Part shown: positions 1 through 64,000 of the stretch, in pieces
Layout: each line of letters begins with the position of its first letter
Position numbering within the stretch: the first letter of the stretch is position 1
From: Pirellulales bacterium
Lineage (GTDB): Bacteria > Planctomycetota > Planctomycetia > Pirellulales > PALSA-1355
Length of the DNA: 64,000 nt
Reading direction: 5' to 3'
NCBI GenBank assembly: GCA_022844125.1
Contig: JALHMI010000001.1
Location: 186,001-250,000 of the forward strand
The notes under the pieces: model-generated
Told to the model about the DNA's origin: nothing
The model's input: the letters and a program-made list of their open reading frames with translations, nothing else
Databases searched by the model: none
Position numbers and translations under genes: made by a program

Positions 1-107
1 CCGAGCTCCCCGATCTTCGTGTCGATGAGCTGAGACGCCGAACCTGCGGGTTTGGCCTGCGGCGCACTCTTCCTCGGAGCCGGCTTCTTCACAGTTTTCT
101 TCTTCAT
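1..107 (-). CDS. DUF1801 domain protein, N-terminal part only (runs off the window edge)
   Basis: The first 35 codons of a gene that continues to the left of the window. It begins with a Lys/Ala/Pro-rich stretch (MKKKTVKKPAPRKSA) followed by SASQLIDTKIGEL, which resembles the N-terminus of DUF1801 proteins, usually 130-150 residues long. DUF1801 proteins are small YdhG-like domains of uncertain role; one relative has been proposed as an iron chaperone. The ATG at 105-107 is the only good start. The C-terminus of another DUF1801 protein lies just upstream on the same strand, so two paralogues were probably neighbours. Confidence 0.6.
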   Translation of the reverse strand, partial: MKKKTVKKPAPRKSAPQAKPAGSASQLIDTKIGEL

Positions 108-123
108 CCCCACCCCTCCTGCA

Positions 124-214
124 TTTCGTCGTGTCGTTGTGCCGTTGTGGTCATTCTGCATCCCCTCATCAATCCAAGTCATAGCAACCACGACGACACG
201 ACGGCACAACGAAA
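124..214. repeat. Imperfect inverted repeat made of CGTYGTG units
   Basis: Two 27-bp arms at 124-150 and 188-214 face each other across a 37-bp spacer, between the DUF1801 gene and the DUF1801 relict. The arms differ at five positions. All five are C/T changes and they fall every fourth base, so each arm is itself a short run of CGTYGTG-type units. I infer a palindromic intergenic repeat; no gene is visible here. Confidence 0.6.
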
Positions 215-229
215 ACTCTTCTGAGGTTT

Positions 230-535
230 TTACATCTTCTCCCCCGGCAGCTCACTCGCCTGCTTCACCCAGGCGGCGAATTGCTTCTCGTCGAGCTTGT
301 CTTCCTCGCGGATGTCGAGGTACCGCACTTCCTTCTGCTTCGACGTGCCCGGCGGAAGCGGACGGAGCGACGCACCGCGGAAGAACGCCACCTTGACGTA
401 CTTGTTGAAGCAGTGAACGCCGAGAAACCAATGCCCCTCTTCGACGCCGTACAGCGGCGAGTTCCATTTCACCGCCTTGTTCACGCCAGGCACGGTCCGC
501 GTGATGATCGCATCGAGCCGCCGTCCCAGGTGAGC
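230..535 (-). pseudogene. Truncated DUF1801 protein (C-terminal relict)
   Basis: The reading frame encodes about 100 residues of a DUF1801 C-terminal region, including TVPGVNKAVKWNSPLYGVEE, FNKYVKVAFFRGASLRP and KEVRYLDIREEDKLD, and it ends normally at 230. The roughly 30-40 N-terminal residues expected for the family are missing. Upstream of about position 525 the frame turns into unrelated sequence that runs into a 13-bp perfect palindrome at 538-568. No start codon with a ribosome binding site lies at the break. I read it as a gene decapitated next to a palindromic repeat. It could be a shortened functional gene using an unusual start, but that seems less likely. Confidence 0.6.
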
Positions 536-537
536 CC

Positions 538-568
538 CGGAGGGGCGGCAGATTGTGCCGCCCCTCCG
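538..568. repeat. GC-rich palindrome (REP-like)
   Basis: Perfect 13-bp arms (538-550 and 556-568; core GGAGGGGCGGCA) separated by 5 bp. It sits exactly where homology of the upstream DUF1801 relict stops. It has no T-run on either side, so it is not a good intrinsic terminator; a mobile REP-like palindrome is the likelier reading. Confidence 0.6.
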
Positions 569-644
569 AGCCAAGATAACAAAAACAATCTGGCATTAAG
601 GGCCCCAGGCATTCCGGGGACTGTCGCGCCGAGCCTCGCGCGCA

Positions 645-689
645 GAAAAAGAGCCTGGCAGAAGTGGCATGTCGCACTCCCGCCAGGCT
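645..689 (-). terminator. Rho-independent terminator of the nfeD-flotillin operon
   Basis: Read on the minus strand, a 15-bp stem (675-689 pairing with 652-666, with two G-U pairs) and an 8-nt loop are followed at once by a T-run at 646-650. It starts about 33 bases after the flotillin stop codon, so it closes that transcription unit. Confidence 0.8.
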
Positions 690-721
690 TTCTGGAATCT
701 CTACTTCCGCTGAGCCGGTTC

Positions 722-2356
722 TTAACCCCGCGGCGGCAATCCACCGTCTCCGCCGGCGTGCGCCTTCTCGGCCGAGCCGTTCGCACTCTCGCTTTTGTCG
801 CCCCCCAGCTTGATCAGCGCGTCGGGCAGCTCGACGCCGCCGATGTCCTTGAGCACGTTCATCATCGGCGGGAGCGAGCCGGCGATGTTCTGCAGGAAGC
901 TGGCGGTGTTGCTCTTGCCATTCGCGCCGCCATTTTCCCAGACGATGACCTTGTCGAACTTGATGTTCGAAATCGCCTTGGCCGAGGCTTCGGCCAGGTT
1001 GTCGAGGTGTTCGAGCATCAGCAACTGGAACGCTTCCTTCGCGCCGCCGCAGGCGTCGATGATCAGCTTGAGACCTTCGCCCTTCTTGGCCAGGATCTCG
1101 TACTGACCGCGAGCTTCGGCTTCGAGCTTGGCGTAGATCGCCGCAGCCTGACCTTCGGCCTCGAGCTTGCGCTTCTCGGCTTCGGCTTGAGCTTCGACGA
1201 TGACCCGAGCTTTTTGAGCCTTGGCCGGAGCTTCGAACTCGGCCCGCTGTTCGGCTTCGCGGCGTTCGGCATCGGCGAGAGCTGCTTTGGCCATCGCCCG
1301 GTTTTGAGCTTCAAGCACGGCGGCCTCGGCTTCGCGCTTCCGCTTTTCGCCGATCTCGTAGGCTTCGGCCTTCTTCACCAGCAGCTGGGCATTCGAACTG
1401 GCAACTGTGCCCTGCGCGGTGTTTTCGCCCTGGATGGCCTTGGCTTCCGCGTCGGCCAATTCCACGCGCATCTGCTGCTCGGCAACCTTCACGCTGGCGT
1501 CACGCTGAAACGCCGCCGTTTGTTCGCCGATCTTCTGTTCCTTCTCGAGCTCGGCCAGACGCACCGCCTGTTCGCGTGTCGCTTCGCGAGTACCGATATC
1601 GCGCAACTTGTTGGCGTTCGCCACCTGGATCATCCGATCGCGCTCGGCTTCGGCCACGCGCGTCTCGCCCAACTGCAGCTGCAGAGCCACGTCGCCGCGG
1701 GCCTGCTGGATCGCCTGGCTGGCGGCCTTCTGGCCAATGGCATCGATGTAGCCCGACTCGTCGGTGATGTCGGTGATGTTGACGTTGATCAGCACGAGGC
1801 CAATCTTCTTGAGTTCCGGCTCAAGCGAGTTCTGCACGTGTTCGAGGAACGCTTCGCGATCGCGGTTGATGTCCTCAATCCGCATCGAAGCGATCACCTG
1901 GCGCAACTGGCCGAAGATGATTTCCTCGGCCTGACTGCGAATCTGGTCGCCGTTCAGTCCGAGCAAGCGGATGGCCGCGTTCTGCATCACCTCGGGGCTG
2001 GTGCCGATGGCCACGGTGAACACGCTCGGCACGTTGACGCGGATGTTTTCGATCGACAGCGCGCCGCGAAGCGGGATTTCGATCTGGATCGGCTCCAGGC
2101 TCAAGTAGCTGTAGTCCTGGACCAGCGGCCAGACGAACTTCGCGCCGCCGTGCACGCAGCGGGACGTGTTGCCGCCGCCGACGCGACCATAGATCACGAG
2201 CACGCGGTTGCTGGGGCAGCGCTTGTAGCGCGTGGCGATCAAGCGCAAGGCACCCACGAAGATGATCGCGGCTACGATAAGCGTCGCGGCCGTCCAGAAC
2301 GTGGCTTCGCTAACGTTGATCAGGCCGCCGGACTGAGCCAACAGCAGGCTATACAT
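722..2356 (-). CDS. Flotillin-like SPFH membrane protein
   Basis: A 544-residue flotillin. One membrane segment lies at about residues 22-42, an SPFH domain at about 45-230, and a long Ala/Glu/Arg-rich coiled coil at about 230-430 with repeated AEAE/KREAEA patterns. The C-terminus includes AISNIKFDKVIVWENG, typical of bacterial flotillins. Known family role: oligomeric scaffolds at the inner face of the membrane that organise microdomains. The ATG at 2354-2356 overlaps the stop of the upstream NfeD gene by eight bases (ATGTATAG), so the two are probably translationally coupled, as in the Bacillus yuaF-yuaG pair. The C-terminal tail is Gly-rich. Function follows from strong family resemblance; the client proteins are unknown. 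Confidence 0.93.
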   Translation of the reverse strand: MYSLLLAQSGGLINVSEATFWTAATLIVAAIIFVGALRLIATRYKRCPSNRVLVIYGRVGGGNTSRCVHGGAKFVWPLVQDYSYLSLEPIQIEIPLRGALSIENIRVNVPSVFTVAIGTSPEVMQNAAIRLLGLNGDQIRSQAEEIIFGQLRQVIASMRIEDINRDREAFLEHVQNSLEPELKKIGLVLINVNITDITDESGYIDAIGQKAASQAIQQARGDVALQLQLGETRVAEAERDRMIQVANANKLRDIGTREATREQAVRLAELEKEQKIGEQTAAFQRDASVKVAEQQMRVELADAEAKAIQGENTAQGTVASSNAQLLVKKAEAYEIGEKRKREAEAAVLEAQNRAMAKAALADAERREAEQRAEFEAPAKAQKARVIVEAQAEAEKRKLEAEGQAAAIYAKLEAEARGQYEILAKKGEGLKLIIDACGGAKEAFQLLMLEHLDNLAEASAKAISNIKFDKVIVWENGGANGKSNTASFLQNIAGSLPPMMNVLKDIGGVELPDALIKLGGDKSESANGSAEKAHAGGDGGLPPRG

Positions 2357-2981
2357 TTTCTTTTCCTACGGGTTCGGTCGTGGGGGAAATTTGGGGCAAG
2401 GGCTCGACGGCCACTCGGTCGGAACCGAGCACGTCGACGACAACGATTCGCGTGCCGCTTGGCAAGCGTTCGCCCGTGGTCACGGCTTCGTATTCGAGCA
2501 TCCGGTTTTGGACGGTCACGTGGATCTTGCCGACCCCCTGGCTGTGGCCGGGAATCGCTAGATAAACCGTACCTTCCTCTCCCAGGGCCCGAGCAATTCG
2601 CTCGGTGCCGTCAGCCGTCAGTTTCATCAGCATCCGCATCAGAAAGTACATCCCGTACATCGAGACCAGGGCGCCCGCGAAGGCCACCAGCAACGGCCGT
2701 GGCCACTCGAATCCCCAGGCCAGGGCCATCCGGCCCGTAAGCCCGAAGAACGTGATGCCGATGAGGATCGTCCGCATCGTCAGGATGCCGAACAGCCAGG
2801 TGGAATCGTGGTGCGTGTCTTCGCTGTGCTCAGAACCGTCATGTTCGAACTCAGCGATGGCGTCGGGAGCATCCTCGGGACCGTCATATCCGGCCTCGTG
2901 CTCGCCGCCAAAGCCGAGAAAGAACTGTGCGATCAGCACCGTGCCGCCGAAGATGGCGCACATCAAGAAGACTAATGCCAT
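2349..2981 (-). CDS. NfeD-like membrane protein, flotillin partner
   Basis: A protein of about 210 residues. It has a hydrophobic N-terminus (MALVFLMCAIFGGTVLIAQF), an acidic/His loop (residues about 35-57), two further membrane segments (about 62-80 and 90-112), and a C-terminal OB-like domain containing EGTVYLAIPG and SGTRIVVVDVLGSDRVAVEP, the NfeD signature region. NfeD proteins are encoded next to flotillins and help place them in microdomains. The ATG at 2981 is preferred; an in-frame GTG at 3011 would add ten hydrophilic residues before the membrane segment. It is the first gene of the operon, and the flotillin start codon lies within its last codons. Confidence 0.88.
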   Translation of the reverse strand: MALVFLMCAIFGGTVLIAQFFLGFGGEHEAGYDGPEDAPDAIAEFEHDGSEHSEDTHHDSTWLFGILTMRTILIGITFFGLTGRMALAWGFEWPRPLLVAFAGALVSMYGMYFLMRMLMKLTADGTERIARALGEEGTVYLAIPGHSQGVGKIHVTVQNRMLEYEAVTTGERLPSGTRIVVVDVLGSDRVAVEPLPQISPTTEPVGKENV

Positions 2982-3191
2982 TTTGGTCCCGTCCCGAAAG
3001 TTTGAGGACACTTGGGGTTTCTACCCAATCATTCGCCGCGGTCCGGCGAAGCTTGAGGAAAATCCACCGGTATCATCGGGCACGTTAGGGGGGATGTCAA
3101 ACTTCCGGCCGTAGCGATTGTGTCGCAAGCCGCTCAGCCAATTCAGCTTACAGCGCGGCGGATTTCGGGCGATTTCCTGCGCGGGGGGAAC

Positions 3192-3372
3192 AGCCCGACG
3201 CGCGAGCGTGCGAGCGAGGGTACCCTGCTGGAAAGGTTGCCTGTTGCACGCGGCGCGTTTTCGGCACTGCGTGAAGTGAATGCAGCGCGTCACACCATCG
3301 CTGTGTAAGGGCGAGTAAGCGTGGCAAGCCCAAGCACAGGGTACCCTCGCTCGCGCTCTCGCGCTTCGGGCT
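3192..3372. repeat. MITE-like inverted repeat, 36-bp arms
   Basis: Arm 3192-3227 and arm 3337-3372 are reverse complements over 36 bp with three mismatches. Their outer ends read AGCCCGAMGCGCGAG and their inner ends GCGAGCGAGGGTACCCTG. The core motif (GCCCGA-GCG-GAGCGAGG) recurs at 3418-3485 and 14103-14216, so this is a dispersed family. The 109-bp centre shows no gene. Confidence 0.7.
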
Positions 3373-3417
3373 ATCCATAGTGCTCCGTCATAGTGTGATT
3401 TTCGGGGGCTCGATCAT

Positions 3418-3485
3418 AACCCGACGCGTGAGCGAGGAGGGAGTGTCGAGCGATATCGCGTCTCACCTCGCTCACGCGTCGGGTT
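3418..3485. repeat. Perfect 20-bp inverted repeat of the same family
   Basis: Arms 3418-3437 (AACCCGACGCGTGAGCGAGG) and 3466-3485 are exact reverse complements with a 28-bp spacer. They share the CCCGA-GCG-GAGCGAGG core with the repeats at 3192-3372 and 14103-14216. Confidence 0.75.
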
Positions 3486-3578
3486 GTGAGAAAAGTCCGA
3501 CCCGAAGATGAACCGCAACAATGTACTAGGATCGCACGTACCAAGAAGTAGCGCGGAACAGAGCGATAGCTCAACGAG

Positions 3579-4901
3579 CTAGCCCAGCGCCGGCATCGCG
3601 TACGGCGCGCGATACGTTTTGGCCAGCAGCGCGTCGGCCTCGGGACAATCGACGAACTTCTGCTCACTGGCATCGAAGTCGAGCCGCCCGCGCGTGCGGT
3701 AAGCGGCTTCGGCCAAATGCACCAGCGCACAACTCAGGTGCGCGACTTCGGGATTCGCGCTCGTGGCTTGGCGGGTGCGGATCGAGGTGAGAAACTCGCG
3801 CATGTGCTCGGCATAGCCCTTCTGACCGCGGATGGCCTTGCTCTCGGTCGGGCCAGGTTTGCTCTTTGGCCCGAGAAACGTGCTGAACGATCCGCGCCGC
3901 GAAAAGATCATGTAGCCTTCCGTGCCGTAAAACAAGTTGCCGTTGTCGTAGCCGTGCATGCCGTAAGCCGTGAACGGAAGATTCTCATAGATCAGGATCC
4001 GGCCATCGGGATACTCATAAGTCACGCACATGTTGTCGGGATAGTCGCTGGCATGGTCACGAAGCATCATCCGGCCGCCGCGGGCCGTGACCTGGCTCGG
4101 TAGCTGGTCGACCGAGAGTCCCCAGGCGGCCATGTCGAGATCGTGAATCCCGTCATCGCCGATTTCGCCGTTGCCATAGTCGCGGAACATCCGCCACGAG
4201 CCATGCCAGCGATGCGGATTGAAGGCGTGCACCGGCGCGGGGCCGAGCCAGCGATCGTAGTCCACTCCCTCGGGCGGATTGCCGTCCGGCAGGGCTTTCA
4301 CTTCGTCGCGCGTTTCCGCGGTCCAGGCCCGGGCCACTTTGACGTCACCGATGACGCCTTGCTTGAGCAGTGCCGCTGCCTCGGCGGTGACGGGACTCGA
4401 ACGCATCTGGCTTCCCTGCTGAGCGATACGGCCGTACTTCTTGGCGGCTTCGATCACCAGCGGGCCTTCGTGGTAGCAATGCGAGATTGGTTTCTCGATG
4501 TAAACGTCTTTGCCGGCCTGCATCGCGGCCACGGCGATCGGGGCATGCCAGTGATGCGGCGTGGCGATGATGCAGGCTTCGACACTCTTGTCCGCGAGCA
4601 TGTCCTCATAGCGGCTGGTGCGTTGCGGCGAGGGGAGATCCGCCGTGTGCTTCGAGATCCTTTCAATCTGTCGCGGATCGACGTCGCAGAACCAGGCGAT
4701 CGAGACGTTTTCCTTCCGCTCCACCAGGCCGGCAACGTGCATGTTCATGATCCCGCCGCAGCCGATGATTGCCATCCGGACGGGCTCCTGCGGAGCGGCA
4801 GCGAGCGTGTGAACGCCGCCGAGCGTTTGCGCGGCAGCCACGACACCGACCGTTTGAGCGCTGACCTTCAGGAAGTCGCGGCGAGTTTCCGTCGAGCTCA
4901 T
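3579..4901 (-). CDS. Gfo/Idh/MocA family oxidoreductase with TAT signal
   Basis: A 440-residue NAD(P)-dependent sugar-dehydrogenase-like protein. The N-terminus TRRDFLKVSAQTVGVVAA is a twin-arginine signal, so the protein is probably exported folded with its cofactor. The nucleotide-binding motif IIGCGGIMNMH lies at about residues 44-54, and the EKP motif (YIEKPISH) contains the lysine typical of the family. A GFO/IDH C-terminal domain follows. Substrate is unknown; planctomycetes have many paralogues thought to act on sugars or inositols. Six bases separate it from the upstream paralogue, so the two form an operon. Family assignment is firm; reaction and localisation are inferred. Confidence 0.9.
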   Translation of the reverse strand: MSSTETRRDFLKVSAQTVGVVAAAQTLGGVHTLAAAPQEPVRMAIIGCGGIMNMHVAGLVERKENVSIAWFCDVDPRQIERISKHTADLPSPQRTSRYEDMLADKSVEACIIATPHHWHAPIAVAAMQAGKDVYIEKPISHCYHEGPLVIEAAKKYGRIAQQGSQMRSSPVTAEAAALLKQGVIGDVKVARAWTAETRDEVKALPDGNPPEGVDYDRWLGPAPVHAFNPHRWHGSWRMFRDYGNGEIGDDGIHDLDMAAWGLSVDQLPSQVTARGGRMMLRDHASDYPDNMCVTYEYPDGRILIYENLPFTAYGMHGYDNGNLFYGTEGYMIFSRRGSFSTFLGPKSKPGPTESKAIRGQKGYAEHMREFLTSIRTRQATSANPEVAHLSCALVHLAEAAYRTRGRLDFDASEQKFVDCPEADALLAKTYRAPYAMPALG

Positions 4902-4907
4902 GATGCA

Positions 4908-5990
4908 TTACCCCAGGGTAGGACCACAGGCGGTCAGCAATGTTTTCTGAACCGTCAGGTCGTGCTCGTACGAGAAGTCCGATTTCTTGGCGCCGCGAAT
5001 GACCGCGGCCATGTCGGCCGCATCGGCCACGTAGCGTGTGAACTTGCCGAAAGTAACATCCTGGTAGCCGGCCTTGTAGTCGCCGCGCGGTTTGGAGAAG
5101 GCGACCTTCGCGGCCGGATCGTCCAGCGGCTGCAAGTGAACGGTTCCTTCGGTGCCGCACACCACCAAATGCCGGCGAGCGAAGCCTTCGACTTCCAGCG
5201 CGCTCGATTTGACGGTCGCAAGCGCTCGCGGATACTCGAGCACCGCCAGCATGTTGTCGGCGAGTGCGTCGTCGACCTGGGCCGCGTGCTGCTTGTAGCC
5301 GCTAACGTTGGCCGGTGCGCCCAGCACGCCGATCACCAGGTCCGTGATGTGGCAGCCGAGTTCGAACATGATCCCGCCCGGATACTCGGCCAGGCCGCGG
5401 CGGCTCTCGGGCGCAATGACCTTGCTCATCACGGCGTGCACTTCGAACGGCTCGCCGAGCCAACCTTGCGCGAGCAGGTCGCGGAGCAGAATCACGCCAG
5501 GGTTGTAGCGATACATGTAGCCCATCTGCACGAGCAGCTTTTGCCGCTCGGCATTGGCCAGCAGTCGGCGATACTGATCGAGCGACTCGCCAGCCGGCTT
5601 GTCGAGATGCACGTGCTTGCCGGCCGCGACGCAGGCTTCGGCGTTGTCGAGCAAATCGACGACGCGCGTTTCGACCAGCACCGCCTGCAGACCAGAAATG
5701 TTAAGCAGCTCGTCGCGGGTCATCCACGGCAGACCGCGGAATGTCTCGTCGCGTTCGGCCTGGGCTCGCAGCTCGGCGTCCGGCTCGACAATGCCCACAA
5801 CTTCATAGTCGGCGCTCGCTCGATACCCGGCGAGCTTGCTGGCGTGGGCGTGACCGACGCCAATCTGGCCGATCTTGATCCGCTCGCCGGAGCTTTCGGC
5901 GGCCGCCGCGAAACGCGTGAGCGCGCCGCTGAGCAGCGAACCGGCGGCAGCGGCGCCGAAGCTTCGAAGAATCTGGCGTCGATCGGGCAT
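4908..5990 (-). CDS. Gfo/Idh/MocA family oxidoreductase with twin-arginine-like signal
   Basis: About 360 residues. The N-terminus PDRRQILRSFGAAAAGSLLSGAL looks like a TAT signal. A Rossmann-type segment follows (IKIGQIGVGHAHASKL), then DKPAGESLDQYR, a variant of the family EKP lysine motif. The ATG at 5990 is chosen over an in-frame upstream ATG at 6023 because AGGTG lies just before it and because it puts the signal peptide at the N-terminus. It is upstream of and co-directional with the 440-residue paralogue, and the pair probably works on related substrates outside the cytoplasm. The specific substrate cannot be read from the sequence. Confidence 0.88.
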   Translation of the reverse strand: MPDRRQILRSFGAAAAGSLLSGALTRFAAAAESSGERIKIGQIGVGHAHASKLAGYRASADYEVVGIVEPDAELRAQAERDETFRGLPWMTRDELLNISGLQAVLVETRVVDLLDNAEACVAAGKHVHLDKPAGESLDQYRRLLANAERQKLLVQMGYMYRYNPGVILLRDLLAQGWLGEPFEVHAVMSKVIAPESRRGLAEYPGGIMFELGCHITDLVIGVLGAPANVSGYKQHAAQVDDALADNMLAVLEYPRALATVKSSALEVEGFARRHLVVCGTEGTVHLQPLDDPAAKVAFSKPRGDYKAGYQDVTFGKFTRYVADAADMAAVIRGAKKSDFSYEHDLTVQKTLLTACGPTLG

Positions 5991-6080
5991 GGAAGCACCT
6001 GGCGGGCGGGTCCTGAGGAGCATGAGAACTTACCGTCTCGTGCTGTCAGGGCTCCACTATAACCGCCACCGCGGCGCGGG

Positions 6081-8159
6081 TCACGCAACTTCCCGCTTGA
6101 CCCAATGCTCGCCATCGTTGTCGCTGCCTGCGTCTGCTGCTCGCGGTGTCCCTTGATAGACCGTCATATGCGGGAAGGGGATCTCGATGCCCAGGCGGTC
6201 GAATTCATTCTTGATCCGCCTGAGCAATTCGCGCTTCACGGGCCACTGCTGCAGCGGCCGGGTCTGCATGTGGAACTTGATGATGACGGCCGAGCTGCTG
6301 AGCGAATCCACTCCGAGCATCACCGGTCCATCGAGAATCAGCAGGCGAAAGTTCTCGTCCTGCCGGAGTTCCGTGCCGAGCCGCTTCAAAACCTCGATCA
6401 CATCGTCGACACGCTCCTTGTAGGCGATGCCAATTTCGAACACGGCCCGCGACCAGCCATGGGTGAGGTTCGTCACAGAGTTGATCTGGCCATGGGGGAC
6501 GAAGTGCACGCGGCCTTCCATGTCGCGCAGCACGGTCATGCGGAGCGAGATTCGTTCGACCTGGCCGGTGATGTCGCCGATCTTGATGACGTCGTTGATC
6601 AGGTACTGCTGCTCGAACAGGACCATGAATCCGGTGAAGTAGTCCTTGATCAGGCTTTGGGCACCGAAGGCCACGGCCAAACCGATGACGGCCGCGCCTC
6701 CGATGAAGGGAGTGCTCGCGATGCCGACTTCTTCGAGCAGCGCCATCACTCCGCCGCCCAGAATCATCAGCTTCATGGCGTTATTAAAGACGCCCAGCAG
6801 GGTCTTGGCGCGGTTTTCGCGGTCTTCGCGACTGCCACGGCGGCCACGGCTGGCAATCAACGATACCAACCGCGTCTCGAAGCTGCGAGACAACCAAAGC
6901 AGCGTCCAGATCGAGACCAGGATCAACGCGATCCGCGGCAGATGCGTTTTCAACCAGAGCTGAATGTTGCTCCAAGTTAATGGATCCTCGAGTTTGGCCA
7001 GCACATTCTCGGCGGCCTGGGCCTCGCCTCGCTTGGCAGATGCGATCTGCATCGCCGCGAGCTGCTCCGATTGCAGCAGCGACAACGTCGATTGCATTTC
7101 GTCAAGATGCGTGGCCAGGTCACGCGACGATTGGCGCGCTTCGATCAGCCGGTTCGTGGTGTCGCGCACCTGCTGCTTAAGCGGAGCGATATCCTCTCCG
7201 GCCATCAGCTTGCGGAAAACTTCTTCGTTCAAGTTCTTGAGCGTCTGCTCGGCGTTGTCGACCTTCTTGCGCGCATTGTCGCGAAATGCTCGCTGCTGGG
7301 CGATGTCCTGCTGCAGCAACTCAATCCGTTCGGTGAGCGCTTGAACTTCCGCCTCCGCCGCGCTGGCCGCATCGCTGCTCTCCTGCAACTTGCTACGGGC
7401 GGCAGTGAGCTCCGCTTCCAGTCGCTTTGAAACGGCCGGATCCACGTGCAGGTGACTTCCGCCCGAAAGTACCTTGCTGATTGCGCCCGCGGGCAAGGCC
7501 GCCAGCGGAAGTGACGGCTGTGCAGGGGGAGTCGGTTCCGGAGCCGGCGCGGGGGCGGGCTGCGGCGCTTCTTGTGCGACGGGCGGCTCCGATTGCGGCG
7601 CGACGGCAACTTCATGGTCTTTTTCGCCGCGCAACCGGGCCACGGTCTCGCGGTCGCTCGCTAGCTTTCGTTCCAGCGTGCCGAGGCTCTCCTGCACCGC
7701 CTTGCGCTCGCCGATCGCCAGGTCGAAGCGTTCCTTGGCGAGTTGCCACTTCTTCTCGAGCGCGCTCGCGGTGTCCTGCAAGCGGGCCCAGTTCTCGGTG
7801 GTGCCGAACTCTTCGGCCTCTTTTAGTTGCTGCTGGCGCTGGCTTCGCTCGGCATCGAGTTGGCGGAACGTGGCCTCCGCCTCGGCGTAGTCGCCGCTGG
7901 GGTCGATCAGGCTGGCCCTGAGCGCAAGCAGCCGCTTGTCGTCGGCTTCGATCGATCGCTCGAGACGCGCAATCCGCTCCGCATCCGTGACCTTCTCGGC
8001 AGCGGGTGATTTCTCGGCAACCACCGGCCCGGCCGCCAACTGGTTCGGATCTGGGCGCGCGGCCCCGGTCTCCAGGTGCTGGCCCCGGCCGGCAGCATTT
8101 AAGCCAATCAGCCAGATGATCGCCAAGGTGAACGTCAGGATGCAGCTTCGGCGGGTCAC
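6081..8159 (-). CDS. Large MscS-type mechanosensitive channel
   Basis: About 692 residues. A signal peptide (residues about 5-25) is followed by a long periplasmic region with several coiled coils, broken by a Pro/Ala-rich linker (PAPAPAPEPTPPAQP). Several membrane segments come next, then the conserved pore helix and beta domain: GGAAVIGLAVAFGAQSLIKD and FEQQYLINDVIKIGDITGQV, and a C-terminal IEIPFPHMTVYQG. This is the MscK/MscM-like architecture that releases solutes under osmotic downshock. I place the start at the GTG at 8157-8159: it is preceded by AAGGAGG at the ideal distance and opens a normal signal peptide. The upstream in-frame ATG at 8231 has no such support. Confidence 0.9.
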   Translation of the reverse strand: MTRRSCILTFTLAIIWLIGLNAAGRGQHLETGAARPDPNQLAAGPVVAEKSPAAEKVTDAERIARLERSIEADDKRLLALRASLIDPSGDYAEAEATFRQLDAERSQRQQQLKEAEEFGTTENWARLQDTASALEKKWQLAKERFDLAIGERKAVQESLGTLERKLASDRETVARLRGEKDHEVAVAPQSEPPVAQEAPQPAPAPAPEPTPPAQPSLPLAALPAGAISKVLSGGSHLHVDPAVSKRLEAELTAARSKLQESSDAASAAEAEVQALTERIELLQQDIAQQRAFRDNARKKVDNAEQTLKNLNEEVFRKLMAGEDIAPLKQQVRDTTNRLIEARQSSRDLATHLDEMQSTLSLLQSEQLAAMQIASAKRGEAQAAENVLAKLEDPLTWSNIQLWLKTHLPRIALILVSIWTLLWLSRSFETRLVSLIASRGRRGSREDRENRAKTLLGVFNNAMKLMILGGGVMALLEEVGIASTPFIGGAAVIGLAVAFGAQSLIKDYFTGFMVLFEQQYLINDVIKIGDITGQVERISLRMTVLRDMEGRVHFVPHGQINSVTNLTHGWSRAVFEIGIAYKERVDDVIEVLKRLGTELRQDENFRLLILDGPVMLGVDSLSSSAVIIKFHMQTRPLQQWPVKRELLRRIKNEFDRLGIEIPFPHMTVYQGTPRAADAGSDNDGEHWVKREVA

Positions 8160-8419
8160 GGTCAGCCTCCTTGCTGAACGTTTCGGTTGGATGAGAACGC
8201 GGGGCGGAGGAGTATAAATCATCCGCCCCATGCGAGAAAGACAGCTTCCGAGCCCAGTCCATAAACGCTCGGTAGGCCGAGCACCGGGCGCTCAGCATGC
8301 AAGGCAATGCTGGCATCGCGCGAGCCAGTCGACTATTCTCGTACTTCGCCGACACAGTGGCCGCCAACGGGGCTCTCTGCGGCTCGATCGACCTCCTCCT
8401 TGTTAGATGGTCACCCGCC
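8160..8419. other. Divergent intergenic region
   Basis: Upstream region shared by the minus-strand MscS gene and the plus-strand amidohydrolase gene. The only clear signal is the AAGGAGG ribosome binding site of the MscS gene at about 8166-8172. No promoter boxes or repeats stand out. Confidence 0.5.
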
Positions 8420-11400
8420 ATGCGATTCTCTGCACGACACACGATCGCTCTGACAGTCTTCATCGGTCTGCAATGCGCGTCGGCCTGCGCCGCGCCGCAG
8501 ACCGCCCCGCCGCCGGGCCTGCGCGAAAGCACACCAAGCGTCCATGCCCTGGTCGGAGCGAAGATCGTCATCTCGCCCGACGAGACCATCGAGAAGGGAA
8601 CGCTCGTGGTGCGCGACGGCGTGATCGTCGCTGTTGGCGAAAAGGTGGAGACACCGGCCGACGCTCGCGTCTGGAACCTGAGCGGCAAGACGCTCTATCC
8701 CGGGCTGATCGATGCCTACGGTGAACTCTCGAGCGAGGTCTCGCAGAGCGCGCTCAAGAGCGGCGCGGGCGCGAGCTACTGGAACGCGAACGTTGTGCCG
8801 CAGGCCAGCGCCGCGCGGGTTTACAGCGGCGACTCGGCGACGAACAAGAAACTCCGTTCACAGGGAATCACCGCGCGGCTGGTCGCGCCGACGTATGGCA
8901 TTGTCAAAGGCACCAGCGCGCTCGTAACCACGGGCGACGGCACGGGCCAGGACGTGATCCTGAAAGAACAGGTCGCCCTGCACCTCAAGCTCACAACCAA
9001 TCGCGGCGCGGGGGGTTATCCCAACTCGCCAATGGGCGCGGTCGCGCTCGTGCGGCAGGCGTTTTACGACGCAGGCTGGTACGGCCAGGCCTGGGAGGCG
9101 TTCGCTCAGCATCCGGAATTGGAGCGGCCCGAGCGCAGTGACGCCCTGGAAGAGCTGCGCGGCTATCTCGGCAAGACTCCGCCGGTGGTGATCGACGCGA
9201 GCAACGAGCTGTACTTCTTCCGCGCCGATCGCGTAGGCAAAGAGTTCAACCTGAACGTGATCGTGCGCGGCTCGGGCGACGAGTATCGCCGCCTCGACGA
9301 GGTAAAGGCCACCGGACGAGCCGTGATCGTGCCGCTGAATTTCCCGAAGCCGCCGAACGTGGCGACTCCCGAGGCGGCGATGAATGTCGAGCTCGAAAGC
9401 CTGATGAGCTGGGATCTCGCGCCGGAGAACGCCGGCCGACTGGCGAAAGCCGGCGTGAAGATCGCCCTGACTTCGCATGGGCTGAAAGATCCAGGAGCGT
9501 TTCTCGGCGCGGTTCGCAAAGCGGTCAAGCGCGGACTGGATCCGAGAACTGCGCTCGCGGCGCTAACCATCACCCCGGCAGAACTCTATGGCGCCGATCG
9601 ACTTGGCACGCTGGCCGCCGGCAAAGCGGCCAACATCATCGTCGCGGATGGCGAGTTGTTCGGCGAGAAGACCAAGCTGCTCGAAACCTGGGTCGATGGC
9701 ACACGCTATGAAGTCGCAACCGAACCGGAGGCCGACATTCGCGGCACCTGGACCATCGAAGTCGCCAAGCCCGGCCCGGAGAAACAAACCGAGAAGCAAA
9801 CCGTCTCGCTGGAGCTTGGGGGCAGCCCGACAAAGCTTTCGGGCAAGCTCGTGCAGGGTGAGAAGTCGACGAAGCTAATCTCGCCCGAACTCAGCCATCT
9901 GCAATTCGGCACGTCGTTCAAAGGCGAGCCGCTCGCGGCCGAAGGCATCGTTCAGCTCAGCCTCACGATCGCGCCGGGCAAAGAGGGCGCAACGCCCTCG
10001 GCCGTGGGCAGTATCGTGTGGGCCGATGGCCAGAAAACAGACGTGACCGCGCTGCGGACGGCCGGACCAAAGTCCGAAGCAGAGCAGAAGGCTGCCGACA
10101 AAGCCGAAGCGGAAAAGAATGACGAATCCAAGCAGGAAAGCGCCGACCAGCAGCCCAAGAAAGAAGACGGCGACAAGAAAGACGAAGCGAAGCCGGAAAA
10201 GGATCTTGGCCCGGCGATCAGCCAGGTGAACTTCCCGCTGGGTGCATACGGCCGCGCGAAGCAGCCCGAGCAACCGGCAGTGGTCGTGTTTCGCGGCGCG
10301 ACGGTCTGGACCTGTGGCCCCAGCGGCAAGCTCGAAGGCGCTGATGTCATTGTCGAGGCGGGCAAGATTAAAGCTGTCGGCAGCGGCCTCCCCGTTCCCG
10401 AGGGGGCACTGGTGATTGACGCCGCGGGCAAGCACATCTCGCCGGGGATCATCGACTGCCACTCGCACATTGCCACCGACGGCGGTGTGAACGAATCGGC
10501 GCAGACGATCACGGCCGAAGTCCGGATCGGCGACTTCGTCGATCCCAACGACATCAGCATTTACCGGCAACTGGCCGGCGGTGTGACGGCTTCGAACATC
10601 CTGCACGGCTCGGCCAATACGATCGGCGGGCAGAACCAGGTGCTCAAGTTCCGCTGGGGAGTGGGCAGCGAGGAAATGAAGTTCGCCGCCGCGCCCCAGG
10701 GAATCAAGTTTGCCCTCGGCGAAAACGTCAAGCAGAGCAACTGGGGCGCGCGCAACACCAGCCGCTACCCGCAATCCCGGATGGGCGTGGAACAACTCGT
10801 GCGCGACGCGTTCGAGGCCGCCAAGCGCTATCGGGCGCAGTGGGACGCCTGGAATCGCACGAAAGTGGGCCTGCCGCCACGGATCGACCTGGAGCTCGAA
10901 GCCCTGGCCGAAGTGGTCGAAGGCAAGCGGCTGATCCATTGCCATTCCTATCGCGGCGACGAGATCCTCGCCCTGATCCGCACGTGCGACGACTTTGGCA
11001 TCAAAATCGGCACGTTCCAGCACGTGCTCGAGGGCTACAAGGTCGCCGACGCGATTGCTAAGCACGGCGCCGGCGGCTCGACGTTCTCCGACTGGTGGGC
11101 CTACAAGTTCGAAGTCTACGACGCGATTCCGTACAACGGCGCCCTGCTGCACAATGCCGGTGTTGTCGTCTCGTTCAACTCCGACAACGCAGAGCTCGCC
11201 CGCCGGCTGAATCTCGAAGCGGCCAAAGCCATGCGTTACGGCAACGTCTCGGCCGAGGAGGCCCTGAAGTTCGTCACGCTCAATCCGGCCAGGCAGCTCG
11301 GCATCGACAAGCACGTCGGCTCGCTCGAGCCCGGCAAGGACGCCGACCTCGTCGTGTGGAGCACTTCGCCGCTCTCGACCATGACCCGCTGCGAACAAAC

Positions 11401-11623
11401 CTGGGTCGACGGCCGGCGTTATTTCGAACTGAACGACGACGCGCAGCTTCGCCAGGAAGCCGCCGAGCTGAAGGCCAAGCTCGTGCAGCGCGTGCTGGCC
11501 TCGGGCGAACCCGCCGCGGCGCCGGGCGAAGGCGATGGGGATCGCTGGCCGCGCGAGGACCTGTTCTGCGGACATCACGATCACGGCGATCACCAACAGA
11601 ATCACGATCATCACGAACAATAA
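8420..11623 (+). CDS. Secreted double amidohydrolase-like protein (two tandem domains)
   Basis: About 1067 residues from the ATG at 8420, which opens a signal peptide (LTVFIGLQCASACAAP). Two amidohydrolase (imidazolonepropionase-like) domains follow. In the first (about 40-440) the metal motif is GLIDAYGE instead of GLIDxHxH, so both histidines are lost. After it comes a beta-rich region and a charged Lys/Glu/Asp linker (about 560-600). The second (about 620-1030) keeps GIIDCHSH near residue 680 and LIHCHSYRGDE near 840, so it may bind metal. The tail is rich in His and Asp (GHHDHGDHQQNHDHH). Family activity is hydrolysis of cyclic amides or peptides; the substrate here is unknown. A paralogue follows 13 bases after the stop. 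Confidence 0.85.
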   Translation: MRFSARHTIALTVFIGLQCASACAAPQTAPPPGLRESTPSVHALVGAKIVISPDETIEKGTLVVRDGVIVAVGEKVETPADARVWNLSGKTLYPGLIDAYGELSSEVSQSALKSGAGASYWNANVVPQASAARVYSGDSATNKKLRSQGITARLVAPTYGIVKGTSALVTTGDGTGQDVILKEQVALHLKLTTNRGAGGYPNSPMGAVALVRQAFYDAGWYGQAWEAFAQHPELERPERSDALEELRGYLGKTPPVVIDASNELYFFRADRVGKEFNLNVIVRGSGDEYRRLDEVKATGRAVIVPLNFPKPPNVATPEAAMNVELESLMSWDLAPENAGRLAKAGVKIALTSHGLKDPGAFLGAVRKAVKRGLDPRTALAALTITPAELYGADRLGTLAAGKAANIIVADGELFGEKTKLLETWVDGTRYEVATEPEADIRGTWTIEVAKPGPEKQTEKQTVSLELGGSPTKLSGKLVQGEKSTKLISPELSHLQFGTSFKGEPLAAEGIVQLSLTIAPGKEGATPSAVGSIVWADGQKTDVTALRTAGPKSEAEQKAADKAEAEKNDESKQESADQQPKKEDGDKKDEAKPEKDLGPAISQVNFPLGAYGRAKQPEQPAVVVFRGATVWTCGPSGKLEGADVIVEAGKIKAVGSGLPVPEGALVIDAAGKHISPGIIDCHSHIATDGGVNESAQTITAEVRIGDFVDPNDISIYRQLAGGVTASNILHGSANTIGGQNQVLKFRWGVGSEEMKFAAAPQGIKFALGENVKQSNWGARNTSRYPQSRMGVEQLVRDAFEAAKRYRAQWDAWNRTKVGLPPRIDLELEALAEVVEGKRLIHCHSYRGDEILALIRTCDDFGIKIGTFQHVLEGYKVADAIAKHGAGGSTFSDWWAYKFEVYDAIPYNGALLHNAGVVVSFNSDNAELARRLNLEAAKAMRYGNVSAEEALKFVTLNPARQLGIDKHVGSLEPGKDADLVVWSTSPLSTMTRCEQTWVDGRRYFELNDDAQLRQEAAELKAKLVQRVLASGEPAAAPGEGDGDRWPREDLFCGHHDHGDHQQNHDHHEQ

Positions 11624-11636
11624 AGCGACCACGATC

Positions 11637-12983
11637 ATGAATCGATTTACTCTTGCCGGTTTGCTTTCGCTCGCGCTGTTCGCGGTAACCACAGCAGTTG
11701 CTTCGCCCGAAGTGCCCGGCGCTCCGCAAAGCGGCCCCATCGCGCTCGTCGGCGGAACCGTGCATCCGGTGAGCGGACCGGCGATCGAAAGGGGCATCGT
11801 GCTGTTCGACGCCGGCAAGCTCGTGGCCGTGGGTCGCGACGTCGAGATTCCTGAGAAGGCGCAGCGCGTCGACGTCACCGGCAAGCACGTCTATCCGGGC
11901 CTCATCGACGCCAACAGCCAGGTCGGCCTGGTCGAGGTTTCAAGCGTCCGCGGCAGCGTCGACACGAGTGAAACGGGGCTCGTCAATCCGAACGTGAAGG
12001 CCGAAGTGGCCGTGAATCCCGACAGCGAACTGATTCCGGTCGCGCGTGCGGGCGGGGTCCTCACCGTGCTCACGGTTCCCAGCGGCGGACTGATCACGGG
12101 GCAATCGGCTTGCATCCAGCTCGACGGTTGGAGCTGGGAGGATATGTGTCTGAAGAGCGGCGTGGGCCTGCACATTACCTGGCCACGCATGCAGCCGGTC
12201 GCAGCCTGGTGGGTCGAAGAGAATGCCGGAGAGCAGACCGAGCAGCGGGATCGCGCTTTGAAAACGCTTCGCACGGCGATCGACGATGCCAAGGCCTATG
12301 CCAAGGCCAGGCAAGCCTACGCCGACGGCAAGGGTCCGCAACCTGAGTACGACACGCGTTGGGAGTCGATGCTGCCGGTGCTGGCAGGCCAGATGCCCGT
12401 GTTCATCGAGGCCGAGGACATCCAGCAGATACAAGCCGCGATCGCATTCTGCGACGCCGAAGGGCTCAAGCCCGTGATCGTGGGCGGGTACGACGCGCCC
12501 AGTTGCGCCGCCCTGCTCAAGAAGCACGATGTGCCCGTGATCGTGGGCGGCGTGTTTCGGATGGCGGTGCGCGGTAGTGAAGCCTACGACACTGGCTATT
12601 CGCTGCCCGCGCGGCTGAAGGAAGCCGGCCTTCGCTTCTGCATCGCGGGCGAGCTTGGCGGGGCATCGAGCGGCGGACCCTCGAACGTGCGGAACCTGCC
12701 GTTCCATGCAGGCGTGGCCGCGGCTTATGGGTTGCCGGCGGACGAGGCCCTCAAGGCGATCACGCTTTATCCCGCGCAGATACTCGGCGTCGCCGACCGG
12801 CTCGGCTCGCTCGAGGCGGGCAAGGACGCCACGCTGATCGTCACCACCGGCGATCCGCTCGAAACCCCCACGCAGATCACGGCGGCTTATATCCAGGGGC
12901 GCACGGTCGATCTGAACAACCGCCATAAACGGCTGTGGGAAAAGTACAAGGAGAAGTATCGCCGGCAGGGGATCGAACAGTAG
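11637..12983 (+). CDS. Secreted amidohydrolase-like protein with altered metal motif
   Basis: About 448 residues with a signal peptide (FTLAGLLSLALFAVTTAVA). The fold is amidohydrolase-like, with an N-terminal beta region (LVGGTVHPVSGPAIERG) and a C-terminal LGSLEAGKDATLIV segment. The metal motif reads GLIDANSQ instead of GLIDxHxH, so the canonical histidines are missing, as in the first half of the upstream fusion protein. It may be a non-catalytic or substrate-binding partner of the upstream protein. The start at 11637 is chosen because it opens the signal peptide and lies just after the upstream stop. The two genes are surely co-transcribed. Confidence 0.83.
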   Translation: MNRFTLAGLLSLALFAVTTAVASPEVPGAPQSGPIALVGGTVHPVSGPAIERGIVLFDAGKLVAVGRDVEIPEKAQRVDVTGKHVYPGLIDANSQVGLVEVSSVRGSVDTSETGLVNPNVKAEVAVNPDSELIPVARAGGVLTVLTVPSGGLITGQSACIQLDGWSWEDMCLKSGVGLHITWPRMQPVAAWWVEENAGEQTEQRDRALKTLRTAIDDAKAYAKARQAYADGKGPQPEYDTRWESMLPVLAGQMPVFIEAEDIQQIQAAIAFCDAEGLKPVIVGGYDAPSCAALLKKHDVPVIVGGVFRMAVRGSEAYDTGYSLPARLKEAGLRFCIAGELGGASSGGPSNVRNLPFHAGVAAAYGLPADEALKAITLYPAQILGVADRLGSLEAGKDATLIVTTGDPLETPTQITAAYIQGRTVDLNNRHKRLWEKYKEKYRRQGIEQ

Positions 12984-13119
12984 CGGATCAACCGAGTTCG
13001 ACCTGTCGATTGCCATTGACCCCACTGGGCGATTGTTCCAGAATTCTCCGCAACTTCGCCAGCAAGGAATGCTGGCGTAACATCTCGCTTGCGAGCGTAC
13101 CAGCACGGGAGCACGTGCC

Positions 13120-14061
13120 ATGTATCAGGGACGACGCGTGGTGTCGGTGACACCTTACGGCCGGCATCGCTACGTCGAGATTCTTGCTCGGCACCTGCTC
13201 AACCTGCGACCGCTTATCGACGAGCATCACTTCTGGGTGAACACGGACGACGCGCACGACCTGGCCTTTGTGCAGGGTCTGGCTGCCGCGTATCCCGCCT
13301 TCTTCAAGCTGGTGTACGACAGCTCGCGCTATTCCAAGAAGCAGTGCGTGCCGCGGATCTGCTGGTTCTGGCAGAAGTGCGACGAACTGGATTCGCTGTA
13401 CCTGAAGTTCGACGACGACCTGGTGTGGATCGACGAGGGCGCGGTCGAGCGATTGCTCGAGTTTCGCCTGGCGCACCCGGAATACTTGTGCGTATTTCCG
13501 AACACGGTCAACAACTCGCTCTGCTCGCACCTGCATCAGAAGATTGGTTTGCTGCCCGATTCGCCGGCTATCGAGTACGAATGCCTGGGCCAGGTGAGCT
13601 GGAGCCGCTGGCAGACGGCGCGCGATTGTCACGAGACGTTCTTCCGGCTGCACGTTGCCGGCGAGCTCGATCGCTACCGACTCGACGATTGGGTACTCAA
13701 GGACTACGAACGGTTCAGCATCAATGCAATGTGCTGGCTGGGCAGCGACCTGGCCGAACCGGCCAAGCGTTTCGAAAGCGACGACGAGGCCTGGGTCACC
13801 GAAATCGTGCCGCGCGAAGTCGAACGACCGTGCTGTATTGTGGGCGACTCGCTGGTGGCACACTTCGCTTACGGTCCCCAGCGGGACGGTTTGGAACTGG
13901 CATGCGACGCGCTAGCGGCCTACAAGGCACTCGCGCCGAGCGAGCATCACGAACAGATTCAGCGCCTGCTCCCCAAGCAGCCTGCGCCGACATTCGGCAA
14001 GCGAGTGCGCAACCTGCTCGCCACATGGCGACAGCCGGACTACGCAGCCCGCAGTGCCTAG
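13120..14061 (+). CDS. Putative glycosyltransferase-like protein
   Basis: A 313-residue soluble protein that begins VVSVTPYGRHRYVEILARHL. Its most telling motif is KFDDDLVWIDEGAVERLL at about residues 90-107, a DxD-like acidic cluster in a GT-A-like context, with a segment of Trp/Arg residues (VSWSRWQTARDCHE) downstream. GGGAG nine bases upstream of the ATG at 13120 supports the start. I do not recognise a named family. Glycosyltransferase is an inference from the DDD motif and the overall pattern. It stands alone; its last codons overlap the first unit of a 28-bp tandem repeat. Confidence 0.6.
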   Translation: MYQGRRVVSVTPYGRHRYVEILARHLLNLRPLIDEHHFWVNTDDAHDLAFVQGLAAAYPAFFKLVYDSSRYSKKQCVPRICWFWQKCDELDSLYLKFDDDLVWIDEGAVERLLEFRLAHPEYLCVFPNTVNNSLCSHLHQKIGLLPDSPAIEYECLGQVSWSRWQTARDCHETFFRLHVAGELDRYRLDDWVLKDYERFSINAMCWLGSDLAEPAKRFESDDEAWVTEIVPREVERPCCIVGDSLVAHFAYGPQRDGLELACDALAAYKALAPSEHHEQIQRLLPKQPAPTFGKRVRNLLATWRQPDYAARSA

Positions 14062-14127
14062 CAGCAGTATCTCAGCCCGCAGTGCCTAGCAGCAGTATCT
14101 CAGCCCGAAGCGCCAGCGAGGGTATCT
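14045..14127. repeat. Tandem 28-bp repeat, third unit diverged
   Basis: Units at 14045-14072 and 14073-14100 are identical. A third at 14101-14127 keeps both ends (CAGCCCG and TATCT) but carries AAGCGCCAGCGAGGG in the middle. The stop codon of the upstream gene (14059-14061) lies inside the first unit. Confidence 0.85.
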
Positions 14128-14216
14128 ACCACGGGATCCTGTCTGCTCAACAGACCTCTTTGCGTCTTTATGTAGGGAGAGTCAAGCGGCGGGATACCCT
14201 CGCTGGCGCTTCGGGC
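14103..14216. repeat. Perfect 24-bp inverted repeat (GCCCGAAGCGCCAGCGAGGG family)
   Basis: Arms 14103-14126 and 14193-14216 are exact reverse complements separated by 66 bp. The arm resembles the cores at 3192-3372 and 3418-3485. No gene lies between the arms. It occupies the space between a plus-strand and a minus-strand gene that converge here. Confidence 0.85.
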
Positions 14217-14339
14217 GACGATTGAGCGACAATTCTTGTCGATAGCTCTGTCGCTTCACAAAGACCAGCAACACGGGTGGCTGCTTCGCAGCACCCGTGG
14301 CACGCGCGCGAACAAGCCTCATCGAGCCGAGTATCGCAA

Positions 14340-15071
14340 CTAGGCAAAATCCTGCCAGGTTGGCTTGATCACGAGCTCCGGAATGTGAGCTCGGGGCGGC
14401 AAGAGCGCCACCATCAGCACCGCGTCGGCCACATCTTGTGGATAGAGAATCTTCGCGCGATGCTCGGCCGAGACCGGCGTGGGGCGGCCGTCGAGCAGCG
14501 GCGTGTCCACCTCGCCGGGGCAGATGCTCGTGACGCGGATGCCGTTCTTGCCCTCTTCCAGTCCGGTGATCGTACCCAGCGCCGTAAGCGCGAACTTCGA
14601 AGCGCAATAAGCCACTCCGCCCAGAATGCTTGCCCGCAGACCGGAGACAGAATCCATGTTGACGATCAGCCCGCCGCCTGCTGCCCGCATTCCCGGAATG
14701 ACCGCGCGCATGCAATTGAACGCGCCCGTGGCGTTGATCTTCATGACCTCATCCCAGGTTTCCGGCGGAATGTCGGCCATCGTGCGCTGGGGCGTATTGA
14801 TGCCGGCGTTGTTCACCAGGATGTCGATCTGGCCGAATTGCTTGCGCGCCCAATCGAACAGCTCTGCCACGCTGGCCCGATCGGCCACGTCGACGGTGTG
14901 CGTGAGAATTGGCGGATCACCTTTCCAGGCATCGGCCGCAGCACGAAGTTTGTCCTCGCGGCGGCCCGCGATCGCGACGCGACAACCCTCGGCTGCAAAA
15001 CTGGCGGCAATCGCCTGACCAATTCCGGTTGCTCCCCCCGTAATCACTGCCGTTTTGCCTGCCAGTCGCAT
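14340..15071 (-). CDS. Short-chain dehydrogenase/reductase
   Basis: A 243-residue classical SDR. The cofactor motif TGGATGIG is at residues 11-18, NNAG is near residue 88, a serine precedes the active site, and the catalytic YCASK follows (residues about 152-156). PGEVDTPLL closes the cofactor site. This is an NAD(P)-dependent oxidoreductase; the substrate is unknown. It stands alone between a repeat cluster and the divergently transcribed RDD operon. Length and motifs fit the family fully. Confidence 0.9.
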   Translation of the reverse strand: MRLAGKTAVITGGATGIGQAIAASFAAEGCRVAIAGRREDKLRAAADAWKGDPPILTHTVDVADRASVAELFDWARKQFGQIDILVNNAGINTPQRTMADIPPETWDEVMKINATGAFNCMRAVIPGMRAAGGGLIVNMDSVSGLRASILGGVAYCASKFALTALGTITGLEEGKNGIRVTSICPGEVDTPLLDGRPTPVSAEHRAKILYPQDVADAVLMVALLPPRAHIPELVIKPTWQDFA

Positions 15072-15258
15072 GCTGCCACCTCGCCGCTGGATTCAAGAAC
15101 CGCCGGCGATCGCTTTGCTGCCGGCGCAAGAGTTGAAACTTAAGCGGCTGGCCGGCGCAAGGCAAGAGGCTGCCTATTCGCCGATTGTGTGAGGCTGTGC
15201 TACGAGCCGAGGATTGCCCGGCCCCCTCGGCTTGCGGCAGTTCGCCCAGCCGCGAATA

Positions 15259-16122
15259 ATGAGTGGCATGCCGCAGCCCCCGCGCCAACTCGATTCGCGC
15301 ATCGAGATCGTTACGCCCGAGAACATCGCGTTTCATTACGTCGTGGCGGGACCGTTTCGCCGCCTGCCGGCATACATCATCGATTGCCTGATCTGCACCA
15401 CCGTGCTGGTCGGCAGCCTGATCGGCATTTCATTCGCGTTCGGTTCAGCAGGGATGTTTGCCATTGGCTTCGGCATCTGGCTGCTAATTGCCTTCGCCGT
15501 GAGCTGGTTTTATTTCGGGCTGTTCGAGACCTTCTGGAACGGACAAACGCCTGGCAAACGGATGATGGGCCTGCGCGTGCTGAGCGTGACCGGTCAGCCG
15601 ATCAACGCCATGCAGGCCATCCTCCGCAACATTCTGCGGGCGGTCGATGCGATGCCGGTCCTAGGGTCGGTGGCGATTGGAATCCCGCTGTACATGGTGG
15701 CGCTGTTGGCCGCCGCGGCGAACAGTCGCTATCAACGTCTGGGCGATCTGGCGGCGGGAACGATGGTCGTGGTCGAACGTCGCAGCAAGCTGCGCGGCCT
15801 GTCGCAACTCAGCCATCCGGACGTGGTTCGCCTGGCGCTCGATCTGCCGCGGAGCCTGGCGGTGAATCGAGGTATGGCCCAGGCCCTGAGTTTGTACGTA
15901 GCGCGGCGAGATCGAATCGCCCCGGCCCGCCGGTACGAGATCGCGCGCACGCTGAGCGAGCCGCTGGCCGAGCGGTTCGGTCTGCCGAGGGATATCAATC
16001 CCGATCTCATGCTGTGTGCGCTTTACTACCGCACGTTCATTGCGGACACCGCCGGTAGCGCGGTGCTGTCGCCCGAGTCCGAAGCCGCCGAGATGGCTGC
16101 GGCGGAGGTGTCGGTCCGATGA
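15259..16122 (+). CDS. RDD family membrane protein, first gene of the MoxR/DUF58 operon
   Basis: About 287 residues. After a short N-terminal stretch comes FRRLPAYIIDCLICTTVLVG, which contains the Arg and Asp residues that name the RDD family. Three membrane segments, a TPGKRMMGLRVLSVTG motif and a C-terminal cytosolic part follow. The ATG at 15259 is used; an ATG at 15268 is also possible. It overlaps the next gene by ATGA at 16119-16122. RDD proteins are usually of unknown role, some being linked to Na+/H+ antiport. This operon context recurs in many bacteria. Confidence 0.87.
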   Translation: MSGMPQPPRQLDSRIEIVTPENIAFHYVVAGPFRRLPAYIIDCLICTTVLVGSLIGISFAFGSAGMFAIGFGIWLLIAFAVSWFYFGLFETFWNGQTPGKRMMGLRVLSVTGQPINAMQAILRNILRAVDAMPVLGSVAIGIPLYMVALLAAAANSRYQRLGDLAAGTMVVVERRSKLRGLSQLSHPDVVRLALDLPRSLAVNRGMAQALSLYVARRDRIAPARRYEIARTLSEPLAERFGLPRDINPDLMLCALYYRTFIADTAGSAVLSPESEAAEMAAAEVSVR

Positions 16123-17090
16123 AAGTCGCGCAACTGTTGGAACGCCGCAAAGTCCGCTGGTCCGAGCTCGAGGCGATGTGCCGCGAACTGGAGAACGGAC
16201 ACTCACGCAGATTGGGGGCGGTGGGCGTGCTCAGGTTCGCCAGTGCTTATCGCAGCGCCTGCGCCGATCTGGCGCTGGCCGACGCCTATCAGCTTCCGCC
16301 CCACACCGTGCAGTATCTGCACGACCTAGTCGGTCGCGCGCATAACCAGCTCTATCGCAGCCGGCTGTTTCAATGGCAGACCTGGGCGCATGAAATGTTC
16401 CGCCGGGTGCCGACGATGATCTTGTTCGATCGGGCAGCCTGGCTGGCCTTCGTGATCTTCTGGGGAATCTTCTTCGCCTCCATGGCGCTGGCCTATTCGT
16501 CGCGAGAGTTCAGCCTCGAAGTGATTGGCGAAGAGGCGATGGAAACCTACCAACGAAACTTCTCGCAGCCGATTGCCGGCCGCAGTTTCGAGGATTCGTC
16601 GATGATGGGCGGGTTCTACGTTTACAATAACGCCAGCATCGGCCTGCAATGCTTCGCCGCAGGCTTGCTGCTGGGTGTGGGCGGTCTGTTCATCACGGTG
16701 TCGAACGCCCTGCAACTGGGCGCCGTCTTCGGCTTCATCTTCACCACTCCCAGTCGCGGTAACTTCATCGAGTTCGTAACCGCGCACGGTCCGTTCGAGC
16801 TCACCGCGATCGTGCTTTCAGCAGGGGCCGGCATGCGGCTTGGCTTCGCCATCGTCGATACGAACGGACTCTCGCGGATGGCCTCGCTGCGCAAGGCAGT
16901 CGACCGGGCGATGCCCACGGCCGCCGCCGCGGTGGTGTTGTTTTTCCTGGCCGCCGTGATCGAGGGCTTCCTCTCGCCGTCGGACGCACCCTATGCCGTC
17001 AAAGCGGGTGTTGCGATGCTCAGCACGGCCATGCTCGTGTTTTACATCGTCGTGCTGGGACTGCGGGGGAGGATCGTCGATGCGGATTGA
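16119..17090 (+). CDS. SpoIIM-like (stage II sporulation protein M family) membrane protein
   Basis: A 323-residue protein. A helical cytosolic N-terminal region (about 1-100) is followed by several membrane segments (WLAFVIFWGIFFASMALAYS, FAAGLLLGVGGLFITVSNAL, AAAVVLFFLAAVIEGFL and TAMLVFYIVVLGL). HGPFELTAIVLSAGAGMRLG is characteristic of the SpoIIM/DUF95 family. Outside Firmicutes the family is not tied to sporulation and typically sits with RDD, MoxR and DUF58 genes, as here. Its start overlaps the RDD stop (ATGA) and its end overlaps the next start by 11 bases. Confidence 0.87.
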   Translation: MKVAQLLERRKVRWSELEAMCRELENGHSRRLGAVGVLRFASAYRSACADLALADAYQLPPHTVQYLHDLVGRAHNQLYRSRLFQWQTWAHEMFRRVPTMILFDRAAWLAFVIFWGIFFASMALAYSSREFSLEVIGEEAMETYQRNFSQPIAGRSFEDSSMMGGFYVYNNASIGLQCFAAGLLLGVGGLFITVSNALQLGAVFGFIFTTPSRGNFIEFVTAHGPFELTAIVLSAGAGMRLGFAIVDTNGLSRMASLRKAVDRAMPTAAAAVVLFFLAAVIEGFLSPSDAPYAVKAGVAMLSTAMLVFYIVVLGLRGRIVDAD

Positions 17091-17880
17091 TCAAACCCGA
17101 GTGGCCATTCGCCAGCGCACCTGGCTCGACAATTTGGACCTGGCGCTGCATTTCATTCGGATGAACTTTCGCGGTTGCCTGGGAGCGGCCGCGGCCGGCG
17201 CGGCGCCATTCGTCCTCGTCAACGCGGTGCTGGTGGCAGCAGCGCTCGGAGATACCCTCAGCGAGGGCTTTGAGTTCGATATGTTCTTCTTGAGCACGCT
17301 GCTGGTGCTCCTCGAAGTCCCGCTGGCGACCGCGCCGCTCACGTTGCTCCTAGGGCAAGTGATGTTTGTCGAGCAGCCCAGCCCCGGCAAGATGATGCGC
17401 GATCTCACGTCGAGCCTGCCGCAACTCCTGCTGTACCAGGTCGTGCTGCGCATCCTGCCGGTCGTCACGTTGCCGCTGGGGTACGCGATCTGGCCGTATT
17501 TGAACGAGATCATCCTGCTCGAGCGCAACCCGCTGGTGAGTCGTCCAGGCCAGCTCTCGACACGCAAGCGGAGTTCGCTGCTGCACGCCGGGGGCAGCGG
17601 AGACTACGTCATCCGCGCGATTGGCGCGAGCATCATCTCCCTGCTCCTGATCGGGGCGATCTGGACCGCCTCGGTGATGCTGCTGAACATGCTGTTTGGG
17701 CTGCAATTGGGCCGCCTGGGCCAGATCGTGCTGTTCCAGTGCACGATCTGGACGGTGGTGATGTATTTCACCGTGGCGAGATTTCTCACCTACCTGGACC
17801 AGCGCATACGCAACGAGGGCTGGGAGGTCGAACTTGCACTCCGTGCCCAGCGGCAGCGATTGTTGAGGCAAATCGCATGA
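17080..17880 (+). CDS. Membrane protein of the MoxR/DUF58 operon, function unknown
   Basis: About 266 residues with several membrane segments, among them FVLVNAVLVAAALG, FFLSTLLVLLEVPLATAPL, IISLLLIGAIWTASVMLLNM and IVLFQCTIWTVVMYFTVA. The C-terminal tail is basic. The ATG at 17080 lies inside the last codons of the SpoIIM-like gene, which gives tight coupling, and its stop overlaps the next start (ATGA at 17877-17880). I do not recognise a named family. Position alone suggests a structural role with its neighbours. Confidence 0.8.
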   Translation: MRIDQTRVAIRQRTWLDNLDLALHFIRMNFRGCLGAAAAGAAPFVLVNAVLVAAALGDTLSEGFEFDMFFLSTLLVLLEVPLATAPLTLLLGQVMFVEQPSPGKMMRDLTSSLPQLLLYQVVLRILPVVTLPLGYAIWPYLNEIILLERNPLVSRPGQLSTRKRSSLLHAGGSGDYVIRAIGASIISLLLIGAIWTASVMLLNMLFGLQLGRLGQIVLFQCTIWTVVMYFTVARFLTYLDQRIRNEGWEVELALRAQRQRLLRQIA

Positions 17881-18596
17881 CGCGCTCCCGCTGCCATCTG
17901 TCACTTTCGCTGGTTGCCGGGCTCTTTGCCCTCGCTGCTGTATCCGTGAACCACAAGGCTGCCGCCCAATCGCCCGGTCCACATGAAGCGATCGAATCGG
18001 CGCGCGAGGAGCTCGGCTCCGGCGCGAATCCCTGGTACGACACCGAGAAGGATTCGCTGCGAAAACTCAAGATCGAGCGCGTTCAGCGGCGCGCGATGCC
18101 GCTGGGTTGGCTCCTGAAGTGGGTCGTCTATGCGATCCTGGGGCTTGCTATCGCCGCAATTGTGTACGCGCTCGTTCGTTTCGCGATGGAGCAGCTCAAG
18201 TCTCGCAAGCTCGCCACGGATGACGAAAAATCCCAGCCGCTCGTGGACGATGCCGAGGCCCTGCCGTTCCTGGCAGAACGTCCGCGCGGCGATCTGCTGG
18301 GTCTCGCCCGAAAACACTACGAACAGGGCAACTATAGCGAGGCCATTATCTACCTGTTCAGCTACGAGCTGGTCGAACTCGACCGCGGCTCGCGGATCCA
18401 CTTGGCCAAAGGCAAGACGAATCGGCAGTACCTGCGCGAGCTCAAGGATGCCGCGCCCCTGCGCAGCGCGCTCGAGCGGACACTGCATGCCTTCGAAAGT
18501 GTGTTCTTCGGCCGGCGAAACCTCGATCGGGCTAGCTTCGAGGCTTGTTGGCAGGAACTGCCCCAGTTTCAAGCTCAATTGCGAGGCGCCACATGA
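17877..18596 (+). CDS. DUF4129 domain membrane protein
   Basis: About 239 residues. It has an N-terminal signal-like segment (LSLSLVAGLFALAAVSV), a periplasmic stretch, one central membrane helix (LKWVVYAILGLAIAAIVYAL) and a cytosolic DUF4129 domain. The latter contains LARKHYEQGNYSEAIIYLFS and KTNRQYLRELKD. DUF4129 proteins are found with MoxR, DUF58 and DUF4350 genes. The start overlaps the upstream stop and the end overlaps the DUF4350 start (ATGA at 18593-18596). Role unknown beyond this complex. Confidence 0.85.
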   Translation: MTRSRCHLSLSLVAGLFALAAVSVNHKAAAQSPGPHEAIESAREELGSGANPWYDTEKDSLRKLKIERVQRRAMPLGWLLKWVVYAILGLAIAAIVYALVRFAMEQLKSRKLATDDEKSQPLVDDAEALPFLAERPRGDLLGLARKHYEQGNYSEAIIYLFSYELVELDRGSRIHLAKGKTNRQYLRELKDAAPLRSALERTLHAFESVFFGRRNLDRASFEACWQELPQFQAQLRGAT

Positions 18597-19789
18597 CGCC
18601 GCGCATCACAACTGCCTGTTTGCTACTGTTGGTTGCACTCTCCGGCTGCGGACAGGAGTACATCGAGAACGAGTACGGTCGCCAGCACTTGCCGGCCACG
18701 GCAGGCAGCGTCAACGGCACCGACGTTCTGGCTGCCATGTTCGAAGCCGCCGGGCACGACGTACACACGCGCCGCACGCTCGTTACCGACGAGATGACCG
18801 CGGCCGACGTCGTGGTCTGGTTTCCGGACGATACGTTTGCCCCACGCGAGGAAGTTTGCGACTGGTTTGACGAGTGGCTGGTCGAGGAACCCGGCCGAAC
18901 GCTGATTTTCGTCGGACGCGATTTCAACGCGGAGCCGCAGTACTGGGACTTCCACTACAACCGCAAGCCGCCCGCAGACGGGGGCGATAGCGACACGCCC
19001 GACAAGTCTGAAGCAAAGGACGCGGAGAAAGATAAGGAAGCAAACGAAGACAAGCCCGCCGAGGAGAGCGATGAACCCAAGGCCGTTCCGGACGACAAAG
19101 ACGACGACGATTCCGACGAAGAAAAGTCGCTCGAGTGCCGCTGGTTCTACTATGAACCCGGCAAGAAGGTAACGGTCCGCGAATTGTCCGGTCCGTGGGC
19201 GGCAGGGATCGACGCGAAGAAAGCCAGGATCGAAGTCGAGACACGACTGGTCACGGCGGACGGATACGAAGTGCTACTCGGCACAGAGGTCGGACCGTTC
19301 GTATCGCGGCACACGCCGCCCTATTCCGAAAACAGCCAGATCATCCTGGTCGAGAACGGCTCCTTCTTGTTGAACCTGCCGCTGATCAATCATGAACACC
19401 GCAAGCTCGCCGGTAAACTTGTGGCCGCGATTGGCGAAGGCCGTTCGGTGGTGTTTCTGGAAAGCGGCCCGGGTGGTCCGCCCATCGATCCGCCACCGAC
19501 AGACAGTTCGCTGTGGACCTTGTTCCAGGGCTGGCCGCTGGGGGTGATTCTCTTGCAGTTAGGCGTGGCGGGCCTCATCTTCTGCTTTGCACGCTGGCCG
19601 ATATTCGGTCGGCCGAAACAGCCGCCCGGTGCGACCACGACGGACTTTTCGTACCATGTGGCCGCGGTGGGCGAGCTATTAAGTAAAACTCGCGACCCAA
19701 ACCTGACCAGTCCGACGGCGGAGGCGACACAGCCCGCTGCCAGACCAGGTATCACCGACCCGCGCTCCTCGAGTTCGAAGTTAAGGTAG
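18593..19789 (+). CDS. DUF4350 domain lipoprotein
   Basis: About 398 residues. The N-terminus LLLLVALSGC is a lipobox, so the cysteine at about residue 19 is probably lipidated. The early part reads VLAAMFEAAGHDVHTRRTLVTDE and VVVWFPDD, the hallmark of DUF4350. An acidic low-complexity insertion (Asp/Glu/Lys) lies at about residues 125-180. A membrane helix (VILLQLGVAGLIFCFARWP) sits near the C-terminus, so the protein spans the envelope. DUF4350 is usually placed between DUF4129 and MoxR, as here. A 46-bp gap follows before the MoxR gene. Confidence 0.83.
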   Translation: MTPRITTACLLLLVALSGCGQEYIENEYGRQHLPATAGSVNGTDVLAAMFEAAGHDVHTRRTLVTDEMTAADVVVWFPDDTFAPREEVCDWFDEWLVEEPGRTLIFVGRDFNAEPQYWDFHYNRKPPADGGDSDTPDKSEAKDAEKDKEANEDKPAEESDEPKAVPDDKDDDDSDEEKSLECRWFYYEPGKKVTVRELSGPWAAGIDAKKARIEVETRLVTADGYEVLLGTEVGPFVSRHTPPYSENSQIILVENGSFLLNLPLINHEHRKLAGKLVAAIGEGRSVVFLESGPGGPPIDPPPTDSSLWTLFQGWPLGVILLQLGVAGLIFCFARWPIFGRPKQPPGATTTDFSYHVAAVGELLSKTRDPNLTSPTAEATQPAARPGITDPRSSSSKLR

Positions 19790-19835
19790 CCGTGCGATTC
19801 GAATCGTTACGAACATGAAAGGCCGTTAGAGACTG

Positions 19836-20909
19836 ATGCAAGATCACCCCGGCTCACCGACACCTCCGCCACCTCCGCCGTTCCCTCAAGCGCCGCCCGT
19901 AGCGGCTCGGCCACCGGCCCCGGCTTCGCCCGCAAGTCGTCTCAGCCCGACCGCATTGGCGCGCGTCAAAACGCTCTACGACCGCGTCGTTGGCGAAGTG
20001 GCCAAGATTTATGTCGGCCAGGACGAACTCGTGCTCGGCACGCTCGTGGCCTTGTTCTCAAGCGGGCACGTGCTGATCGAAAGCGTGCCAGGGCTGGGCA
20101 AGACGCTGTTCGTGCGCGTGCTGGGGCGCGTGCTCGGCTGCCAATTCGGCCGCATCCAGTTCACGGCCGACCTGATGCCCTCGGATATCACCGGCGCGCC
20201 GATCTTCGACATGAAGCAGCAGGAGTTTCGTTTCCGGCCCGGACCTGTGTTCACGCAGTTGCTCCTGGCCGACGAGATCAATCGCTCGCCCGCCAAGACG
20301 CACGCGGCCCTGCTCGAGATCATGCAGGAATATCACGTCACGATCGAGCGCACGACGCACAAGCTCAAGCGCCCGTTCCTGGTGCTCGCCACGCAGAATC
20401 CGCTCGAGTCGGAAGGAACCTACAACCTGCCCGAGGCGCAGCTCGACCGGTTCATGTTCAAGATCATCGCCAGCTACCCTTCGGCGGAAGAAGAGGTGGC
20501 GATCCTGAAGCAGCATGGCCAGCAGCAGGATCTCGATGCCAAGCTGGCCAGCATCCTGCAGACGGTCACTTCGCCCGAAGAGATCGTCGAGATCACGCAG
20601 CTCGCCAGCGGAGTGCATATCGAAGATCGGGTGTTCGACTACATCAACAAGATCGTGCGGATCACGCGCGACTGGCCGCAGTTTCACCTGGGCGCTTCGC
20701 CGCGGGCGGGCATCGCCCTGGTGCAGGGTTCGCGAACGCTGGCGGCGTTTCGCGGGCGAGATTTCGTCGTCCCGGACGACGTGGCCGACTTGGTGCTGCC
20801 CGCGCTGCGGCACCGCGTGGTGCTCACGGCCGAGGCCGAGGTCGAAGGCCAGACGACCGATGACCAACTGCGGGAGCTCGTGCGAAGCATCGAGGTACCC
20901 CGGCTGTGA
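19836..20909 (+). CDS. MoxR family AAA+ ATPase
   Basis: A 357-residue AAA+ ATPase. The N-terminus is Pro-rich. Walker A ESVPGLGKTLFVRV is at about residues 80-93, Walker B LLLADEINR at about 143, and sensor 1 ATQNPLESEGTYNLPEAQ at about 187. MoxR ATPases act as chaperones that activate von Willebrand or DUF58-type partners, for example in metal-centre insertion. The stop at 20907-20909 overlaps the GTG start of the DUF58 gene (GTGA), a standard arrangement for this pair. Confidence 0.93.
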   Translation: MQDHPGSPTPPPPPPFPQAPPVAARPPAPASPASRLSPTALARVKTLYDRVVGEVAKIYVGQDELVLGTLVALFSSGHVLIESVPGLGKTLFVRVLGRVLGCQFGRIQFTADLMPSDITGAPIFDMKQQEFRFRPGPVFTQLLLADEINRSPAKTHAALLEIMQEYHVTIERTTHKLKRPFLVLATQNPLESEGTYNLPEAQLDRFMFKIIASYPSAEEEVAILKQHGQQQDLDAKLASILQTVTSPEEIVEITQLASGVHIEDRVFDYINKIVRITRDWPQFHLGASPRAGIALVQGSRTLAAFRGRDFVVPDDVADLVLPALRHRVVLTAEAEVEGQTTDDQLRELVRSIEVPRL

Positions 20910-22324
20910 ACCCGCTGGCGCTTATCCTGCTGTTGCCGCTTGCGCTGTTGGGCCTGGGCCGTTGGCTGGGCGTGTATCCCCGCGCCCCGGCGGTGTGGCT
21001 GGCGATCGTGCCGGCATTCGTTGCGGTTCCGTTGGCGGTCGGCATCCGTTTGTTGCCGCCGCTGGCAGCGCTCGATGCGATGGTCTCACCTTACATCGAT
21101 CTGCTCGCCTTGTCGCTGATCGGCATGAACCTGCTGATCTTGCTGGTGCTGGCGGCCGATCTCGTTTCGCTCCCGGGCGGAGCGGCCTTCAGCGCCACGC
21201 GCGAAATGCAGCGGATCGCTTCACTACAGAGCTCGCATCCCGTGAAGCTCACGATCTCGAATCGCTCCCCGCGGAAAGTGGAGGTCGAAGTCCGCGACGA
21301 CTTTCCCGATGAGGCCGAGGTCGATCACGAAGAGTTTCTGCTCTCGATTCCACCGCGCAGCCGCCGTTCGGTCACGTACCACCTGCTGGCGCAGCGGCGC
21401 GGAGCGTTCACGCTGGAAAAGGTCTATCTGCGGTTCACGAGCGTCGCCCGGTTGTGGCAAAAGTCTTTTCACGTTCCGGTCGAGAGCGTGCTGCACGTGT
21501 ATCCCGACATGCGTCAGATGCGCGAATATGCGATGCTGGCGCGGACCGATCGCCTGAACCTGGTCGGAGTGCGGCGGACGCGGCGGATCGGCCAGGACAA
21601 CGAGTTCGAACGCCTGCGCGATTACACGTTGGACGACAACTACAAGCATATCGATTGGCGCACCACCGCCCGTCGCGGCAAGCTGACCGTCAAAGACTTT
21701 CAGGCAAATCAGAGCCAGCGAGTGATCTTCCTGATCGACTGCGGGCGGATGATGACGAACACCGCGGGCGGCATCAGCCTGCTGGATCATGCTCTCAACG
21801 CCGCCTTGATGCTCAGTTACGTCGCCTTGAACAAGGGAGATTCGGCCGGCCTGATTTGCTTTTCCGATGAAGTGCAGGCGTTCGTCCCACCGCGGGGCGG
21901 CATGACGCAGATGAATCGGCTCTTGCACGCTTCGTTCGATCGTTTTCCGCGACTGGTGGAATCGCGCTACGATGAGGCCTTCGTCTACCTGAACGCCCGC
22001 TGCCGCAAACGGTCGCTAGTCGTGCTGATCACCAACGTGATCGACGAGGTGAACGCGCAGCAGATCGATAGCTACCTGACCAGCCTCACGGGCCGGCACC
22101 TGCCGCTGGCGGTGCTACTGCGCGACCATGCGATCTTCGACGCGGCCGAGACTCCGGCTACTCCGTTTCAGGACGTCGCCGCGCGCGACATCATCAATTG
22201 GCGGAGCGGTGTGCTGCGGGACATGGAATCGCGCGGCGTGCTGTCGCTGGACGTCTTTCCAGAACAGATGACGGCGCCGCTGGTCAACCGCTACCTGGAA
22301 GTGAAGGCCAGGCACCTGCTGTAG
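20906..22324 (+). CDS. DUF58 domain protein, partner of MoxR
   Basis: 472 residues starting with GTG. Two N-terminal membrane segments (ALILLLPLALLGLGRWL and LLALSLIGMNLLILLVLAAD) are followed by a beta-rich region. The DUF58 motif DYTLDDNYKHIDWRTTARRG lies at about residues 242-261. The vWA-like strand after it reads VIFLIDCGRMM, where a MIDAS site would have DxSxS, so metal binding may be altered. Last gene of the operon; its stop codon sits in a hairpin shared with the converging gene. Confidence 0.92.
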   Translation: MNPLALILLLPLALLGLGRWLGVYPRAPAVWLAIVPAFVAVPLAVGIRLLPPLAALDAMVSPYIDLLALSLIGMNLLILLVLAADLVSLPGGAAFSATREMQRIASLQSSHPVKLTISNRSPRKVEVEVRDDFPDEAEVDHEEFLLSIPPRSRRSVTYHLLAQRRGAFTLEKVYLRFTSVARLWQKSFHVPVESVLHVYPDMRQMREYAMLARTDRLNLVGVRRTRRIGQDNEFERLRDYTLDDNYKHIDWRTTARRGKLTVKDFQANQSQRVIFLIDCGRMMTNTAGGISLLDHALNAALMLSYVALNKGDSAGLICFSDEVQAFVPPRGGMTQMNRLLHASFDRFPRLVESRYDEAFVYLNARCRKRSLVVLITNVIDEVNAQQIDSYLTSLTGRHLPLAVLLRDHAIFDAAETPATPFQDVAARDIINWRSGVLRDMESRGVLSLDVFPEQMTAPLVNRYLEVKARHLL

Positions 22325-22349
22325 GCCGCGACTCGAGCCGAGCGGCCTA
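22322..22349. terminator. Hairpin between converging genes
   Basis: An 8-bp perfect stem (TAGGCCGC at 22322-22329 pairing with 22342-22349) with a 12-nt loop. The stop codons of both converging genes lie inside it. There is no strong T-run on either side, so it is only a possible bidirectional terminator. Confidence 0.4.
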
Positions 22350-23207
22350 GTACTTCAAAATGCACCACAGTGCGCGGAACCCGTCCCGCCAGCCGATTTT
22401 CTTTCCCTGGGCATAGGTCCGGCCCGAGTAGCTGATCGGCCGCTCGTAGATTCGCACGCCGGGGATCCGGGCCAGCTTGGCGGTGAGCTCCGGCTCGATG
22501 CCGAAGCGGTCCTCCTGGAGCGTCGGAGCGATCTGCTGGATGAGCTCGCGACGGAACATCTTGTAGCAGGTTTCGATGTCCGTCAGGTTCAGGTTCGTGA
22601 AGATGTTCGAGAGCAGCGTCAGGAACTTGTTGCCCGCCGAGTGCCAGAAGTAGAGCACGCGATGGCTGTCGCCGATGAATCGACTGCCGAAGACGACGTC
22701 GGCCTCCCCCTCGATGATCGGCTGCAGCAGCCGCGCGTAGTCGGCTGGATCGTACTCCAGGTCGGCATCCTGGACGATGACCACATCTCCGTTGGCCTGC
22801 ATAAAGCCAGTCCGCAGGGCGGCGCCTTTACCGCGATTGGCGGGATGCAGCACCAGCGTCACGTCGGCGTCGTCGGCATACGCGTCCAAGCGCTCGCGCG
22901 TGCCGTCGGTGCTCCCGTCGTCGACGATCACCAGTTCGCAGGGAATTCCGCAGCTCCGCACCCGCTCCAGCACTTTATCGATCGTGCGGACCTCGTTGAA
23001 GACGGGAATCACGACCGAGAGCAGAAATCCCTCGGGCAGCGGATAGATGCCGAGCCGTCGGCAAACCGCCGCACCGAGCAACTTCTCGAGTTCGGCGAAG
23101 CGATCCGCGGTCTGCGCGGCGACCTCGCCCTTGCCCGAGGGCGCGCGATTCTCGTAGCTAGCACCGGACACAGGAGACCCATCGGATGGCGAGGCAGGAT
23201 ACGTCAT
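22347..23207 (-). CDS. Family 2 glycosyltransferase, dolichyl-phosphate mannose synthase-like
   Basis: 286 residues. GT2 motifs are clear: [64 protein letters not shown] with the metal-binding DAD, and [14 protein letters not shown] near the C-terminus. It matches the DPM1/GtrB-like group, which uses a nucleotide sugar to glycosylate a lipid phosphate. No membrane helices are visible at the C-terminus, so the short soluble form is likely. It converges with the DUF58 gene. Acceptor unknown. Confidence 0.88.
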
Positions 23208-23992
23208 TGATTAAATCGTAAGTCAGGCGAGACTCCCGGATCAAGCAGTTCGCGAGGATTGCCGTCGAGAAGAACGCGATTCACCTGAATTCATCGGGAA
23301 AAGGAGTTTTAATCGCTGCGCTGCGGAGCAGCCGGAACGGATTGATGATTATCCACCGCGCATGTGCAAGCGCAGTTGTTTGCAAAGTTGCAAGCGAAAT
23401 TTGCCACCCAAAATTTGCGCGCGGAATTGTTGCTTGACATTTTCCATCGCCAACGCAAAATGTGTCTCTGTTTGACGGTTGAAGACTTTGATTGTGAATC
23501 GAACTCGCATCGTATTCTCGATGCTTTAGGCAGTCCGCGTGGAATCCTCATCCGACGGACTGCTGTAATAAACGGGGCGGGGCGACGCTCGAGTACAACC
23601 CGTGCTCTTGTGCGCGCGTCCGTTCGATTTGCAATCGACCACCAGGCCGCGGTGGCAATGCTCCGCAGCCGACAGGTGCAGTCTGTCAGCCGTCGCGCTC
23701 GCCGTGGCCTGCTTTCGGCCAGCGATCGTTAAATTGCAATGCAGCTTGGGGGGCGACGACTGCAAGGATCGACAGTCGGCGACATCAAACTCGCGGAACG
23801 GATGCCCCCCCTGGGTTTTTATATTGCTTCTAGTCGCGGGCGACCGGCGGATCGCCCGCTCCACGGCGCCAGCGGTCTCGATCCCTCGCGCCCGCTCCAC
23901 GGCGCCAGCGGTCTTGATCCCTCGCGCCCGCTGGCGGCAGCGGACGTACAATACGGGGAGTAACCACGCCACCCCCGCGATCTTCCAGCCGA
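23208..23992. other. Long intergenic region with a 36-bp tandem repeat
   Basis: 785 bases with no convincing gene. An 8-bp hairpin (GCAGTCCG pairing with CGGACTGC) lies around 23531-23565. A tandem repeat at 23855-23930 is listed separately. The last bases must hold the promoter and leader of folK. Short open frames here overlap the repeats and look random. Confidence 0.5.
23855..23930. repeat. 36-bp tandem repeat, two units plus start of a third
   Basis: CCCGCTCCACGGCGCCAGCG begins at 23855 and again at 23891. The two 36-bp units differ at one base (TCTCGAT versus TCTTGAT). The first bases of a third unit begin at 23927. It lies within 150 bp of the folK start. Confidence 0.75.
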
Positions 23993-25072
23993 ATGCCGTC
24001 CAGCCGTATGCCCCGTGCCCTCGTAGCCTTGGGAACCAATCTCGGAGATCGCCACGCGATGCTCGCGCGGGCGATCGAGCGCATCACGGAGGTGGCGACC
24101 GGAGATGTCAGCTGTAGCAAATTCTACGAAACTGCGCCTGCCGGCGGTCCAGCTGGTCAGGACGCGTTTCTAAACGCTGCCGTGGTGTTCGAGACGCGGC
24201 TCAGTCCGCACGAACTTCACGCGGCCCTGCGTGCAATCGAAGTCGAACTCGGCCGGGTTCGCGGCGAGCGCTGGGGGGCCAGACTCATCGACTTGGACAT
24301 CCAGCTCTATAACGATGCGCCGAGGACGGCGGGCGACGATGCGCCGGGGACGCCGCTCGTCATCGCCGATGCCGAGTTGCAGATCCCGCATCCGCGGATG
24401 GCCTTTCGCCGCTTTGTGCTGCAACCGGCCGCCGAAGTAGCGGCCGAGATGGTTCATCCCATCTTCGGCCGCACCGTGGAACAGTTGCTGGATCACTTGA
24501 ATCACTCGCCACCTTTGGTGGCGATTCTCGGGGGAACTGCCGCCGAGCGCAACGCCTTGGCACAGGCTGTCGCCACGCAAACGGGCGCTGCATGCATCCT
24601 CGATCCGCAGGCCGATCGCCCGCTGTCGGGGGACGACTCGTCTGGCCGCTCTCCGGCCAGGCCACTACAATCCCTGGACGACACCGCCCGACTGCTGTCT
24701 GAGCATGATTGGAACTCGCCAGAGTGGGTCGTGAGCGCAATAAGCCTCGAGCAGGTGATGGCCGAAGTCGCTGCAGTTTTGGACGAGGAGTTTTCGAACG
24801 AGACGGACCCCCTCGATTTCCGAATCGCGGACTATGAATCGCTCAATGCATCGCTTGAGCCGCTCACGAGCCCCCGGCTGCTCGTGGTGCTGGACGATTG
24901 GAGTGAACTGGTGGCCTTGCACTTGGGTGATCGTCCCCGGCCAGGCACATCGCTGCAGCAAATAGCGCTGTACGCGGCAGCGACCTCGGAAACGCCGGTG
25001 CTGTGTGCCGGCCAAAATGACCTGCTGACGCAAATCGCTGAAATTACCGCGGCCATGGTCGCAATGCAGTAG
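23993..25072 (+). CDS. folK: HPPK (2-amino-4-hydroxy-6-hydroxymethyldihydropteridine pyrophosphokinase) with extra C-terminal domain
   Basis: 359 residues. The first 165 are a complete FolK, which transfers pyrophosphate from ATP to the pterin in folate synthesis: LVALGTNLGDR, GPAGQDAFLNAA, ERWGARLIDLDIQLY and LQIPHPRM. The remaining 190 residues are extra. They open with VAILGGTAAERNALAQAVA (173-191), which looks like a P-loop NMP or deoxynucleoside kinase start whose GxxxxGKT has become GGTAAERN. The middle of this domain (residues about 230-300) is Asp/Glu-rich. The start could also be the ATG at 24008. It leads a folK-panC-lgt run. Confidence 0.9.
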   Translation: MPSSRMPRALVALGTNLGDRHAMLARAIERITEVATGDVSCSKFYETAPAGGPAGQDAFLNAAVVFETRLSPHELHAALRAIEVELGRVRGERWGARLIDLDIQLYNDAPRTAGDDAPGTPLVIADAELQIPHPRMAFRRFVLQPAAEVAAEMVHPIFGRTVEQLLDHLNHSPPLVAILGGTAAERNALAQAVATQTGAACILDPQADRPLSGDDSSGRSPARPLQSLDDTARLLSEHDWNSPEWVVSAISLEQVMAEVAAVLDEEFSNETDPLDFRIADYESLNASLEPLTSPRLLVVLDDWSELVALHLGDRPRPGTSLQQIALYAAATSETPVLCAGQNDLLTQIAEITAAMVAMQ

Positions 25073-25090
25073 AGAAATCAATTCATCCCA

Positions 25091-26008
25091 ATGCCGACTT
25101 CAGGTTCGCACACTTCTCCACGCATCGTTCACGAAATCGCCGAACTGAAGGCCGCGGTGCGGGCTGCGCGCGCCGCGGGACGGCAAATCGGCGTCGTCCC
25201 CACGATGGGCGCCCTGCACGAAGGGCATTTGAGCCTCGTGGATGCGGCGCGTCAGGATTGCGACTTCATCGTCGCCACGATCTTCGTGAACCCTACCCAG
25301 TTCGGCCCGGGGGAAGACTTCAGCAAGTATCCGCGCACGCTCGCCAGAGACGTCGAACTTCTCTCACCGCGAGGCGTCGACCTGGTATTCGCGCCCGAGG
25401 CGTCGGCCATCTATGGCCCCGAGCACGTCACGAAGGTGATTCTCGACGGGCCTGCGCTGTCGCTCGAAGGGGACGCGCGCCCCACGCACTTCGCAGGCGT
25501 GGCCACGATCGTGCTCAAGCTGTTCAACCTCGTCCAGCCGGACCGGGCCTACTTCGGTCGCAAGGACTTTCAGCAGGCGATGGTCGTCCAGCGAATGGTG
25601 GCCGATCTCGACGTGCCGGTCGAGGTGATCGTGTGCCCCACGGTGCGCGAGCCCGACGGCCTGGCCATGAGTTCGCGCAACGTGTATCTCTCGCCCGAGG
25701 AACGCCGGCGGGCACTGTCGCTCTCGCAGTCATTGTCGCTGGCCAAGCAGTTGCTCGCGCGCGGAGAACTTAACGTCGCCACGATTCAGCAGCGGATGCG
25801 CGAGGTGCTCGCTGCCGCCGATGCCGAGATCGACTACGTCGCCATCTGCAGCTCGACGACACTTGCGCCGCTCACGCACATTGATGGCCCCGCCGTGGCC
25901 CTGATCGCCGCGCGGATCGGCAAGACCCGGCTGATCGACAACGAACTGTTGAACGAGGGAACACCCGACGGTCCAGGGAAAGGCCCCGCAGGTCCAAGGA
26001 AAGGATAG
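25091..26008 (+). CDS. panC: Pantothenate synthetase
   Basis: 305 residues, normal for the family plus a short Gly/Pro tail. It condenses pantoate and beta-alanine with ATP, the last step of pantothenate synthesis. Diagnostic motifs: VVPTMGALHEGHLSLV with the adenylate-binding histidines, IFVNPTQFGPGEDFSKYPR, FGRKDFQQ, and EPDGLAMSSRNVYL. It starts 18 bases after folK and ends 7 bases before lgt, so all three are probably co-transcribed. Confidence 0.97.
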   Translation: MPTSGSHTSPRIVHEIAELKAAVRAARAAGRQIGVVPTMGALHEGHLSLVDAARQDCDFIVATIFVNPTQFGPGEDFSKYPRTLARDVELLSPRGVDLVFAPEASAIYGPEHVTKVILDGPALSLEGDARPTHFAGVATIVLKLFNLVQPDRAYFGRKDFQQAMVVQRMVADLDVPVEVIVCPTVREPDGLAMSSRNVYLSPEERRRALSLSQSLSLAKQLLARGELNVATIQQRMREVLAAADAEIDYVAICSSTTLAPLTHIDGPAVALIAARIGKTRLIDNELLNEGTPDGPGKGPAGPRKG

Positions 26009-26015
26009 TCGCCCG

Positions 26016-27302
26016 ATGTATCAGACACTCTTCACCATTCCCAAGCAGATCGCCGGGATCGATGTGTTCGGCTTCGGCTGGGTGCTCGGCATCTGGGCGG
26101 TCGCCGCGGCGATCATCATGGCGATCAGCTATCGCCGGCACGGCTGGAGCGGTGAAACGCGCAGCCAGCTTGGCGCGGTGTTGATCGTGGGCCTGGCCAT
26201 CGCGTTTCTGCTCCCGAACCTGATGGACGAGCGACTCGGTGGGCTGGCGATTCGCGGCTACGGCGCGCTATTGCTCGTGGCCGTCGCCAGCGGCGTCGGC
26301 CTGACGATGTATCGCGCCGAGCGCGTGGGAGTGAATCCCGAAATCTGCCTGTCGCTGGGAACCTGGTTTTTCATCTGGGGAATCATCGGCGCGCGGGCGT
26401 TCTATGTGATCGAGTACTGGGATCGCTTCCAAAAGGCGACGCTCTCCGAAACGGTGTTCGCGATCCTCAACCTCACGCAGGGTGGGCTCGTCGTCTACGG
26501 CTCGCTGATCGCCGGCGGTGTGGCGCTGATCGTGTTCGTGCGCAAGTACCACCTGCCGGGCCTGGCGCTGGCCGACCTGATTGCGCCGGGCGTCGTGCTG
26601 GGGGTCGGCCTGGGACGACTCGGTTGTTTCCTGAACGGCTGCTGCTATGGCGGGCTGAGCGATTTGCCCTGGGCCGTGCAGTTTCCCCCCGAGGCGCCGG
26701 CCTACATCGACCAGGTCGAGCACGGCCGGTTGTCTCTGCATGGCATCCGCTTCGACGGCGAAGGGGTCGCGCCGCCGGTGATCTCCGCAGTGGAGCCCGG
26801 CTCGCAGGCCGCGCAGGCTGGCCTGGAAAAAGGGGACCTGGTCGTCGCGGTCGGCAAGCAAGAGGTGCGCACCGTGGAGCAGGCCCAACGACTGCTGTTC
26901 GGCAGCTTTGGCGAAGGCGCGCCCATCAGCATTACGGTGGCCGACGATTCCGCGCCGCACGCCTGGAAGATTGCCGGCCCGGCGCCGCGCAGTCTGCCGG
27001 TGCATCCCACGCAGCTTTACAGCCTGATCGACGCGCTGCTCTTATGCGGGCTGCTGCTGGCGTTCGAACCCTACAAGCGCCGCGACGGAGAACTGGCGGC
27101 GCTGGTGCTGACGCTGCATCCGATCTCGCGGTTTCTGCTGGAAATCATTCGCGTTGACGAATCGGCCGTTCTCAACACCGGCATGAGCATCTCGCAGAAC
27201 ATCAGCATTGGCATCTTCCTGATCGGCGTCGGCCTGTGGATCTACCTACTCGGCTTCAAATCCCCCGGCATCGCCTGGCAGCGGCGCCTCGCCGTGGCCT
27301 AG
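26016..27302 (+). CDS. lgt: Prolipoprotein diacylglyceryl transferase with inserted PDZ domain
   Basis: 428 residues, against about 270-300 for a normal Lgt. Lgt moves diacylglycerol from phosphatidylglycerol to the lipobox cysteine. The membrane core is intact: YGALLLVAVASG, WGIIGARAFYVIEYW, GGLVVYGSLIAGG, the signature GLGRLGCFLNGCCYGG (about 198-213), and later HPTQLYSLIDALLLCGLL and RFLLEIIRVDE. Between the signature and HPTQLY sit about 85 extra residues (about 235-320). They read as a PDZ domain: PPVISAVEPGSQAAQAGLEKGDLVVAVGKQEV. The insertion would lie in a loop outside the membrane and might recruit substrates or partners. Confidence 0.93.
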   Translation: MYQTLFTIPKQIAGIDVFGFGWVLGIWAVAAAIIMAISYRRHGWSGETRSQLGAVLIVGLAIAFLLPNLMDERLGGLAIRGYGALLLVAVASGVGLTMYRAERVGVNPEICLSLGTWFFIWGIIGARAFYVIEYWDRFQKATLSETVFAILNLTQGGLVVYGSLIAGGVALIVFVRKYHLPGLALADLIAPGVVLGVGLGRLGCFLNGCCYGGLSDLPWAVQFPPEAPAYIDQVEHGRLSLHGIRFDGEGVAPPVISAVEPGSQAAQAGLEKGDLVVAVGKQEVRTVEQAQRLLFGSFGEGAPISITVADDSAPHAWKIAGPAPRSLPVHPTQLYSLIDALLLCGLLLAFEPYKRRDGELAALVLTLHPISRFLLEIIRVDESAVLNTGMSISQNISIGIFLIGVGLWIYLLGFKSPGIAWQRRLAVA

Positions 27303-27336
27303 TCGTAAGCACACGCCGTGTGCTGTAACCGAGGCA
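27302..27336. repeat. End fragment of the 133-bp repeat family
   Basis: GTCGTAAGCACACGCCGTGT followed by GCTGTAACCG matches the left end of the 133-bp units at 29228 and 29949-30347. Only this end is present. It directly abuts the lgt stop codon. Confidence 0.6.
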
Positions 27337-27620
27337 GAATCAAAGCGGGACGACCCCGCTGGCAGAGCCGGGGGCGACTTCTGCGGAACCGCTCTTTTTC
27401 TTCGCAGCCCCCGCTTGGCTGGCGGGGTCCATCTTCCAGCTTCTACGCATTGATGACAGAGTGCTTCTTCACAAGTTTCTGCTCCCGATCCCTGGTGGGA
27501 TGGGCGGGGGTGCTCTTCAAAACGCTAGTCACCCGTTCCACAGCCGTTGGAGCAGAACTCAAGAATCCAGACTCAGGTCCTCTTGAATTCCGCCTCCACT
27601 TTGCGTTCCCGATTGAGCAC
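27337..27620. other. Intergenic region, no feature seen
   Basis: 284 bases between the repeat fragment and the small lipoprotein gene. No open frame with family resemblance and no strong terminator is visible. Confidence 0.4.
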
Positions 27621-27782
27621 CTACTGCAGCGTAACCTCAGGCGGCGTCAACGCGCCAACCACCGGAGCGTTGTGATCCGCATGGCAGCAGTTGGTTTGCC
27701 AGCGGTCGCCGAAGCAGCAGCAACCTTGCACGGCAATAATCAGCAGCATCAAGCCCCAGAGCAGCATCCGTACCGGTTTCAT
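27621..27782 (-). CDS. Small Cys-rich lipoprotein
   Basis: A 53-residue protein. AAGGAGG lies six bases before the ATG at 27780-27782, which is strong support for this start even though the frame is open further upstream. The N-terminus VRMLLWGLMLLIIAVQGC is a lipoprotein signal ending in a cysteine, followed by CCFGDRWQTNCCHADHNAP. The mature part is about 30 residues with clustered Cys and His, which suggests metal binding or disulphides. No family recognised. Confidence 0.7.
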   Translation of the reverse strand: MKPVRMLLWGLMLLIIAVQGCCCFGDRWQTNCCHADHNAPVVGALTPPEVTLQ

Positions 27783-27985
27783 CACACACCTCCTTGGCTC
27801 TGTGTGAGCCGAACAGCCGGGGAGGAGACGTGAACTGCCGGGGGGATTCGGTTCACTCTCCTTCCCCATTACCAATATCGACGTGCCTTCAAGCTGCTGA
27901 GAAGTTAATCGCAAGAGGAAAGACTCGGGGCCCCCTGAATTCTTCGCTGCGCGCGAGGCTAGGCTGCAGCGTAGCGGAAGCGACA

Positions 27986-28411
27986 CTACCCCTTCGTTTC
28001 CCAGGGGCTTACCAAAGCGATGCCGGTATCGGCGAAGTGCTTGGTGTTGCGTGTGGCCAGCGTCCCCTTCCGGGCCGCGACGATGCCGGCGATCTGCACA
28101 TCGCGAATTTCCACCGGCCGGCCTTGAGAACGCAGCGCGGCGGAGGTTAAAGCGGCTTCGCGCGCGGCGGCCAGGTCGAAGTCGAGGATGCGCCCTTCGA
28201 GGTCTTGTTGCAGCATCCGCTCGAAAGCTTCCTCGAGGGCACGCTGCCGCTTACCCCGCGCCATCGTCCGCAGACCGTACAAGACCTCCAGGCAGGTGAT
28301 GCTCGTCGTCCAGACGGAGACGGAAGGCTGAGCGTCCAGCCAGGCCACAACCAGCTCGTCCGGTTGTGAACGCATCAAGGCCGAGAACACGTTGGTGTCC
28401 AGGACGATCAT
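27986..28411 (-). CDS. PIN domain toxin (FitB/VapC type)
   Basis: 141 residues. The PIN fold acidic residues are visible: VLDTNVFSALM at the N-terminus, TCLEVLYGL (Glu near residue 42), RDVQIAGI (Asp near residue 103) and LATRNTKHFAD. These enzymes are Mg-dependent RNases that cut specific RNAs when freed from the antitoxin. The closest style is FitB. The ATG overlaps the antitoxin stop by four bases (28408-28411). The pair is autoregulated in known systems; the palindrome at 28676-28691 fits that. Confidence 0.9.
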   Translation of the reverse strand: MIVLDTNVFSALMRSQPDELVVAWLDAQPSVSVWTTSITCLEVLYGLRTMARGKRQRALEEAFERMLQQDLEGRILDFDLAAAREAALTSAALRSQGRPVEIRDVQIAGIVAARKGTLATRNTKHFADTGIALVSPWETKG

Positions 28412-28656
28412 TCGTCGAAGCTCGGCGGTTCGAAAGTCTGACCCCGTAGCTCGGGCAGCTCGCCGCTCCAGCCAAGCGACGCGAAACGCTCGGCGATCCG
28501 CGAACCCAGCCGCGGGCGCGGTTGCTCCTGCCGCATCACCGCGCGCCGCAAGATGTCGCGGACCGTCTCTTCCATGCTCTGCCCATGTTTACGGGCCAAC
28601 TCGCGGAGCTTGTCGCGAACGTCGTCTTCCAGGTTACGAACGATGAATTGAGCCAT
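28408..28656 (-). CDS. FitA/VapB-type ribbon-helix-helix antitoxin
   Basis: 82 residues. The N-terminal half AQFIVRNLEDDVRDKLRELA followed by HGQSMEETVRDILRRAV is a typical FitA-like ribbon-helix-helix DNA-binding domain. The C-terminal half (PRPRLGSRIAERF and FEPPSFDE) is the toxin-neutralising tail. GGGAGGT lies five bases before the ATG at 28656. It precedes and overlaps the PIN toxin gene. A 16-bp perfect palindrome 20 bases upstream is the likely operator. Confidence 0.9.
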   Translation of the reverse strand: MAQFIVRNLEDDVRDKLRELARKHGQSMEETVRDILRRAVMRQEQPRPRLGSRIAERFASLGWSGELPELRGQTFEPPSFDE

Positions 28657-28675
28657 TTTGGACCTCCCGCGGCAA

Positions 28676-28691
28676 TGATATCATGATATCA
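28676..28691. promoter_or_regulatory. Palindromic operator of the toxin-antitoxin operon
   Basis: TGATATCATGATATCA is a perfect 16-bp palindrome lying 20 bp upstream of the antitoxin start, in AT-rich DNA unlike its surroundings. FitA-type antitoxins bind inverted repeats in their own promoter, so this is the expected target. The exact promoter boxes are not clear. Confidence 0.7.
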
Positions 28692-28871
28692 CATCGTGGT
28701 GAACGAGTCCACAGGACTCCGATCGCGGCATTGGATAAATCAGGAGCACTTACGACTCCCGTCCCTTTAGTTCTCCCGAAACGTGTGTTCCAATTCAAGC
28801 TGCCTGGCGATCTTACTTTGCCGCGTTCACCTTCGCACGGCTGGCTGTGGCGAATGTCTTGAAGTGATTCG

Positions 28872-29099
28872 ATGACTGAATATGAATACGAATTGATTGG
28901 GAACAACTATGACGACACGGTGAATGTTCCACAGGACGACGACATCTGGTATCGGTGCTCGAATTGCGGCAGGACGATCCCTTCCGTTCCAGATGACAAC
29001 ATAGGGTGCGACTGCGGAAATTTGTTCATCGACAAGGACTGTTGGCGGCTCGTTGTTGTCGACATGCGGAAACTGGATGTCTTGCGAAATAGGCGATGA
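28872..29099 (+). CDS. Small Cys-rich protein with possible zinc site
   Basis: 75 residues. The central part WYRCSNCGRTIPSV and DNIGCDCGNLFIDKDCWRLVVVD has a CxxC and a CxC pair that could bind zinc. The N-terminus is acidic and rich in Tyr and Asn. I know similar small proteins of unknown role that carry a comparable DNxGCxCGN pattern. No clear ribosome binding site precedes the ATG. It lies beside the toxin-antitoxin operon and repeats, in an accessory stretch. Confidence 0.6.
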   Translation: MTEYEYELIGNNYDDTVNVPQDDDIWYRCSNCGRTIPSVPDDNIGCDCGNLFIDKDCWRLVVVDMRKLDVLRNRR

Positions 29100-29160
29100 T
29101 CACCGAATAGAACTTAGACACGGAGTGGCGTCGCGGTTCGAGTTCAGTGTCGCCCTCACA

Positions 29161-29302
29161 AGCAATGCGACGGACAATTGCAGGCTCTTCTCTGGTCCAG
29201 CAACGGCACACGGAGTGTGCCTGCTACGTAGTAAGCACACGCCGTGTGCTGTAACCGCAGCGGCAGTGACTCCGCATCGAGAACGCTCAACCGAGCGAAC
29301 CG
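29161..29302. repeat. Two partial 133-bp repeat units joined end to end
   Basis: 29161-29227 matches the right half of the 133-bp unit and ends in GTGTGCCTGCTAC; 29228-29302 matches the left half and starts GTAGTAAGCACACGCC. The junction CTAC|GTAG is the same as in the array at 29949-30347. Confidence 0.7.
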
Positions 29303-29353
29303 AAAAACATCCTCCGAAGTAAAGCGGCTTCGAGTCAACCGGGAGTACGATTT

Positions 29354-29875
29354 GTGGGCAAGTTGCGACCACAATTCCGACTGCGGACACTGCTGGCCCT
29401 GTTGACCGCATGCGCCGCATTGGTGTGGGTGTATGCGATCGGCTGGCCGTGGTGGGCCCTGCACCGCGAGCAGGCCGACTTCGAGGAATCGATAAAGCAG
29501 CTGAAAGCCGGGACCACGCAGGATGCGGGCAGCAACCTCGTGCGCTACAAGACCTGCTATACCCGGATGATGGCGACCGGCAGTACACCCGCCGGCGAGG
29601 CAGTGGTGTTCAGCGTGTATTCCTGGAACAACGCGTGCTATTGCATCTGCTATGTGTTGGAGAGTCGGCCGTGGGGCGATATCAGTATCAGTGGCCTTCC
29701 AACCCGTCGCATCGAGGTCTACCGGCTGCCTCCTGCGCCACCCGACTACAAGTCGCCGAACCTCACCGGCGGCCATCCGACGACGAACTATGTTTGGGAT
29801 TTTCAGGCGAAGATGTTCGGAAAGGGGAAAGACAGTTCCAGCGAACAGGCGGAGCTGATTTATTCGGATGGCTGA
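29354..29875 (+). CDS. Hypothetical protein with N-terminal membrane anchor
   Basis: 173 residues starting with GTG. The N-terminus QFRLRTLLALLTACAALVWV is a membrane anchor of a type common in planctomycete hypothetical proteins. The rest (for example YSWNNACYCICYVLESRPWG) is soluble and probably outside. No enzyme motif is seen. It is flanked on both sides by units of the 133-bp repeat, so it may have been moved together with them or simply lies in a repeat-rich accessory region. Confidence 0.65.
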   Translation: MGKLRPQFRLRTLLALLTACAALVWVYAIGWPWWALHREQADFEESIKQLKAGTTQDAGSNLVRYKTCYTRMMATGSTPAGEAVVFSVYSWNNACYCICYVLESRPWGDISISGLPTRRIEVYRLPPAPPDYKSPNLTGGHPTTNYVWDFQAKMFGKGKDSSSEQAELIYSDG

Positions 29876-29948
29876 GCAGCCCTTTGCGACGGTGGCACGA
29901 CTCGGCCCGTCGATTCGAGATTTCCGTACTCTCTGATTCTCCCAGAAA

Positions 29949-30347
29949 GTAGTAAGCACACTCCGTGTGCTGTAACCGCAGCTGGGAAGGTCCGGCATCG
30001 AGAACGCTCCAAAGAGCGAACCGTCTGACGATGGCGAGCTGTTTGGCGGTTCAGCGACGGCACACGGAGTGTGCCTGCTACGTAGTAAGCACACGCCGTG
30101 TGCTGTAACCGCAGCGGACAAGGTTCGGCATCGAGAACGCTCCAAAGTGCGAACCGACTGACGATGGCGAGCTCTTTGGCGGTCCAGCGACGGCACACGG
30201 AGTGTGCCTGCTACGTAGTAAGCACACGCCGTGTGCTGTAACCGCAGCGGCAGTGACTCCGCATCGAGCACGCCCTTACGAGCCAATCGTCTGACAATTC
30301 CAGGCTCGCTAGTTGTCCAGCGACGGCACACGGAGTGTGCCTGCTAC
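29949..30347. repeat. Array of three 133-bp tandem repeat units with terminal inverted repeats
   Basis: Units at 29949-30081, 30082-30214 and 30215-30347 are each exactly 133 bp. Each begins GTAGTAAGCACACKCCGTGT and ends CGGCACACGGAGTGTGCC then TGCTAC. The ends are imperfect inverted repeats of each other, and each end holds its own small palindrome (GCACAC..GTGTGC). The two outer thirds are highly conserved and the centre varies. Long open frames across this array only translate the repeat and I do not call them genes. Confidence 0.9.
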
Positions 30348-30720
30348 TTTTCATGGCAGCCAATGCTCCGCATCTGAAAAATTCGCATTCCGAATCGCTC
30401 TTGCCCGCGCGTGTGGCGCGCTGCCTGCGCAAGTCGTTTCCTCTTGCCGAACTCGCGTGCGCACGGCGCACACCGCCCAGGTGTCCACAAGTTCTAGAAA
30501 TCAGGCCAGGAGTTCGGATATGGTACGTTCAGATGAATGTGTATGGAGCGAGCAATGATCACGACCATCGAGACGCACTTGGAAATCGGGAGAACCCGCG
30601 CAGCGCTAAATAGCGCTAAATGCTGCGAAAGGGGGCCTGTGTGTGCGCCCGAACCATCATTTTCACGACTTTCTCGGCGCACACGCGCGCAAAATGCGAT
30701 CGCCCGAAACAGCCGGAGAC
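30348..30720. other. Intergenic region, no gene seen
   Basis: 373 bases between the repeat array and an inverted repeat. A direct duplication of GCGCTAAATA occurs near 30602-30620. Nothing else was recognised. Confidence 0.4.
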
Positions 30721-30807
30721 GTTTTCAGTGGTTCAGTGTTCCGTTTTCAGTAAACAGGACGAAAGCCAGACCGCTTCGCTGAAAACGGAACGCTGAATAC
30801 TGAACAC
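30721..30807. repeat. Inverted repeat with GTTTTCAGT arms
   Basis: Arms 30721-30750 and 30779-30807 are near reverse complements. The first 13 bp of the second arm (CTGAAAACGGAAC) match exactly; the rest has a few mismatches and one gap. The spacer is 28 bp. It is AT-richer than its surroundings and differs from the other repeat families here. Confidence 0.65.
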
Positions 30808-31021
30808 TCCCCGCCAAGCTCTTTGAAAATTCGACCCGCTTTTTCCGCCCGGCATGCCGGCCGTCCGGTGCCCGCGCTCGCCGGGTTTGACATCCCTGCC
30901 GCCAGGGCCGAAAATGCTCCAAGGGTAGCGGAATCCCCAACTTGCGGCTCTCCCGTCCCCGCCCAGACGCAAGCGGGGGAACCTACGGCAGCCCGCGGGC
31001 GTCTAAAGCTCAGGAGCGGTT

Positions 31022-31585
31022 GTGAAAGACGACGCTCAGTTGATTGACGAAGCCCTGGCGGGCGATGGGGCGGCGTTCGGCCAGCTGGTGACCCGGTATC
31101 AGGACCGGCTGTACAACTCGCTGGTCCACGTGGTGGGCTCCACGGACACGGCCTACGACGTGCTGCAGGACGCGCTGGTGCAAGCCTTCGTCAAGCTGTC
31201 GAGCTTTCAGCGCGCCAGCGGTTTTTACACCTGGCTGTACCGGATTGCCTTTAACCTGGCCGCGACTCGGCGCAGGCGCCAAAAGCCGACCGTGTCGGTC
31301 GATGAAGCTCGCGAGTCGCTGGGCCACGAGCCAGTGGACCGTGCCGCGGCGCCCGGCGATCGCCTGGAGCGCCAGGAGCGGACCGCTCAGGTGCAGGCCG
31401 GATTGGCCAGGCTTTCGGACGAGCATCGGGCGATTCTGGTGCTCCGCGAGATAGACGAACAGTCCTATGAGGAAATTGCCGAGATTCTGGACCTGCCCGT
31501 AGGCACAATCCGCAGCCGCCTGCATCGGGCGCGACTACAATTGCGCGAGCAGCTTAAGGAAGTCATGCACGAGGATGTGACCTGA
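31022..31585 (+). CDS. ECF-type RNA polymerase sigma factor
   Basis: 187 residues with a GTG start; AGGAG lies six bases upstream. Region 2 (about 15-80) contains FGQLVTRYQDRLYNSL, DVLQDALVQAFVKLSSF and FYTWLYRIAFNLA. Region 4 (about 125-180) contains LSDEHRAILVLREIDEQSYE, then EIAEILDLPVGTIRSRLHRA, the -35 recognition helix-turn-helix. It is followed after 47 bases by a gene with an anti-sigma-like N-terminus, so the pair is probably a regulatory unit. Confidence 0.93.
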   Translation: MKDDAQLIDEALAGDGAAFGQLVTRYQDRLYNSLVHVVGSTDTAYDVLQDALVQAFVKLSSFQRASGFYTWLYRIAFNLAATRRRRQKPTVSVDEARESLGHEPVDRAAAPGDRLERQERTAQVQAGLARLSDEHRAILVLREIDEQSYEEIAEILDLPVGTIRSRLHRARLQLREQLKEVMHEDVT

Positions 31586-31632
31586 AAGCGCGGGCAGCCG
31601 AGATGGCCCCGCGACACAAACACTGACGTAAC

Positions 31633-32793
31633 ATGATCGATCCAGAACGCGAAGAACTGCTGAGTGCCTATCTCGACGGCGAAGTCTCGCCCGAGGAGCG
31701 TGCGCGCGTGGAGCAGTGGCTCGCGGAAAGCAGCGAGTTGCGGCAGATGCGCGACGAGCTGCTGTCGATTCGCACGGACCTGCAGGCCCTGCCGCGTCAC
31801 CAGGTGGGGCACGATCTGGCCGCTGTGGTGATGCATCGTTCCAGCACTGCCAGCGCGCCGGATCCCAGCAGTCGCTCGGCGCCGGCGGCCGATTCGACAA
31901 CTGCCAGCGATACTTCGCTCGGAAGCATCGTCGTCGAGTGGTGGAATCGCGGCTCGCAAGGCCGCCGGTTCTTGTGGCCGGCGCTGGCAGTGGCCGCGGC
32001 GCTCGCGATCCTGGTGTTCGATGCGCGGCAGCGTCCGGCGGATTCCGAGTTCGAAGTCGCTCAGGTTCCAGAGGCGGCGCCGGCCGAGCTGCGAGAAGAA
32101 ACGCCGGCGAGCGCAGCCGCTTCCGCCGAACAGCCGAACATCGGGGGGACGTCCGAGATGCCGATGCCCGAGGCCAGTGAACCGCCGGCAGCGGATTCCA
32201 GACCTCGCGATAGTTACCCCGTGTCGGCGCCGCCTTCCGCCGGACGACGCGCTCCTGCGCCGGAGCGAGATCAAAGCGACTTTTTCGAGGCCATGCCTAA
32301 GTCTGCGCCAGCCGATGGCGCTACTCGCGGGGTTGCACCCACAAACGCACCGGGGCCAGTTCCCAAGGCGGGCGAAGCACTGTCCGCGCAGGCGCCAGCC
32401 GTCGAGACGATTATCTGCCCCGTCACGCTGCGATACCTGGAAGATCGCAAGTTTGAAAAATTGCTCGACGCGAATGGTGTGCGGTGGCAGCAGGTGCCGA
32501 TTCCGCCACAACTCCGGGTGCAGGCCACGCCGCAATCACCGCGTACGGCAAAGCCTGAGTCGCTCGGCAAGAGTCCGCTCCAAGTGCTGTACTCCCTCCA
32601 AGTCCCAAGCGCACGGGTTGACGACATCTTGTCGCAAGTGCCGCAGGCAGACCGACTGATGGAGGGTAATCGGCTCAACAAAGTCAATCCGCAACAGCAA
32701 GCCAGCGGCGCAGCGGGCGGCGTGCAGGTGATGCTCGTGGCCCCCGTGGATGGCGCAGCGCCTGCTGCTCCGGCAGCCAAGTCGACGCGATAG
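31633..32793 (+). CDS. Anti-sigma-factor-like membrane protein
   Basis: 386 residues. The N-terminus EELLSAYLDGEVSPEERARV and EQWLAESSELRQ matches the start of anti-sigma factor domains, but the usual zinc HxxxCxxC is absent. A single membrane helix lies at about residues 116-136 (FLWPALAVAAALAILVF). The outer part is long, Pro/Ala/Glu-rich and disordered-looking up to about residue 255. It ends in a folded segment (ICPVTLRYLEDRKFEKLLDA). It probably holds the upstream sigma factor at the membrane until a signal arrives outside. This is inferred from order and architecture. Confidence 0.8.
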   Translation: MIDPEREELLSAYLDGEVSPEERARVEQWLAESSELRQMRDELLSIRTDLQALPRHQVGHDLAAVVMHRSSTASAPDPSSRSAPAADSTTASDTSLGSIVVEWWNRGSQGRRFLWPALAVAAALAILVFDARQRPADSEFEVAQVPEAAPAELREETPASAAASAEQPNIGGTSEMPMPEASEPPAADSRPRDSYPVSAPPSAGRRAPAPERDQSDFFEAMPKSAPADGATRGVAPTNAPGPVPKAGEALSAQAPAVETIICPVTLRYLEDRKFEKLLDANGVRWQQVPIPPQLRVQATPQSPRTAKPESLGKSPLQVLYSLQVPSARVDDILSQVPQADRLMEGNRLNKVNPQQQASGAAGGVQVMLVAPVDGAAPAAPAAKSTR

Positions 32794-32934
32794 TTCCGCG
32801 ATTGCCGGTGGACGCTCGCCATTGCGGCCTGTCAATCTCTCGCCGGGGGCGGTAAACTTCTCCAGTTGTCGCGAGACTAACCGCCGCGGCAAACCTGGCA
32901 CGCCACCGCAAGCCCCACTGAGGACGACTGCACG

Positions 32935-33159
32935 ATGACCACCACGATTCGCGTCCGGCCGAACGGCCCGTTTCTCGTTGAAGGCCCCGTGACGATCATC
33001 GACTCGAATGGGAATGTGTTTCCCGTGAATCCTGATAAGCCGGCCGTGGCATTGTGTCGCTGCGGTCAGTCGAGCCGGCGACCCTTCTGCGATGGCACGC
33101 ACAATCGCTGCGGCTTCGAATCCGCGGAGCTTGCACCGGCGCCGGAAGCTCCGCAGTAG
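32935..33159 (+). CDS. CDGSH iron-sulfur domain protein
   Basis: 74 residues. ALCRCGQSSRRPFCDGTH is the CDGSH signature: three Cys and one His that bind a [2Fe-2S] cluster. The small bacterial forms are redox or cluster-transfer proteins of unclear partner. The N-terminal half (VRPNGPFLVEGPVTIID) matches single-domain bacterial relatives. GAGGA precedes the ATG at a slightly long distance. It is not obviously part of the sigma operon. Confidence 0.93.
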   Translation: MTTTIRVRPNGPFLVEGPVTIIDSNGNVFPVNPDKPAVALCRCGQSSRRPFCDGTHNRCGFESAELAPAPEAPQ

Positions 33160-33433
33160 TTGCCGGGAAGGAGGGGAGCGGCACTGCCGCCAACAAGTTT
33201 TCCCCAACCGGCGCCACCTATCCTGGCCGCTATGCGCGGACGCAAAACCTTGCGGCGCTTGTCGTTTAAGCCGCGCGTCGCGCGCACATTTCGCCCTCGC
33301 GCACGCGCAGTTTGTTAGGGAACAGGCTCCGTTGGCGATAAAATTGTGTCGGTGGTGATCGCCCCGCATGATTGGTGTGGCGCCCGCCGCCGGCCTTTCG
33401 ACAGCCCTCTTTCCCAGGTAGTGACAAAGACGC

Positions 33434-34225
33434 ATGGATTCTGCGCTGATTGACTCGACGAGCGAACAATTCCTGGGCCAATGGAAGCGGCTGGTCAGCA
33501 CCACGAACTGGGAGAAGGGACAAATCATTCTCGGTTGGCGGCAGGCCCTGATCGATGCCGACGCGCCGGTCTCCGACTACTCGGACGAAGCCTGGAGCCG
33601 CCGCGTGGGAAACGTCACGCCGCAGCATGTGGGTCGCCTGCGGCGCGTGTTCGAGCGATTCGGCCTCACGCGCGAGGACTACGACGGGCTATTCTGGAGC
33701 CATTTTCAGGCGGCCCTCGACTGGGACGACGCGGAACTATGGCTCGAGGGCGCCGTGCAAAACGACTGGTCGATCTCCGAGATGCGACACAAGCGGTGGG
33801 AGACTCGCGGCGAGCTGGCCGAGGAACAGCCCTCGGCAAGTGAAGAATCGGGCGAAGCTCCCTGGGACGAAGACGCCGAGGCGGTCGACGCCGGCGAAGT
33901 GACCACCGGTACGATGGAGACGGCGCGCGATCCTGAACGCGGCGACTCTTCGAACGATGAAGACGATAACGAAGACGAGGTCGATTCGGAGAGCACCGAA
34001 GTCGAAGCCGGCGGCTATGCCAGTGGCCCCGCGGCCAGCAGCGCACCGATCCGACCGTTCGCGGCGTTGCCTCCGCTGCCGCCCGACGTGAACGACGCCT
34101 TTGAGGCGTACAAGCTGTGCATCCTGCGCCACAAGATGGGCGGCTGGCAGGACATTTCGCTGGACGACATGGTGATGAGCCTCGAGGCGCTCAAGCAGCT
34201 GACGCTGGCGCCGCCGGAGCTCTAG
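33434..34225 (+). CDS. Conserved hypothetical protein with acidic middle
   Basis: 263 residues. The N-terminal 125 residues look folded and helical (EKGQIILGWRQALIDADAPV, VTPQHVGRLRRVFERFGLTR and LWLEGAVQNDWSISEMRHKR). The middle (about 130-200) is strongly acidic and low in complexity. The C-terminal 50 residues are again folded (DAFEAYKLCILRHKMGGWQD). The helical N-terminus reminds me of DNA-binding or partition-type helices, but I cannot assign a family. It is probably planctomycete-specific. Confidence 0.75.
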   Translation: MDSALIDSTSEQFLGQWKRLVSTTNWEKGQIILGWRQALIDADAPVSDYSDEAWSRRVGNVTPQHVGRLRRVFERFGLTREDYDGLFWSHFQAALDWDDAELWLEGAVQNDWSISEMRHKRWETRGELAEEQPSASEESGEAPWDEDAEAVDAGEVTTGTMETARDPERGDSSNDEDDNEDEVDSESTEVEAGGYASGPAASSAPIRPFAALPPLPPDVNDAFEAYKLCILRHKMGGWQDISLDDMVMSLEALKQLTLAPPEL

Positions 34226-34475
34226 TCCGATTGCGCTACCAAGCGGAGGTGAGCTACTGCGCGGTGGCGTATTCTGCTCTTATTCGGTTGAGGCGGGGTT
34301 ACTGCAGACCCTCCTGGCCTGAACTCACGCCATGGACCAGTACCGAAAGCCCCCAGGCTTCGCCCCTGGAAACTTAACATTCCCCGGTTGGCACGACTCG
34401 CCTTAAGGAAGTGCCAGGCTGCGAGGTGCGCAGCGATTGCACCGATCGGAAGAACGACGTGCGCGGCTGACCAGC
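34226..34475. other. Intergenic region between converging genes
   Basis: 250 bases between the acidic hypothetical protein and a minus-strand gene. No terminator with a clear T-run and no repeat is seen. Confidence 0.4.
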
Positions 34476-34958
34476 TTAGCTCTTAGCGGCATAGAGCTCG
34501 GCGTATTCGAGCACCCAGCGGTCGATCGAGTCTGTCAGAAGTTGCAGGTCAACCTCGGTGAGACGCTGGTACTGGGCACGACTGAACAGTTCGCGATTGC
34601 GAACGGTGCCCTTCGCATTGAGATCAAGTACATGCGAGGCCGTGAACGGCCGGACAACTAACTCCAGCCGGCTGAATAGATTGCTGCGCCGGCCGTCAAC
34701 CAGCGAGAAGTCGTCGCGATTAATGGCGCCGCCCCAGCCGCGGTCGCCGACCATGGTCTCGTAGCGAAAGCCCGGAAAGTGCCGCGCAAGCTCGCGGAGA
34801 CATTGCTCAATATGCTCAGAAAGTTCCAACCGATACTGTGAGTGTAGCCGGCGAAACTCCTCCTCGCTGGTGGCCTGCTCAGCTCGAGCGCGAGCATCTG
34901 CGTCACTGGACCGCTGGCCCCGCTGGATAGCGCGCTCGAGTCGATCTTTGAAATCCAT
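34476..34958 (-). CDS. Conserved hypothetical protein
   Basis: 160 residues, soluble, no signal peptide. The N-terminal half is helical and charged (KDRLERAIQRGQRSSDADAR), followed by a more ordered part (VGDRGWGGAINRDDF and LELVVRPFTASHVLDLNAKG). No known motif. It lies 52 bases downstream of the Tex gene on the same strand and may be co-transcribed with it. Confidence 0.75.
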   Translation of the reverse strand: MDFKDRLERAIQRGQRSSDADARARAEQATSEEEFRRLHSQYRLELSEHIEQCLRELARHFPGFRYETMVGDRGWGGAINRDDFSLVDGRRSNLFSRLELVVRPFTASHVLDLNAKGTVRNRELFSRAQYQRLTEVDLQLLTDSIDRWVLEYAELYAAKS

Positions 34959-35010
34959 CAGTGAGCCAGGTGGGGCGGATGCGGTGGCGGCGGGCGATGC
35001 GGCCCCGGCA

Positions 35011-37599
35011 CTAAGATTCGGAATCGGGGGGCGAGCCCTCGGGCTCGTCTTTCAACTTAATGAATTGCTTAAGGTCGCCAAACGTCCGCAATGGCGCCTT
35101 GCCAGTTTTCATTTCCTCGGTGAGCGGCACGACCGGAGCCGGTTTCTTTCCGCCTGGGCGAAACTTCGGCTTGGGCGGGCGATTGTCCTGCCCCTCGTGG
35201 TGGCGAGACGGGCGACGTGAACCTTGCCCGCCCTGGCCTTGACCCGACCGCTGTGGGCGACGCTGCGGCGGGCTGGGCCGACGCTCGTTGGCATGCGACG
35301 CGGATTGGGCGACACTATCTTCGGAAGCGCCTTCCACGGCCTGTGCCGGGCCGGCTTCAGGGCCCTCGGTCTTATCGCGTCGATCCTTCTTCCTCCGGGG
35401 CGGCGCACGTTCCGATCCCGGCGGGATCATGGAGAGCGACACTCGCCGGCGAGTCTTATCGACTTCGTGAACCCAGACTTTTACCACATCTCCAACCGAA
35501 ACCACTTCGTGCGGATCGCGGACGTACTTGTTGGCCAGTTGGCTGATGTGTACCAGGCCCGTGTCGTGCAGCCCGATGTCCACGAATGCGCCAAAATCGA
35601 CGACGTTCAGCACGGTGCCTTGCAACTCCATGCCGGCCGTTAAATCATCGAGCTTGATGACCCCCTTCTTAAAAATCGGCAGCGGCAAGTCATCGCGCGG
35701 ATCGCGGCCCGGACGCACGAGCTGGCTTAATATATCCTTGAGCAACATCGCTCCCGCGTCGAACTGAGCGGCCATCGTTTCGAGTTGCACCTGGGCCGCT
35801 CGCTCGGCAAGCTGCGCTGCCGTTTCCTTCTGAGCCAGATCGGCAACGCCGCCTTCGAGCTGCTGGAGCACTTGGTTCGCTAACTCATAGCTTTCAGGGT
35901 GAATCCAGGTAGCGTCGAGTGGATTATCGCCGCCGGCGATTTTGAGGAAGCCCGCCGCCTGGACGAAGGCCGACTCGCCAAAGCCAGGCACTTCCTTAAG
36001 CTGCTCGCGGCTCTTGAACGGGCCGTTCTGCGCGCGATAGTCATACAAGCGGCGCGCAGTAAGTTGATTCAAGCCTGACACATAACGGAGCAGGGCTGGG
36101 CTGGCTGTGTTCAAATCAACGCCCACGTAGTTCACGCACGACTCGACCACGGCGTCCAGCGAGGCGCGTAAGTGCTTGGCCTTCACATCGTGCTGATACA
36201 TGCCCACGCCGATGCTGGCAGGATCTATCTTTACCAGCTCGCTCAACGGATCCTGCAGTCGGCGGCCGATCGAAATTGCTCCGCGGAGCGTAGCGTCGTA
36301 TTCAGGAAACTCTTCGCGCCCCAAGGGGCTCGTTGAGTAGACACTCGCGCCGGCTTCGTTGACGATGACGTAGGCTACGCCTTTGTCGGCCAGTTCCGCA
36401 GCCAGCATTTCCGAGATCAGCTCTTCGGTCTCGCGACAGGCGGTACCGTTACCTATCGCAACCAAGCTCAGTGAGTGAGTACTCACAAGCTCGGCCAGTT
36501 TCTCGCGGCCCTGCTGCTTACGTTCGGCCTTGCCGACGATCTGAATTACGGCCTGGTCCAGCAGGTTGCCAAATTCATCGAGCGCGGCGAGTTTGCAGCC
36601 ACTCTTGAAGCCCGGATCGACGGCCAGCACGCGCCGCCCGCAAACCGGCTTCTGCAGCAGCAAATTCCGCAGATTCCTGGCGAAGACCTCCACGGCGTGC
36701 GTTTCGGCCCAATCAGTCATCTCGCGGCGGACTTCGCGTTCCAGGCTCGGATAAACCAGCCGCGTGAGCGCGTCGCGCCCGCAGCCGCGGATGAAGTCGA
36801 CATGGGGATGATCCGGCGGGCACACGAGTTCGTCGACGACCTGCTGCATCGCTTCCAGGTCGGCTTCGACCTTGACCCGCAGTGCCTTGGCCCTCTCGCC
36901 TCGGTTGATCGCCAGAACGCGGTGCTCGGGGACCTTCTGAATCGCGTCGCTGAATTCGAAATAGTCGCGAAAGCCTTGGGCGATTTTGTCTTCGACTTCC
37001 CCGCGCGTGCAAACCAGCTTGCCGCTCTTGTTAAGCAGCTGACGGAGCTTCTGCCGCACATCGGCGCGTTCGCTGATCAGCTCGGCCAGGATGTGGCCGA
37101 CGCCCAGGAGCACATCGGCGGTGCTGGTGAGCCCCTTATCGAAATTCACAAAGTCGGCCGCCCGGGCGTCCAGATCGGCTGCCGCGGGTGAAGCTTCCAG
37201 AACCTCGTCCGCGAGGGGTTCCAATCCACGCTCGCGGGCCGTGGTGGCGAGGGTTTGCTTCTTAGGCTTGTAGGGCAGATACAGGTCTTCCAACCGCTTG
37301 GTGCTTCCAGCCGCTTCGATCTCGGCTGCCAGCTCGGGAGTGAGCTTTCCTTGCGACTCGATCGAGCGGAGGATCGTCTGCTTGCGTTCGGCCAGCAGTC
37401 GGAGTTTCACAAGCCGTGATTCGATCGCGCGGATCTGCTCTTCGTCCAAACCACCCGTTTGGTCCTTGCGATAGCGGGTGATAAACGGGACGGTATTGCC
37501 AGCGTCCAGCAGCTCGACGACACATTCAATCTGGCGGAGCGAGAGGTGCAGCGCCTGGGCCACCGGTCTCAGATCGATGGCGATCGTGTTGCTAGCCAT
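35011..37599 (-). CDS. tex: Tex family transcription accessory protein
   Basis: About 862 residues. The order is the full Tex order: N-terminal helical domain (TVPFITRYRKDQTGGLDEEQ), YqgF/RuvX-like domain (RRVLAVDPGFKSGCKLAALD), helix-hairpin-helix repeats (NTASPALLRYVSGLNQLTAR and LKEVPGFGESAFVQAAGF), and an S1 RNA-binding domain (GTVLNVVDFGAFVDIGLHDT). A basic low-complexity tail of about 130 residues follows, which adds length to the usual 720-770. Tex binds nucleic acid and affects transcription. I use the ATG at 37599; an in-frame GTG at 37656 would add 19 residues unlike the family start. Confidence 0.95.
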   Translation of the reverse strand: MASNTIAIDLRPVAQALHLSLRQIECVVELLDAGNTVPFITRYRKDQTGGLDEEQIRAIESRLVKLRLLAERKQTILRSIESQGKLTPELAAEIEAAGSTKRLEDLYLPYKPKKQTLATTARERGLEPLADEVLEASPAAADLDARAADFVNFDKGLTSTADVLLGVGHILAELISERADVRQKLRQLLNKSGKLVCTRGEVEDKIAQGFRDYFEFSDAIQKVPEHRVLAINRGERAKALRVKVEADLEAMQQVVDELVCPPDHPHVDFIRGCGRDALTRLVYPSLEREVRREMTDWAETHAVEVFARNLRNLLLQKPVCGRRVLAVDPGFKSGCKLAALDEFGNLLDQAVIQIVGKAERKQQGREKLAELVSTHSLSLVAIGNGTACRETEELISEMLAAELADKGVAYVIVNEAGASVYSTSPLGREEFPEYDATLRGAISIGRRLQDPLSELVKIDPASIGVGMYQHDVKAKHLRASLDAVVESCVNYVGVDLNTASPALLRYVSGLNQLTARRLYDYRAQNGPFKSREQLKEVPGFGESAFVQAAGFLKIAGGDNPLDATWIHPESYELANQVLQQLEGGVADLAQKETAAQLAERAAQVQLETMAAQFDAGAMLLKDILSQLVRPGRDPRDDLPLPIFKKGVIKLDDLTAGMELQGTVLNVVDFGAFVDIGLHDTGLVHISQLANKYVRDPHEVVSVGDVVKVWVHEVDKTRRRVSLSMIPPGSERAPPRRKKDRRDKTEGPEAGPAQAVEGASEDSVAQSASHANERRPSPPQRRPQRSGQGQGGQGSRRPSRHHEGQDNRPPKPKFRPGGKKPAPVVPLTEEMKTGKAPLRTFGDLKQFIKLKDEPEGSPPDSES

Positions 37600-37993
37600 G
37601 CAGAATAGGGCGTCAGTGGCGTGAGTTTTTGACGCAAAGTTTTTATCGGAACGCACTTGCTAATCTGGCAATCTAGCGCCTATGCATATTCTTGTCAAGG
37701 ATCTGAACAGCTACGGCCAGGACGTCCCTCCCAAATTACCCAGCACACCCGCACTTCGTTGACAACCCCGGCCATGCGCGCTTCGCGTTTTACAGGCCAG
37801 TTGGGAAAAAACGTCACCGCCGGACAAATACATCAAACCCCTGCACGTTGGACTGCCGATATCTGTGTCACCAAGGGTGGGCATCGATAGCATGCACCTG
37901 CATGCGCGGGCCTCCGCCAAACGCTCCGGGAGTCGGAGCGCGCGGGAATCAAGCTCGTTACCACGAAGCCCTTAGACGTAAGGAAACGTCCAC
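37600..37993. other. Divergent upstream region of tex and a small gene
   Basis: 394 bases without a convincing gene. It should hold the promoters for tex (minus) and the 81-residue gene (plus). No clear boxes or repeats recognised. Confidence 0.45.
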
Positions 37994-38239
37994 ATGGCTC
38001 GCAGCCACTTGCGTGTGTATTACGGTCCGCAGAACGAAGCGACGGCCGCCGTCACCAAGACCCAGAACACCCGGGACGAAGTAACCGTCCCGCTGGGAGA
38101 GATCCTCCCACTTCTGGCCGACGCGGTTCGCAATGAACGGACTTGGCTCCGCGACTTCGACAATGACGACGTGACAATCTCGACCGACCTGTACGAAGTG
38201 ATCCTGGCCTACCAGCACTATCGTCGCCCGTCGGCCTGA
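37994..38239 (+). CDS. Small conserved hypothetical protein
   Basis: 81 residues. ARSHLRVYYGPQNEAT, EVTVPLGEILPLLADAV and DVTISTDLYEVILAYQHYRR suggest a compact folded domain. I believe this is a family conserved in planctomycetes, with unknown function. It is followed by a very strong terminator 32 bases after its stop, so it is a monocistronic gene. Confidence 0.75.
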   Translation: MARSHLRVYYGPQNEATAAVTKTQNTRDEVTVPLGEILPLLADAVRNERTWLRDFDNDDVTISTDLYEVILAYQHYRRPSA

Positions 38240-38271
38240 CGTCCCGCGTTGGGTATTCTGAACTATCGTCG

Positions 38272-38309
38272 GCCCGAAACTCGCGAATCGCGAGTTTCGG
38301 GCTGTTTTT
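38272..38309 (+). terminator. Strong rho-independent terminator
   Basis: A 15-bp perfect stem (GCCCGAAACTCGCGA at 38272-38286 pairing with 38288-38302) followed by TGTTTTT. It ends transcription of the 81-residue gene. The stem contains the same GCCCGA core seen in the dispersed repeats, but the T-run shows terminator use. Confidence 0.9.
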
Positions 38310-38434
38310 GCGCGCTGTTCCCGTCAGCTTTCTGCCCGCTCCAAGCCGAGCGCAACTGCCGGGTATAATTGAGCAGTGGCGATTGCTGCGACTCATGAAT
38401 TCTCCAGCGAAGCACTGACCCCAAGGTACCCGGA

Positions 38435-39553
38435 GTGGCGGACTCCCAAAAAAACATCTCGAACGACCAGGCCAAACCAGACAAAGTCGCCAAGGCGGCC
38501 CAGGCTGCGGAAGAAGCGGTGCAGGACCTTGAACGCAGCCTTGAGAAAGTCAACGGACAGCTTTCCGACGCCGAACGTTCGCGCGTTGTCGATTTGATCG
38601 ACCAGATCAAGGAATCGGCTGACAAGCTGGCGGTGGACCAAACCTCGCGAGGCGACTTAAAGATTCTCAGCCGGACGCTACGCGAGCTGCGCTACGCGTT
38701 CAAGGTGTTCACGCCGTATCGCGCGCGTCGCAAAGTGACCGTGTTCGGGTCAGCGCGAACTCGGCCCGACGAACTCACCTACCAGCAGGCCGTGCTGTTT
38801 GGGCGCGCGATGGCCGCCGAAAAATGGCTGGTCGTCACTGGCGCCGCCAGCGGGATCATGGAGGCGGGGCACGTCGGCGCGGGGCGCGAGCACTCGATGG
38901 GGCTCAACATCATGCTCCCGTTCGAGCAGTACGCCAACCCCGTGATCGCCGGTGACTCGAAGCTCGTGCACATGAAGTACTTCTTCACGCGCAAGCTGAT
39001 GTTCGTCAAAGAGTGCGACGCCGTGGTGTGCCTTCCCGGCGGTTTTGGCACGCTCGACGAAGGACTGGAAGTATTGACGCTGCTCCAGACCGGCAAACGC
39101 GATATGGTGCCGGTTGTGTTCCTGGATGCTCCCGGCGGCAAGTTCTGGCAAGAGTTCCAGCACTTTATCGAGAAACGGCTGCTGGGTGACGGGATGATTT
39201 CGCCCGACGACCTTTCGCTCTACAAGCTGACCGACGATGTCGAGGAAGCGGTCGCCGAGATCATGCAGTTCTTCAGGGTCTACCACAGCATGCGGTACGT
39301 GAAGAACAAACTCGTCTTTCGGCTGCAGGAATCTCCCAGCGAGAGGCTCCTGGCGGAAATCAACGCCGCGTTCCCGGACATTCTGAACGGCGGCGAATTC
39401 GTGGTCAGCGGGCCGCTGGCCGAAGAGAAGGACGAACCCTCGCTGGCCGAATTCCCTCGGCTGGTGTTCCGTTTCAATCGCCGCAGCCTGGGCCGCCTGC
39501 GGCAGTTGATCGACGCCCTGAATCGGGGAAGCGTGACGATTCCGGCAACTTAA
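38435..39553 (+). CDS. LOG-family (lysine decarboxylase-like) Rossmann protein
   Basis: 372 residues from a GTG. An N-terminal helical extension (about 1-105) precedes a LOG domain. Motifs are [31 protein letters not shown], and the signature [19 protein letters not shown] proteins release cytokinin bases or act as nucleotide 5'-monophosphate nucleosidases; the long form here is of uncertain substrate. The C-terminal 80 residues are also extra. It stands alone after the terminator. Confidence 0.9.
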
Positions 39554-39623
39554 CTGCTCCGTTCTTCACGTCTGGCTGCGACCAGATTGCCCGGCACCTG
39601 CCTGGGACTTAGACTCAGGGGTG

Positions 39624-40982
39624 ATGGCACACGACTGGTTCATTAAACGCGGCGAGAAGATATACGGGCCATTCACTTCAGCGCAGCTCAAGAAGCTGGC
39701 CGTTGAAGGGAAGGTGTCGCCCTCGAGTGACGTTCGCCTTGGCGCTGAAGGAAAGTGGACGCCGGCCTCGCGCGTGAAGGGCCTATTTGCCGCGTCCGAC
39801 GATAGCTCACCATCATCACTCTCAACTTCGTCGTTGCAGAGTTCTTCACTCCCGCCGGTCCCACCGCCTCCGGTTGCCAAGCCGACGCCCGCTCGACCTC
39901 TGGTTGCCACGACGCCGCTCGTCGCGCGGCCGATGCCTGCCACGCCAATGGCCGGCGCGGCAGCGCTGGCGCCGGGGTCAGCAGCTAATCCCCCGATTGC
40001 GGGCAAACTCATCGGCGCGGTCGGGCTCACTTTCGGCATCCTGGCGCTGGGAACCTGTTGGCTGTCGCTCGTCGAATCGATCTTCGGCTGGGTCGGCATT
40101 GCTGTCGGCGCGCTCGGACTACTGGTCGGAATCGTGGGGCTCGTAGTCGCAGCACTGCAAAGCGCTTCGGGGCTGGTGCTGAATGTAGCTGCCGCAATCA
40201 GCGGACTCGTCGGCGTGGTAGTCAGCGTGGTGCTGGGAATACAGTCTGGCATGTTCGCCAAGCCCGCGCCGCCAGTCGTCGCCGCGGCACCGATCATTGT
40301 GCACACTCCGCCGCCAGCGTCACCGCAGGTTGAGGAGCCAAAGCCAGAACCGGAACTGCCGCCGGAGCCGGTCTGGACGGACGCGAGCCGGCCGATCGAA
40401 CAGGGGCCCATTCGCGCGACGATCACCTCCGCGGCCGTCGAGCAAGTGCGGCTGGAAAGCGCGAATCCGCTTTCCATGAAGCGTGAAAAGGCGGCGCCTT
40501 ACCTGCACATTCGTGTGCAGTTGGAAAACATTTCGACGGACAAGATTGTGTCTGCCCCGGGCTGGATGGTCGCCAGCGGCAGCAGTGGGGCGCTCGGCGC
40601 GGTCGGCCAAGCCCTGGGAGACAGCACGCTTGGAAAGCAACTGGTGGGTGCCACGGCCGTGGCGCTGCTCGTCGACGATAAAGGAAATGCGTATCCGCAA
40701 ATTGAAGCGATACGCTTGCCATCCTCTCAAGCGGAACTGGGGAACAATCTCAGCCTGCGGCCTGGCGAATCGAGCGAGAAGCATCTGCTGTTCGACCGCC
40801 CCATCGACAACGTCGAGTATTTACGGATTGAACTCGCACCCGGAGGCTTTGGCGGCAGCGAACCCCTCCGTTTTCAAGTTCCGAGGTCGATGTGGACAGG
40901 CGAAATGCCGACGGTCGCGTCTGAAGAATCGCCAGCGGCGGATTCTCCTGCCGCAGCGCTCGATGAGCCGTCGATCAATTGA
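39624..40982 (+). CDS. GYF-domain membrane protein
   Basis: About 452 residues. The first 50 are a GYF_2 domain (DWFIKRGEKIYGPFTSAQLK), a module that packs against proline-rich peptides. A Pro/Ala linker follows, then three or four hydrophobic segments (about 130-215). The C-terminal 200 residues are beta-rich (LHIRVQLENISTDKIVSAPG), probably outside. An in-frame GTG just before is also possible. Its end overlaps the converging XRE gene by eight bases. Known only by architecture; planctomycetes have many such proteins. Confidence 0.8.
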   Translation: MAHDWFIKRGEKIYGPFTSAQLKKLAVEGKVSPSSDVRLGAEGKWTPASRVKGLFAASDDSSPSSLSTSSLQSSSLPPVPPPPVAKPTPARPLVATTPLVARPMPATPMAGAAALAPGSAANPPIAGKLIGAVGLTFGILALGTCWLSLVESIFGWVGIAVGALGLLVGIVGLVVAALQSASGLVLNVAAAISGLVGVVVSVVLGIQSGMFAKPAPPVVAAAPIIVHTPPPASPQVEEPKPEPELPPEPVWTDASRPIEQGPIRATITSAAVEQVRLESANPLSMKREKAAPYLHIRVQLENISTDKIVSAPGWMVASGSSGALGAVGQALGDSTLGKQLVGATAVALLVDDKGNAYPQIEAIRLPSSQAELGNNLSLRPGESSEKHLLFDRPIDNVEYLRIELAPGGFGGSEPLRFQVPRSMWTGEMPTVASEESPAADSPAAALDEPSIN

Positions 40983-42027
40983 TCGGCACGATCTCGCCCG
41001 TCGCCGCACGATATCCCGAGAGGTCCGCAAGCTGGCCACGATAACGCGGACCGCGGATCGCCGTGAGGAGCGCGCGCAGCCGAGCATCGTTTTCCAAGGC
41101 CTCGGGATAACACAGATCGTACGCTTCGCTGCGGACGTGCAGGAACTCGAGCGACGCTTCCTCGCCCACCAAGCGCAAGCAGATGCCCGCGTCAGCCCAT
41201 CCTGCTCGGACGGCTTCCGCCACGCCGCGATGATCGAGCGCGATTCGCCGCGGCGCCAGGCTCGTGCCGAGCACCTCTTCGAAACATTGGCGTGCGCCCG
41301 ATCCCGGTTCGCGACCAACCCATTTGAAGCGTGCTCTTCGGGCGGCGCGGGCGGACGACACCTTGCGATCGCCCGCCGTGACGATTCCTTCATCCCACGC
41401 AGCGACCCGCACCAGGCGATAGCCCGGGCCGAGCATCTCGCGCACTACCGAGGCGTTCTCGTCGGTCCCCTCGGGCCCCAAGTGCAGACCGGCCACATGC
41501 ACCTTTCTCTCTTGCAGTGTTTTCAGCGCGGCGCGGCTTGAACGAATCAGCGGCAATAAGCGAAGTCCACTGGTGCGAGCCAATTCGCCGGAGAGCAAGC
41601 CAACCGCGGGATCGCAAGTGGCCATGACGAGCGTGGGCGGCAGCGACTCCACACGCGAGATCGTGGTTGTGCCGTCGAACAGGCCGTCGTGCGGCAACGT
41701 GCCGGCATAGGTCGGCTCGACCGGATAGAGCCAGTCGCTTCCGGCGACTTCGGCCTGCCAATAGCGTGTTGGCAAGCGGGCAGGCTGCCAGGCCCAGCTT
41801 GGCCCCACGGACGGCTGATGTCCCAGGCGAAACAGGTCTTCCACCCGACAGTCGAGCGCAGCCGCCAGGGCCAAGGCCGCCGCTGCGCTCGGGACTAAAC
41901 GGCCCATCTCGACGGCACTTACGCTGGCGCGTGCGATGGCGGCTCGGTCCGCCAGCTCCTGCTGAGACCAGCCCCGGGCGGTGCGTCGCTCGCGAACGAA
42001 GTTTTTTAATTCCGGCGCGTTTGACAT
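40975..42027 (-). CDS. XRE-family regulator with periplasmic-binding-protein-like domain
   Basis: 350 residues. HTH_XRE at about 5-65 (WSQQELADRAAIARASVSAV and VPSAAAALALAAALDC). The remainder resembles a substrate-binding domain of the PBP-like group used in molybdate or other small-molecule sensing (LPPTLVMATCDPAVGLLSGE and LARTSGLRLLPLI). It is divergent from the DNRLRE/PEP-CTERM gene, and its start codon lies inside the -35 box of the promoter I infer for that gene, so it may be a ligand-responsive repressor of that gene. The ligand cannot be read from the sequence. Confidence 0.85.
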   Translation of the reverse strand: MSNAPELKNFVRERRTARGWSQQELADRAAIARASVSAVEMGRLVPSAAAALALAAALDCRVEDLFRLGHQPSVGPSWAWQPARLPTRYWQAEVAGSDWLYPVEPTYAGTLPHDGLFDGTTTISRVESLPPTLVMATCDPAVGLLSGELARTSGLRLLPLIRSSRAALKTLQERKVHVAGLHLGPEGTDENASVVREMLGPGYRLVRVAAWDEGIVTAGDRKVSSARAARRARFKWVGREPGSGARQCFEEVLGTSLAPRRIALDHRGVAEAVRAGWADAGICLRLVGEEASLEFLHVRSEAYDLCYPEALENDARLRALLTAIRGPRYRGQLADLSGYRAATGEIVPIN

Positions 42028-42050
42028 GATTCTGCCATTATGGTGATACT
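42021..42050 (+). promoter_or_regulatory. Sigma70-like promoter with paired TCTGCCA/CCTGCCA sites
   Basis: TTGACA at 42021-42026 and GATACT at 42045-42050 are 18 bp apart and face the DNRLRE gene. Two copies of AT(T/C)CTGCCA lie at 42029-42037 and 42051-42059, 22 bp apart, about two helical turns. They overlap the promoter and are candidate sites for the divergent XRE regulator. Confidence 0.5.
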
Positions 42051-42102
42051 ATCCTGCCACAGCAAGTCTGGTTCCTACCTATTCCCTGAGATATCACCTG
42101 CG

Positions 42103-42837
42103 ATGCAAGTAAAACAGACGATTCTTGCGGCACTGGCCGCGCTGTTACTGGTTTCATCGGCGCCGGCCGAGAGTGTCAAACTCGGACCTGCCCAAGATAA
42201 CACGCTCATCCAACGCACCGACCCGAGCGGACAATTAAGCAACGGCCTGGGTGACATTTTCGTGGGCCGCACGAATCAGGACGGACAAGGTCCGGCAACC
42301 ATCAGCATTCGCCGCGGCCTCGTTCAATTCGACCTTTCGAGCATTCCGGCCGGGGCAATTATCACCGGCGCCACGCTGACCATGCGTGAGGTAATGGGAT
42401 TGAATGGCGATCCAGTCCTCTCGTTGCATCGCATCCTAGCCGCCTGGGGAGAGGACGCCACCTGGTTGTACAGCTACTACAACGCGGCTGATCCGGCCTT
42501 GAGCCCGACCTGGACCACACCGGGCGGTGATTTCACGTCGATCGCAAGCGGCACGTCCGTTATTTTCGATGACCTGGGCGGCGGTCAGTTGTTTACCTGG
42601 TCCGATCCCGGCATGGTCGCGGACTTGCAATTCTGGCTTGATAACCCTATCCAGAACTTCGGTTGGTTACTCCAGGGTGACGAAAGTCGCGGACAATCGG
42701 CTAAGCGATTGAACAGTCGAGATTCAGGATTCCCTCCTGAACTCGCAATCACATATAAGCTAGTTCCCGAGCCGGCGAGTTTCACGCTGTTGGCGATCGC
42801 CGCGATCGGCGTCTTCATTATCGGCAAGCGGCGATAG
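42103..42837 (+). CDS. DNRLRE-domain exported protein with PEP-CTERM anchor
   Basis: About 244 residues. A signal peptide (TILAALAALLLVSSAPAES) is followed by one DNRLRE-like beta domain (GLVQFDLSSIPAGAIITGAT). The C-terminus VPEPASFTLLAIAAIGVFII then GKRR is a PEP-CTERM sorting signal: the PEP motif, a membrane helix and a basic end. PEP-CTERM proteins are surface or matrix proteins sorted by an exosortase, which is not in this window. The ATG at 42103 is chosen for the signal peptide. Confidence 0.87.
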   Translation: MQVKQTILAALAALLLVSSAPAESVKLGPAQDNTLIQRTDPSGQLSNGLGDIFVGRTNQDGQGPATISIRRGLVQFDLSSIPAGAIITGATLTMREVMGLNGDPVLSLHRILAAWGEDATWLYSYYNAADPALSPTWTTPGGDFTSIASGTSVIFDDLGGGQLFTWSDPGMVADLQFWLDNPIQNFGWLLQGDESRGQSAKRLNSRDSGFPPELAITYKLVPEPASFTLLAIAAIGVFIIGKRR

Positions 42838-42865
42838 CCTGTCTTCCCCGCACTCGAGCCATGTG

Positions 42866-43897
42866 ATGGTCAACCAACCGACTAGCAACGCTGACGACCG
42901 AGGGAACGTCCGCCGACGCGGGTTTTCTCTTGTTGAGTTATTGGTGGTCATCGCGATTATTGGAGTGCTGGTGGCGCTGCTGCTACCCGCGATACAGGCG
43001 TCGCGCGAGTCGGCTCGCCGCACACAATGCGCGAGCCAGTTGAGGCAGTTGGGAATCGCTTCCCATAACTTCGTCGATTCGCAGCGGCATTTTCCGCCGG
43101 GCCTGGAGCAGTGGTACTTCAACTCCGCGGTTTCCCATCGCGGAATCCCGCTGTTCGCATTCCTCCTGCCACACCTGGAAGAAGCCAACGTGCTTGTCGC
43201 CTGGGACTATGACGACCCGATCAACAACGCCAATCATGGCGCTAAATCGAAGACCGCCGTCGTGCTGCCACTCTTGATCTGTCCCTCTGACCAGATTGAT
43301 GTCAATCCGATCGTGATGGCCGCCCGAGACTGGCACTATGGCCTGACCAGTTACGCCGGCAATGGTGGTTCTCGGGCATATTTTCCGGAGGACGCGGTCA
43401 CCGATGGGATGTTCCATACCACGGGCGAGGCGTCCGAGCCGAAGCGGTATCAGCAACCCGTCGCGCTACGACAGGTCACGGACGGCATGAGCCGAACGCT
43501 GCTCTTCGGCGAGCGATACCACGACGATCCGAACTACTTGACTTTCAACGCGTCCGGCTGGGGAGAGCCACTCAAAGAATGGGGCTGGTGGGGCGCCTCG
43601 ACGAGCCGCAAAATGATTGGGCACGTGACACTAAGTTCATTTGCCCCGCTCAATTACCAACTCCCATTTAGTTACGGAAGCCGAGCGGGCCAGTCGCCAC
43701 CCGCGGATGGCTTTGCACAGTTCAACGGCTACTATGTGGACCTGCGGATTGCAGCCTATGGCAGCGGACACACGGAAGGTGTGAATCTCTGCTTTGCCGA
43801 CGGCAGCGTTCAGTTCACAAGCGACACCATCGATCACGCAGTGCTGAAGGCGATGAGCACGCGCGCCGGTAGCGAGTCACTCAGCCAACCGAAGTAG
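42866..43897 (+). CDS. DUF1559 prepilin-like protein
   Basis: About 343 residues. RRRGFSLVELLVVIAIIGVL is a type IV prepilin-type N-terminus with the cleavage site after the glycine. The body follows the planctomycete DUF1559 family (SARRTQCASQLRQLGIASHN), and the C-terminus AYGSGHTEGVNLCFADGSVQ is the conserved H-x9-DG end. These proteins are abundant pseudopilin-like surface proteins of planctomycetes. Start codons GTG 42863 and ATG 42866 are adjacent; the ATG is used. The gene lies 28 bases after the PEP-CTERM gene. Confidence 0.9.
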   Translation: MVNQPTSNADDRGNVRRRGFSLVELLVVIAIIGVLVALLLPAIQASRESARRTQCASQLRQLGIASHNFVDSQRHFPPGLEQWYFNSAVSHRGIPLFAFLLPHLEEANVLVAWDYDDPINNANHGAKSKTAVVLPLLICPSDQIDVNPIVMAARDWHYGLTSYAGNGGSRAYFPEDAVTDGMFHTTGEASEPKRYQQPVALRQVTDGMSRTLLFGERYHDDPNYLTFNASGWGEPLKEWGWWGASTSRKMIGHVTLSSFAPLNYQLPFSYGSRAGQSPPADGFAQFNGYYVDLRIAAYGSGHTEGVNLCFADGSVQFTSDTIDHAVLKAMSTRAGSESLSQPK

Positions 43898-43919
43898 CAT
43901 CACGACCGCGAGGATGATC

Positions 43920-44531
43920 ATGCAGAACCTGTGGACCGCCAACCCCGCACTGGCAAAAGCCTCCCGCTGGTGGACCTCGCTTAGGCCAACTGACAATCGC
44001 GCGACTACCGCTCGCGAGTTGGCAATCCTGATGAGCCTCGGCGTCGTGGCGGCGGTCGCCACGAGCGCGGGCAATCTCGGCATCTCGCTGCCTGGACATG
44101 CGATCTTGCGCGGGACTCTGCCACTGGTGCTGGGAATCAGCCTGGTTCCACGCCGGGGTAGCGGTACCGTGATGAGTATGGCTGCGGTGATCACGCTGGC
44201 TGGCATGCGGTTTACCGGCGCAGGACAATTGAATCTTGCCGCCGCGACCGGATTGGCCTGTCTCGGACCGGCTTTGGATGTCGCTTTCGCCGTCGTGCGG
44301 CCTGGGTGGCGTATTTACGTGCTGGCCGCGATGGCTGGTGCTGCTGCGAACCTCGTCGCCTTCGCCGTTCGATTTGGATCCGCGGCATGGCTGGGAGAAG
44401 CCGGTGGTGGTCGCGGCTTTCTCTCATTCTGGCCAGTGGCACTAGTGAGCTTCGTCCTGTTCGGTGCCGCTGCCGGAATGATCTCGGCACTCGCGTGGTT
44501 TCGCACCAATCCCCCGGCGCAGGCCGAGTAA
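43920..44531 (+). CDS. Polytopic membrane protein, function unknown
   Basis: About 203 residues with about five membrane segments (for example MSLGVVAAVATSAGNLGI, LRGTLPLVLGISLVP, AATGLACLGPALDVAFAVV, IYVLAAMAGAAANLVAF and FWPVALVSFVLFGAAAGM). GAGG lies six bases before the ATG at 43920; an ATG at 43914 overlaps that site. The last base of its stop is the first base of the next gene (TAATG), so the two are translationally coupled. It has the size and layout of small transporter S-components, which is a guess. Confidence 0.75.
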   Translation: MQNLWTANPALAKASRWWTSLRPTDNRATTARELAILMSLGVVAAVATSAGNLGISLPGHAILRGTLPLVLGISLVPRRGSGTVMSMAAVITLAGMRFTGAGQLNLAAATGLACLGPALDVAFAVVRPGWRIYVLAAMAGAAANLVAFAVRFGSAAWLGEAGGGRGFLSFWPVALVSFVLFGAAAGMISALAWFRTNPPAQAE

Positions 44532-45250
44532 TGATCTACCTCGGAATCGACGACACCGATATGCCGGACACGCCCGGTACAAACAAGCTGGCGATGCACT
44601 TGGCCGAGGTGCTGGAAAACGAGTACGTCACCACCTGGATTGTCCGCCATCAACTGCTGATCGATCCGCGCGTGCCCTGCACGCGGATGAACGGCGGCGT
44701 GTCGATGGCACTCGAACCTCGCGGCACTTACGACATCCCGAAGCTGGCCGCTCGCGTGCGAGACGTGATGCTCCCTTGGTGCCCTGAGGGCAGCGATCCA
44801 GGATTGTGCATTTCAACCGAAGTACCGGAGGATATCCGGCGCTGGGGCCGCCGGGCGCAGCGGGAGTTGCTCACGCAGGCCGAGGCGGACGAACTGGCCG
44901 CGCAGACTGGAATCTATCTCGAACCGCTCGGTGGCACGGGCGGGGGTATCATCGGCGCGCTGGCGGCCATCGGGCTGCTCGCCACCTGGAACAGCGGACG
45001 CGTGATTCGCTGCGGGCGAGCACCGGCAACTGCCATGGATGTCACGGGCGTGATCAGTCCCAGCGAGATTCAAGCTCGCGGCGTCGATCGAATAGAACGG
45101 CAGGACACCGGTGAGTCGGTGAGCTTTGGCTCGGTGGAACTCGGCAAGCGAATGCGACCGAATTTACGCGAGGGGCAGGTCGTGCTGTATGTGCTTCCGC
45201 ATGAGAACGAGCAACGTGCAGCTTGGCAGGCGCAGCGCGTCGTGGCCTGA
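44531..45250 (+). CDS. Short TiaS-like protein (GIDDTD family)
   Basis: About 239 residues. The N-terminus IYLGIDDTDMPDTPGTNKLA is the GIDDTD motif found in TiaS, the archaeal tRNA(Ile) agmatinylcytidine synthetase, which is about 420 residues with a zinc ribbon. Here only the N-terminal two-thirds is present, with GGTGGGIIGALAAIGLLATW and a short OB-like C-terminus. Bacterial versions have no established role. It is coupled to the membrane protein upstream (TAATG) and converges with the hemDE gene 10 bases further on. Confidence 0.72.
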   Translation: MIYLGIDDTDMPDTPGTNKLAMHLAEVLENEYVTTWIVRHQLLIDPRVPCTRMNGGVSMALEPRGTYDIPKLAARVRDVMLPWCPEGSDPGLCISTEVPEDIRRWGRRAQRELLTQAEADELAAQTGIYLEPLGGTGGGIIGALAAIGLLATWNSGRVIRCGRAPATAMDVTGVISPSEIQARGVDRIERQDTGESVSFGSVELGKRMRPNLREGQVVLYVLPHENEQRAAWQAQRVVA

Positions 45251-45260
45251 ACGAACCGGC

Positions 45261-47189
<1,929 letters not shown>

Positions 47190-47335
47190 CGGCTCAGTCT
47201 CAAGTGAACGTTCTGCCGGTCGACTACGAAACGTCGACCGAGGACACCGCTATTGTACAACGCGCCACGTGTCTGTCGCGGTGGTGGCAGGCGAGCCGAA
47301 TCGATTCGAAATTCTTGAAGTGCCCCACAAAATGA

Positions 47336-47373
47336 AGCCGGGCGAGACACCCCAAGGAGCGACTCGCCCGGCT
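47336..47373 (-). terminator. Hairpin downstream of the Cys-rich secreted protein
   Basis: An 11-bp perfect stem (AGCCGGGCGAG at 47336-47346 pairing with 47363-47373) lies about 50 bases past the stop of the minus-strand gene at 47422. Short A/T tracts flank it on both sides, so it may work in both directions. Confidence 0.6.
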
Positions 47374-47421
47374 CTTTACTTCCGTAGGAAGGCAACACAA
47401 ACGGCGTGTCTCCCTTCGCGC

Positions 47422-47805
47422 CTACCGGCGGGACCAGCGGCGTCCGCGACCCGTGTTGTAATACGAGTAGCTTCGCTGCGGAGCGGCTGCTACCGTCACG
47501 GGACTTTTAGCCGGGGCGTTCGCGCCCGCATCCGGCGTCGGGGCCGGGGCCGGGGGAGCTGGCGGAGCTGGTTCGGCGCCAGGCACCGGGGCTTCTTCTG
47601 CCGGGACAGCAGTTTCACAGCCGCCACACGGAGCGGCCGTGCCGCAGCCCGTGTGGCAACCAGTGTTGCAGCCAGCAGAGTAGCCGCATCCTGAGTTGCA
47701 CCCACCGCGGCGGTGATGGCGGCGACCGGCTTCGGCCTGATTCTCGGCAACCAACCAGGCCGCAGTGGCCATCAGCAGTACCGCAACTCCAAACTTTACA
47801 CGCAT
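47422..47805 (-). CDS. Secreted Cys/His-rich protein
   Basis: 127 residues. A signal peptide (FGVAVLLMATAAWLVAENQA) is followed by RRHHRRGGCNSGCGYSAGCN and TGCHTGCGTAAPCGGCE, seven cysteines spaced by Gly and small residues. A Pro/Ala/Glu-rich stretch and a basic Tyr/Arg-rich end follow. AAGGAG lies six bases before the ATG at 47805. Such proteins are common and unnamed in planctomycetes; disulphide-bonded wall protein or metal binding are both possible. Confidence 0.75.
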   Translation of the reverse strand: MRVKFGVAVLLMATAAWLVAENQAEAGRRHHRRGGCNSGCGYSAGCNTGCHTGCGTAAPCGGCETAVPAEEAPVPGAEPAPPAPPAPAPTPDAGANAPAKSPVTVAAAPQRSYSYYNTGRGRRWSRR

Positions 47806-48372
47806 CATATTCTCCTTCATTCGATAGGAACGAGCGTTCATCCCGGCGATCGAAACGGTTCGCGGCAAACGCCGCCGTCGGCTCAACCACGATTGGGAAC
47901 GAACGGCTCGCAAGCGAGCGCGGCGTCCGGCCGCACTGATCACGACGGGGCAGATCGCGCCTTCCTTGATCACCGCAGAACGCCTGCTGATGACCGATGC
48001 TGCCCTGCCATCGAAAGTCAGCCGCGACTCGATTCGACGCCGCGACGAGATTCCATCCGTTAAAACGAATCCCCTCCAGTTCACGTGTTCGGTAAGCTTT
48101 ACGCAATCGGTAAAGCCGTTATAGGGAGGGCTGCATTAGTGTCAAGCAATCCGGCGATGCTCGGCGGACGTCAAGTCATTGGTCCCGCGCGACTTGCAAC
48201 AAAATTTGCCCGTCGACTGCCAGCTAGCGCACGGGCCCAAATCGCGAGAAACTGGGAAAGCATGGGTAGCATGGTAGAAACTATCCGTTATCTTCAATTC
48301 GCCTGGGCCATTGAGCGTCGCGCGAGTCGTGCTTTCGCGCGTGTCGGTTACGCCGCACAGAGGAGTCAATTG
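47806..48372. other. Long divergent intergenic region
   Basis: 567 bases between two divergent genes. The frame of the flavin reductase stays open upstream, but the region has no family resemblance there. GGTAAGCTTTACGC and CGGTAAAGCCG near 48090-48118 form a partial inverted motif. No gene, terminator or clear promoter recognised. Confidence 0.5.
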
Positions 48373-48846
48373 ATGCCGGTTGAAAAAGCTGAATTCCGTC
48401 AGGCCCTGGGACATTTCGCCGCCGCGGTGACCGTAGTAACGCTCGTTCGCGACGATGATGTTCCAGCCGGCATCACGGTAACGGCTTTCAGCTCGCTTTC
48501 GCTCGAACCTCCGCTGGCACTGGTGTGCATCGACAAGCGAGCGCGTCTGCACGATCAGTTCCAGATTGAACGTTCGTTCGCGGTCAATATTCTGGCAGAC
48601 GACCAGGAAGGCGTCTCACGCCGCTTCGCGCAGAGCGAACCCGACCAGTTTCGCGAGATTGGCTGGAACCCCGGTCCGATGGGCGCGCCGCTGATTCAGG
48701 GGACGATTTGCTCGATCGAATGCCGTGTCGTGGATCTGTTGCCGGGCGGCGATCACACGATCATCGTCGGCGAAGTCGAAAGCACGCGAATTCGAGAAGG
48801 GAAGCCGCTGTTGTACTTCCGCGGCGGGTACGCGGCGCTCAAGTAG
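48373..48846 (+). CDS. Flavin reductase family protein
   Basis: 157 residues. EKAEFRQALGHFAAAVTVVT, GITVTAFSSLSLEPPLALVC and FAVNILADDQEGVSRRFA are typical of the flavin reductase-like domain (RutF/HpaC type), which reduces FMN or FAD with NAD(P)H for a partner monooxygenase. The C-terminal GDHTIIVGEVESTRIREGKP fits. AGGAG seven bases before the ATG at 48373 fixes the start. No monooxygenase is adjacent. The stop directly abuts the converging gene's stop. Confidence 0.9.
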   Translation: MPVEKAEFRQALGHFAAAVTVVTLVRDDDVPAGITVTAFSSLSLEPPLALVCIDKRARLHDQFQIERSFAVNILADDQEGVSRRFAQSEPDQFREIGWNPGPMGAPLIQGTICSIECRVVDLLPGGDHTIIVGEVESTRIREGKPLLYFRGGYAALK

Positions 48847-50448
48847 CTAACTCGCGATTTCTGTCTGAGTTGAGCGCAAATCGGCGATACGCTCGTTGAG
48901 CAGTTCGACTTGGCGTTCGAGTGACTTGCGCGTGATGCGCACACGGTCGAGAATTTTCTCCGCTCCGCTCTTGATCGTCTCTGCAGATTTACTGGCTTCG
49001 CCAAGCGAGTTCGATTGCTTCTCGATTTCCAGAATCGCAGCCGTGATCGCTTCAAAATCTGCCGCCTGGGCCTGCTGTCGTTTCTCGACGCGAATGCACA
49101 GAGCACGGGCGAGCGTCACTGCAATTTTCAAATGCAGATTCGTCGACGCATCTTCGGGATCCCAAAGCACGAACACATCATCACCCGAGCGGAACACTTC
49201 CTCCAGGCATTCTGGCGCCGTGCGCTTGGAAAACACGAATAGCCCGATCTGGGCGTCGCGATTCTTGCGGGCGACTTCGATTTCGCTGCGGGCCTGAGCC
49301 AGGCTGTAGGCGCCTTGCTGCTTGGCTTCGATAATAATTTTCGCCCCGGCGGCGGCACAGTCGGGCCCCAACTCCAGCAGACAGTCGCCCACCTTGCTGT
49401 TCTTGATCAGGCCGGTCGAATTGCCGACGCGCGTGGCGACGTCGCCGGAATGCTGGGCGTGAAACTCAACATATGCGCACACGGCTTCCTCAAAGGCCAT
49501 GCCATGGCGAGTAGAGCGCTCGGCTTCCGCACGTCTGGCAGCCATCGAACTGAGCGCAACCTTAACTTCCTCTTGAAACTTCGTATTTGTTTCGGACTGC
49601 TTCTCCAAAACGCCCATCAGCTCGCGCCGCATTCGCGCCAGTGACGAGGCGTCGTTATCGAGCGAGAACTCGCGGGTGATCGTGGTTTGCGCTCGATCGA
49701 CATTTCGGACGAGCCGATTGAGAGCCGAGTCCTCCTTGTCGAGCGAAAACTCGTCGATCACGACGCCGATTTTCTTCTCCAGAGCCTCGGTGAGCTGCCC
49801 GTGGCTGCTGGTGAGTTCGCCGATCATCCGGGCGAGTGCGCCCTCTTTGTTGTCGAGTGAGAACTCCTTGAGCACGTGTTCTCGCTGATTGGTGAGCTGC
49901 CCTTCAAGCGTCTGCCGCAGCGAAGATAGCAGTCCCTGCGATTCATTGGGACTCAGCAGCTTCATCAGCGGACTTTGCTGGCCGAAGTGGGCGAGCAGGG
50001 TCCTGCAAAGTTCTGAATCGTTGCCGCCGATCTGCCGGCGGAGCACCTGCTCAAGCTCGCCGTCCTGTTTGACGAGTTGCTGCACGCGATCGTGGAAGCG
50101 GCCGCTGGCGGGGTCGAAATACTCTTTCAGAGAACCGGAGAGCTTCTCGTGCATTTGCAGCGAGTAGGCCGAGAGCCGCCCCTCAAGAGCGCCGAGCATC
50201 CGCTGCGTTTCGCGTTGGATCAGGTCGGCGTCGATTCGACCGCGGGCTTGGCGGAGGGCGAGCACGCCAATCCGCAATGCCTGCAACGCAAAGGATTCTC
50301 GCTCTGCTTCGCCGTAGCTCGACAGCTCGTCGATCGATTCGCGATCGGTCACTGTCAGAATCAGCTCGAGACCGTCAGGAAGCTCTTCACCGTCGGTAGC
50401 GAACAACAGGCCGTCCGCTTGTTCCTTGCGCCCGATGACCCCAGCCAT
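48847..50448 (-). CDS. Coiled-coil protein with PD-(D/E)XK-like C-terminal domain
   Basis: 533 residues, no signal or membrane segment. The N-terminal 310 residues are helical, with three copies of an EFSLD(N/K) motif at 195-199, 233-237 and 260-264, each followed by a (L/S)AR(M)-like element. Residues about 315-450 read as a restriction-endonuclease-like fold: FEEAV (320), GDCLLELG with Asp355, and KIIIEAKQQ with Glu374 and Lys376. A short coiled coil ends the protein. It resembles RmuC and DUF2130 in plan, but I cannot assign either. Nuclease activity is inferred. Confidence 0.75.
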   Translation of the reverse strand: MAGVIGRKEQADGLLFATDGEELPDGLELILTVTDRESIDELSSYGEAERESFALQALRIGVLALRQARGRIDADLIQRETQRMLGALEGRLSAYSLQMHEKLSGSLKEYFDPASGRFHDRVQQLVKQDGELEQVLRRQIGGNDSELCRTLLAHFGQQSPLMKLLSPNESQGLLSSLRQTLEGQLTNQREHVLKEFSLDNKEGALARMIGELTSSHGQLTEALEKKIGVVIDEFSLDKEDSALNRLVRNVDRAQTTITREFSLDNDASSLARMRRELMGVLEKQSETNTKFQEEVKVALSSMAARRAEAERSTRHGMAFEEAVCAYVEFHAQHSGDVATRVGNSTGLIKNSKVGDCLLELGPDCAAAGAKIIIEAKQQGAYSLAQARSEIEVARKNRDAQIGLFVFSKRTAPECLEEVFRSGDDVFVLWDPEDASTNLHLKIAVTLARALCIRVEKRQQAQAADFEAITAAILEIEKQSNSLGEASKSAETIKSGAEKILDRVRITRKSLERQVELLNERIADLRSTQTEIAS

Positions 50449-50581
50449 GCTCAGCTCCTTCCGCGAATGATGGCGAGCACTTCCGTGCTCGTTCGAACGG
50501 ATCCGACCGTACTAGATAGATGTACAGTCAATATGCCAACCGAGCGAGAATCGATCAAGGTTGAACTGCTAGCATGCGCAC
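50449..50581. other. Short intergenic region
   Basis: 133 bases upstream of the minus-strand coiled-coil gene. No features other than the terminator at 50582-50622. Confidence 0.4.
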
Positions 50582-50622
50582 AAAAAAAGCGGGCCGCACA
50601 GCCCTTGTGGACTGGCGGCCCG
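50582..50622 (-). terminator. Rho-independent terminator of the TPR protein gene
   Basis: On the minus strand CGGGCCGC (50122-type stem at 50615-50622) pairs with GCGGCCCG (50090-50097 side at 50590-50597), an 8-bp stem with a 17-nt loop, followed by a run of seven T. It lies about 42 bases after the TPR gene stop. Confidence 0.85.
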
Positions 50623-50664
50623 ACGGGGCTCTTGCGCTCTCGTCGACAGAGATTGCCTAACCGC

Positions 50665-52326
50665 TTAAATGCGCCCCTTGGGGCTGAACAGCCGGGCTTT
50701 CGGCGGTCCCGGCGGCTGTTTGGGAGCCGTGGCATTGGGATCGCCCATCAGCGACTTAGGCAGCAGGTTCTTCCAGCCCGACTCTGGAGGAACGTTCGGA
50801 TCGACGTAGCGGCCGTTGCGTGTTGGCGGCACATATTGGGTTTGCTGCCCGCGCGGCGGCTGTCCACCCACTGGCTCGACATACTCCGCCCGCTGCGCCC
50901 GGCCCGTCAAGGCGCCGATCCGTTCGTTCACGGCGGCCTGTTTCACCTCGTCGAGGTCGGCATCTTCGGGTGTCTCATAAGCTGTCATCGGGCGATCGCG
51001 GAAAGCGATCTCGCGGCGGTACAGCGCGATCATCTTTTCACCGTTGACGAGCTGATCCTTCGGGGCGATGGCAATTGCCCGCTCCTGCATGTTCTCGGCC
51101 TCGCGGAACTGGCCAGCGCTAGCCTGAGCGGCGGCCAGCGTCGAAAGATTGCGAAACGTCTCGCCTTCCAGTTCGATCGCACGCTTAGCCGCATCAATCG
51201 CAAGTACTTCGTCGCGGTATTGCCCGTCCGGACAGGTGGCCATCAGCCAGGCGGCGGCCTGAAAGGCCCGGGCGTTCTCGGGCGCAACCTTCACTGCGGC
51301 ACGATAGTCGGCTGCCGCTTCGCCGTACTGCCCCAGGTCGGCGTGAGTGTCACCCCGATTGATCAGTGGATCGGGATTACTCGGATCAAGTTTGATCGAC
51401 TCGCCGTAATCGCGCAGCGCGTCGCCAAACCGCTCAATACGATAGAACGCGTGCCCGCGACCGTTGAACATTGCCGCATCCGGAGGTCCGAGCTTGATCG
51501 CCTGCGAATAATCATCGATCGCGCCGGTATAGTCCTCGCGGCGATAACGCAACTCGGCTCGGTTGTAGTAGGCGTTGGTGTAGCGCGGGTTGAGCTGGAT
51601 GGTTTGGTCAAAGTCAGCCGCCGCCTCGTCCATGCGTCCGGCTGCGGCATAGCTCACGCCCCGGTTGTGGACCGCGCGCCAGGCGCCGTTCAGCCGCACG
51701 GCGGTCTCAAAGTCGGCCAGGGCACGCTGATCGTCGCCAGCTTTTGCGCGAGATTCGCCGCGGCGGTTGTAAGCCCAACCCATAAGTTGGTCGGCATAGG
51801 CCTGATAAGCCTGGGAAACACCCACCTTACCTTGCTCGCAAAGCGCAATGATTGCCTCGTACTCGGCTTCATCGGCCGCGGACTTGCTGCGCGTGTAGGC
51901 TTCGTTCAGCGCGGCACGACCTGCGACCTGACCGGACTCCGGTCCCGGGCCCGGAAGCAATCCCGGTCCGGCCACGGCTGGGGTTGATTGCTCGGTCGCG
52001 TCAGGAGTCGAACCGCCGGCCGGCTGAGCCAGCTTTTCAATCAAAGGTTCCGCGGCGCTTGCCGGCGCCACCTGATCGTCTTGCATCGCGCCCGAGGAAG
52101 CTCCGTCCGAGGTCGTCTCGAGCGATTCAGCCTGGCTTACCTTCGGTGGACGAAAGCGAGGTTGAAACGCCGATCGTGGTGGCTCGGGCTTCACCGTTTT
52201 GGCAGGCGCCTCGGCAGCGTCTTCCGGAAAGGGTACCAGGTGCGCCGGCGGTGCGGCCGACGCACGTGAAAGCCCGGCGAGCGCAACGGCCAATGCGGCC
52301 AGCAGCGAAAGTTTGCCTGCAACCAT
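50665..52326 (-). CDS. Exported TPR-repeat protein
   Basis: 553 residues. A signal peptide (KLSLLAALAVALAGLSRASA) is followed by a Pro/Ser/Ala-rich region (to about 125). At least eight TPR-like repeats follow (about 160-390), for example AYADQLMGWAYNRRGESRAK, then AGDDQRALADFETAVRLN. The C-terminal 120 residues are Pro/Gly-rich and basic. AAGGAGG nine bases upstream supports the ATG. TPR arrays bind partner proteins; the partner is unknown. Confidence 0.88.
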   Translation of the reverse strand: MVAGKLSLLAALAVALAGLSRASAAPPAHLVPFPEDAAEAPAKTVKPEPPRSAFQPRFRPPKVSQAESLETTSDGASSGAMQDDQVAPASAAEPLIEKLAQPAGGSTPDATEQSTPAVAGPGLLPGPGPESGQVAGRAALNEAYTRSKSAADEAEYEAIIALCEQGKVGVSQAYQAYADQLMGWAYNRRGESRAKAGDDQRALADFETAVRLNGAWRAVHNRGVSYAAAGRMDEAAADFDQTIQLNPRYTNAYYNRAELRYRREDYTGAIDDYSQAIKLGPPDAAMFNGRGHAFYRIERFGDALRDYGESIKLDPSNPDPLINRGDTHADLGQYGEAAADYRAAVKVAPENARAFQAAAWLMATCPDGQYRDEVLAIDAAKRAIELEGETFRNLSTLAAAQASAGQFREAENMQERAIAIAPKDQLVNGEKMIALYRREIAFRDRPMTAYETPEDADLDEVKQAAVNERIGALTGRAQRAEYVEPVGGQPPRGQQTQYVPPTRNGRYVDPNVPPESGWKNLLPKSLMGDPNATAPKQPPGPPKARLFSPKGRI

Positions 52327-52447
52327 CTTCGTGAACCTCCTTGTTCGCGAGTGGAAATTGTCTTGTCGAAACAGAGTCGTCAGTGCTCTTACGGATTGCA
52401 GACTGAGTTTTTCCTACTCGTCCTTCATCCTGCTGACCTCTGCCTTC

Positions 52448-53869
52448 CTAATGTGGTTCGGTCATCCGCCTGGGATCGAGCGCCTCGTTCAGCACCGCCT
52501 CGGGGAGAATCTTTTGTTCCTGGCACAACTGGCGAATCGTCTTGCCTGACTTGAAGGCCTCCTTCGCCAGGGCCGCCGCCTTTTCGTAGCCGATGTGCGG
52601 GTTTAAGCTCGTGACCATCGCCAGGCTGTCCTCGACCGAAGCCTCACAGGCCTCGGCGTTGGCTTCCATCTCAATGGCGCAAAAGTCGATAAACGCTCGC
52701 GTGCAACTGGCCAGCAGATGCACCGATTCGAGCGCGGTGGCGCCCATCATCGGCATCATGATATTCAGTTCGAAGTTACCGCCAGTCGCACCGGCGAAAG
52801 CCAATCCCTGGTCGTGCCCAATCACGCGGGCACAAACCTGCATCATGCTTTCGCACATGACGGGGTTCACTTTGCCCGGCATGATCGAAGAGCCCGGCTG
52901 TCGATCAGGAAGCATTACTTCGTAGAAACCGCAGCGCGGACCGCTCCCAAGCCAGCGGATGTTGTTCGAGACGTTGAACAGCGTGACGGCGATCGTGCGC
53001 AAGTTTCCGCTCGCGGCTACGAGACCATCGCGATTGGCGTTCCCTTCGAAGTGGTTCACCGCTTCGATGAACGGAATGCCCGTCTCTTTGGCGAGCACCC
53101 CGGCGACGCGTTTGCCGAACTCGGGATGGGTGTTGATACCGGTGCCTACAGCAGTGCCGCCGGCGGGAAGTTCAAGGACCGCCTGGACAGCCGCTTTCGC
53201 TCGCTCAATGGAAAGCGCAAGTTGCCTGGCGTAACCGCTGAACTCCTGCCCCAAGCGAATGGGGGTCGCATCGGCCAGGTGCGTGCGACCAATCTTGATG
53301 ATGTCGTCCCAGGCCTGGGCTTTATCAGCCAATACGTCGCGAAGTCTCTCGAGCTCGGGAACTAAATCGTTCTGCACGGCCAGAGCCACCGCCACGTGAA
53401 TCGCGGTAGGGAACATGTCGTTCGTGCTCTGCCCCATATTCACGTGGTCGTTCGGATGGATCGGCTTTTCGGCCTGGAACCGATCGCCGCCGATCAGTTC
53501 GATGGCCCGATTGGCGATCACTTCGTTGGCGTTCATATTGCTCGAAGTGCCCGAACCGGTCTGATAGATATCGATGGGGAATTCCGCATCGAGCTTGCCG
53601 GAAGCGACTTCGCGCGTAGCATCTAGCAGGGCTTTAACCTGTTTCTCGTCAATGGGGTTCTTGCCGGTACCAGTGAGTTTGCCCAAATCGCGATTGGCAA
53701 CCGCGGCCGCATACTTCACCAACCCCAGCGCATGGATGAGCGCCGGCGGAAGGGGCTGTCCGCTCACGGGAAAGTTGTCCTTTGCCCGCTGGGTTTGGGC
53801 GCCGTAATAGGCCTTGGCGGGCACTTTGACGTCGCCCATCGAATCACGCTCAGTCCGAAACTCACTCAT
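52448..53869 (-). CDS. fumC: Class II fumarate hydratase
   Basis: 473 residues, full length. It interconverts fumarate and malate in the TCA cycle. Diagnostic segments: FRTERDSMGDVKVPAKAYYG, TGSGTSSNMNANEVIANRA, and the fumarase/aspartase signature GSSIMPGKVNPVMCESMMQV. The C-terminus EAVLNEALDPRRMTEPH is family-typical. It is alone between a TPR protein and a divergent gene. Confidence 0.97.
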   Translation of the reverse strand: MSEFRTERDSMGDVKVPAKAYYGAQTQRAKDNFPVSGQPLPPALIHALGLVKYAAAVANRDLGKLTGTGKNPIDEKQVKALLDATREVASGKLDAEFPIDIYQTGSGTSSNMNANEVIANRAIELIGGDRFQAEKPIHPNDHVNMGQSTNDMFPTAIHVAVALAVQNDLVPELERLRDVLADKAQAWDDIIKIGRTHLADATPIRLGQEFSGYARQLALSIERAKAAVQAVLELPAGGTAVGTGINTHPEFGKRVAGVLAKETGIPFIEAVNHFEGNANRDGLVAASGNLRTIAVTLFNVSNNIRWLGSGPRCGFYEVMLPDRQPGSSIMPGKVNPVMCESMMQVCARVIGHDQGLAFAGATGGNFELNIMMPMMGATALESVHLLASCTRAFIDFCAIEMEANAEACEASVEDSLAMVTSLNPHIGYEKAAALAKEAFKSGKTIRQLCQEQKILPEAVLNEALDPRRMTEPH

Positions 53870-54214
53870 GCTGCCTTCTCGAGTTACTGTCCGCCAGATT
53901 TTTGTTCAATGTCGTGGCCAGCACCAACCCGCTGGCGCGCGCACTTGTACAGCGCGGCTATTCACCGTGCGCAATAATAGCGGGTTGGGTCGGATTCCAA
54001 AAGGCCGACAAAACCGTGGTTTTAACGGTGTTTTTTTGCTGGTTCCGTCCCACCGCACGCGGCTTTGGTCGGCGAAATGGAATCAATAGTCATTCCTGGC
54101 AGTACGCAGAATGGGCAGGTGAATGGTGGTGTGGACCTAAATCTCAATTGCCGCTCTCCGCAACCCGCGCTAAAATTTGACACACGCGACACTTAACCGC
54201 TCCCCACTGCACCC
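53870..54214. other. Divergent intergenic region
   Basis: 345 bases upstream of fumC (minus) and the SirB1-like gene (plus). A T-run (GTGTTTTTTTGC) lies near 54029-54040 without a proper stem. No gene or repeat recognised. Confidence 0.45.
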
Positions 54215-55066
54215 ATGTTCAACGCGTCTCCGATGTCGCAATACGAGCCGACCTGCGAATTCGCCAAACTGCTGGCCGGGCGACCCGAGATTGATCTGGT
54301 CCAGTTCATGCTCGAGATCGCCGAAGACGCGTATCCCAATCTGGATCGCGTCGGCTGCCTGATGGAGATTGACCGGCTAGGAGTGACCAGTGGCGATCGA
54401 GCGCAAAAAACAAGCTGCCGCGACCGACGCGATCAGTTGGCCGCGATCAGCGACTTGCTATACGAAGTCGAAGGCTTCCATGGCAATCGCGAGTCGTACT
54501 ACGACGCCGAAAACAGCTATCTGAACGACGTGCTCCAGCGGCGAACTGGCATCCCCATCTCGCTGGGGATTCTGTATATGGCGGTCGCCGGGAGGACCGG
54601 CCTTAAAATGTTTGGCGTGAACACGCCGGGGCACTTCATAATCGGGAGTTGCTGCGGGAACGGCGAAGCGTTATTCGTTGACCCATTCAATCAGGGGGAA
54701 GTGCTCGACTGCGAAGGTGTCCGGTCGCGGATCGAGTGCCTCACGGGGCAGAAGCTTGCCAAGGAGCAGTTTCGCGCGGCAGCCCCTCTCGATATCGCGG
54801 CTCGTGTTTTGCAGAATCTCAAGGCTGTCCACGCTGAGAAAGAATGCTGGCCGCAGCTCTTGAAAGTGCAACAGCGGCTGGCGGTGCTGTTGCCGCAAAT
54901 TCCCCAAGAACGCCGCGACCTGGGCCTTGTTTATCTCCGCGTTGGCCAGCCGCACAAGGCGCTGCCTTTGCTCGAAAGCTACATGCGCGTCTGCGGCACG
55001 GCCCAGGCCGCTGCCCTGCAACCCTCGCTGCAAGCCGCCCGGCGGATGATGGCGGAAGCGAACTGA
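54215..55066 (+). CDS. SirB1-like transglutaminase-fold protein
   Basis: 283 residues. The core AISDLLYEVEGFHGNRESYY, LQRRTGIPISLGILYMAVAG and FGVNTPGHFIIG is the SirB1/transglutaminase-like 2 domain, followed by a TPR-like region (DLGLVYLRVGQPHKALPLLE). The role of SirB1 is not established. A second ATG at 54233 is possible. It is 53 bases upstream of murD, so the two may be co-transcribed. Confidence 0.85.
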   Translation: MFNASPMSQYEPTCEFAKLLAGRPEIDLVQFMLEIAEDAYPNLDRVGCLMEIDRLGVTSGDRAQKTSCRDRRDQLAAISDLLYEVEGFHGNRESYYDAENSYLNDVLQRRTGIPISLGILYMAVAGRTGLKMFGVNTPGHFIIGSCCGNGEALFVDPFNQGEVLDCEGVRSRIECLTGQKLAKEQFRAAAPLDIAARVLQNLKAVHAEKECWPQLLKVQQRLAVLLPQIPQERRDLGLVYLRVGQPHKALPLLESYMRVCGTAQAAALQPSLQAARRMMAEAN

Positions 55067-55119
55067 GTCACTTGTCGTCGTCTGCTTGAGAATCACGAAG
55101 GCAGGAAGCCGCAGCCGCG

Positions 55120-56472
55120 ATGACCTCTCTACCACTCCTGAGTGCCAATCGCTGTAACCTGCTCGGAAGTCGCGTAACCTTGATGGGGCTGGGCCGCCAT
55201 GGCGGCGGCCTGGGGGCAGCGAGATTTCTGACGGCACTAGGTGTCCGGCTCACCATCAGCGATATGGCATCCGCCGAGTCGCTGGACAACTCGCTCACCA
55301 AGCTGCTTGAGTTCCCCGATATCAAGCTCCACCTGGATGGCCACGACCCGGCGGATTTTGCAACTGCGGATGTGGTTGTCGTAAACCCCGCGGTACGGCC
55401 AGATCATCCGTGCCTGGAGGTAGCGCGCGCTGCCGGTGCGCAGATCACCTCGGAGATCGAGCTGTTTCTGGAACGCTGCCCCGCACGGGTGATTGGCGTC
55501 AGCGGCACAAATGGCAAATCGACGACCGTCACGATGCTATACGAAATTCTCGGTCGTGCTGGCCGCCGAGCATGGCTAGGCGGGAACATCGGCGGAAGCC
55601 TGCTCGGGCACCTTGAAGAGATGACGGCCGACGATTCGGTCGTGCTTGAGCTAAGCAGCTTTCAGTTGGCCCATCTCAGTGGCGAAGCGAGGCTCCCCGA
55701 GATTGCGGTATTGACGAACTGTTCGCCGAATCACCTCGACTGGCACGAAGGGATCTCAAGCTACACTGCCGCGAAAAGGCGGTTGCTCGCGGCGAACACA
55801 GTCATCCTGAATGCCCACGATCCGGTCGTGCGATCATGGCGTGTGCCGGGGAACGCGGCGCGATGGGTCACAACACTCGACGATCAGCCGCGCTTACGCG
55901 TGCCCGGTGAACACAACCGCCAGAACGCAGCCTGTGCGGCCGCCGCCGCGCGGGCGGCCGGCGTCGACGAGTTGTTCATTCGCGAGGCGCTCGCTGAGTT
56001 CAGGGGCCTTGAGCATCGGATTGGGTGGATAGGAGAGGTTGGCGGTCGGCATTTTTATAACGACTCGAAGTCCACGTCGCCGGCCGCCACGATCGCGGCG
56101 CTCGATGCTATGGATCGGCCGACCTGGCTGCTGCTGGGCGGCGTTTCGAAAGGAACAACATTCGATGATGCCGCCGCGCATGTGTCGAGGCGTGCGCGCG
56201 GTGTGGCAGTGTTTGGCGCGGCACGCGAAGATCTTGCAAGGGCACTCAATCGGGGTGCGACCTTGCCGATTGCAATCCGCGAGTCGCTCGCCGAGGCGTA
56301 CTCCTGGTGCTGGTCCCATTCACAATCCGGCGACGCAATTCTGCTTTCGCCTGCTTGCGCAAGCTTCGATCAGTACGCGGATTTCACCGCCCGGGGCCGG
56401 CATTTTTGCGAGCTTGTCGCGGCAACGGGCGGTGCTGAACGGCCCTGCTCCGTGGGCACGCCGCTGCTATAA
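55120..56472 (+). CDS. murD: UDP-N-acetylmuramoylalanine--D-glutamate ligase
   Basis: 450 residues, full length. It adds D-glutamate to UDP-MurNAc-L-Ala in peptidoglycan synthesis. VTLMGLGRHGGGLGAARFLT is the N-terminal domain, VIGVSGTNGKSTTVTMLYE the ATP site, LELSSFQLAHLS and NCSPNHLDWH the Mur ligase signatures, and HFYNDSKSTSPAATIAALD the C-terminal domain. Its presence supports peptidoglycan in this organism. Confidence 0.97.
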   Translation: MTSLPLLSANRCNLLGSRVTLMGLGRHGGGLGAARFLTALGVRLTISDMASAESLDNSLTKLLEFPDIKLHLDGHDPADFATADVVVVNPAVRPDHPCLEVARAAGAQITSEIELFLERCPARVIGVSGTNGKSTTVTMLYEILGRAGRRAWLGGNIGGSLLGHLEEMTADDSVVLELSSFQLAHLSGEARLPEIAVLTNCSPNHLDWHEGISSYTAAKRRLLAANTVILNAHDPVVRSWRVPGNAARWVTTLDDQPRLRVPGEHNRQNAACAAAAARAAGVDELFIREALAEFRGLEHRIGWIGEVGGRHFYNDSKSTSPAATIAALDAMDRPTWLLLGGVSKGTTFDDAAAHVSRRARGVAVFGAAREDLARALNRGATLPIAIRESLAEAYSWCWSHSQSGDAILLSPACASFDQYADFTARGRHFCELVAATGGAERPCSVGTPLL

Positions 56473-56507
56473 TTGATTGTTTGCTATCTGGTAGCCGAGT
56501 CGTCGCC

Positions 56508-56810
56508 GTGGCCAAAATTAAAGACCCGATTAATCCGTTTTACGTCCTGGTCGTGCTCATCGGCGTGGTGTTTGTCATAACCACGTTTGCCTACGGCACG
56601 ATGGCCTATCGCGCGGTGGCTCAGAAAGATGAATCGCCAGGACTGATGTCGATGCTCGACGAGCACGGCGTTTCGATTCTCAGCGGCGAGCTTGCGGTGC
56701 TGGGTCTCGTCACGTTCGGGGCCATGTGGCTGGATGGCGTACGCACCCGCCGGTCGGAACGCGAAAAGGTTCAAGTTACCGCCAACGAACACGCGGAGAA
56801 CTCGCGATGA
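56508..56810 (+). CDS. Small two-helix membrane protein
   Basis: About 100 residues from a GTG at 56508 (a TTG at 56481 is the other option). Two membrane helices (FYVLVVLIGVVFVITTFAYG and ILSGELAVLGLVTFGAMWLD) with a short loop; the C-terminus is charged. No family recognised. The ATGA at 56807-56810 overlaps the cupin start, so the pair is coupled. Its start lies 36 bases after murD. Confidence 0.8.
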   Translation: MAKIKDPINPFYVLVVLIGVVFVITTFAYGTMAYRAVAQKDESPGLMSMLDEHGVSILSGELAVLGLVTFGAMWLDGVRTRRSEREKVQVTANEHAENSR

Positions 56811-57196
56811 GAGTTGATCACTATGAGCGCGTCGCCCAAGCCCCCGTCACGATGGAGGGTTCGTCCGGCTGCCAGGTGCGCTGGCTGGTCGATGAACAGC
56901 AGGGCGCGCCACACTTTGCCATGCGACAGTTCGAAGTCGCGCCAGGTGGTTACACTCCGCGGCACAGCCACCCTTATGAGCACGAGGTATTTGTGCTGGA
57001 AGGGGAGGGCGTCGTGCTCGAAGGCGACTTGGAGCATCCACTTCGCGCCGGAGACTTCGTGCTCGTCACACCCGACGAAGTGCATCAGTTCCGCAACACG
57101 GGCCAGGCGCCGCTCAAGTTTCTGTGCCTGGTGCCGAACTCGTCGGCCAGCCAGCCTGTCACCCTGGCGGCCGAATGCAGCCGACCGGTAGAATAG
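56807..57196 (+). CDS. Single-domain cupin protein
   Basis: 129 residues. The double cupin motif is present: GYTPRHSHPYEHEVFVLEGE (three His and one Glu, the metal site) and FVLVTPDEVHQFRNTG (the fourth His). It is probably a small metal-dependent enzyme or a regulator. It overlaps the upstream membrane protein by four bases and is 48 bases ahead of ligA. Confidence 0.9.
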   Translation: MRVDHYERVAQAPVTMEGSSGCQVRWLVDEQQGAPHFAMRQFEVAPGGYTPRHSHPYEHEVFVLEGEGVVLEGDLEHPLRAGDFVLVTPDEVHQFRNTGQAPLKFLCLVPNSSASQPVTLAAECSRPVE

Positions 57197-59251
<2,055 letters not shown>

Positions 59252-59330
59252 TAGGGTGCATCCACTGTCGGGGGTGGGATTTGCGGCCAAACACCCCACC
59301 CCGGCGACAGGCACTGGCCGAAAATCGATT

Positions 59331-59360
59331 TTGAACTTTCCGGCTCTCCCTCCGTATAAT
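59331..59360 (+). promoter_or_regulatory. Sigma70-like promoter for a probably leaderless gene
   Basis: TTGAAC at 59331-59336 and TATAAT at 59355-59360 are 18 bp apart. The expected transcription start, about seven bases past TATAAT, falls on or next to the A of the ATG at 59367. There is no room for a ribosome binding site. Confidence 0.65.
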
Positions 59361-59366
59361 GACGGT

Positions 59367-59762
59367 ATGCGACCCCTCTCTCGCACTGCTGTGTCGATTT
59401 GCCTGGCGATCGTGGCAATGCCGCTTTCGCCGTGCGCGTTCTTTTCCAGCAATTGCTGCGGCACGGACCACTCGTCCAAGGCTGAGCCGGTTTCCGCCGA
59501 GCGCCCCTGCTGTGGCAAGCACACGGAGCCGAGCCGTGCACCCGTCCAGGGAGGTATCGACTCGTGTCAGCACGATTGCTGCAAGCTGAGCCCGTTTGTG
59601 CCGCCGGCCAATCCGGTAATGCACGAACCGCCACTGATGCAGGCGATGGTGGCTCTTCCTTCAGGAGTGTCTTCGGCCGTGAGCAGCCCGCGCGAATTCA
59701 AGCGTGACCTGCTGGCCGAAACGATACCGCTCAATCTTCTCCATTGCCAGTGGCGTAATTAA
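59367..59762 (+). CDS. Exported Cys-rich protein (leaderless)
   Basis: 131 residues. A signal peptide (RTAVSICLAIVAMPLSPCAF) is followed by CCGTDHSSKAE, PCCGKHTEPS and DSCQHDCCKLSP, a cluster of Cys and His suggestive of metal binding, and a more ordinary C-terminal half. The promoter at 59331-59360 puts the transcript start at the ATG. It is 115 bases ahead of a second Cys-rich exported protein. No known family. Confidence 0.72.
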   Translation: MRPLSRTAVSICLAIVAMPLSPCAFFSSNCCGTDHSSKAEPVSAERPCCGKHTEPSRAPVQGGIDSCQHDCCKLSPFVPPANPVMHEPPLMQAMVALPSGVSSAVSSPREFKRDLLAETIPLNLLHCQWRN

Positions 59763-59876
59763 TCGCGCCGCGCGCTTAGCTTATCGCGGAGTCATTCTCG
59801 GTAACCTGTGCGCACTTGCCGTGATTTGCTACTGGTTTCTTATTTGTCGAATGCCAATTCCATGGAGAGTATTCTC

Positions 59877-60239
59877 ATGTCTATGAAGATGTACACGGTA
59901 CTCGCGAGTGCTTTGCTTGGGGTAGCCGCGATTCTGGTTGCCACAACTTGGGCCGCCGAAAAGGCCCCTGAGGCGAAGAACTGTTGCGAAGCGGGACTGG
60001 CCTGCTGCAAGGATGGCGGCTCGGCGTGCTGTGCTGCTGAAGAGCGGCTCGGCTGCTGCGAGAAGGGCATGGCCTGCTGCGAAAAGCAGCTCGACTGCTG
60101 CTCGAGCCCGCAGTCATGCTGCGCCGAAGGCAAGGCTTGCTGCGAAGAGGGCAAGGCCTGCTGCGGCGCTGACGGAGCGAAGAATGCTCCGGCCAGCGAC
60201 GCGCCGAGTTGCTGCACGGCCCCGGCTGCTGCCGGCTGA
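59877..60239 (+). CDS. Exported CC-repeat protein, metallothionein-like
   Basis: 120 residues. A signal peptide (YTVLASALLGVAAILVATTW) is followed by ten Cys-Cys pairs in about 80 residues (NCCEAGLACCKDGGSACC and GCCEKGMACCEKQLDCC as examples), twenty cysteines in all. The spacers are short and contain Glu, Lys and Gly. GGAG precedes the ATG at 59877 by nine bases. A strong terminator follows. Metal binding outside the cytoplasm is the obvious guess; multiple disulphides are the alternative. Confidence 0.78.
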   Translation: MSMKMYTVLASALLGVAAILVATTWAAEKAPEAKNCCEAGLACCKDGGSACCAAEERLGCCEKGMACCEKQLDCCSSPQSCCAEGKACCEEGKACCGADGAKNAPASDAPSCCTAPAAAG

Positions 60240-60266
60240 GTGCGGTAACCGTCCGAAGTAACGTAA

Positions 60267-60308
60267 GAGGGGCGCCCGAAGTTGTTTCGTGCGCCCCTCG
60301 TTCTTTGG
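60267..60308 (+). terminator. Rho-independent terminator of the Cys-rich gene pair
   Basis: A 9-bp perfect stem (GAGGGGCGC at 60267-60275 pairing with 60291-60299) followed by GTTCTTT. It lies 27 bases past the CC-repeat gene stop and ends the two-gene unit. Confidence 0.75.
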
Positions 60309-60326
60309 TCCGGTGCGGAGCGGGGA

Positions 60327-61091
60327 CTACATCGCCGTGGCGCCGCCATCGATAACCATCACCTGGCCGGTCATGAACGACGATTCGTCCGAGGCCAGAT
60401 ATAGGGCCCCCATTCCGATCTCGTCGATCTGGCCCACGCGCGGAATCGGCTGCGTGGCCTCAAGCTTCTTCACGTGACCTTCGTTTTTCCAGAAAAACTC
60501 GCTGAAGTCTGTCTGGATCAGGCCCGGTGCAATCGCATTTACGCGAACACCACTCTTGCCGAACTCGCAAGCCCAGGTGCGGGTCATCATGATCAGACCA
60601 GCCTTTGTGAAGCTGTAGAGCAGTCCGCCTGGCTGCGGGTGCAATCCGGCAATCGAGGCGATATTGATGATTGACCCCTTACCCTTCTTGATCATGCCGG
60701 GGACCGTGAGCCGCACGAGCCGCAGCGCCGCCTTGATGTTGACCTCGATCATCTTGTCGAGCATTTCATCGGTCACATTCAGCGAAGGGCCCTGGCCGAT
60801 GTTGGTGGCGCTATTGTTTACTAGAATGTCGGGCGTGCCGAACTCCTTCTCGACCGTGGCCACGAGCTTCTCAAGCTGATCGACGCGGCCAACGTGACAC
60901 TCGACTGGCAGAATCTTGCCAGGTAGATCTTTGTATTCGTTGGCGGTTTCTGCGAGCACTTCCAGCTTACGGCTGGCGATGGCCACGTTCGCTCCTGCGC
61001 CGGCGAGCCGCTTGGTGATTGCCTTGCCGATACCGCGTCCGCCGCCGGTAACGATGGCCACGCGGCCGTCAAGTTTGATGTCGTTGTACAT
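60327..61091 (-). CDS. Short-chain dehydrogenase/reductase (3-oxoacyl-reductase-like)
   Basis: 254 residues. [20 protein letters not shown] (cofactor site), [12 protein letters not shown] (NNSA in place of NNAG), [12 protein letters not shown] with the catalytic serine, and [13 protein letters not shown] with the YxxxK at about residues 159-163. NAD(P)-dependent; the substrate is unknown. The order on the minus strand is thioesterase then SDR, 81 bases apart, so the two may be one unit. Confidence 0.9.
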
Positions 61092-61172
61092 TGCTGGTGT
61101 TTCCGTGAAATGGTTGGTTGACTTGCTGATTAATGACTGAGATCGCGGGTTCGACCTGGCCGCAGAGATTGC

Positions 61173-61643
61173 TCACTCGTCCTTGAGTGTGCCGCTTTCA
61201 AAGGCCTCGATGCGCTGGCGCACGGCCTCGGGGAGCGGCGTCTTCTGTTTTGCTCGGTAGTCGTACGACACGAGCTTTTGCTGCCCGGTCGCGGCTACGT
61301 CTTCGAGCTCGTGACTGACGATCACCGTTTCCATCGTGAAGCGGTCACCTTCAACGTCACGAATTCGAATTCCGATCGAAACCGTATCGGGATACTCGAG
61401 CGGCCGCCGAAAGCGGCAGTCGGCCCAGGCCAGGATTGGCCCGATGCCGGTTTCCGACTGCGAACGCGAGAACTCGAGCACGCGAAAGTAATGCAGCCGG
61501 GCGTGCTCGATGTAGCGAAAGTACATGACGTTGTTGACATGGTGATTGGCGTCCATATCGCCCCAGCCGACCATCGTGGTGACGACAATCGGATACCCTT
61601 CGAGCAATTTGGCTACGGCCGGGGACAATTCACTTCGCTTCAC
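61173..61643 (-). CDS. Hotdog-fold acyl-CoA thioesterase (4HBT family)
   Basis: 156 residues. VGWGDMDANHHVNNVMYFRY contains the DxNxHVNN motif of 4-hydroxybenzoyl-CoA thioesterases with the catalytic Asp. RRPLEYPDTVSIGIRIRDVE continues the hotdog fold. It hydrolyses an acyl-CoA of unknown identity. A 9-bp inverted repeat at 61665-61688 lies 22 bp upstream of the start and could be a repressor site. Confidence 0.92.
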   Translation of the reverse strand: MKRSELSPAVAKLLEGYPIVVTTMVGWGDMDANHHVNNVMYFRYIEHARLHYFRVLEFSRSQSETGIGPILAWADCRFRRPLEYPDTVSIGIRIRDVEGDRFTMETVIVSHELEDVAATGQQKLVSYDYRAKQKTPLPEAVRQRIEAFESGTLKDE

Positions 61644-61664
61644 GTCGGCGACTCCACTGGTCGA

Positions 61665-61688
61665 TACCTACCGTCCGTTCGGTAGGTA
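61665..61688. promoter_or_regulatory. TetR-like palindrome upstream of the thioesterase
   Basis: TACCTACCG (61665-61673) and CGGTAGGTA (61680-61688) form a perfect 9-bp inverted repeat with a 6-bp centre. The size and ACCG..CGGT symmetry resemble TetR-family operators, which often control acyl-CoA genes. No regulator gene is adjacent. Confidence 0.45.
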
Positions 61689-62145
61689 GGTTAACACGTC
61701 GCGGCGTAATTGGAAAGTGTTGGAGATTTGGAGAGATTGAATCCAGCCAACTTAACGCAGGAGCGAGCCGGCAACACCAAGGAAAGTTGCATTCAACGGC
61801 CGGGCGACGATCTTTCGATTCCGAAACAAACTTGCGGCGACGTAACCACGGTCGAGCGTGGCCAGAAATAGTGCACCGCCAAACGCGTTACTTTCCAGTA
61901 AGCCAACGCTGCAACTTTGCCGCACGCAGCTTAGGCGAGGCCTCATATCTCTCGCGAATCGCGGCGTTTGCATGTCCTGTACGGTATCCGCCTCGCTCTA
62001 GACGCGCTCACGGCGCGCGAAGTCTGCACGCTGGGAAGGCTTCCTTCCGCAACTAGCATGGACGGCGTTTGAGGGACGAGTTCGCCTGACGGCGTTCGTC
62101 GGACATCGCCGCCTCTTGGCCGGTCGCTGCAGGGAGAGTTCAGCC
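61689..62145. other. Intergenic region, no gene seen
   Basis: 457 bases between divergent genes. Several short frames exist, but none has a plausible start or family resemblance. The last bases hold the ribosome binding site (AGGGAGA) of the STN-like gene. Confidence 0.5.
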
Positions 62146-63492
62146 ATGGACCGCACGCGGAGCATTTGTGTTGCGTTGGTAGTCCTCATCCTGGGTTTCA
62201 TGTCGGCAAGCCTCGCACGCTTGCAAGCGGCAGCGCCAACACCGCGTCGCTCGACGTCCGATGCCGAGCAGGTCTGGCCAATTGATCAGGAGCACGACTC
62301 CGGCGGGCTGATCGAGTCGATCGAACAGCACAACAGGATCGTAACCCAGCAGGTCGAAGTTGAAACGGACATGGCGCTCCGTCATGCCAGGCAGATCATG
62401 CGAAGTGATCCCACGGCAGTGAATGAAGAACTCAAGCTGTTGCTGGGGCACGTGCTCCGAACGCCGGAATTGCGGACCGAGGTTCGGGCAACCTTGCGAT
62501 CGAAACTGGAAGCAGGTTTGCGGGAAGCATCGCGTTTCGGGGCCACAAAGGACATCCTCGACCGCGAGCAGCAAGAAGCGAGGGGCGCGGCTCTTGATCG
62601 GCTGCGCATTAGCCAAAATCTGGATCGCAAGCAAGAGAAACTTAAACAACTCTTGGACCGGTTTGACTCCCTGATGGACGAACGGCGATACATCGCGGCC
62701 GATGAAATCGGCGAAAGGGAAGTTGGCCGGCTCGCACCTGAGCTGCCCATCGCCCAGTCGGCGGCTCTCGTCGCCCACATGACTGGCGCCCGGCAGGCCG
62801 ACCTGGCGCTGCGCCTCGCGCGGCAGAAGGCGGTAATCGACACCTTAGGGACTGTGGAAGTCGCGATGATGCCCATGCCGGACGATCAGCCAATCGTCTA
62901 CCCGCTGGCCGACGAGTTTCAGGAACTGTCGACCCGACGTAGGCGGTACGCTTCAACCGATCTCAAACAACTGAGTCCGGCTGAAAAGAAACTCCGTGAG
63001 GCGTTGGAATCGCCCACCCAGATGGAATTCACCGAGACTCCGCTACAAGATGCAGTGGGCTATCTAAAGGACTTACATGGCGTCGAGATTCAACTCGACA
63101 CACGCGCCATGGAAGACGCCGGTGTGGGCACCGACACCCCGGTTTCCCGCGTACTCAACGGCGTCTCGCTGAAGTCCGCCCTACGGCTGCTGTTGGGCGG
63201 ATACGATCTAACGTTCATCGTGAAAGACGAAGTGCTACTGATAACGACTCAGGATAAAGCCGAGGCAGAGTTGGTAACCAAGGCCTACCCTGTCGCCGAC
63301 CTAGTGATTCCCGTTCGCTCGGGTCGAGGGATGGGTGGCGGAATGATGGGCGGGGGGATGATGGGTGGCATGGGCGGCGGTGGCATGGGCGGCGGTGGCA
63401 TGGGTGGTGGAATGATGGGTGGCAGGGGCGGCGGCATGGGCGGAGGCATGGGTGGCGGAATGGGCGGAGGCATGGGTGGCGGAATGTTCTAG
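62146..63492 (+). CDS. Exported STN/secretin-like protein with Gly/Met-rich tail
   Basis: 448 residues. A signal peptide (CVALVVLILGFMSASLARLQ) is followed by a helical middle (about 40-260). Residues about 285-395 read TETPLQDAVGYLKDLHGVEI and SLKSALRLLLGGYDLTFIVK, an STN/secretin N-domain-like fold. The last 50 residues are Gly and Met only apart from two Arg (GGGMMGGGMMGGMGGG style). AGGGAGA precedes the ATG at 62146. Seemingly not a full secretin: the barrel is absent. The Gly/Met tail could bind copper, or be a flexible surface tail. Confidence 0.78.
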   Translation: MDRTRSICVALVVLILGFMSASLARLQAAAPTPRRSTSDAEQVWPIDQEHDSGGLIESIEQHNRIVTQQVEVETDMALRHARQIMRSDPTAVNEELKLLLGHVLRTPELRTEVRATLRSKLEAGLREASRFGATKDILDREQQEARGAALDRLRISQNLDRKQEKLKQLLDRFDSLMDERRYIAADEIGEREVGRLAPELPIAQSAALVAHMTGARQADLALRLARQKAVIDTLGTVEVAMMPMPDDQPIVYPLADEFQELSTRRRRYASTDLKQLSPAEKKLREALESPTQMEFTETPLQDAVGYLKDLHGVEIQLDTRAMEDAGVGTDTPVSRVLNGVSLKSALRLLLGGYDLTFIVKDEVLLITTQDKAEAELVTKAYPVADLVIPVRSGRGMGGGMMGGGMMGGMGGGGMGGGGMGGGMMGGRGGGMGGGMGGGMGGGMGGGMF

Positions 63493-63551
63493 AAAAACGC
63501 TCGCGGCGACGACTCCTGCCAGCCCGCACTCGCCGCTGGTAGAATTCCCGC

Positions 63552-64000
63552 ATGAACCCATCAACAGCACCCGCGACTCTCGCCTGGATCGGTGACTCAT
63601 GCGGTTATCTCGAACTCATCGATCAGACACTGCTCCCTGGCGAGCTTACGCACTTGGCTTGTCGCGACGTTGAAACTGTCTGGGAGGCGATCAAATCGCT
63701 GCGCGTGCGCGGAGCGCCGGCGATCGGAGTGGCGGCGGCCTATGGCGTCTGCGTGGGGGTCCAGCCTGCACTCGACGCCGATGAAGCTGCCTTCTTCGCC
63801 CGGCTGAATGAAGTCTGCGACTACCTGGCCACCAGCCGGCCCACTGCGGTCAACCTGTTTTGGGCGCTCGATCGGATGCGCACGAAGGGGCTGAGCTTGC
63901 GCGGATCGCTGCTGCCGCGTGAAGTTGCAGCGGGATTATTGGTTGAGGCCCAAAAGATCGAGGCCGAAGACCGGCTAATGTGCCGAGCAATCGGCCGGCA
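63552..64000 (+). CDS. mtnA: S-methyl-5-thioribose-1-phosphate isomerase, N-terminal part
   Basis: 149 codons of a gene that continues past the window end. ELIDQTLLPGELTHLACRDV is the family N-terminus, LRVRGAPAIGVAAAYGVCVG the sugar-phosphate-binding segment and SRPTAVNLFWALDRM follows. The enzyme interconverts 5-methylthioribose-1-phosphate and the ribulose form in methionine salvage. Full proteins are about 340-380 residues, so more than half is outside. The ATG at 63552 fits the family start. Confidence 0.93.
   Translation, partial: MNPSTAPATLAWIGDSCGYLELIDQTLLPGELTHLACRDVETVWEAIKSLRVRGAPAIGVAAAYGVCVGVQPALDADEAAFFARLNEVCDYLATSRPTAVNLFWALDRMRTKGLSLRGSLLPREVAAGLLVEAQKIEAEDRLMCRAIGR

Follow-up and report, generated by a model that had tools for sequence, protein, structure and literature searches.

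Lgt, the prolipoprotein diacylglyceryl transferase, is usually about 280 residues long and opens a pathway found in nearly all bacteria; what makes it accept a given protein substrate, and how it takes that substrate in, is, to our knowledge, still unsettled. In a Pirellulales-type planctomycete we examined an Lgt-family protein of 428 residues within which a PDZ domain had been predicted, and the question that its locus raises is what such a domain does inside a lipid transferase. The window (the whole stretch of DNA that was analysed, 64,000 nucleotides) holds the gene and its upstream neighbour at the following positions:

25091 to 26008, forward strand: panC (pantoate-beta-alanine ligase; Pfam E=5.5e-106), 7 bases upstream of lgt.
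26016 to 27302, forward strand: lgt, 428-residue prolipoprotein diacylglyceryl transferase-family protein with a PDZ insert, the frame open from the ATG to the stop.

The window also encodes, at 23993-25072, a folK-type HPPK protein of 359 residues in which the HPPK domain covers residues 11-150 only, and the C-terminal part of this protein (about 200 residues) had no match in Pfam.

The original prediction had read the frame 26016-27302 as Lgt, and this reading was borne out. The LGT family matched residues 74-410 (E=4.6e-51, 173.9 bits against a gathering score of 24.9; Pfam), and an AlphaFold2 model computed with 114 homologues as input (pLDDT 94.6, pTM 0.89, no low-confidence linker flanking the insert) was superposed on E. 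coli Lgt 5azb over 248 residues with Z 20.8 and rmsd 2.8 (VIA-align). The motifs of the family were located as follows:

26481 to 26501, forward strand (residues 156-162): GGLVVYG, aligned with the H103 GGL motif of E. coli, Y161 standing where H103 does.
26613 to 26651, forward strand (residues 200-212): Lgt signature motif GRLGCFLNGCCYG, in which R201, C204 and G212 correspond to E. coli R143, N146 and G154.
27003 to 27020, forward strand (residues 330-335): HPTQLY, where the head ends and the next transmembrane (TM) helix begins.
27129 to 27152, forward strand (residues 372-379): RFLLEIIR, in which R372, E376 and R379 correspond to E. coli R239, E243 and R246.

According to the alignment to E. 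coli Lgt, the essential residues Y26, R143, G154 and R239 were kept as Y82, R201, G212 and R372. Across 114 sequences, R201, C204, C209, C210, R372 and R379 were invariant, while Y82, G212 and E376 were nearly so. H103 and N146 were not kept, their positions being occupied by Y161 and C204, and cysteines were found at the positions of both N146 and E151. Replacement of H103 by Y, W or F and the change N146C have been reported in other, distant Lgts (PMC13251419); since both positions vary within the family, Y161 and C204 do not bar the protein from it.

These two cysteines, together with a score below the TIGR00544 equivalog cut-off (101.2 against 118.9; NCBIfam) and a second LGT-family protein in the same genome, could be taken to mean that the window encodes a paralogous transferase that uses another acceptor and is not an Lgt by activity. 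We consider this very unlikely. The insert interrupts the TIGR00544 profile, and a PDZ-less planctomycete Lgt that is likewise located beside panC (locus L058) scored above the same cut-off (131.7). R143, R239, Y26 and G154 are all retained, N146C and H103Y have precedents in the distant Lgts mentioned above, an ordinary LspA gene is present in the genome, and the second copy, a divergent one, is encoded in overlap with a TrsS/Tes-like radical SAM gene. Taken together, the kept key residues, the linkage to panC, the presence of LspA and the divergence of the second copy led us to regard the protein as this planctomycete's housekeeping Lgt, which on sequence grounds it probably is. The second copy itself (268 residues, GRLGCFVAGCCYG, insert-free) is encoded at another locus of the same genome (L005:1417-3619, G000 contig C17), where its gene overlaps the 3' end of the radical SAM gene; the best scores of the latter, all below cut-off, were to TrsS and to the tetraether lipid synthase Tes.

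At most of 80 planctomycete loci panC was found upstream of lgt, whether or not the latter encoded a PDZ domain, so PDZ-bearing and PDZ-less lgt genes are orthologues at one locus. This shared panC-lgt synteny rules out a horizontally acquired paralogue, and the identical architecture in many independent genomes rules out a frame artefact or a chimeric assembly.

The PDZ domain and the surrounding head region comprise:

26640 to 26729, forward strand (residues 209-238): start of the head, a conserved FP..SPPY..Q...G segment and a helix (228-235), also found in PDZ-less relatives.
26730 to 26978, forward strand (residues 239-321): PDZ domain, placed by the Pfam PDZ_6 match and by the PDZ fold of the AlphaFold2 model.
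26733 to 26753, forward strand (residues 240-246): SLHGIRF, a hydrophobic-G-hydrophobic motif resembling a carboxylate-binding loop, with G243.
26874 to 26903, forward strand (residues 287-296): PDZ helix alpha-B, the second wall of the ligand groove, placed by DSSP of the models and by alignment.

A PDZ domain of about 85 residues had been expected between the signature motif and HPTQLY, and it was recovered there by two approaches. PDZ_6 matched residues 255-297 (E=2.3e-11, 43.7 bits against a cut-off of 27), the Pfam PDZ family was also above its cut-off (E=4.5e-6, 27.4 against 23.2), and PDZ_2 matched as well. In the predicted structure, residues 241-321 (about 80 residues) adopt a PDZ fold, with Z scores of 10-11.3 to the PDZ domains of HtrA, DegQ, DegS, MucD and CtpA (VIA-align). 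Both hallmarks of the PDZ groove, the SLHGIRF loop and helix alpha-B, are present. The spacing from the signature motif to HPTQLY was 117 residues, compared with 31-45 in PDZ-less planctomycete Lgts. The insert had also been placed outside the membrane, and the site agrees with this: the periplasmic head of E. coli Lgt, E151-P197, lies between TM4 and TM5 (PMC4728403) and corresponds in the alignment to residues 209-331, so that the PDZ domain lies inside the periplasmic head.

The best match to this PDZ domain in its own genome was the PDZ of a multihaem cytochrome c-type protein of 1484 residues (L265:3394-7845, G000 contig C13; PDZ_6 E=1.2e-8). The cytochrome gene immediately follows one for a cytochrome b-like protein, and its product is a respiratory complex-like protein with a PDZ domain.

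The PDZ domain accounts for only about 80 of the 428 residues, and residues 1-72 are non-canonical as well. They contain a second unusual feature of about 60 extra residues, absent from the original prediction, namely a tandem copy of the unit formed by TM1 and the start of TM2:

26052 to 26201, forward strand (residues 13-62): N-terminal copy of the unit, found by HHalign at an offset of 62 residues.
26238 to 26387, forward strand (residues 75-124): canonical copy, in which Y82-G83 correspond to E. coli Y26-G27 by alignment and conserved columns.

The two segments were aligned without gaps over 50 columns (HHalign probability 96.2%, E 2.4e-9), while the controls, consisting of other TM segments, five column-shuffled profiles and one reversed profile, reached at most 6.4%. 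Self-identity was 22% at offset 62 and at most 12% at every other tested offset, and the strand-helix-helix unit appears twice in the AlphaFold2 model. The tandem duplication of the TM1 unit thus gives the window Lgt two extra TM helices. An extended N-terminus was also found in the PDZ-less Lgts of family f8 and of Planctomycetales (signature motif near residue 204), and the extension is therefore independent of the PDZ domain. Extended N-termini of Lgt occur across Planctomycetia. We regard the anatomy, orthology and conservation of the PDZ-bearing Lgt, as described here and below, as close to certain.

We then considered how widely the PDZ domain occurs. An HMM built on the trimmed inserts (shuffled inserts gave no match below E=0.08) detected the domain in 138 of the 240 distinct Lgt ORFs collected. 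Within the host order, Pirellulales, it was present in 128 of the 142 examined genomes and in 19 of the 20 families, in a genome set that favours good matches and leaves 51 more genomes (about half of them f8) outside it. Close relatives carry the insert in frame, including three other genomes of the host family. The exception is family f8, with the domain in 0 of 11 examined genomes. Outside the order, a PDZ domain was found at the corresponding site in Gemmatales-type relatives (L024, L025, L038, L042, L048 and L075). The Lgts of f8, Bythopirellula, Isosphaerales and Planctomycetales have none. In Phycisphaerae (L049, L065 and other loci), the position of the PDZ domain in the Lgt head is taken by unrelated inserts, 68-139 residues in length. 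Two of these are long and helical or coiled-coil-like, and the HMM gave no match to the long Phycisphaerae inserts. The head loop of Lgt is an insertion hotspot in Planctomycetota.

In trees of the core alone and of the core plus the N-terminus, the host order formed one supported clade. The PDZ-less f8, L236 and Bythopirellula (L015) were nested within PDZ-bearing groups (SH-aLRT 95-97 in the tree of core plus N-terminus), which implies at least three losses of the domain. The inheritance of the PDZ domain in the host order was vertical; its gain took place either once, before the split of Gemmatales and Pirellulales, or twice. At about 2.3-5.3 Mb, the genomes of family f8 are small next to those of most other families in the host order, and the loss of the domain in f8 may be tied to streamlining. 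The losses, with the Lgt core retained each time, also rule out the PDZ domain as an essential part of catalysis.

Such a record of repeated loss at an insertion hotspot would suit a domain that is a mere passenger in a loop tolerant of insertions. The substitution rates speak against this, as does the long retention in 19 families. Among the 27 close pairs for which a ratio was defined, the dN/dS of the PDZ domain was mostly 0.1-0.4, with one value of 0.62; this is about two to three times the value of the Lgt core (about 0.1) and well below 1. These ratios indicate purifying selection on the domain and disfavour pure neutrality, a reading that we consider very improbable.

Conservation was uneven across the domain. 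G243 of the ligand loop was invariant in 98 of 98 aligned PDZ-bearing sequences and the packing positions were conserved. Helix alpha-B, by contrast, was variable on its exposed face, which holds the groove positions. In a supported, Pirellulaceae-like sub-clade of family f15, which includes strain CA13, helix alpha-B was lost or shortened (L014, L217, L221-L223, L226, L229, L230, L238, L246, L247, L249 and L253), and HPTQLY has often become RAAQLI or FAAQIL. The eroded domains keep the motif resembling a carboxylate-binding loop, and the model of L230 (pLDDT 93.3) retains the PDZ strands with a similarity to PDZ domains of Z about 5, compared with about 11 in the window Lgt. This is domain decay in progress. 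The loss of helix alpha-B in one clade means that classical peptide binding is not universal among these domains and, combined with the repeated losses, indicates that the domain is accessory and tunable, not catalytic.

The same pattern is what one would expect if the PDZ domain only stabilised or enlarged a small planctomycete head, as a lid without a ligand: conservation is higher at the packing positions than on the groove face, one clade persists with a remnant that lacks helix alpha-B, and Phycisphaerae have filled the same site with unrelated, in part helical, inserts. A stabiliser, however, need not be a PDZ domain, nor would it have to preserve the motif of the ligand loop across almost every family, and PDZ-less lineages manage with a short head loop. 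We consider the lid reading unlikely.

The reading that we favour, at a probability of roughly 45%, is that the PDZ domain would act as a periplasmic module that gates or steers incoming preprolipoproteins. The domain would sit above the opening of the lipid-transfer cavity on the periplasmic side, where it could engage or sterically screen either the stretch behind the lipobox of a preprolipoprotein or the C-terminus of a lipoprotein, so that the signal peptide would reach the cavity in a favourable state. Steering could be achieved by weak binding or by screening of substrate bulk; the domain would tune efficiency or substrate range, and the chemistry would not need it. The head and arms of Lgt have been reported to determine substrate specificity (mBio 2026, PMC13251419), and the same authors hypothesise that the linker of the preprolipoprotein contacts the head. 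Since the head is reported to set specificity and the linker is proposed to touch it, the PDZ domain would most simply act on the incoming protein. Substrate choice, one of the two roles suggested in the original prediction, is plausible because head swaps alter the function of E. coli Lgt (PMC13251419), and a precedent for screening exists in RseP, whose periplasmic loop carries PDZ domains that screen substrates tethered to the membrane (PMC7728848). We counted in favour of gating the position inside the head, the wide retention, the low dN/dS, the invariant G243 and the accessory nature of the losses; against it we counted the variable groove positions of helix alpha-B, the clade without this helix, and the existence of Lgt without a PDZ domain in f8, Bythopirellula, Isosphaerales and Planctomycetales. 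The fuller picture, in which the head domain of a PDZ-gated Pirellulales Lgt selects the preprolipoproteins to be lipidated, or sets the order of their lipidation, while a tandem duplication of the first membrane hairpin has remodelled the core, is possible, though we hold it as doubtful.

The other suggested role was coupling to a protease or an assembly factor. PDZ domains commonly bind C-termini, and the invariant loop glycine and the likeness to HtrA-type PDZs, which bind C-terminal peptides, would suit a docking hook that couples Lgt to a partner such as a translocon component, a periplasmic chaperone or protease, or another maturation enzyme. Set against this are the variable groove positions and the clade without helix alpha-B, and no partner gene beyond panC, a protease or assembly-factor gene included, was conserved beside lgt at the 80 planctomycete loci. 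LspA is ordinary and its C-terminus would be cytoplasmic by known topology, for which reason we judged it unlikely as a ligand. Moreover, several lineages do without the domain and one clade has it in a partly eroded form, which argues against a single obligatory partner. We rate docking as rather unlikely; it and the ligand-free lid are the live rivals to gating.

In the open-access literature that was searched, we found no description of an Lgt (diacylglyceryl transferase) with this architecture, in Planctomycetes or elsewhere, and neither 'PDZ' nor 'Planctomyc' occurs in the main text of the 2026 survey of Lgt (PMC13251419). A PDZ domain in the Lgt head of a planctomycete order thus appears to be undescribed. 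The protein shows that Lgt tolerates the insertion of a whole domain in its head and two added TM helices, and the PDZ-bearing Lgts of the order, together with relatives that have lost the domain or retain a remnant, form a natural deletion series for the question of substrate choice. If the gating reading is true, the entry step to lipoprotein maturation would be a regulated one.

Among known systems, the proteases HtrA/DegP/DegQ/DegS and CtpA share with the window protein the bacterial PDZ fold (Z about 10-11 over residues 241-321) and the ligand-loop motif; the window protein, in contrast, is no protease, and its PDZ domain lies within the head of a lipid transferase. RseP and the site-2 proteases offer a works-like analogy: they too are multi-span membrane enzymes with membrane-tethered substrates, and a periplasmic loop between their TM helices holds PDZ sequence that serves as a size-exclusion filter. 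The window Lgt differs from them in being a non-protease (their hallmark HExxH metalloprotease motif is absent from its translation) with an unrelated membrane fold and one PDZ domain, and filtering is proposed here by analogy. With E. coli Lgt (PF01790; PDB 5azb/5azc) it shares the fold, the signature motif and the equivalents of R143, R239, Y26 and G154, and it differs in the PDZ domain within the head, the two added N-terminal TM helices, the cysteines at the N146 and E151 positions and the tyrosine at H103. Finally, variation in the head, reported to affect specificity, is common to the window Lgt and to the diverse heads and arms of other Lgts (mBio 2026, PMC13251419), but the window Lgt has gained a whole known interaction domain.

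Follow-up and report, generated by a model that had tools for sequence, protein, structure and literature searches.

In SecM and other Sec/YidC arrest peptides, as excerpts of the literature describe them (PMC10987492), the paused ribosome of an exported nascent chain exposes a downstream start site, as is proposed below for the product of gene A of a planctomycete locus; these peptides monitor export, whereas the Cys clusters of A suggest metal sensing, and A carries no RAPP-like sequence. Among leaders of metal genes, CutF and CruR each head varied metal genes (PMC9973294, PMC9426467). CutF, of the CutF-CutO system of Rhodobacter capsulatus, is a small exported protein with a Cys motif and a conserved C-terminus, encoded directly 5' of a metal-handling gene whose Shine–Dalgarno (SD) sequence is shielded by an mRNA stem-loop, and a metal-dependent pause has been proposed to open that stem-loop (excerpts of PMC9973294). 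CutF-like members have been reported mostly from Pseudomonadota and Bacteroidota, and the string 'Planctomyc' is absent from the main text of the same paper (PMC9973294). CruR, encoded upstream of bfrG in Bordetella pertussis, also has a Cys motif and a conserved C-terminus and heads copper operons, but it operates through Rho termination, with copper lowering expression, the opposite sense to that proposed here (excerpts of PMC9426467). A few CruR homologs in Planctomycetes are noted in that paper (PMC9426467), and an excerpted arrest-peptide survey lists LPPP leaders in other planctomycete orders.

The locus described here, genes A and B, lies in a 64,000-nt stretch of DNA from a Pirellulales bacterium (the window). 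As proposed, A works like CutF, yet it is not filed as a CutF member. The two share a small, exported-looking Cys-motif protein directly 5' of a metal-handling gene (putatively so for B), a conserved C-terminus and, for A–B by computation, a shielded downstream SD (PMC9973294, in part). Set beside the filters given in the excerpted CutF report, A has 131 aa (limit < 150 aa), B follows on the same strand at 114 nt (limit ≤ 1000 nt), and the A N-terminus is hydrophobic by eye where the filter specifies a signal peptide (PMC9973294). The CutF PP motif is missing from the last 15 residues of window A, AETIPLNLLHCQWRN, which end instead in an LHxLxCVWRC-stop-type motif; A is set apart from the CutF members for this reason, even though its size and downstream gene fall within the filters, and it is not DUF2946 either. 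PP does occur near the end of some A relatives, e.g. SPPLHVLQCVWRC. A further differs from CutF in having an anti-SD inside the codons of its C-terminal motif, a promoter in leaderless position and a CC-repeat protein as the downstream product. From CruR it differs in having no RAPP, so that the combination of CXXC and a C-terminal RAPP is absent, and assignment of A to DUF2946 (PF11162) was rejected, with no match in window A and 0/34 relatives matching at E ≤ 0.1. No A/B family was recognized in the openly licensed PMC papers searched, a scope in which absence is not proven. We put at roughly 60% the probability that A is a CutF/SecM-like exported nascent-chain sensor, likely of copper, whose paused ribosome frees the start site of B.

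Layout of the A–B unit

The features of the unit, all on the + strand, are listed below with the evidence on which each was placed.

59331–59336, +, −35-like hexamer TTGAAC (promoter scan, alignment with relatives)
59355–59360, +, −10 hexamer TATAAT, 6 nt from the gene A ATG, predicted leaderless mRNA (promoter scan, relatives)
59367–59762, +, gene A, exported-looking Cys-rich leader protein without an SD (translation, homologues)
59508–59582, +, conserved Cys cluster codons of A (CC48-49, C67, CC71-72), putative metal site (alignment)
59737–59744, +, anti-SD TTCTCCAT within the 3' end of A, codons 124–126, L-L-H (folding)
59739–59759, +, codons of the conserved C-terminal motif of A, LHCQWRN (family LHxLxCVWRC-stop), putative pause motif (alignment)
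59763–59876, +, A–B intergenic stretch, 114 nt, predicted structured (folding against shuffles)
59862–59869, +, ATGGAGAG, holding the SD of B (GGAG, 59864–59867), predicted to pair with 59737–59744 (folding)
59877–60239, +, gene B, exported-looking protein, ten CC pairs at spacings of mostly 7 residues (translation, alignment)
60267–60299, +, hairpin GAGGGGCGC...GCGCCCCTC, probable terminator 3' of B (hairpin folding against shuffles)

Upstream of the unit ligA ends at 59251, and downstream lies a convergent SDR gene (60327–61091), both named from reading of the translations. The strong terminator that the first-pass annotation placed at its end is borne out by the hairpin at 60267–60299, which scores a shuffle z of −3.2 and is followed by a short T-rich stretch; the consensus terminator scan omits it because the loop limit of that scan is 8. 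Further along the window, an ORF of 458 aa (62116–63492, +) looks exported and ends in a long C-terminal tail rich in Gly and Met (GGGMMGG).

Gene B comprises 120 codons (120 aa), and the initial description of its cysteines was exact: 20/20 fall within ten CC pairs, and the N-terminus has, by eye, a Sec-type look. Most CC positions are invariant in relatives, nine of the pairs being invariant or nearly so across 12 aligned rows. No Pfam or NCBIfam model matched B, metallothionein models included, and no Csp match was obtained, with PF03860 (DUF326) absent from the Pfam results and no PDB entry at E ≤ 0.1. Csp proteins are Cys-rich and store Cu(I), and bacterial metallothioneins are small and very Cys-rich. 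B resembles the former in its cysteine content and differs in arranging its cysteines as CC pairs about every 7 residues; it resembles the latter in being small and Cys-rich and differs in looking exported. By its composition B fits a thiolate metal-sequestering role, for which it is a candidate, and the exported CC-repeat family, previously undescribed, is a likely copper trap. Structure models of A and B were both of low confidence and uninformative (pLDDT 52). In two B homologues (L044:4001-4561 and L047:4013-4573) the CC domain occurs in tandem duplicate within a single protein.

Linkage of A to B and to other genes

Conservation in planctomycetes, raised as a question for the pair, is found for both the protein and its context. 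A search with B located 14 loci on named genome contigs, each of which is by its title from a planctomycete MAG, and B occurs in 73/397 genomes of the class (E ≤ 0.001). An A-like gene, defined as an ORF whose second- or third-last residue is W, with a Cys close by, lies directly 5' of B in 34 of the 35 distinct loci found with B as query, a count independent of selection on the A motif; the same rule is satisfied by 10/1079 other ORFs. Only L054 departs from this: its B is truncated and A is absent. Comparison across genomes thus shows A and B to be a unit, and in the three same-family genomes found, the pair adjoins the SDR gene as it does in the window.

A search with A gave matches at E ≤ 0.01 in 104/387 genomes of the class, many being weak. 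Forty lower-scoring A places outside the collected loci were fetched by choice, most of which reach the end of the profile, and in 26/40 the downstream gene encodes, on reading, a small Cys-rich exported-looking protein. Csp-like proteins follow A-like leaders in L124 and L145: that of L124 matches CSP3 (PDB 5fig) at E = 8.5e-5, Pfam DUF326 is below cut-off for L145 and absent for L124, and NCBIfam gave no match for either. A CusB-type adaptor with a heavy-metal-binding domain (HMBD) follows in L118, and L121 looks alike. YHS/TRASH-type proteins follow in L141, L143 and L155 (above cut-off) and in L138, L144 and L154 (below cut-off), with L156 resembling them by look alone; the genes downstream of A in L133 and L142 were left out of these assignments. 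Seven fetched places (L138, L141, L142, L144, L146, L151 and L155) were omitted from the promoter and pairing counts given below, and the A set that was kept leans toward the motif because several of the seven have off-pattern C-termini. In L138, L141 and L146, the A-like ORFs, which lie 5' of a TRASH/YHS-type or Cys-rich protein, have a shifted C-terminus (HVLRC, HGLRC and HVLRC, respectively), possibly a second C-terminal type.

These downstream genes bear on the hypothesis, made from the window alone, of a periplasmic metal-sequestering pair. Its metal-handling part is supported by the comparison, A-type leaders heading Csp-like, CusB-type and YHS/TRASH-type genes; the casting of A as a sequestering partner gives way to features of a cis-acting leader. 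The cell walls of planctomycetes are high in cysteine, which, with the exported look of A and B alike, would suit a B that is a disulfide-cross-linked, Cys-rich structural protein of the envelope, with A as helper and metal irrelevant. We hold this to be very improbable: leaders of the A type head copper-storage-like, efflux and YHS-type proteins, and the occurrence of B in the class is patchy for a wall component.

The conserved end of gene A

Gene A has 131 codons and encodes a 131-aa protein with 10 Cys and a hydrophobic N-terminus of Sec-type look (by eye). Pfam and NCBIfam yielded nothing useful for it, the one match being a chance-level hit to an unrelated viral family (E = 0.41). Conservation is concentrated at the C-terminus, where the last 10 alignment columns have a mean identity of 0.59 (0.49 without C127 and W129), compared with 0.16 for the middle. 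This alignment (A8) consists of 34 A rows, chosen by the rule of W second or third from the end with a Cys just before, and the invariance of C127 and W129, like the 56/59 count in the distance analysis, is partly by construction because of that selection. A genes found without the rule do vary, L016 ending in LYGVWRN and L015 in LHCVWII. The C127 codon varies synonymously (TGC 38, TGT 21 of 61).

The second regularity is one of distance. In window A the last cluster Cys lies 59 residues from the C-terminus, and across 59 A proteins the last Cys before the C-terminal 12 residues lies a median of 59 residues from the end (IQR 55–61), with 45/59 at 53–68 residues and 14/59 at 18–37. The C-terminal motif and this near-fixed distance are established by comparison. 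A conserved end joined to a distant Cys site by an unconserved linker of near-fixed length is, we infer, the arrangement required of an arrest peptide whose sensor is distant, and A is probably a cis-acting leader gene and not the sequestering partner of B.

A GC-rich stretch immediately 3' of the A stop codon (window 59748–59780, and the same place in L004, L005 and L009) is kept in the four closest genomes, where a hairpin over the stop codon is possible. As a switch, such a local hairpin was set aside, 0 of its 9 pairs covarying in the four closest genomes.

Predicted pairing of the B Shine–Dalgarno with the tail of A

In the A–B core, the SD of B is predicted to pair with the last 63 nt of A at a mean probability of 0.785, with 73% of 30 loci above 0.7; 160 control genes at matched distances, drawn from the window's genome only, gave 0.17 and 8% (Mann–Whitney p = 5e-14). 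The 30 loci are those remaining of 34 after removal of L043 and L055, which have no usable start or SD call, and of L050 (0.00) and L081 (1.00), both outside the non-redundant ATG set; in L050 the SD pairs with the gap and not with the A tail. Because the conserved peptide itself favors CTC, partners were swapped among loci. With one locus per cluster (22), 0 of 20,000 permutations were as strong as the own pairs, and in full folding the own tails (0.88) exceeded swapped tails (0.54) in 21/21 loci of the 22 representatives. The predicted specificity of the pairing is established by this comparison.

Codon choice points the same way. CTC is the Leu codon used at the anti-SD in 22/43 cases, compared with 115/610 for Leu in the rest of these genes (p = 5e-6) and 8/40 at the neighboring conserved Leu (p = 0.006). 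Against the pairing, CTCC stands exactly at −24 in only 18/41 loci having GGAG, and covariation at the level of bases is modest. In the following codon, the wobble base makes a Watson–Crick pair with its partner in 11/18 cases (G-C 7, T-A 3, C-G 1), 6.2 being expected; at the five further positions examined, the counts match expectation or lie close to it.

Outside the core the pairing is less regular. A divergent set (31 of 33 loci scored) has a mean of 0.48, with 13/31 above 0.7 and a permutation result of 93/5000, and six loci of genus g146 range from 0.22 to 0.58. Before genes other than B the values are mixed (L121 0.99, L154 0.70, L156 0.06, L143 0.04, L133 0.01, L118 0.00), and before the two Csp-like genes they are 0.35 and 0.39. 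The SD lock is firm by computation in the A–B core and unproven for other downstream genes, a limit set by the weaker pairing of the divergent set and by the spread of 0.00–0.99 before Csp-like, CusB-like and YHS genes.

A lock of this kind needs, by itself, nothing more than plain translational coupling, in which ribosomes translating A melt the anti-SD/SD helix and fix the ratio of B to A with no sensing by the nascent chain, A then being a periplasmic metal-binding partner, as its Cys clusters would allow. Such coupling leaves unexplained the conservation, with synonymous changes, of C-V-W-R-C 3' of the anti-SD, the near-fixed 59-residue distance over an unconserved linker and the presence of A ahead of unrelated metal proteins, and we consider it unlikely. 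Less probable again, in our judgment, is control of the CruR type, in which the C-terminus of A would govern termination of transcription in the A–B gap, by Rho or otherwise, and not access to the SD. That gap, 104 nt at the median, is indeed long, and over 31 loci it is predicted to be structured (mean z −2.2, with 17 loci below −2, relative to shuffles and not to other genes), as in CruR according to excerpts of that report (PMC9426467), and some loci have no SD pairing to the A tail; locus-specific SD pairing would not be expected of such a mechanism, and a scan covering loops up to 8 only found no intrinsic terminator in the A–B gap of the window.

A proposed nascent-chain sensor

The reading that we prefer, an exported nascent-chain sensor, can be set out as a series of steps. 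The main product of gene A would be regulation: translation of its leaderless mRNA would begin at the initial AUG, and the protein would be exported as it is made. With the ribosome at the A C-terminus (LHCxWRC-stop), the Cys clusters would be some 59 residues from the peptidyl-transferase center and hence near the periplasmic mouth of SecYEG, a chain threaded through the ribosome and SecYEG reaching the periplasm at roughly such a distance. Copper, or another thiophilic metal, bound to the clusters would then hold the ribosome at or near the A stop codon. Measured to the last base of the A stop codon, the anti-SD lies ~17–24 nt upstream; a ribosome with this codon in its A site would, given the size of its footprint, cover the anti-SD or crowd it. 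The SD of B would then be free, and the exported CC-repeat protein would be synthesized as a trap for the metal. If metal is absent, the ribosome would depart, the anti-SD would pair with the SD and B would be off. The pause, the identity of the metal and export during synthesis are what we infer from the comparisons above, and the metal-on sign is favored because B is likely a metal trap.

If correct, the proposal extends nascent-chain metal sensing of the CutF and CruR kind to Planctomycetia, in leaders that differ in C-terminal motif and have no Pfam family in common with them. Peptide and RNA selection would overlap within one set of codons, a clean case of its kind, and what leaderless initiation contributes to a regulatory leader would become testable. 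We give even odds to the broader generalization that planctomycetes possess a class of metal-sensing arrest leaders with a new C-terminal motif, LHxLxCVWRC-stop, partly leaderless, in which the arrest-motif codons double as the anti-SD of the next gene, so that a single short stretch is under selection as peptide and as RNA switch, and which control a new family of exported metal traps of the CC-repeat type as well as further copper proteins.

The predicted leaderless start of gene A

The gene A promoter, TTGAAC and TATAAT separated by an 18-nt spacer, matches consensus at 10/12 positions, and since the TATAAT ends 6 nt from the ATG (59367), the first transcribed base is predicted to fall on or next to that ATG. 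This is the sole promoter match in the 4 kb scanned; with 1.1 sites expected in shuffles, the match alone is not beyond chance. An own-genome control was assembled from 464 kb (the window and 20 further stretches; 317 crude gene calls, 396 candidate ATG starts), in which SD tetramers peak 6–11 nt 5' of the ATG. A −10 matching at at least 5/6 positions and ending 5–8 nt 5' of the ATG precedes 2/396 starts, and with a −35 of at least 4/6 only gene A is left. The first-pass annotation had read here a near-consensus promoter with transcription starting on the ATG of A, unusual beside genes with good SD sequences. The contrast with SD-bearing genes holds up, and the promoter claim stands in its placement, unique among the 396 starts, while the hexamer match taken by itself remains within chance.

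Relatives were compared for the same feature. Among the gene A homologues of the three same-family genomes, two have TATACT or TAGAAT 6 nt 5' of the ATG and the third a weak TAAAAG. In other genomes, a strictly placed −10 (5–8 nt from the ATG) precedes 13/60 A genes, a minority, against a shuffle mean of 0.67 and maximum of 4 in 200 rounds; starts were picked blind to the promoter, the sample was reduced from 67 A genes to 63 with a usable ATG and 60 non-redundant ones, and the strict count supersedes a looser one of 32/67. No such −10 precedes B starts (0/31), and an SD is present in 28/31 B genes versus 8/60 A genes. As sequence, the leaderless placement is genuine, and it occurs in A genes elsewhere more often than in shuffles. 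Signs of leaderless or RPS1-type initiation in Planctomycetes, represented by one genome in the tables of the excerpted report, have already been published (PMC5397173), and leaderless genes in the phylum are therefore not new as such. A hairpin between ligA and the gene A promoter is not clearly beyond shuffles (z −1.7). In L045, L046, L053 and L061, the regions upstream of A share GAACTTT in the −35 region and CGTA(T/G)AAT at the −10, possibly the signature of a specific sigma factor or regulator.

Finally, the window's own genome carries two small Cys/His ORFs with SRAPP near their ends (L086:1486-1878, −, and L088:1345-1845, +, on contigs C13 and C12, respectively). Their similarity to DUF2946 is weak, with Pfam E values of 0.009 and 0.007 that are below cut-off and at a level (E ≤ 1) where 9/14 control genomes also match. 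Each lies 5' of a prepilin-like ORF that resembles DUF1559, one with a His-rich loop, and the two are possible CruR-like metal leaders in the same genome.
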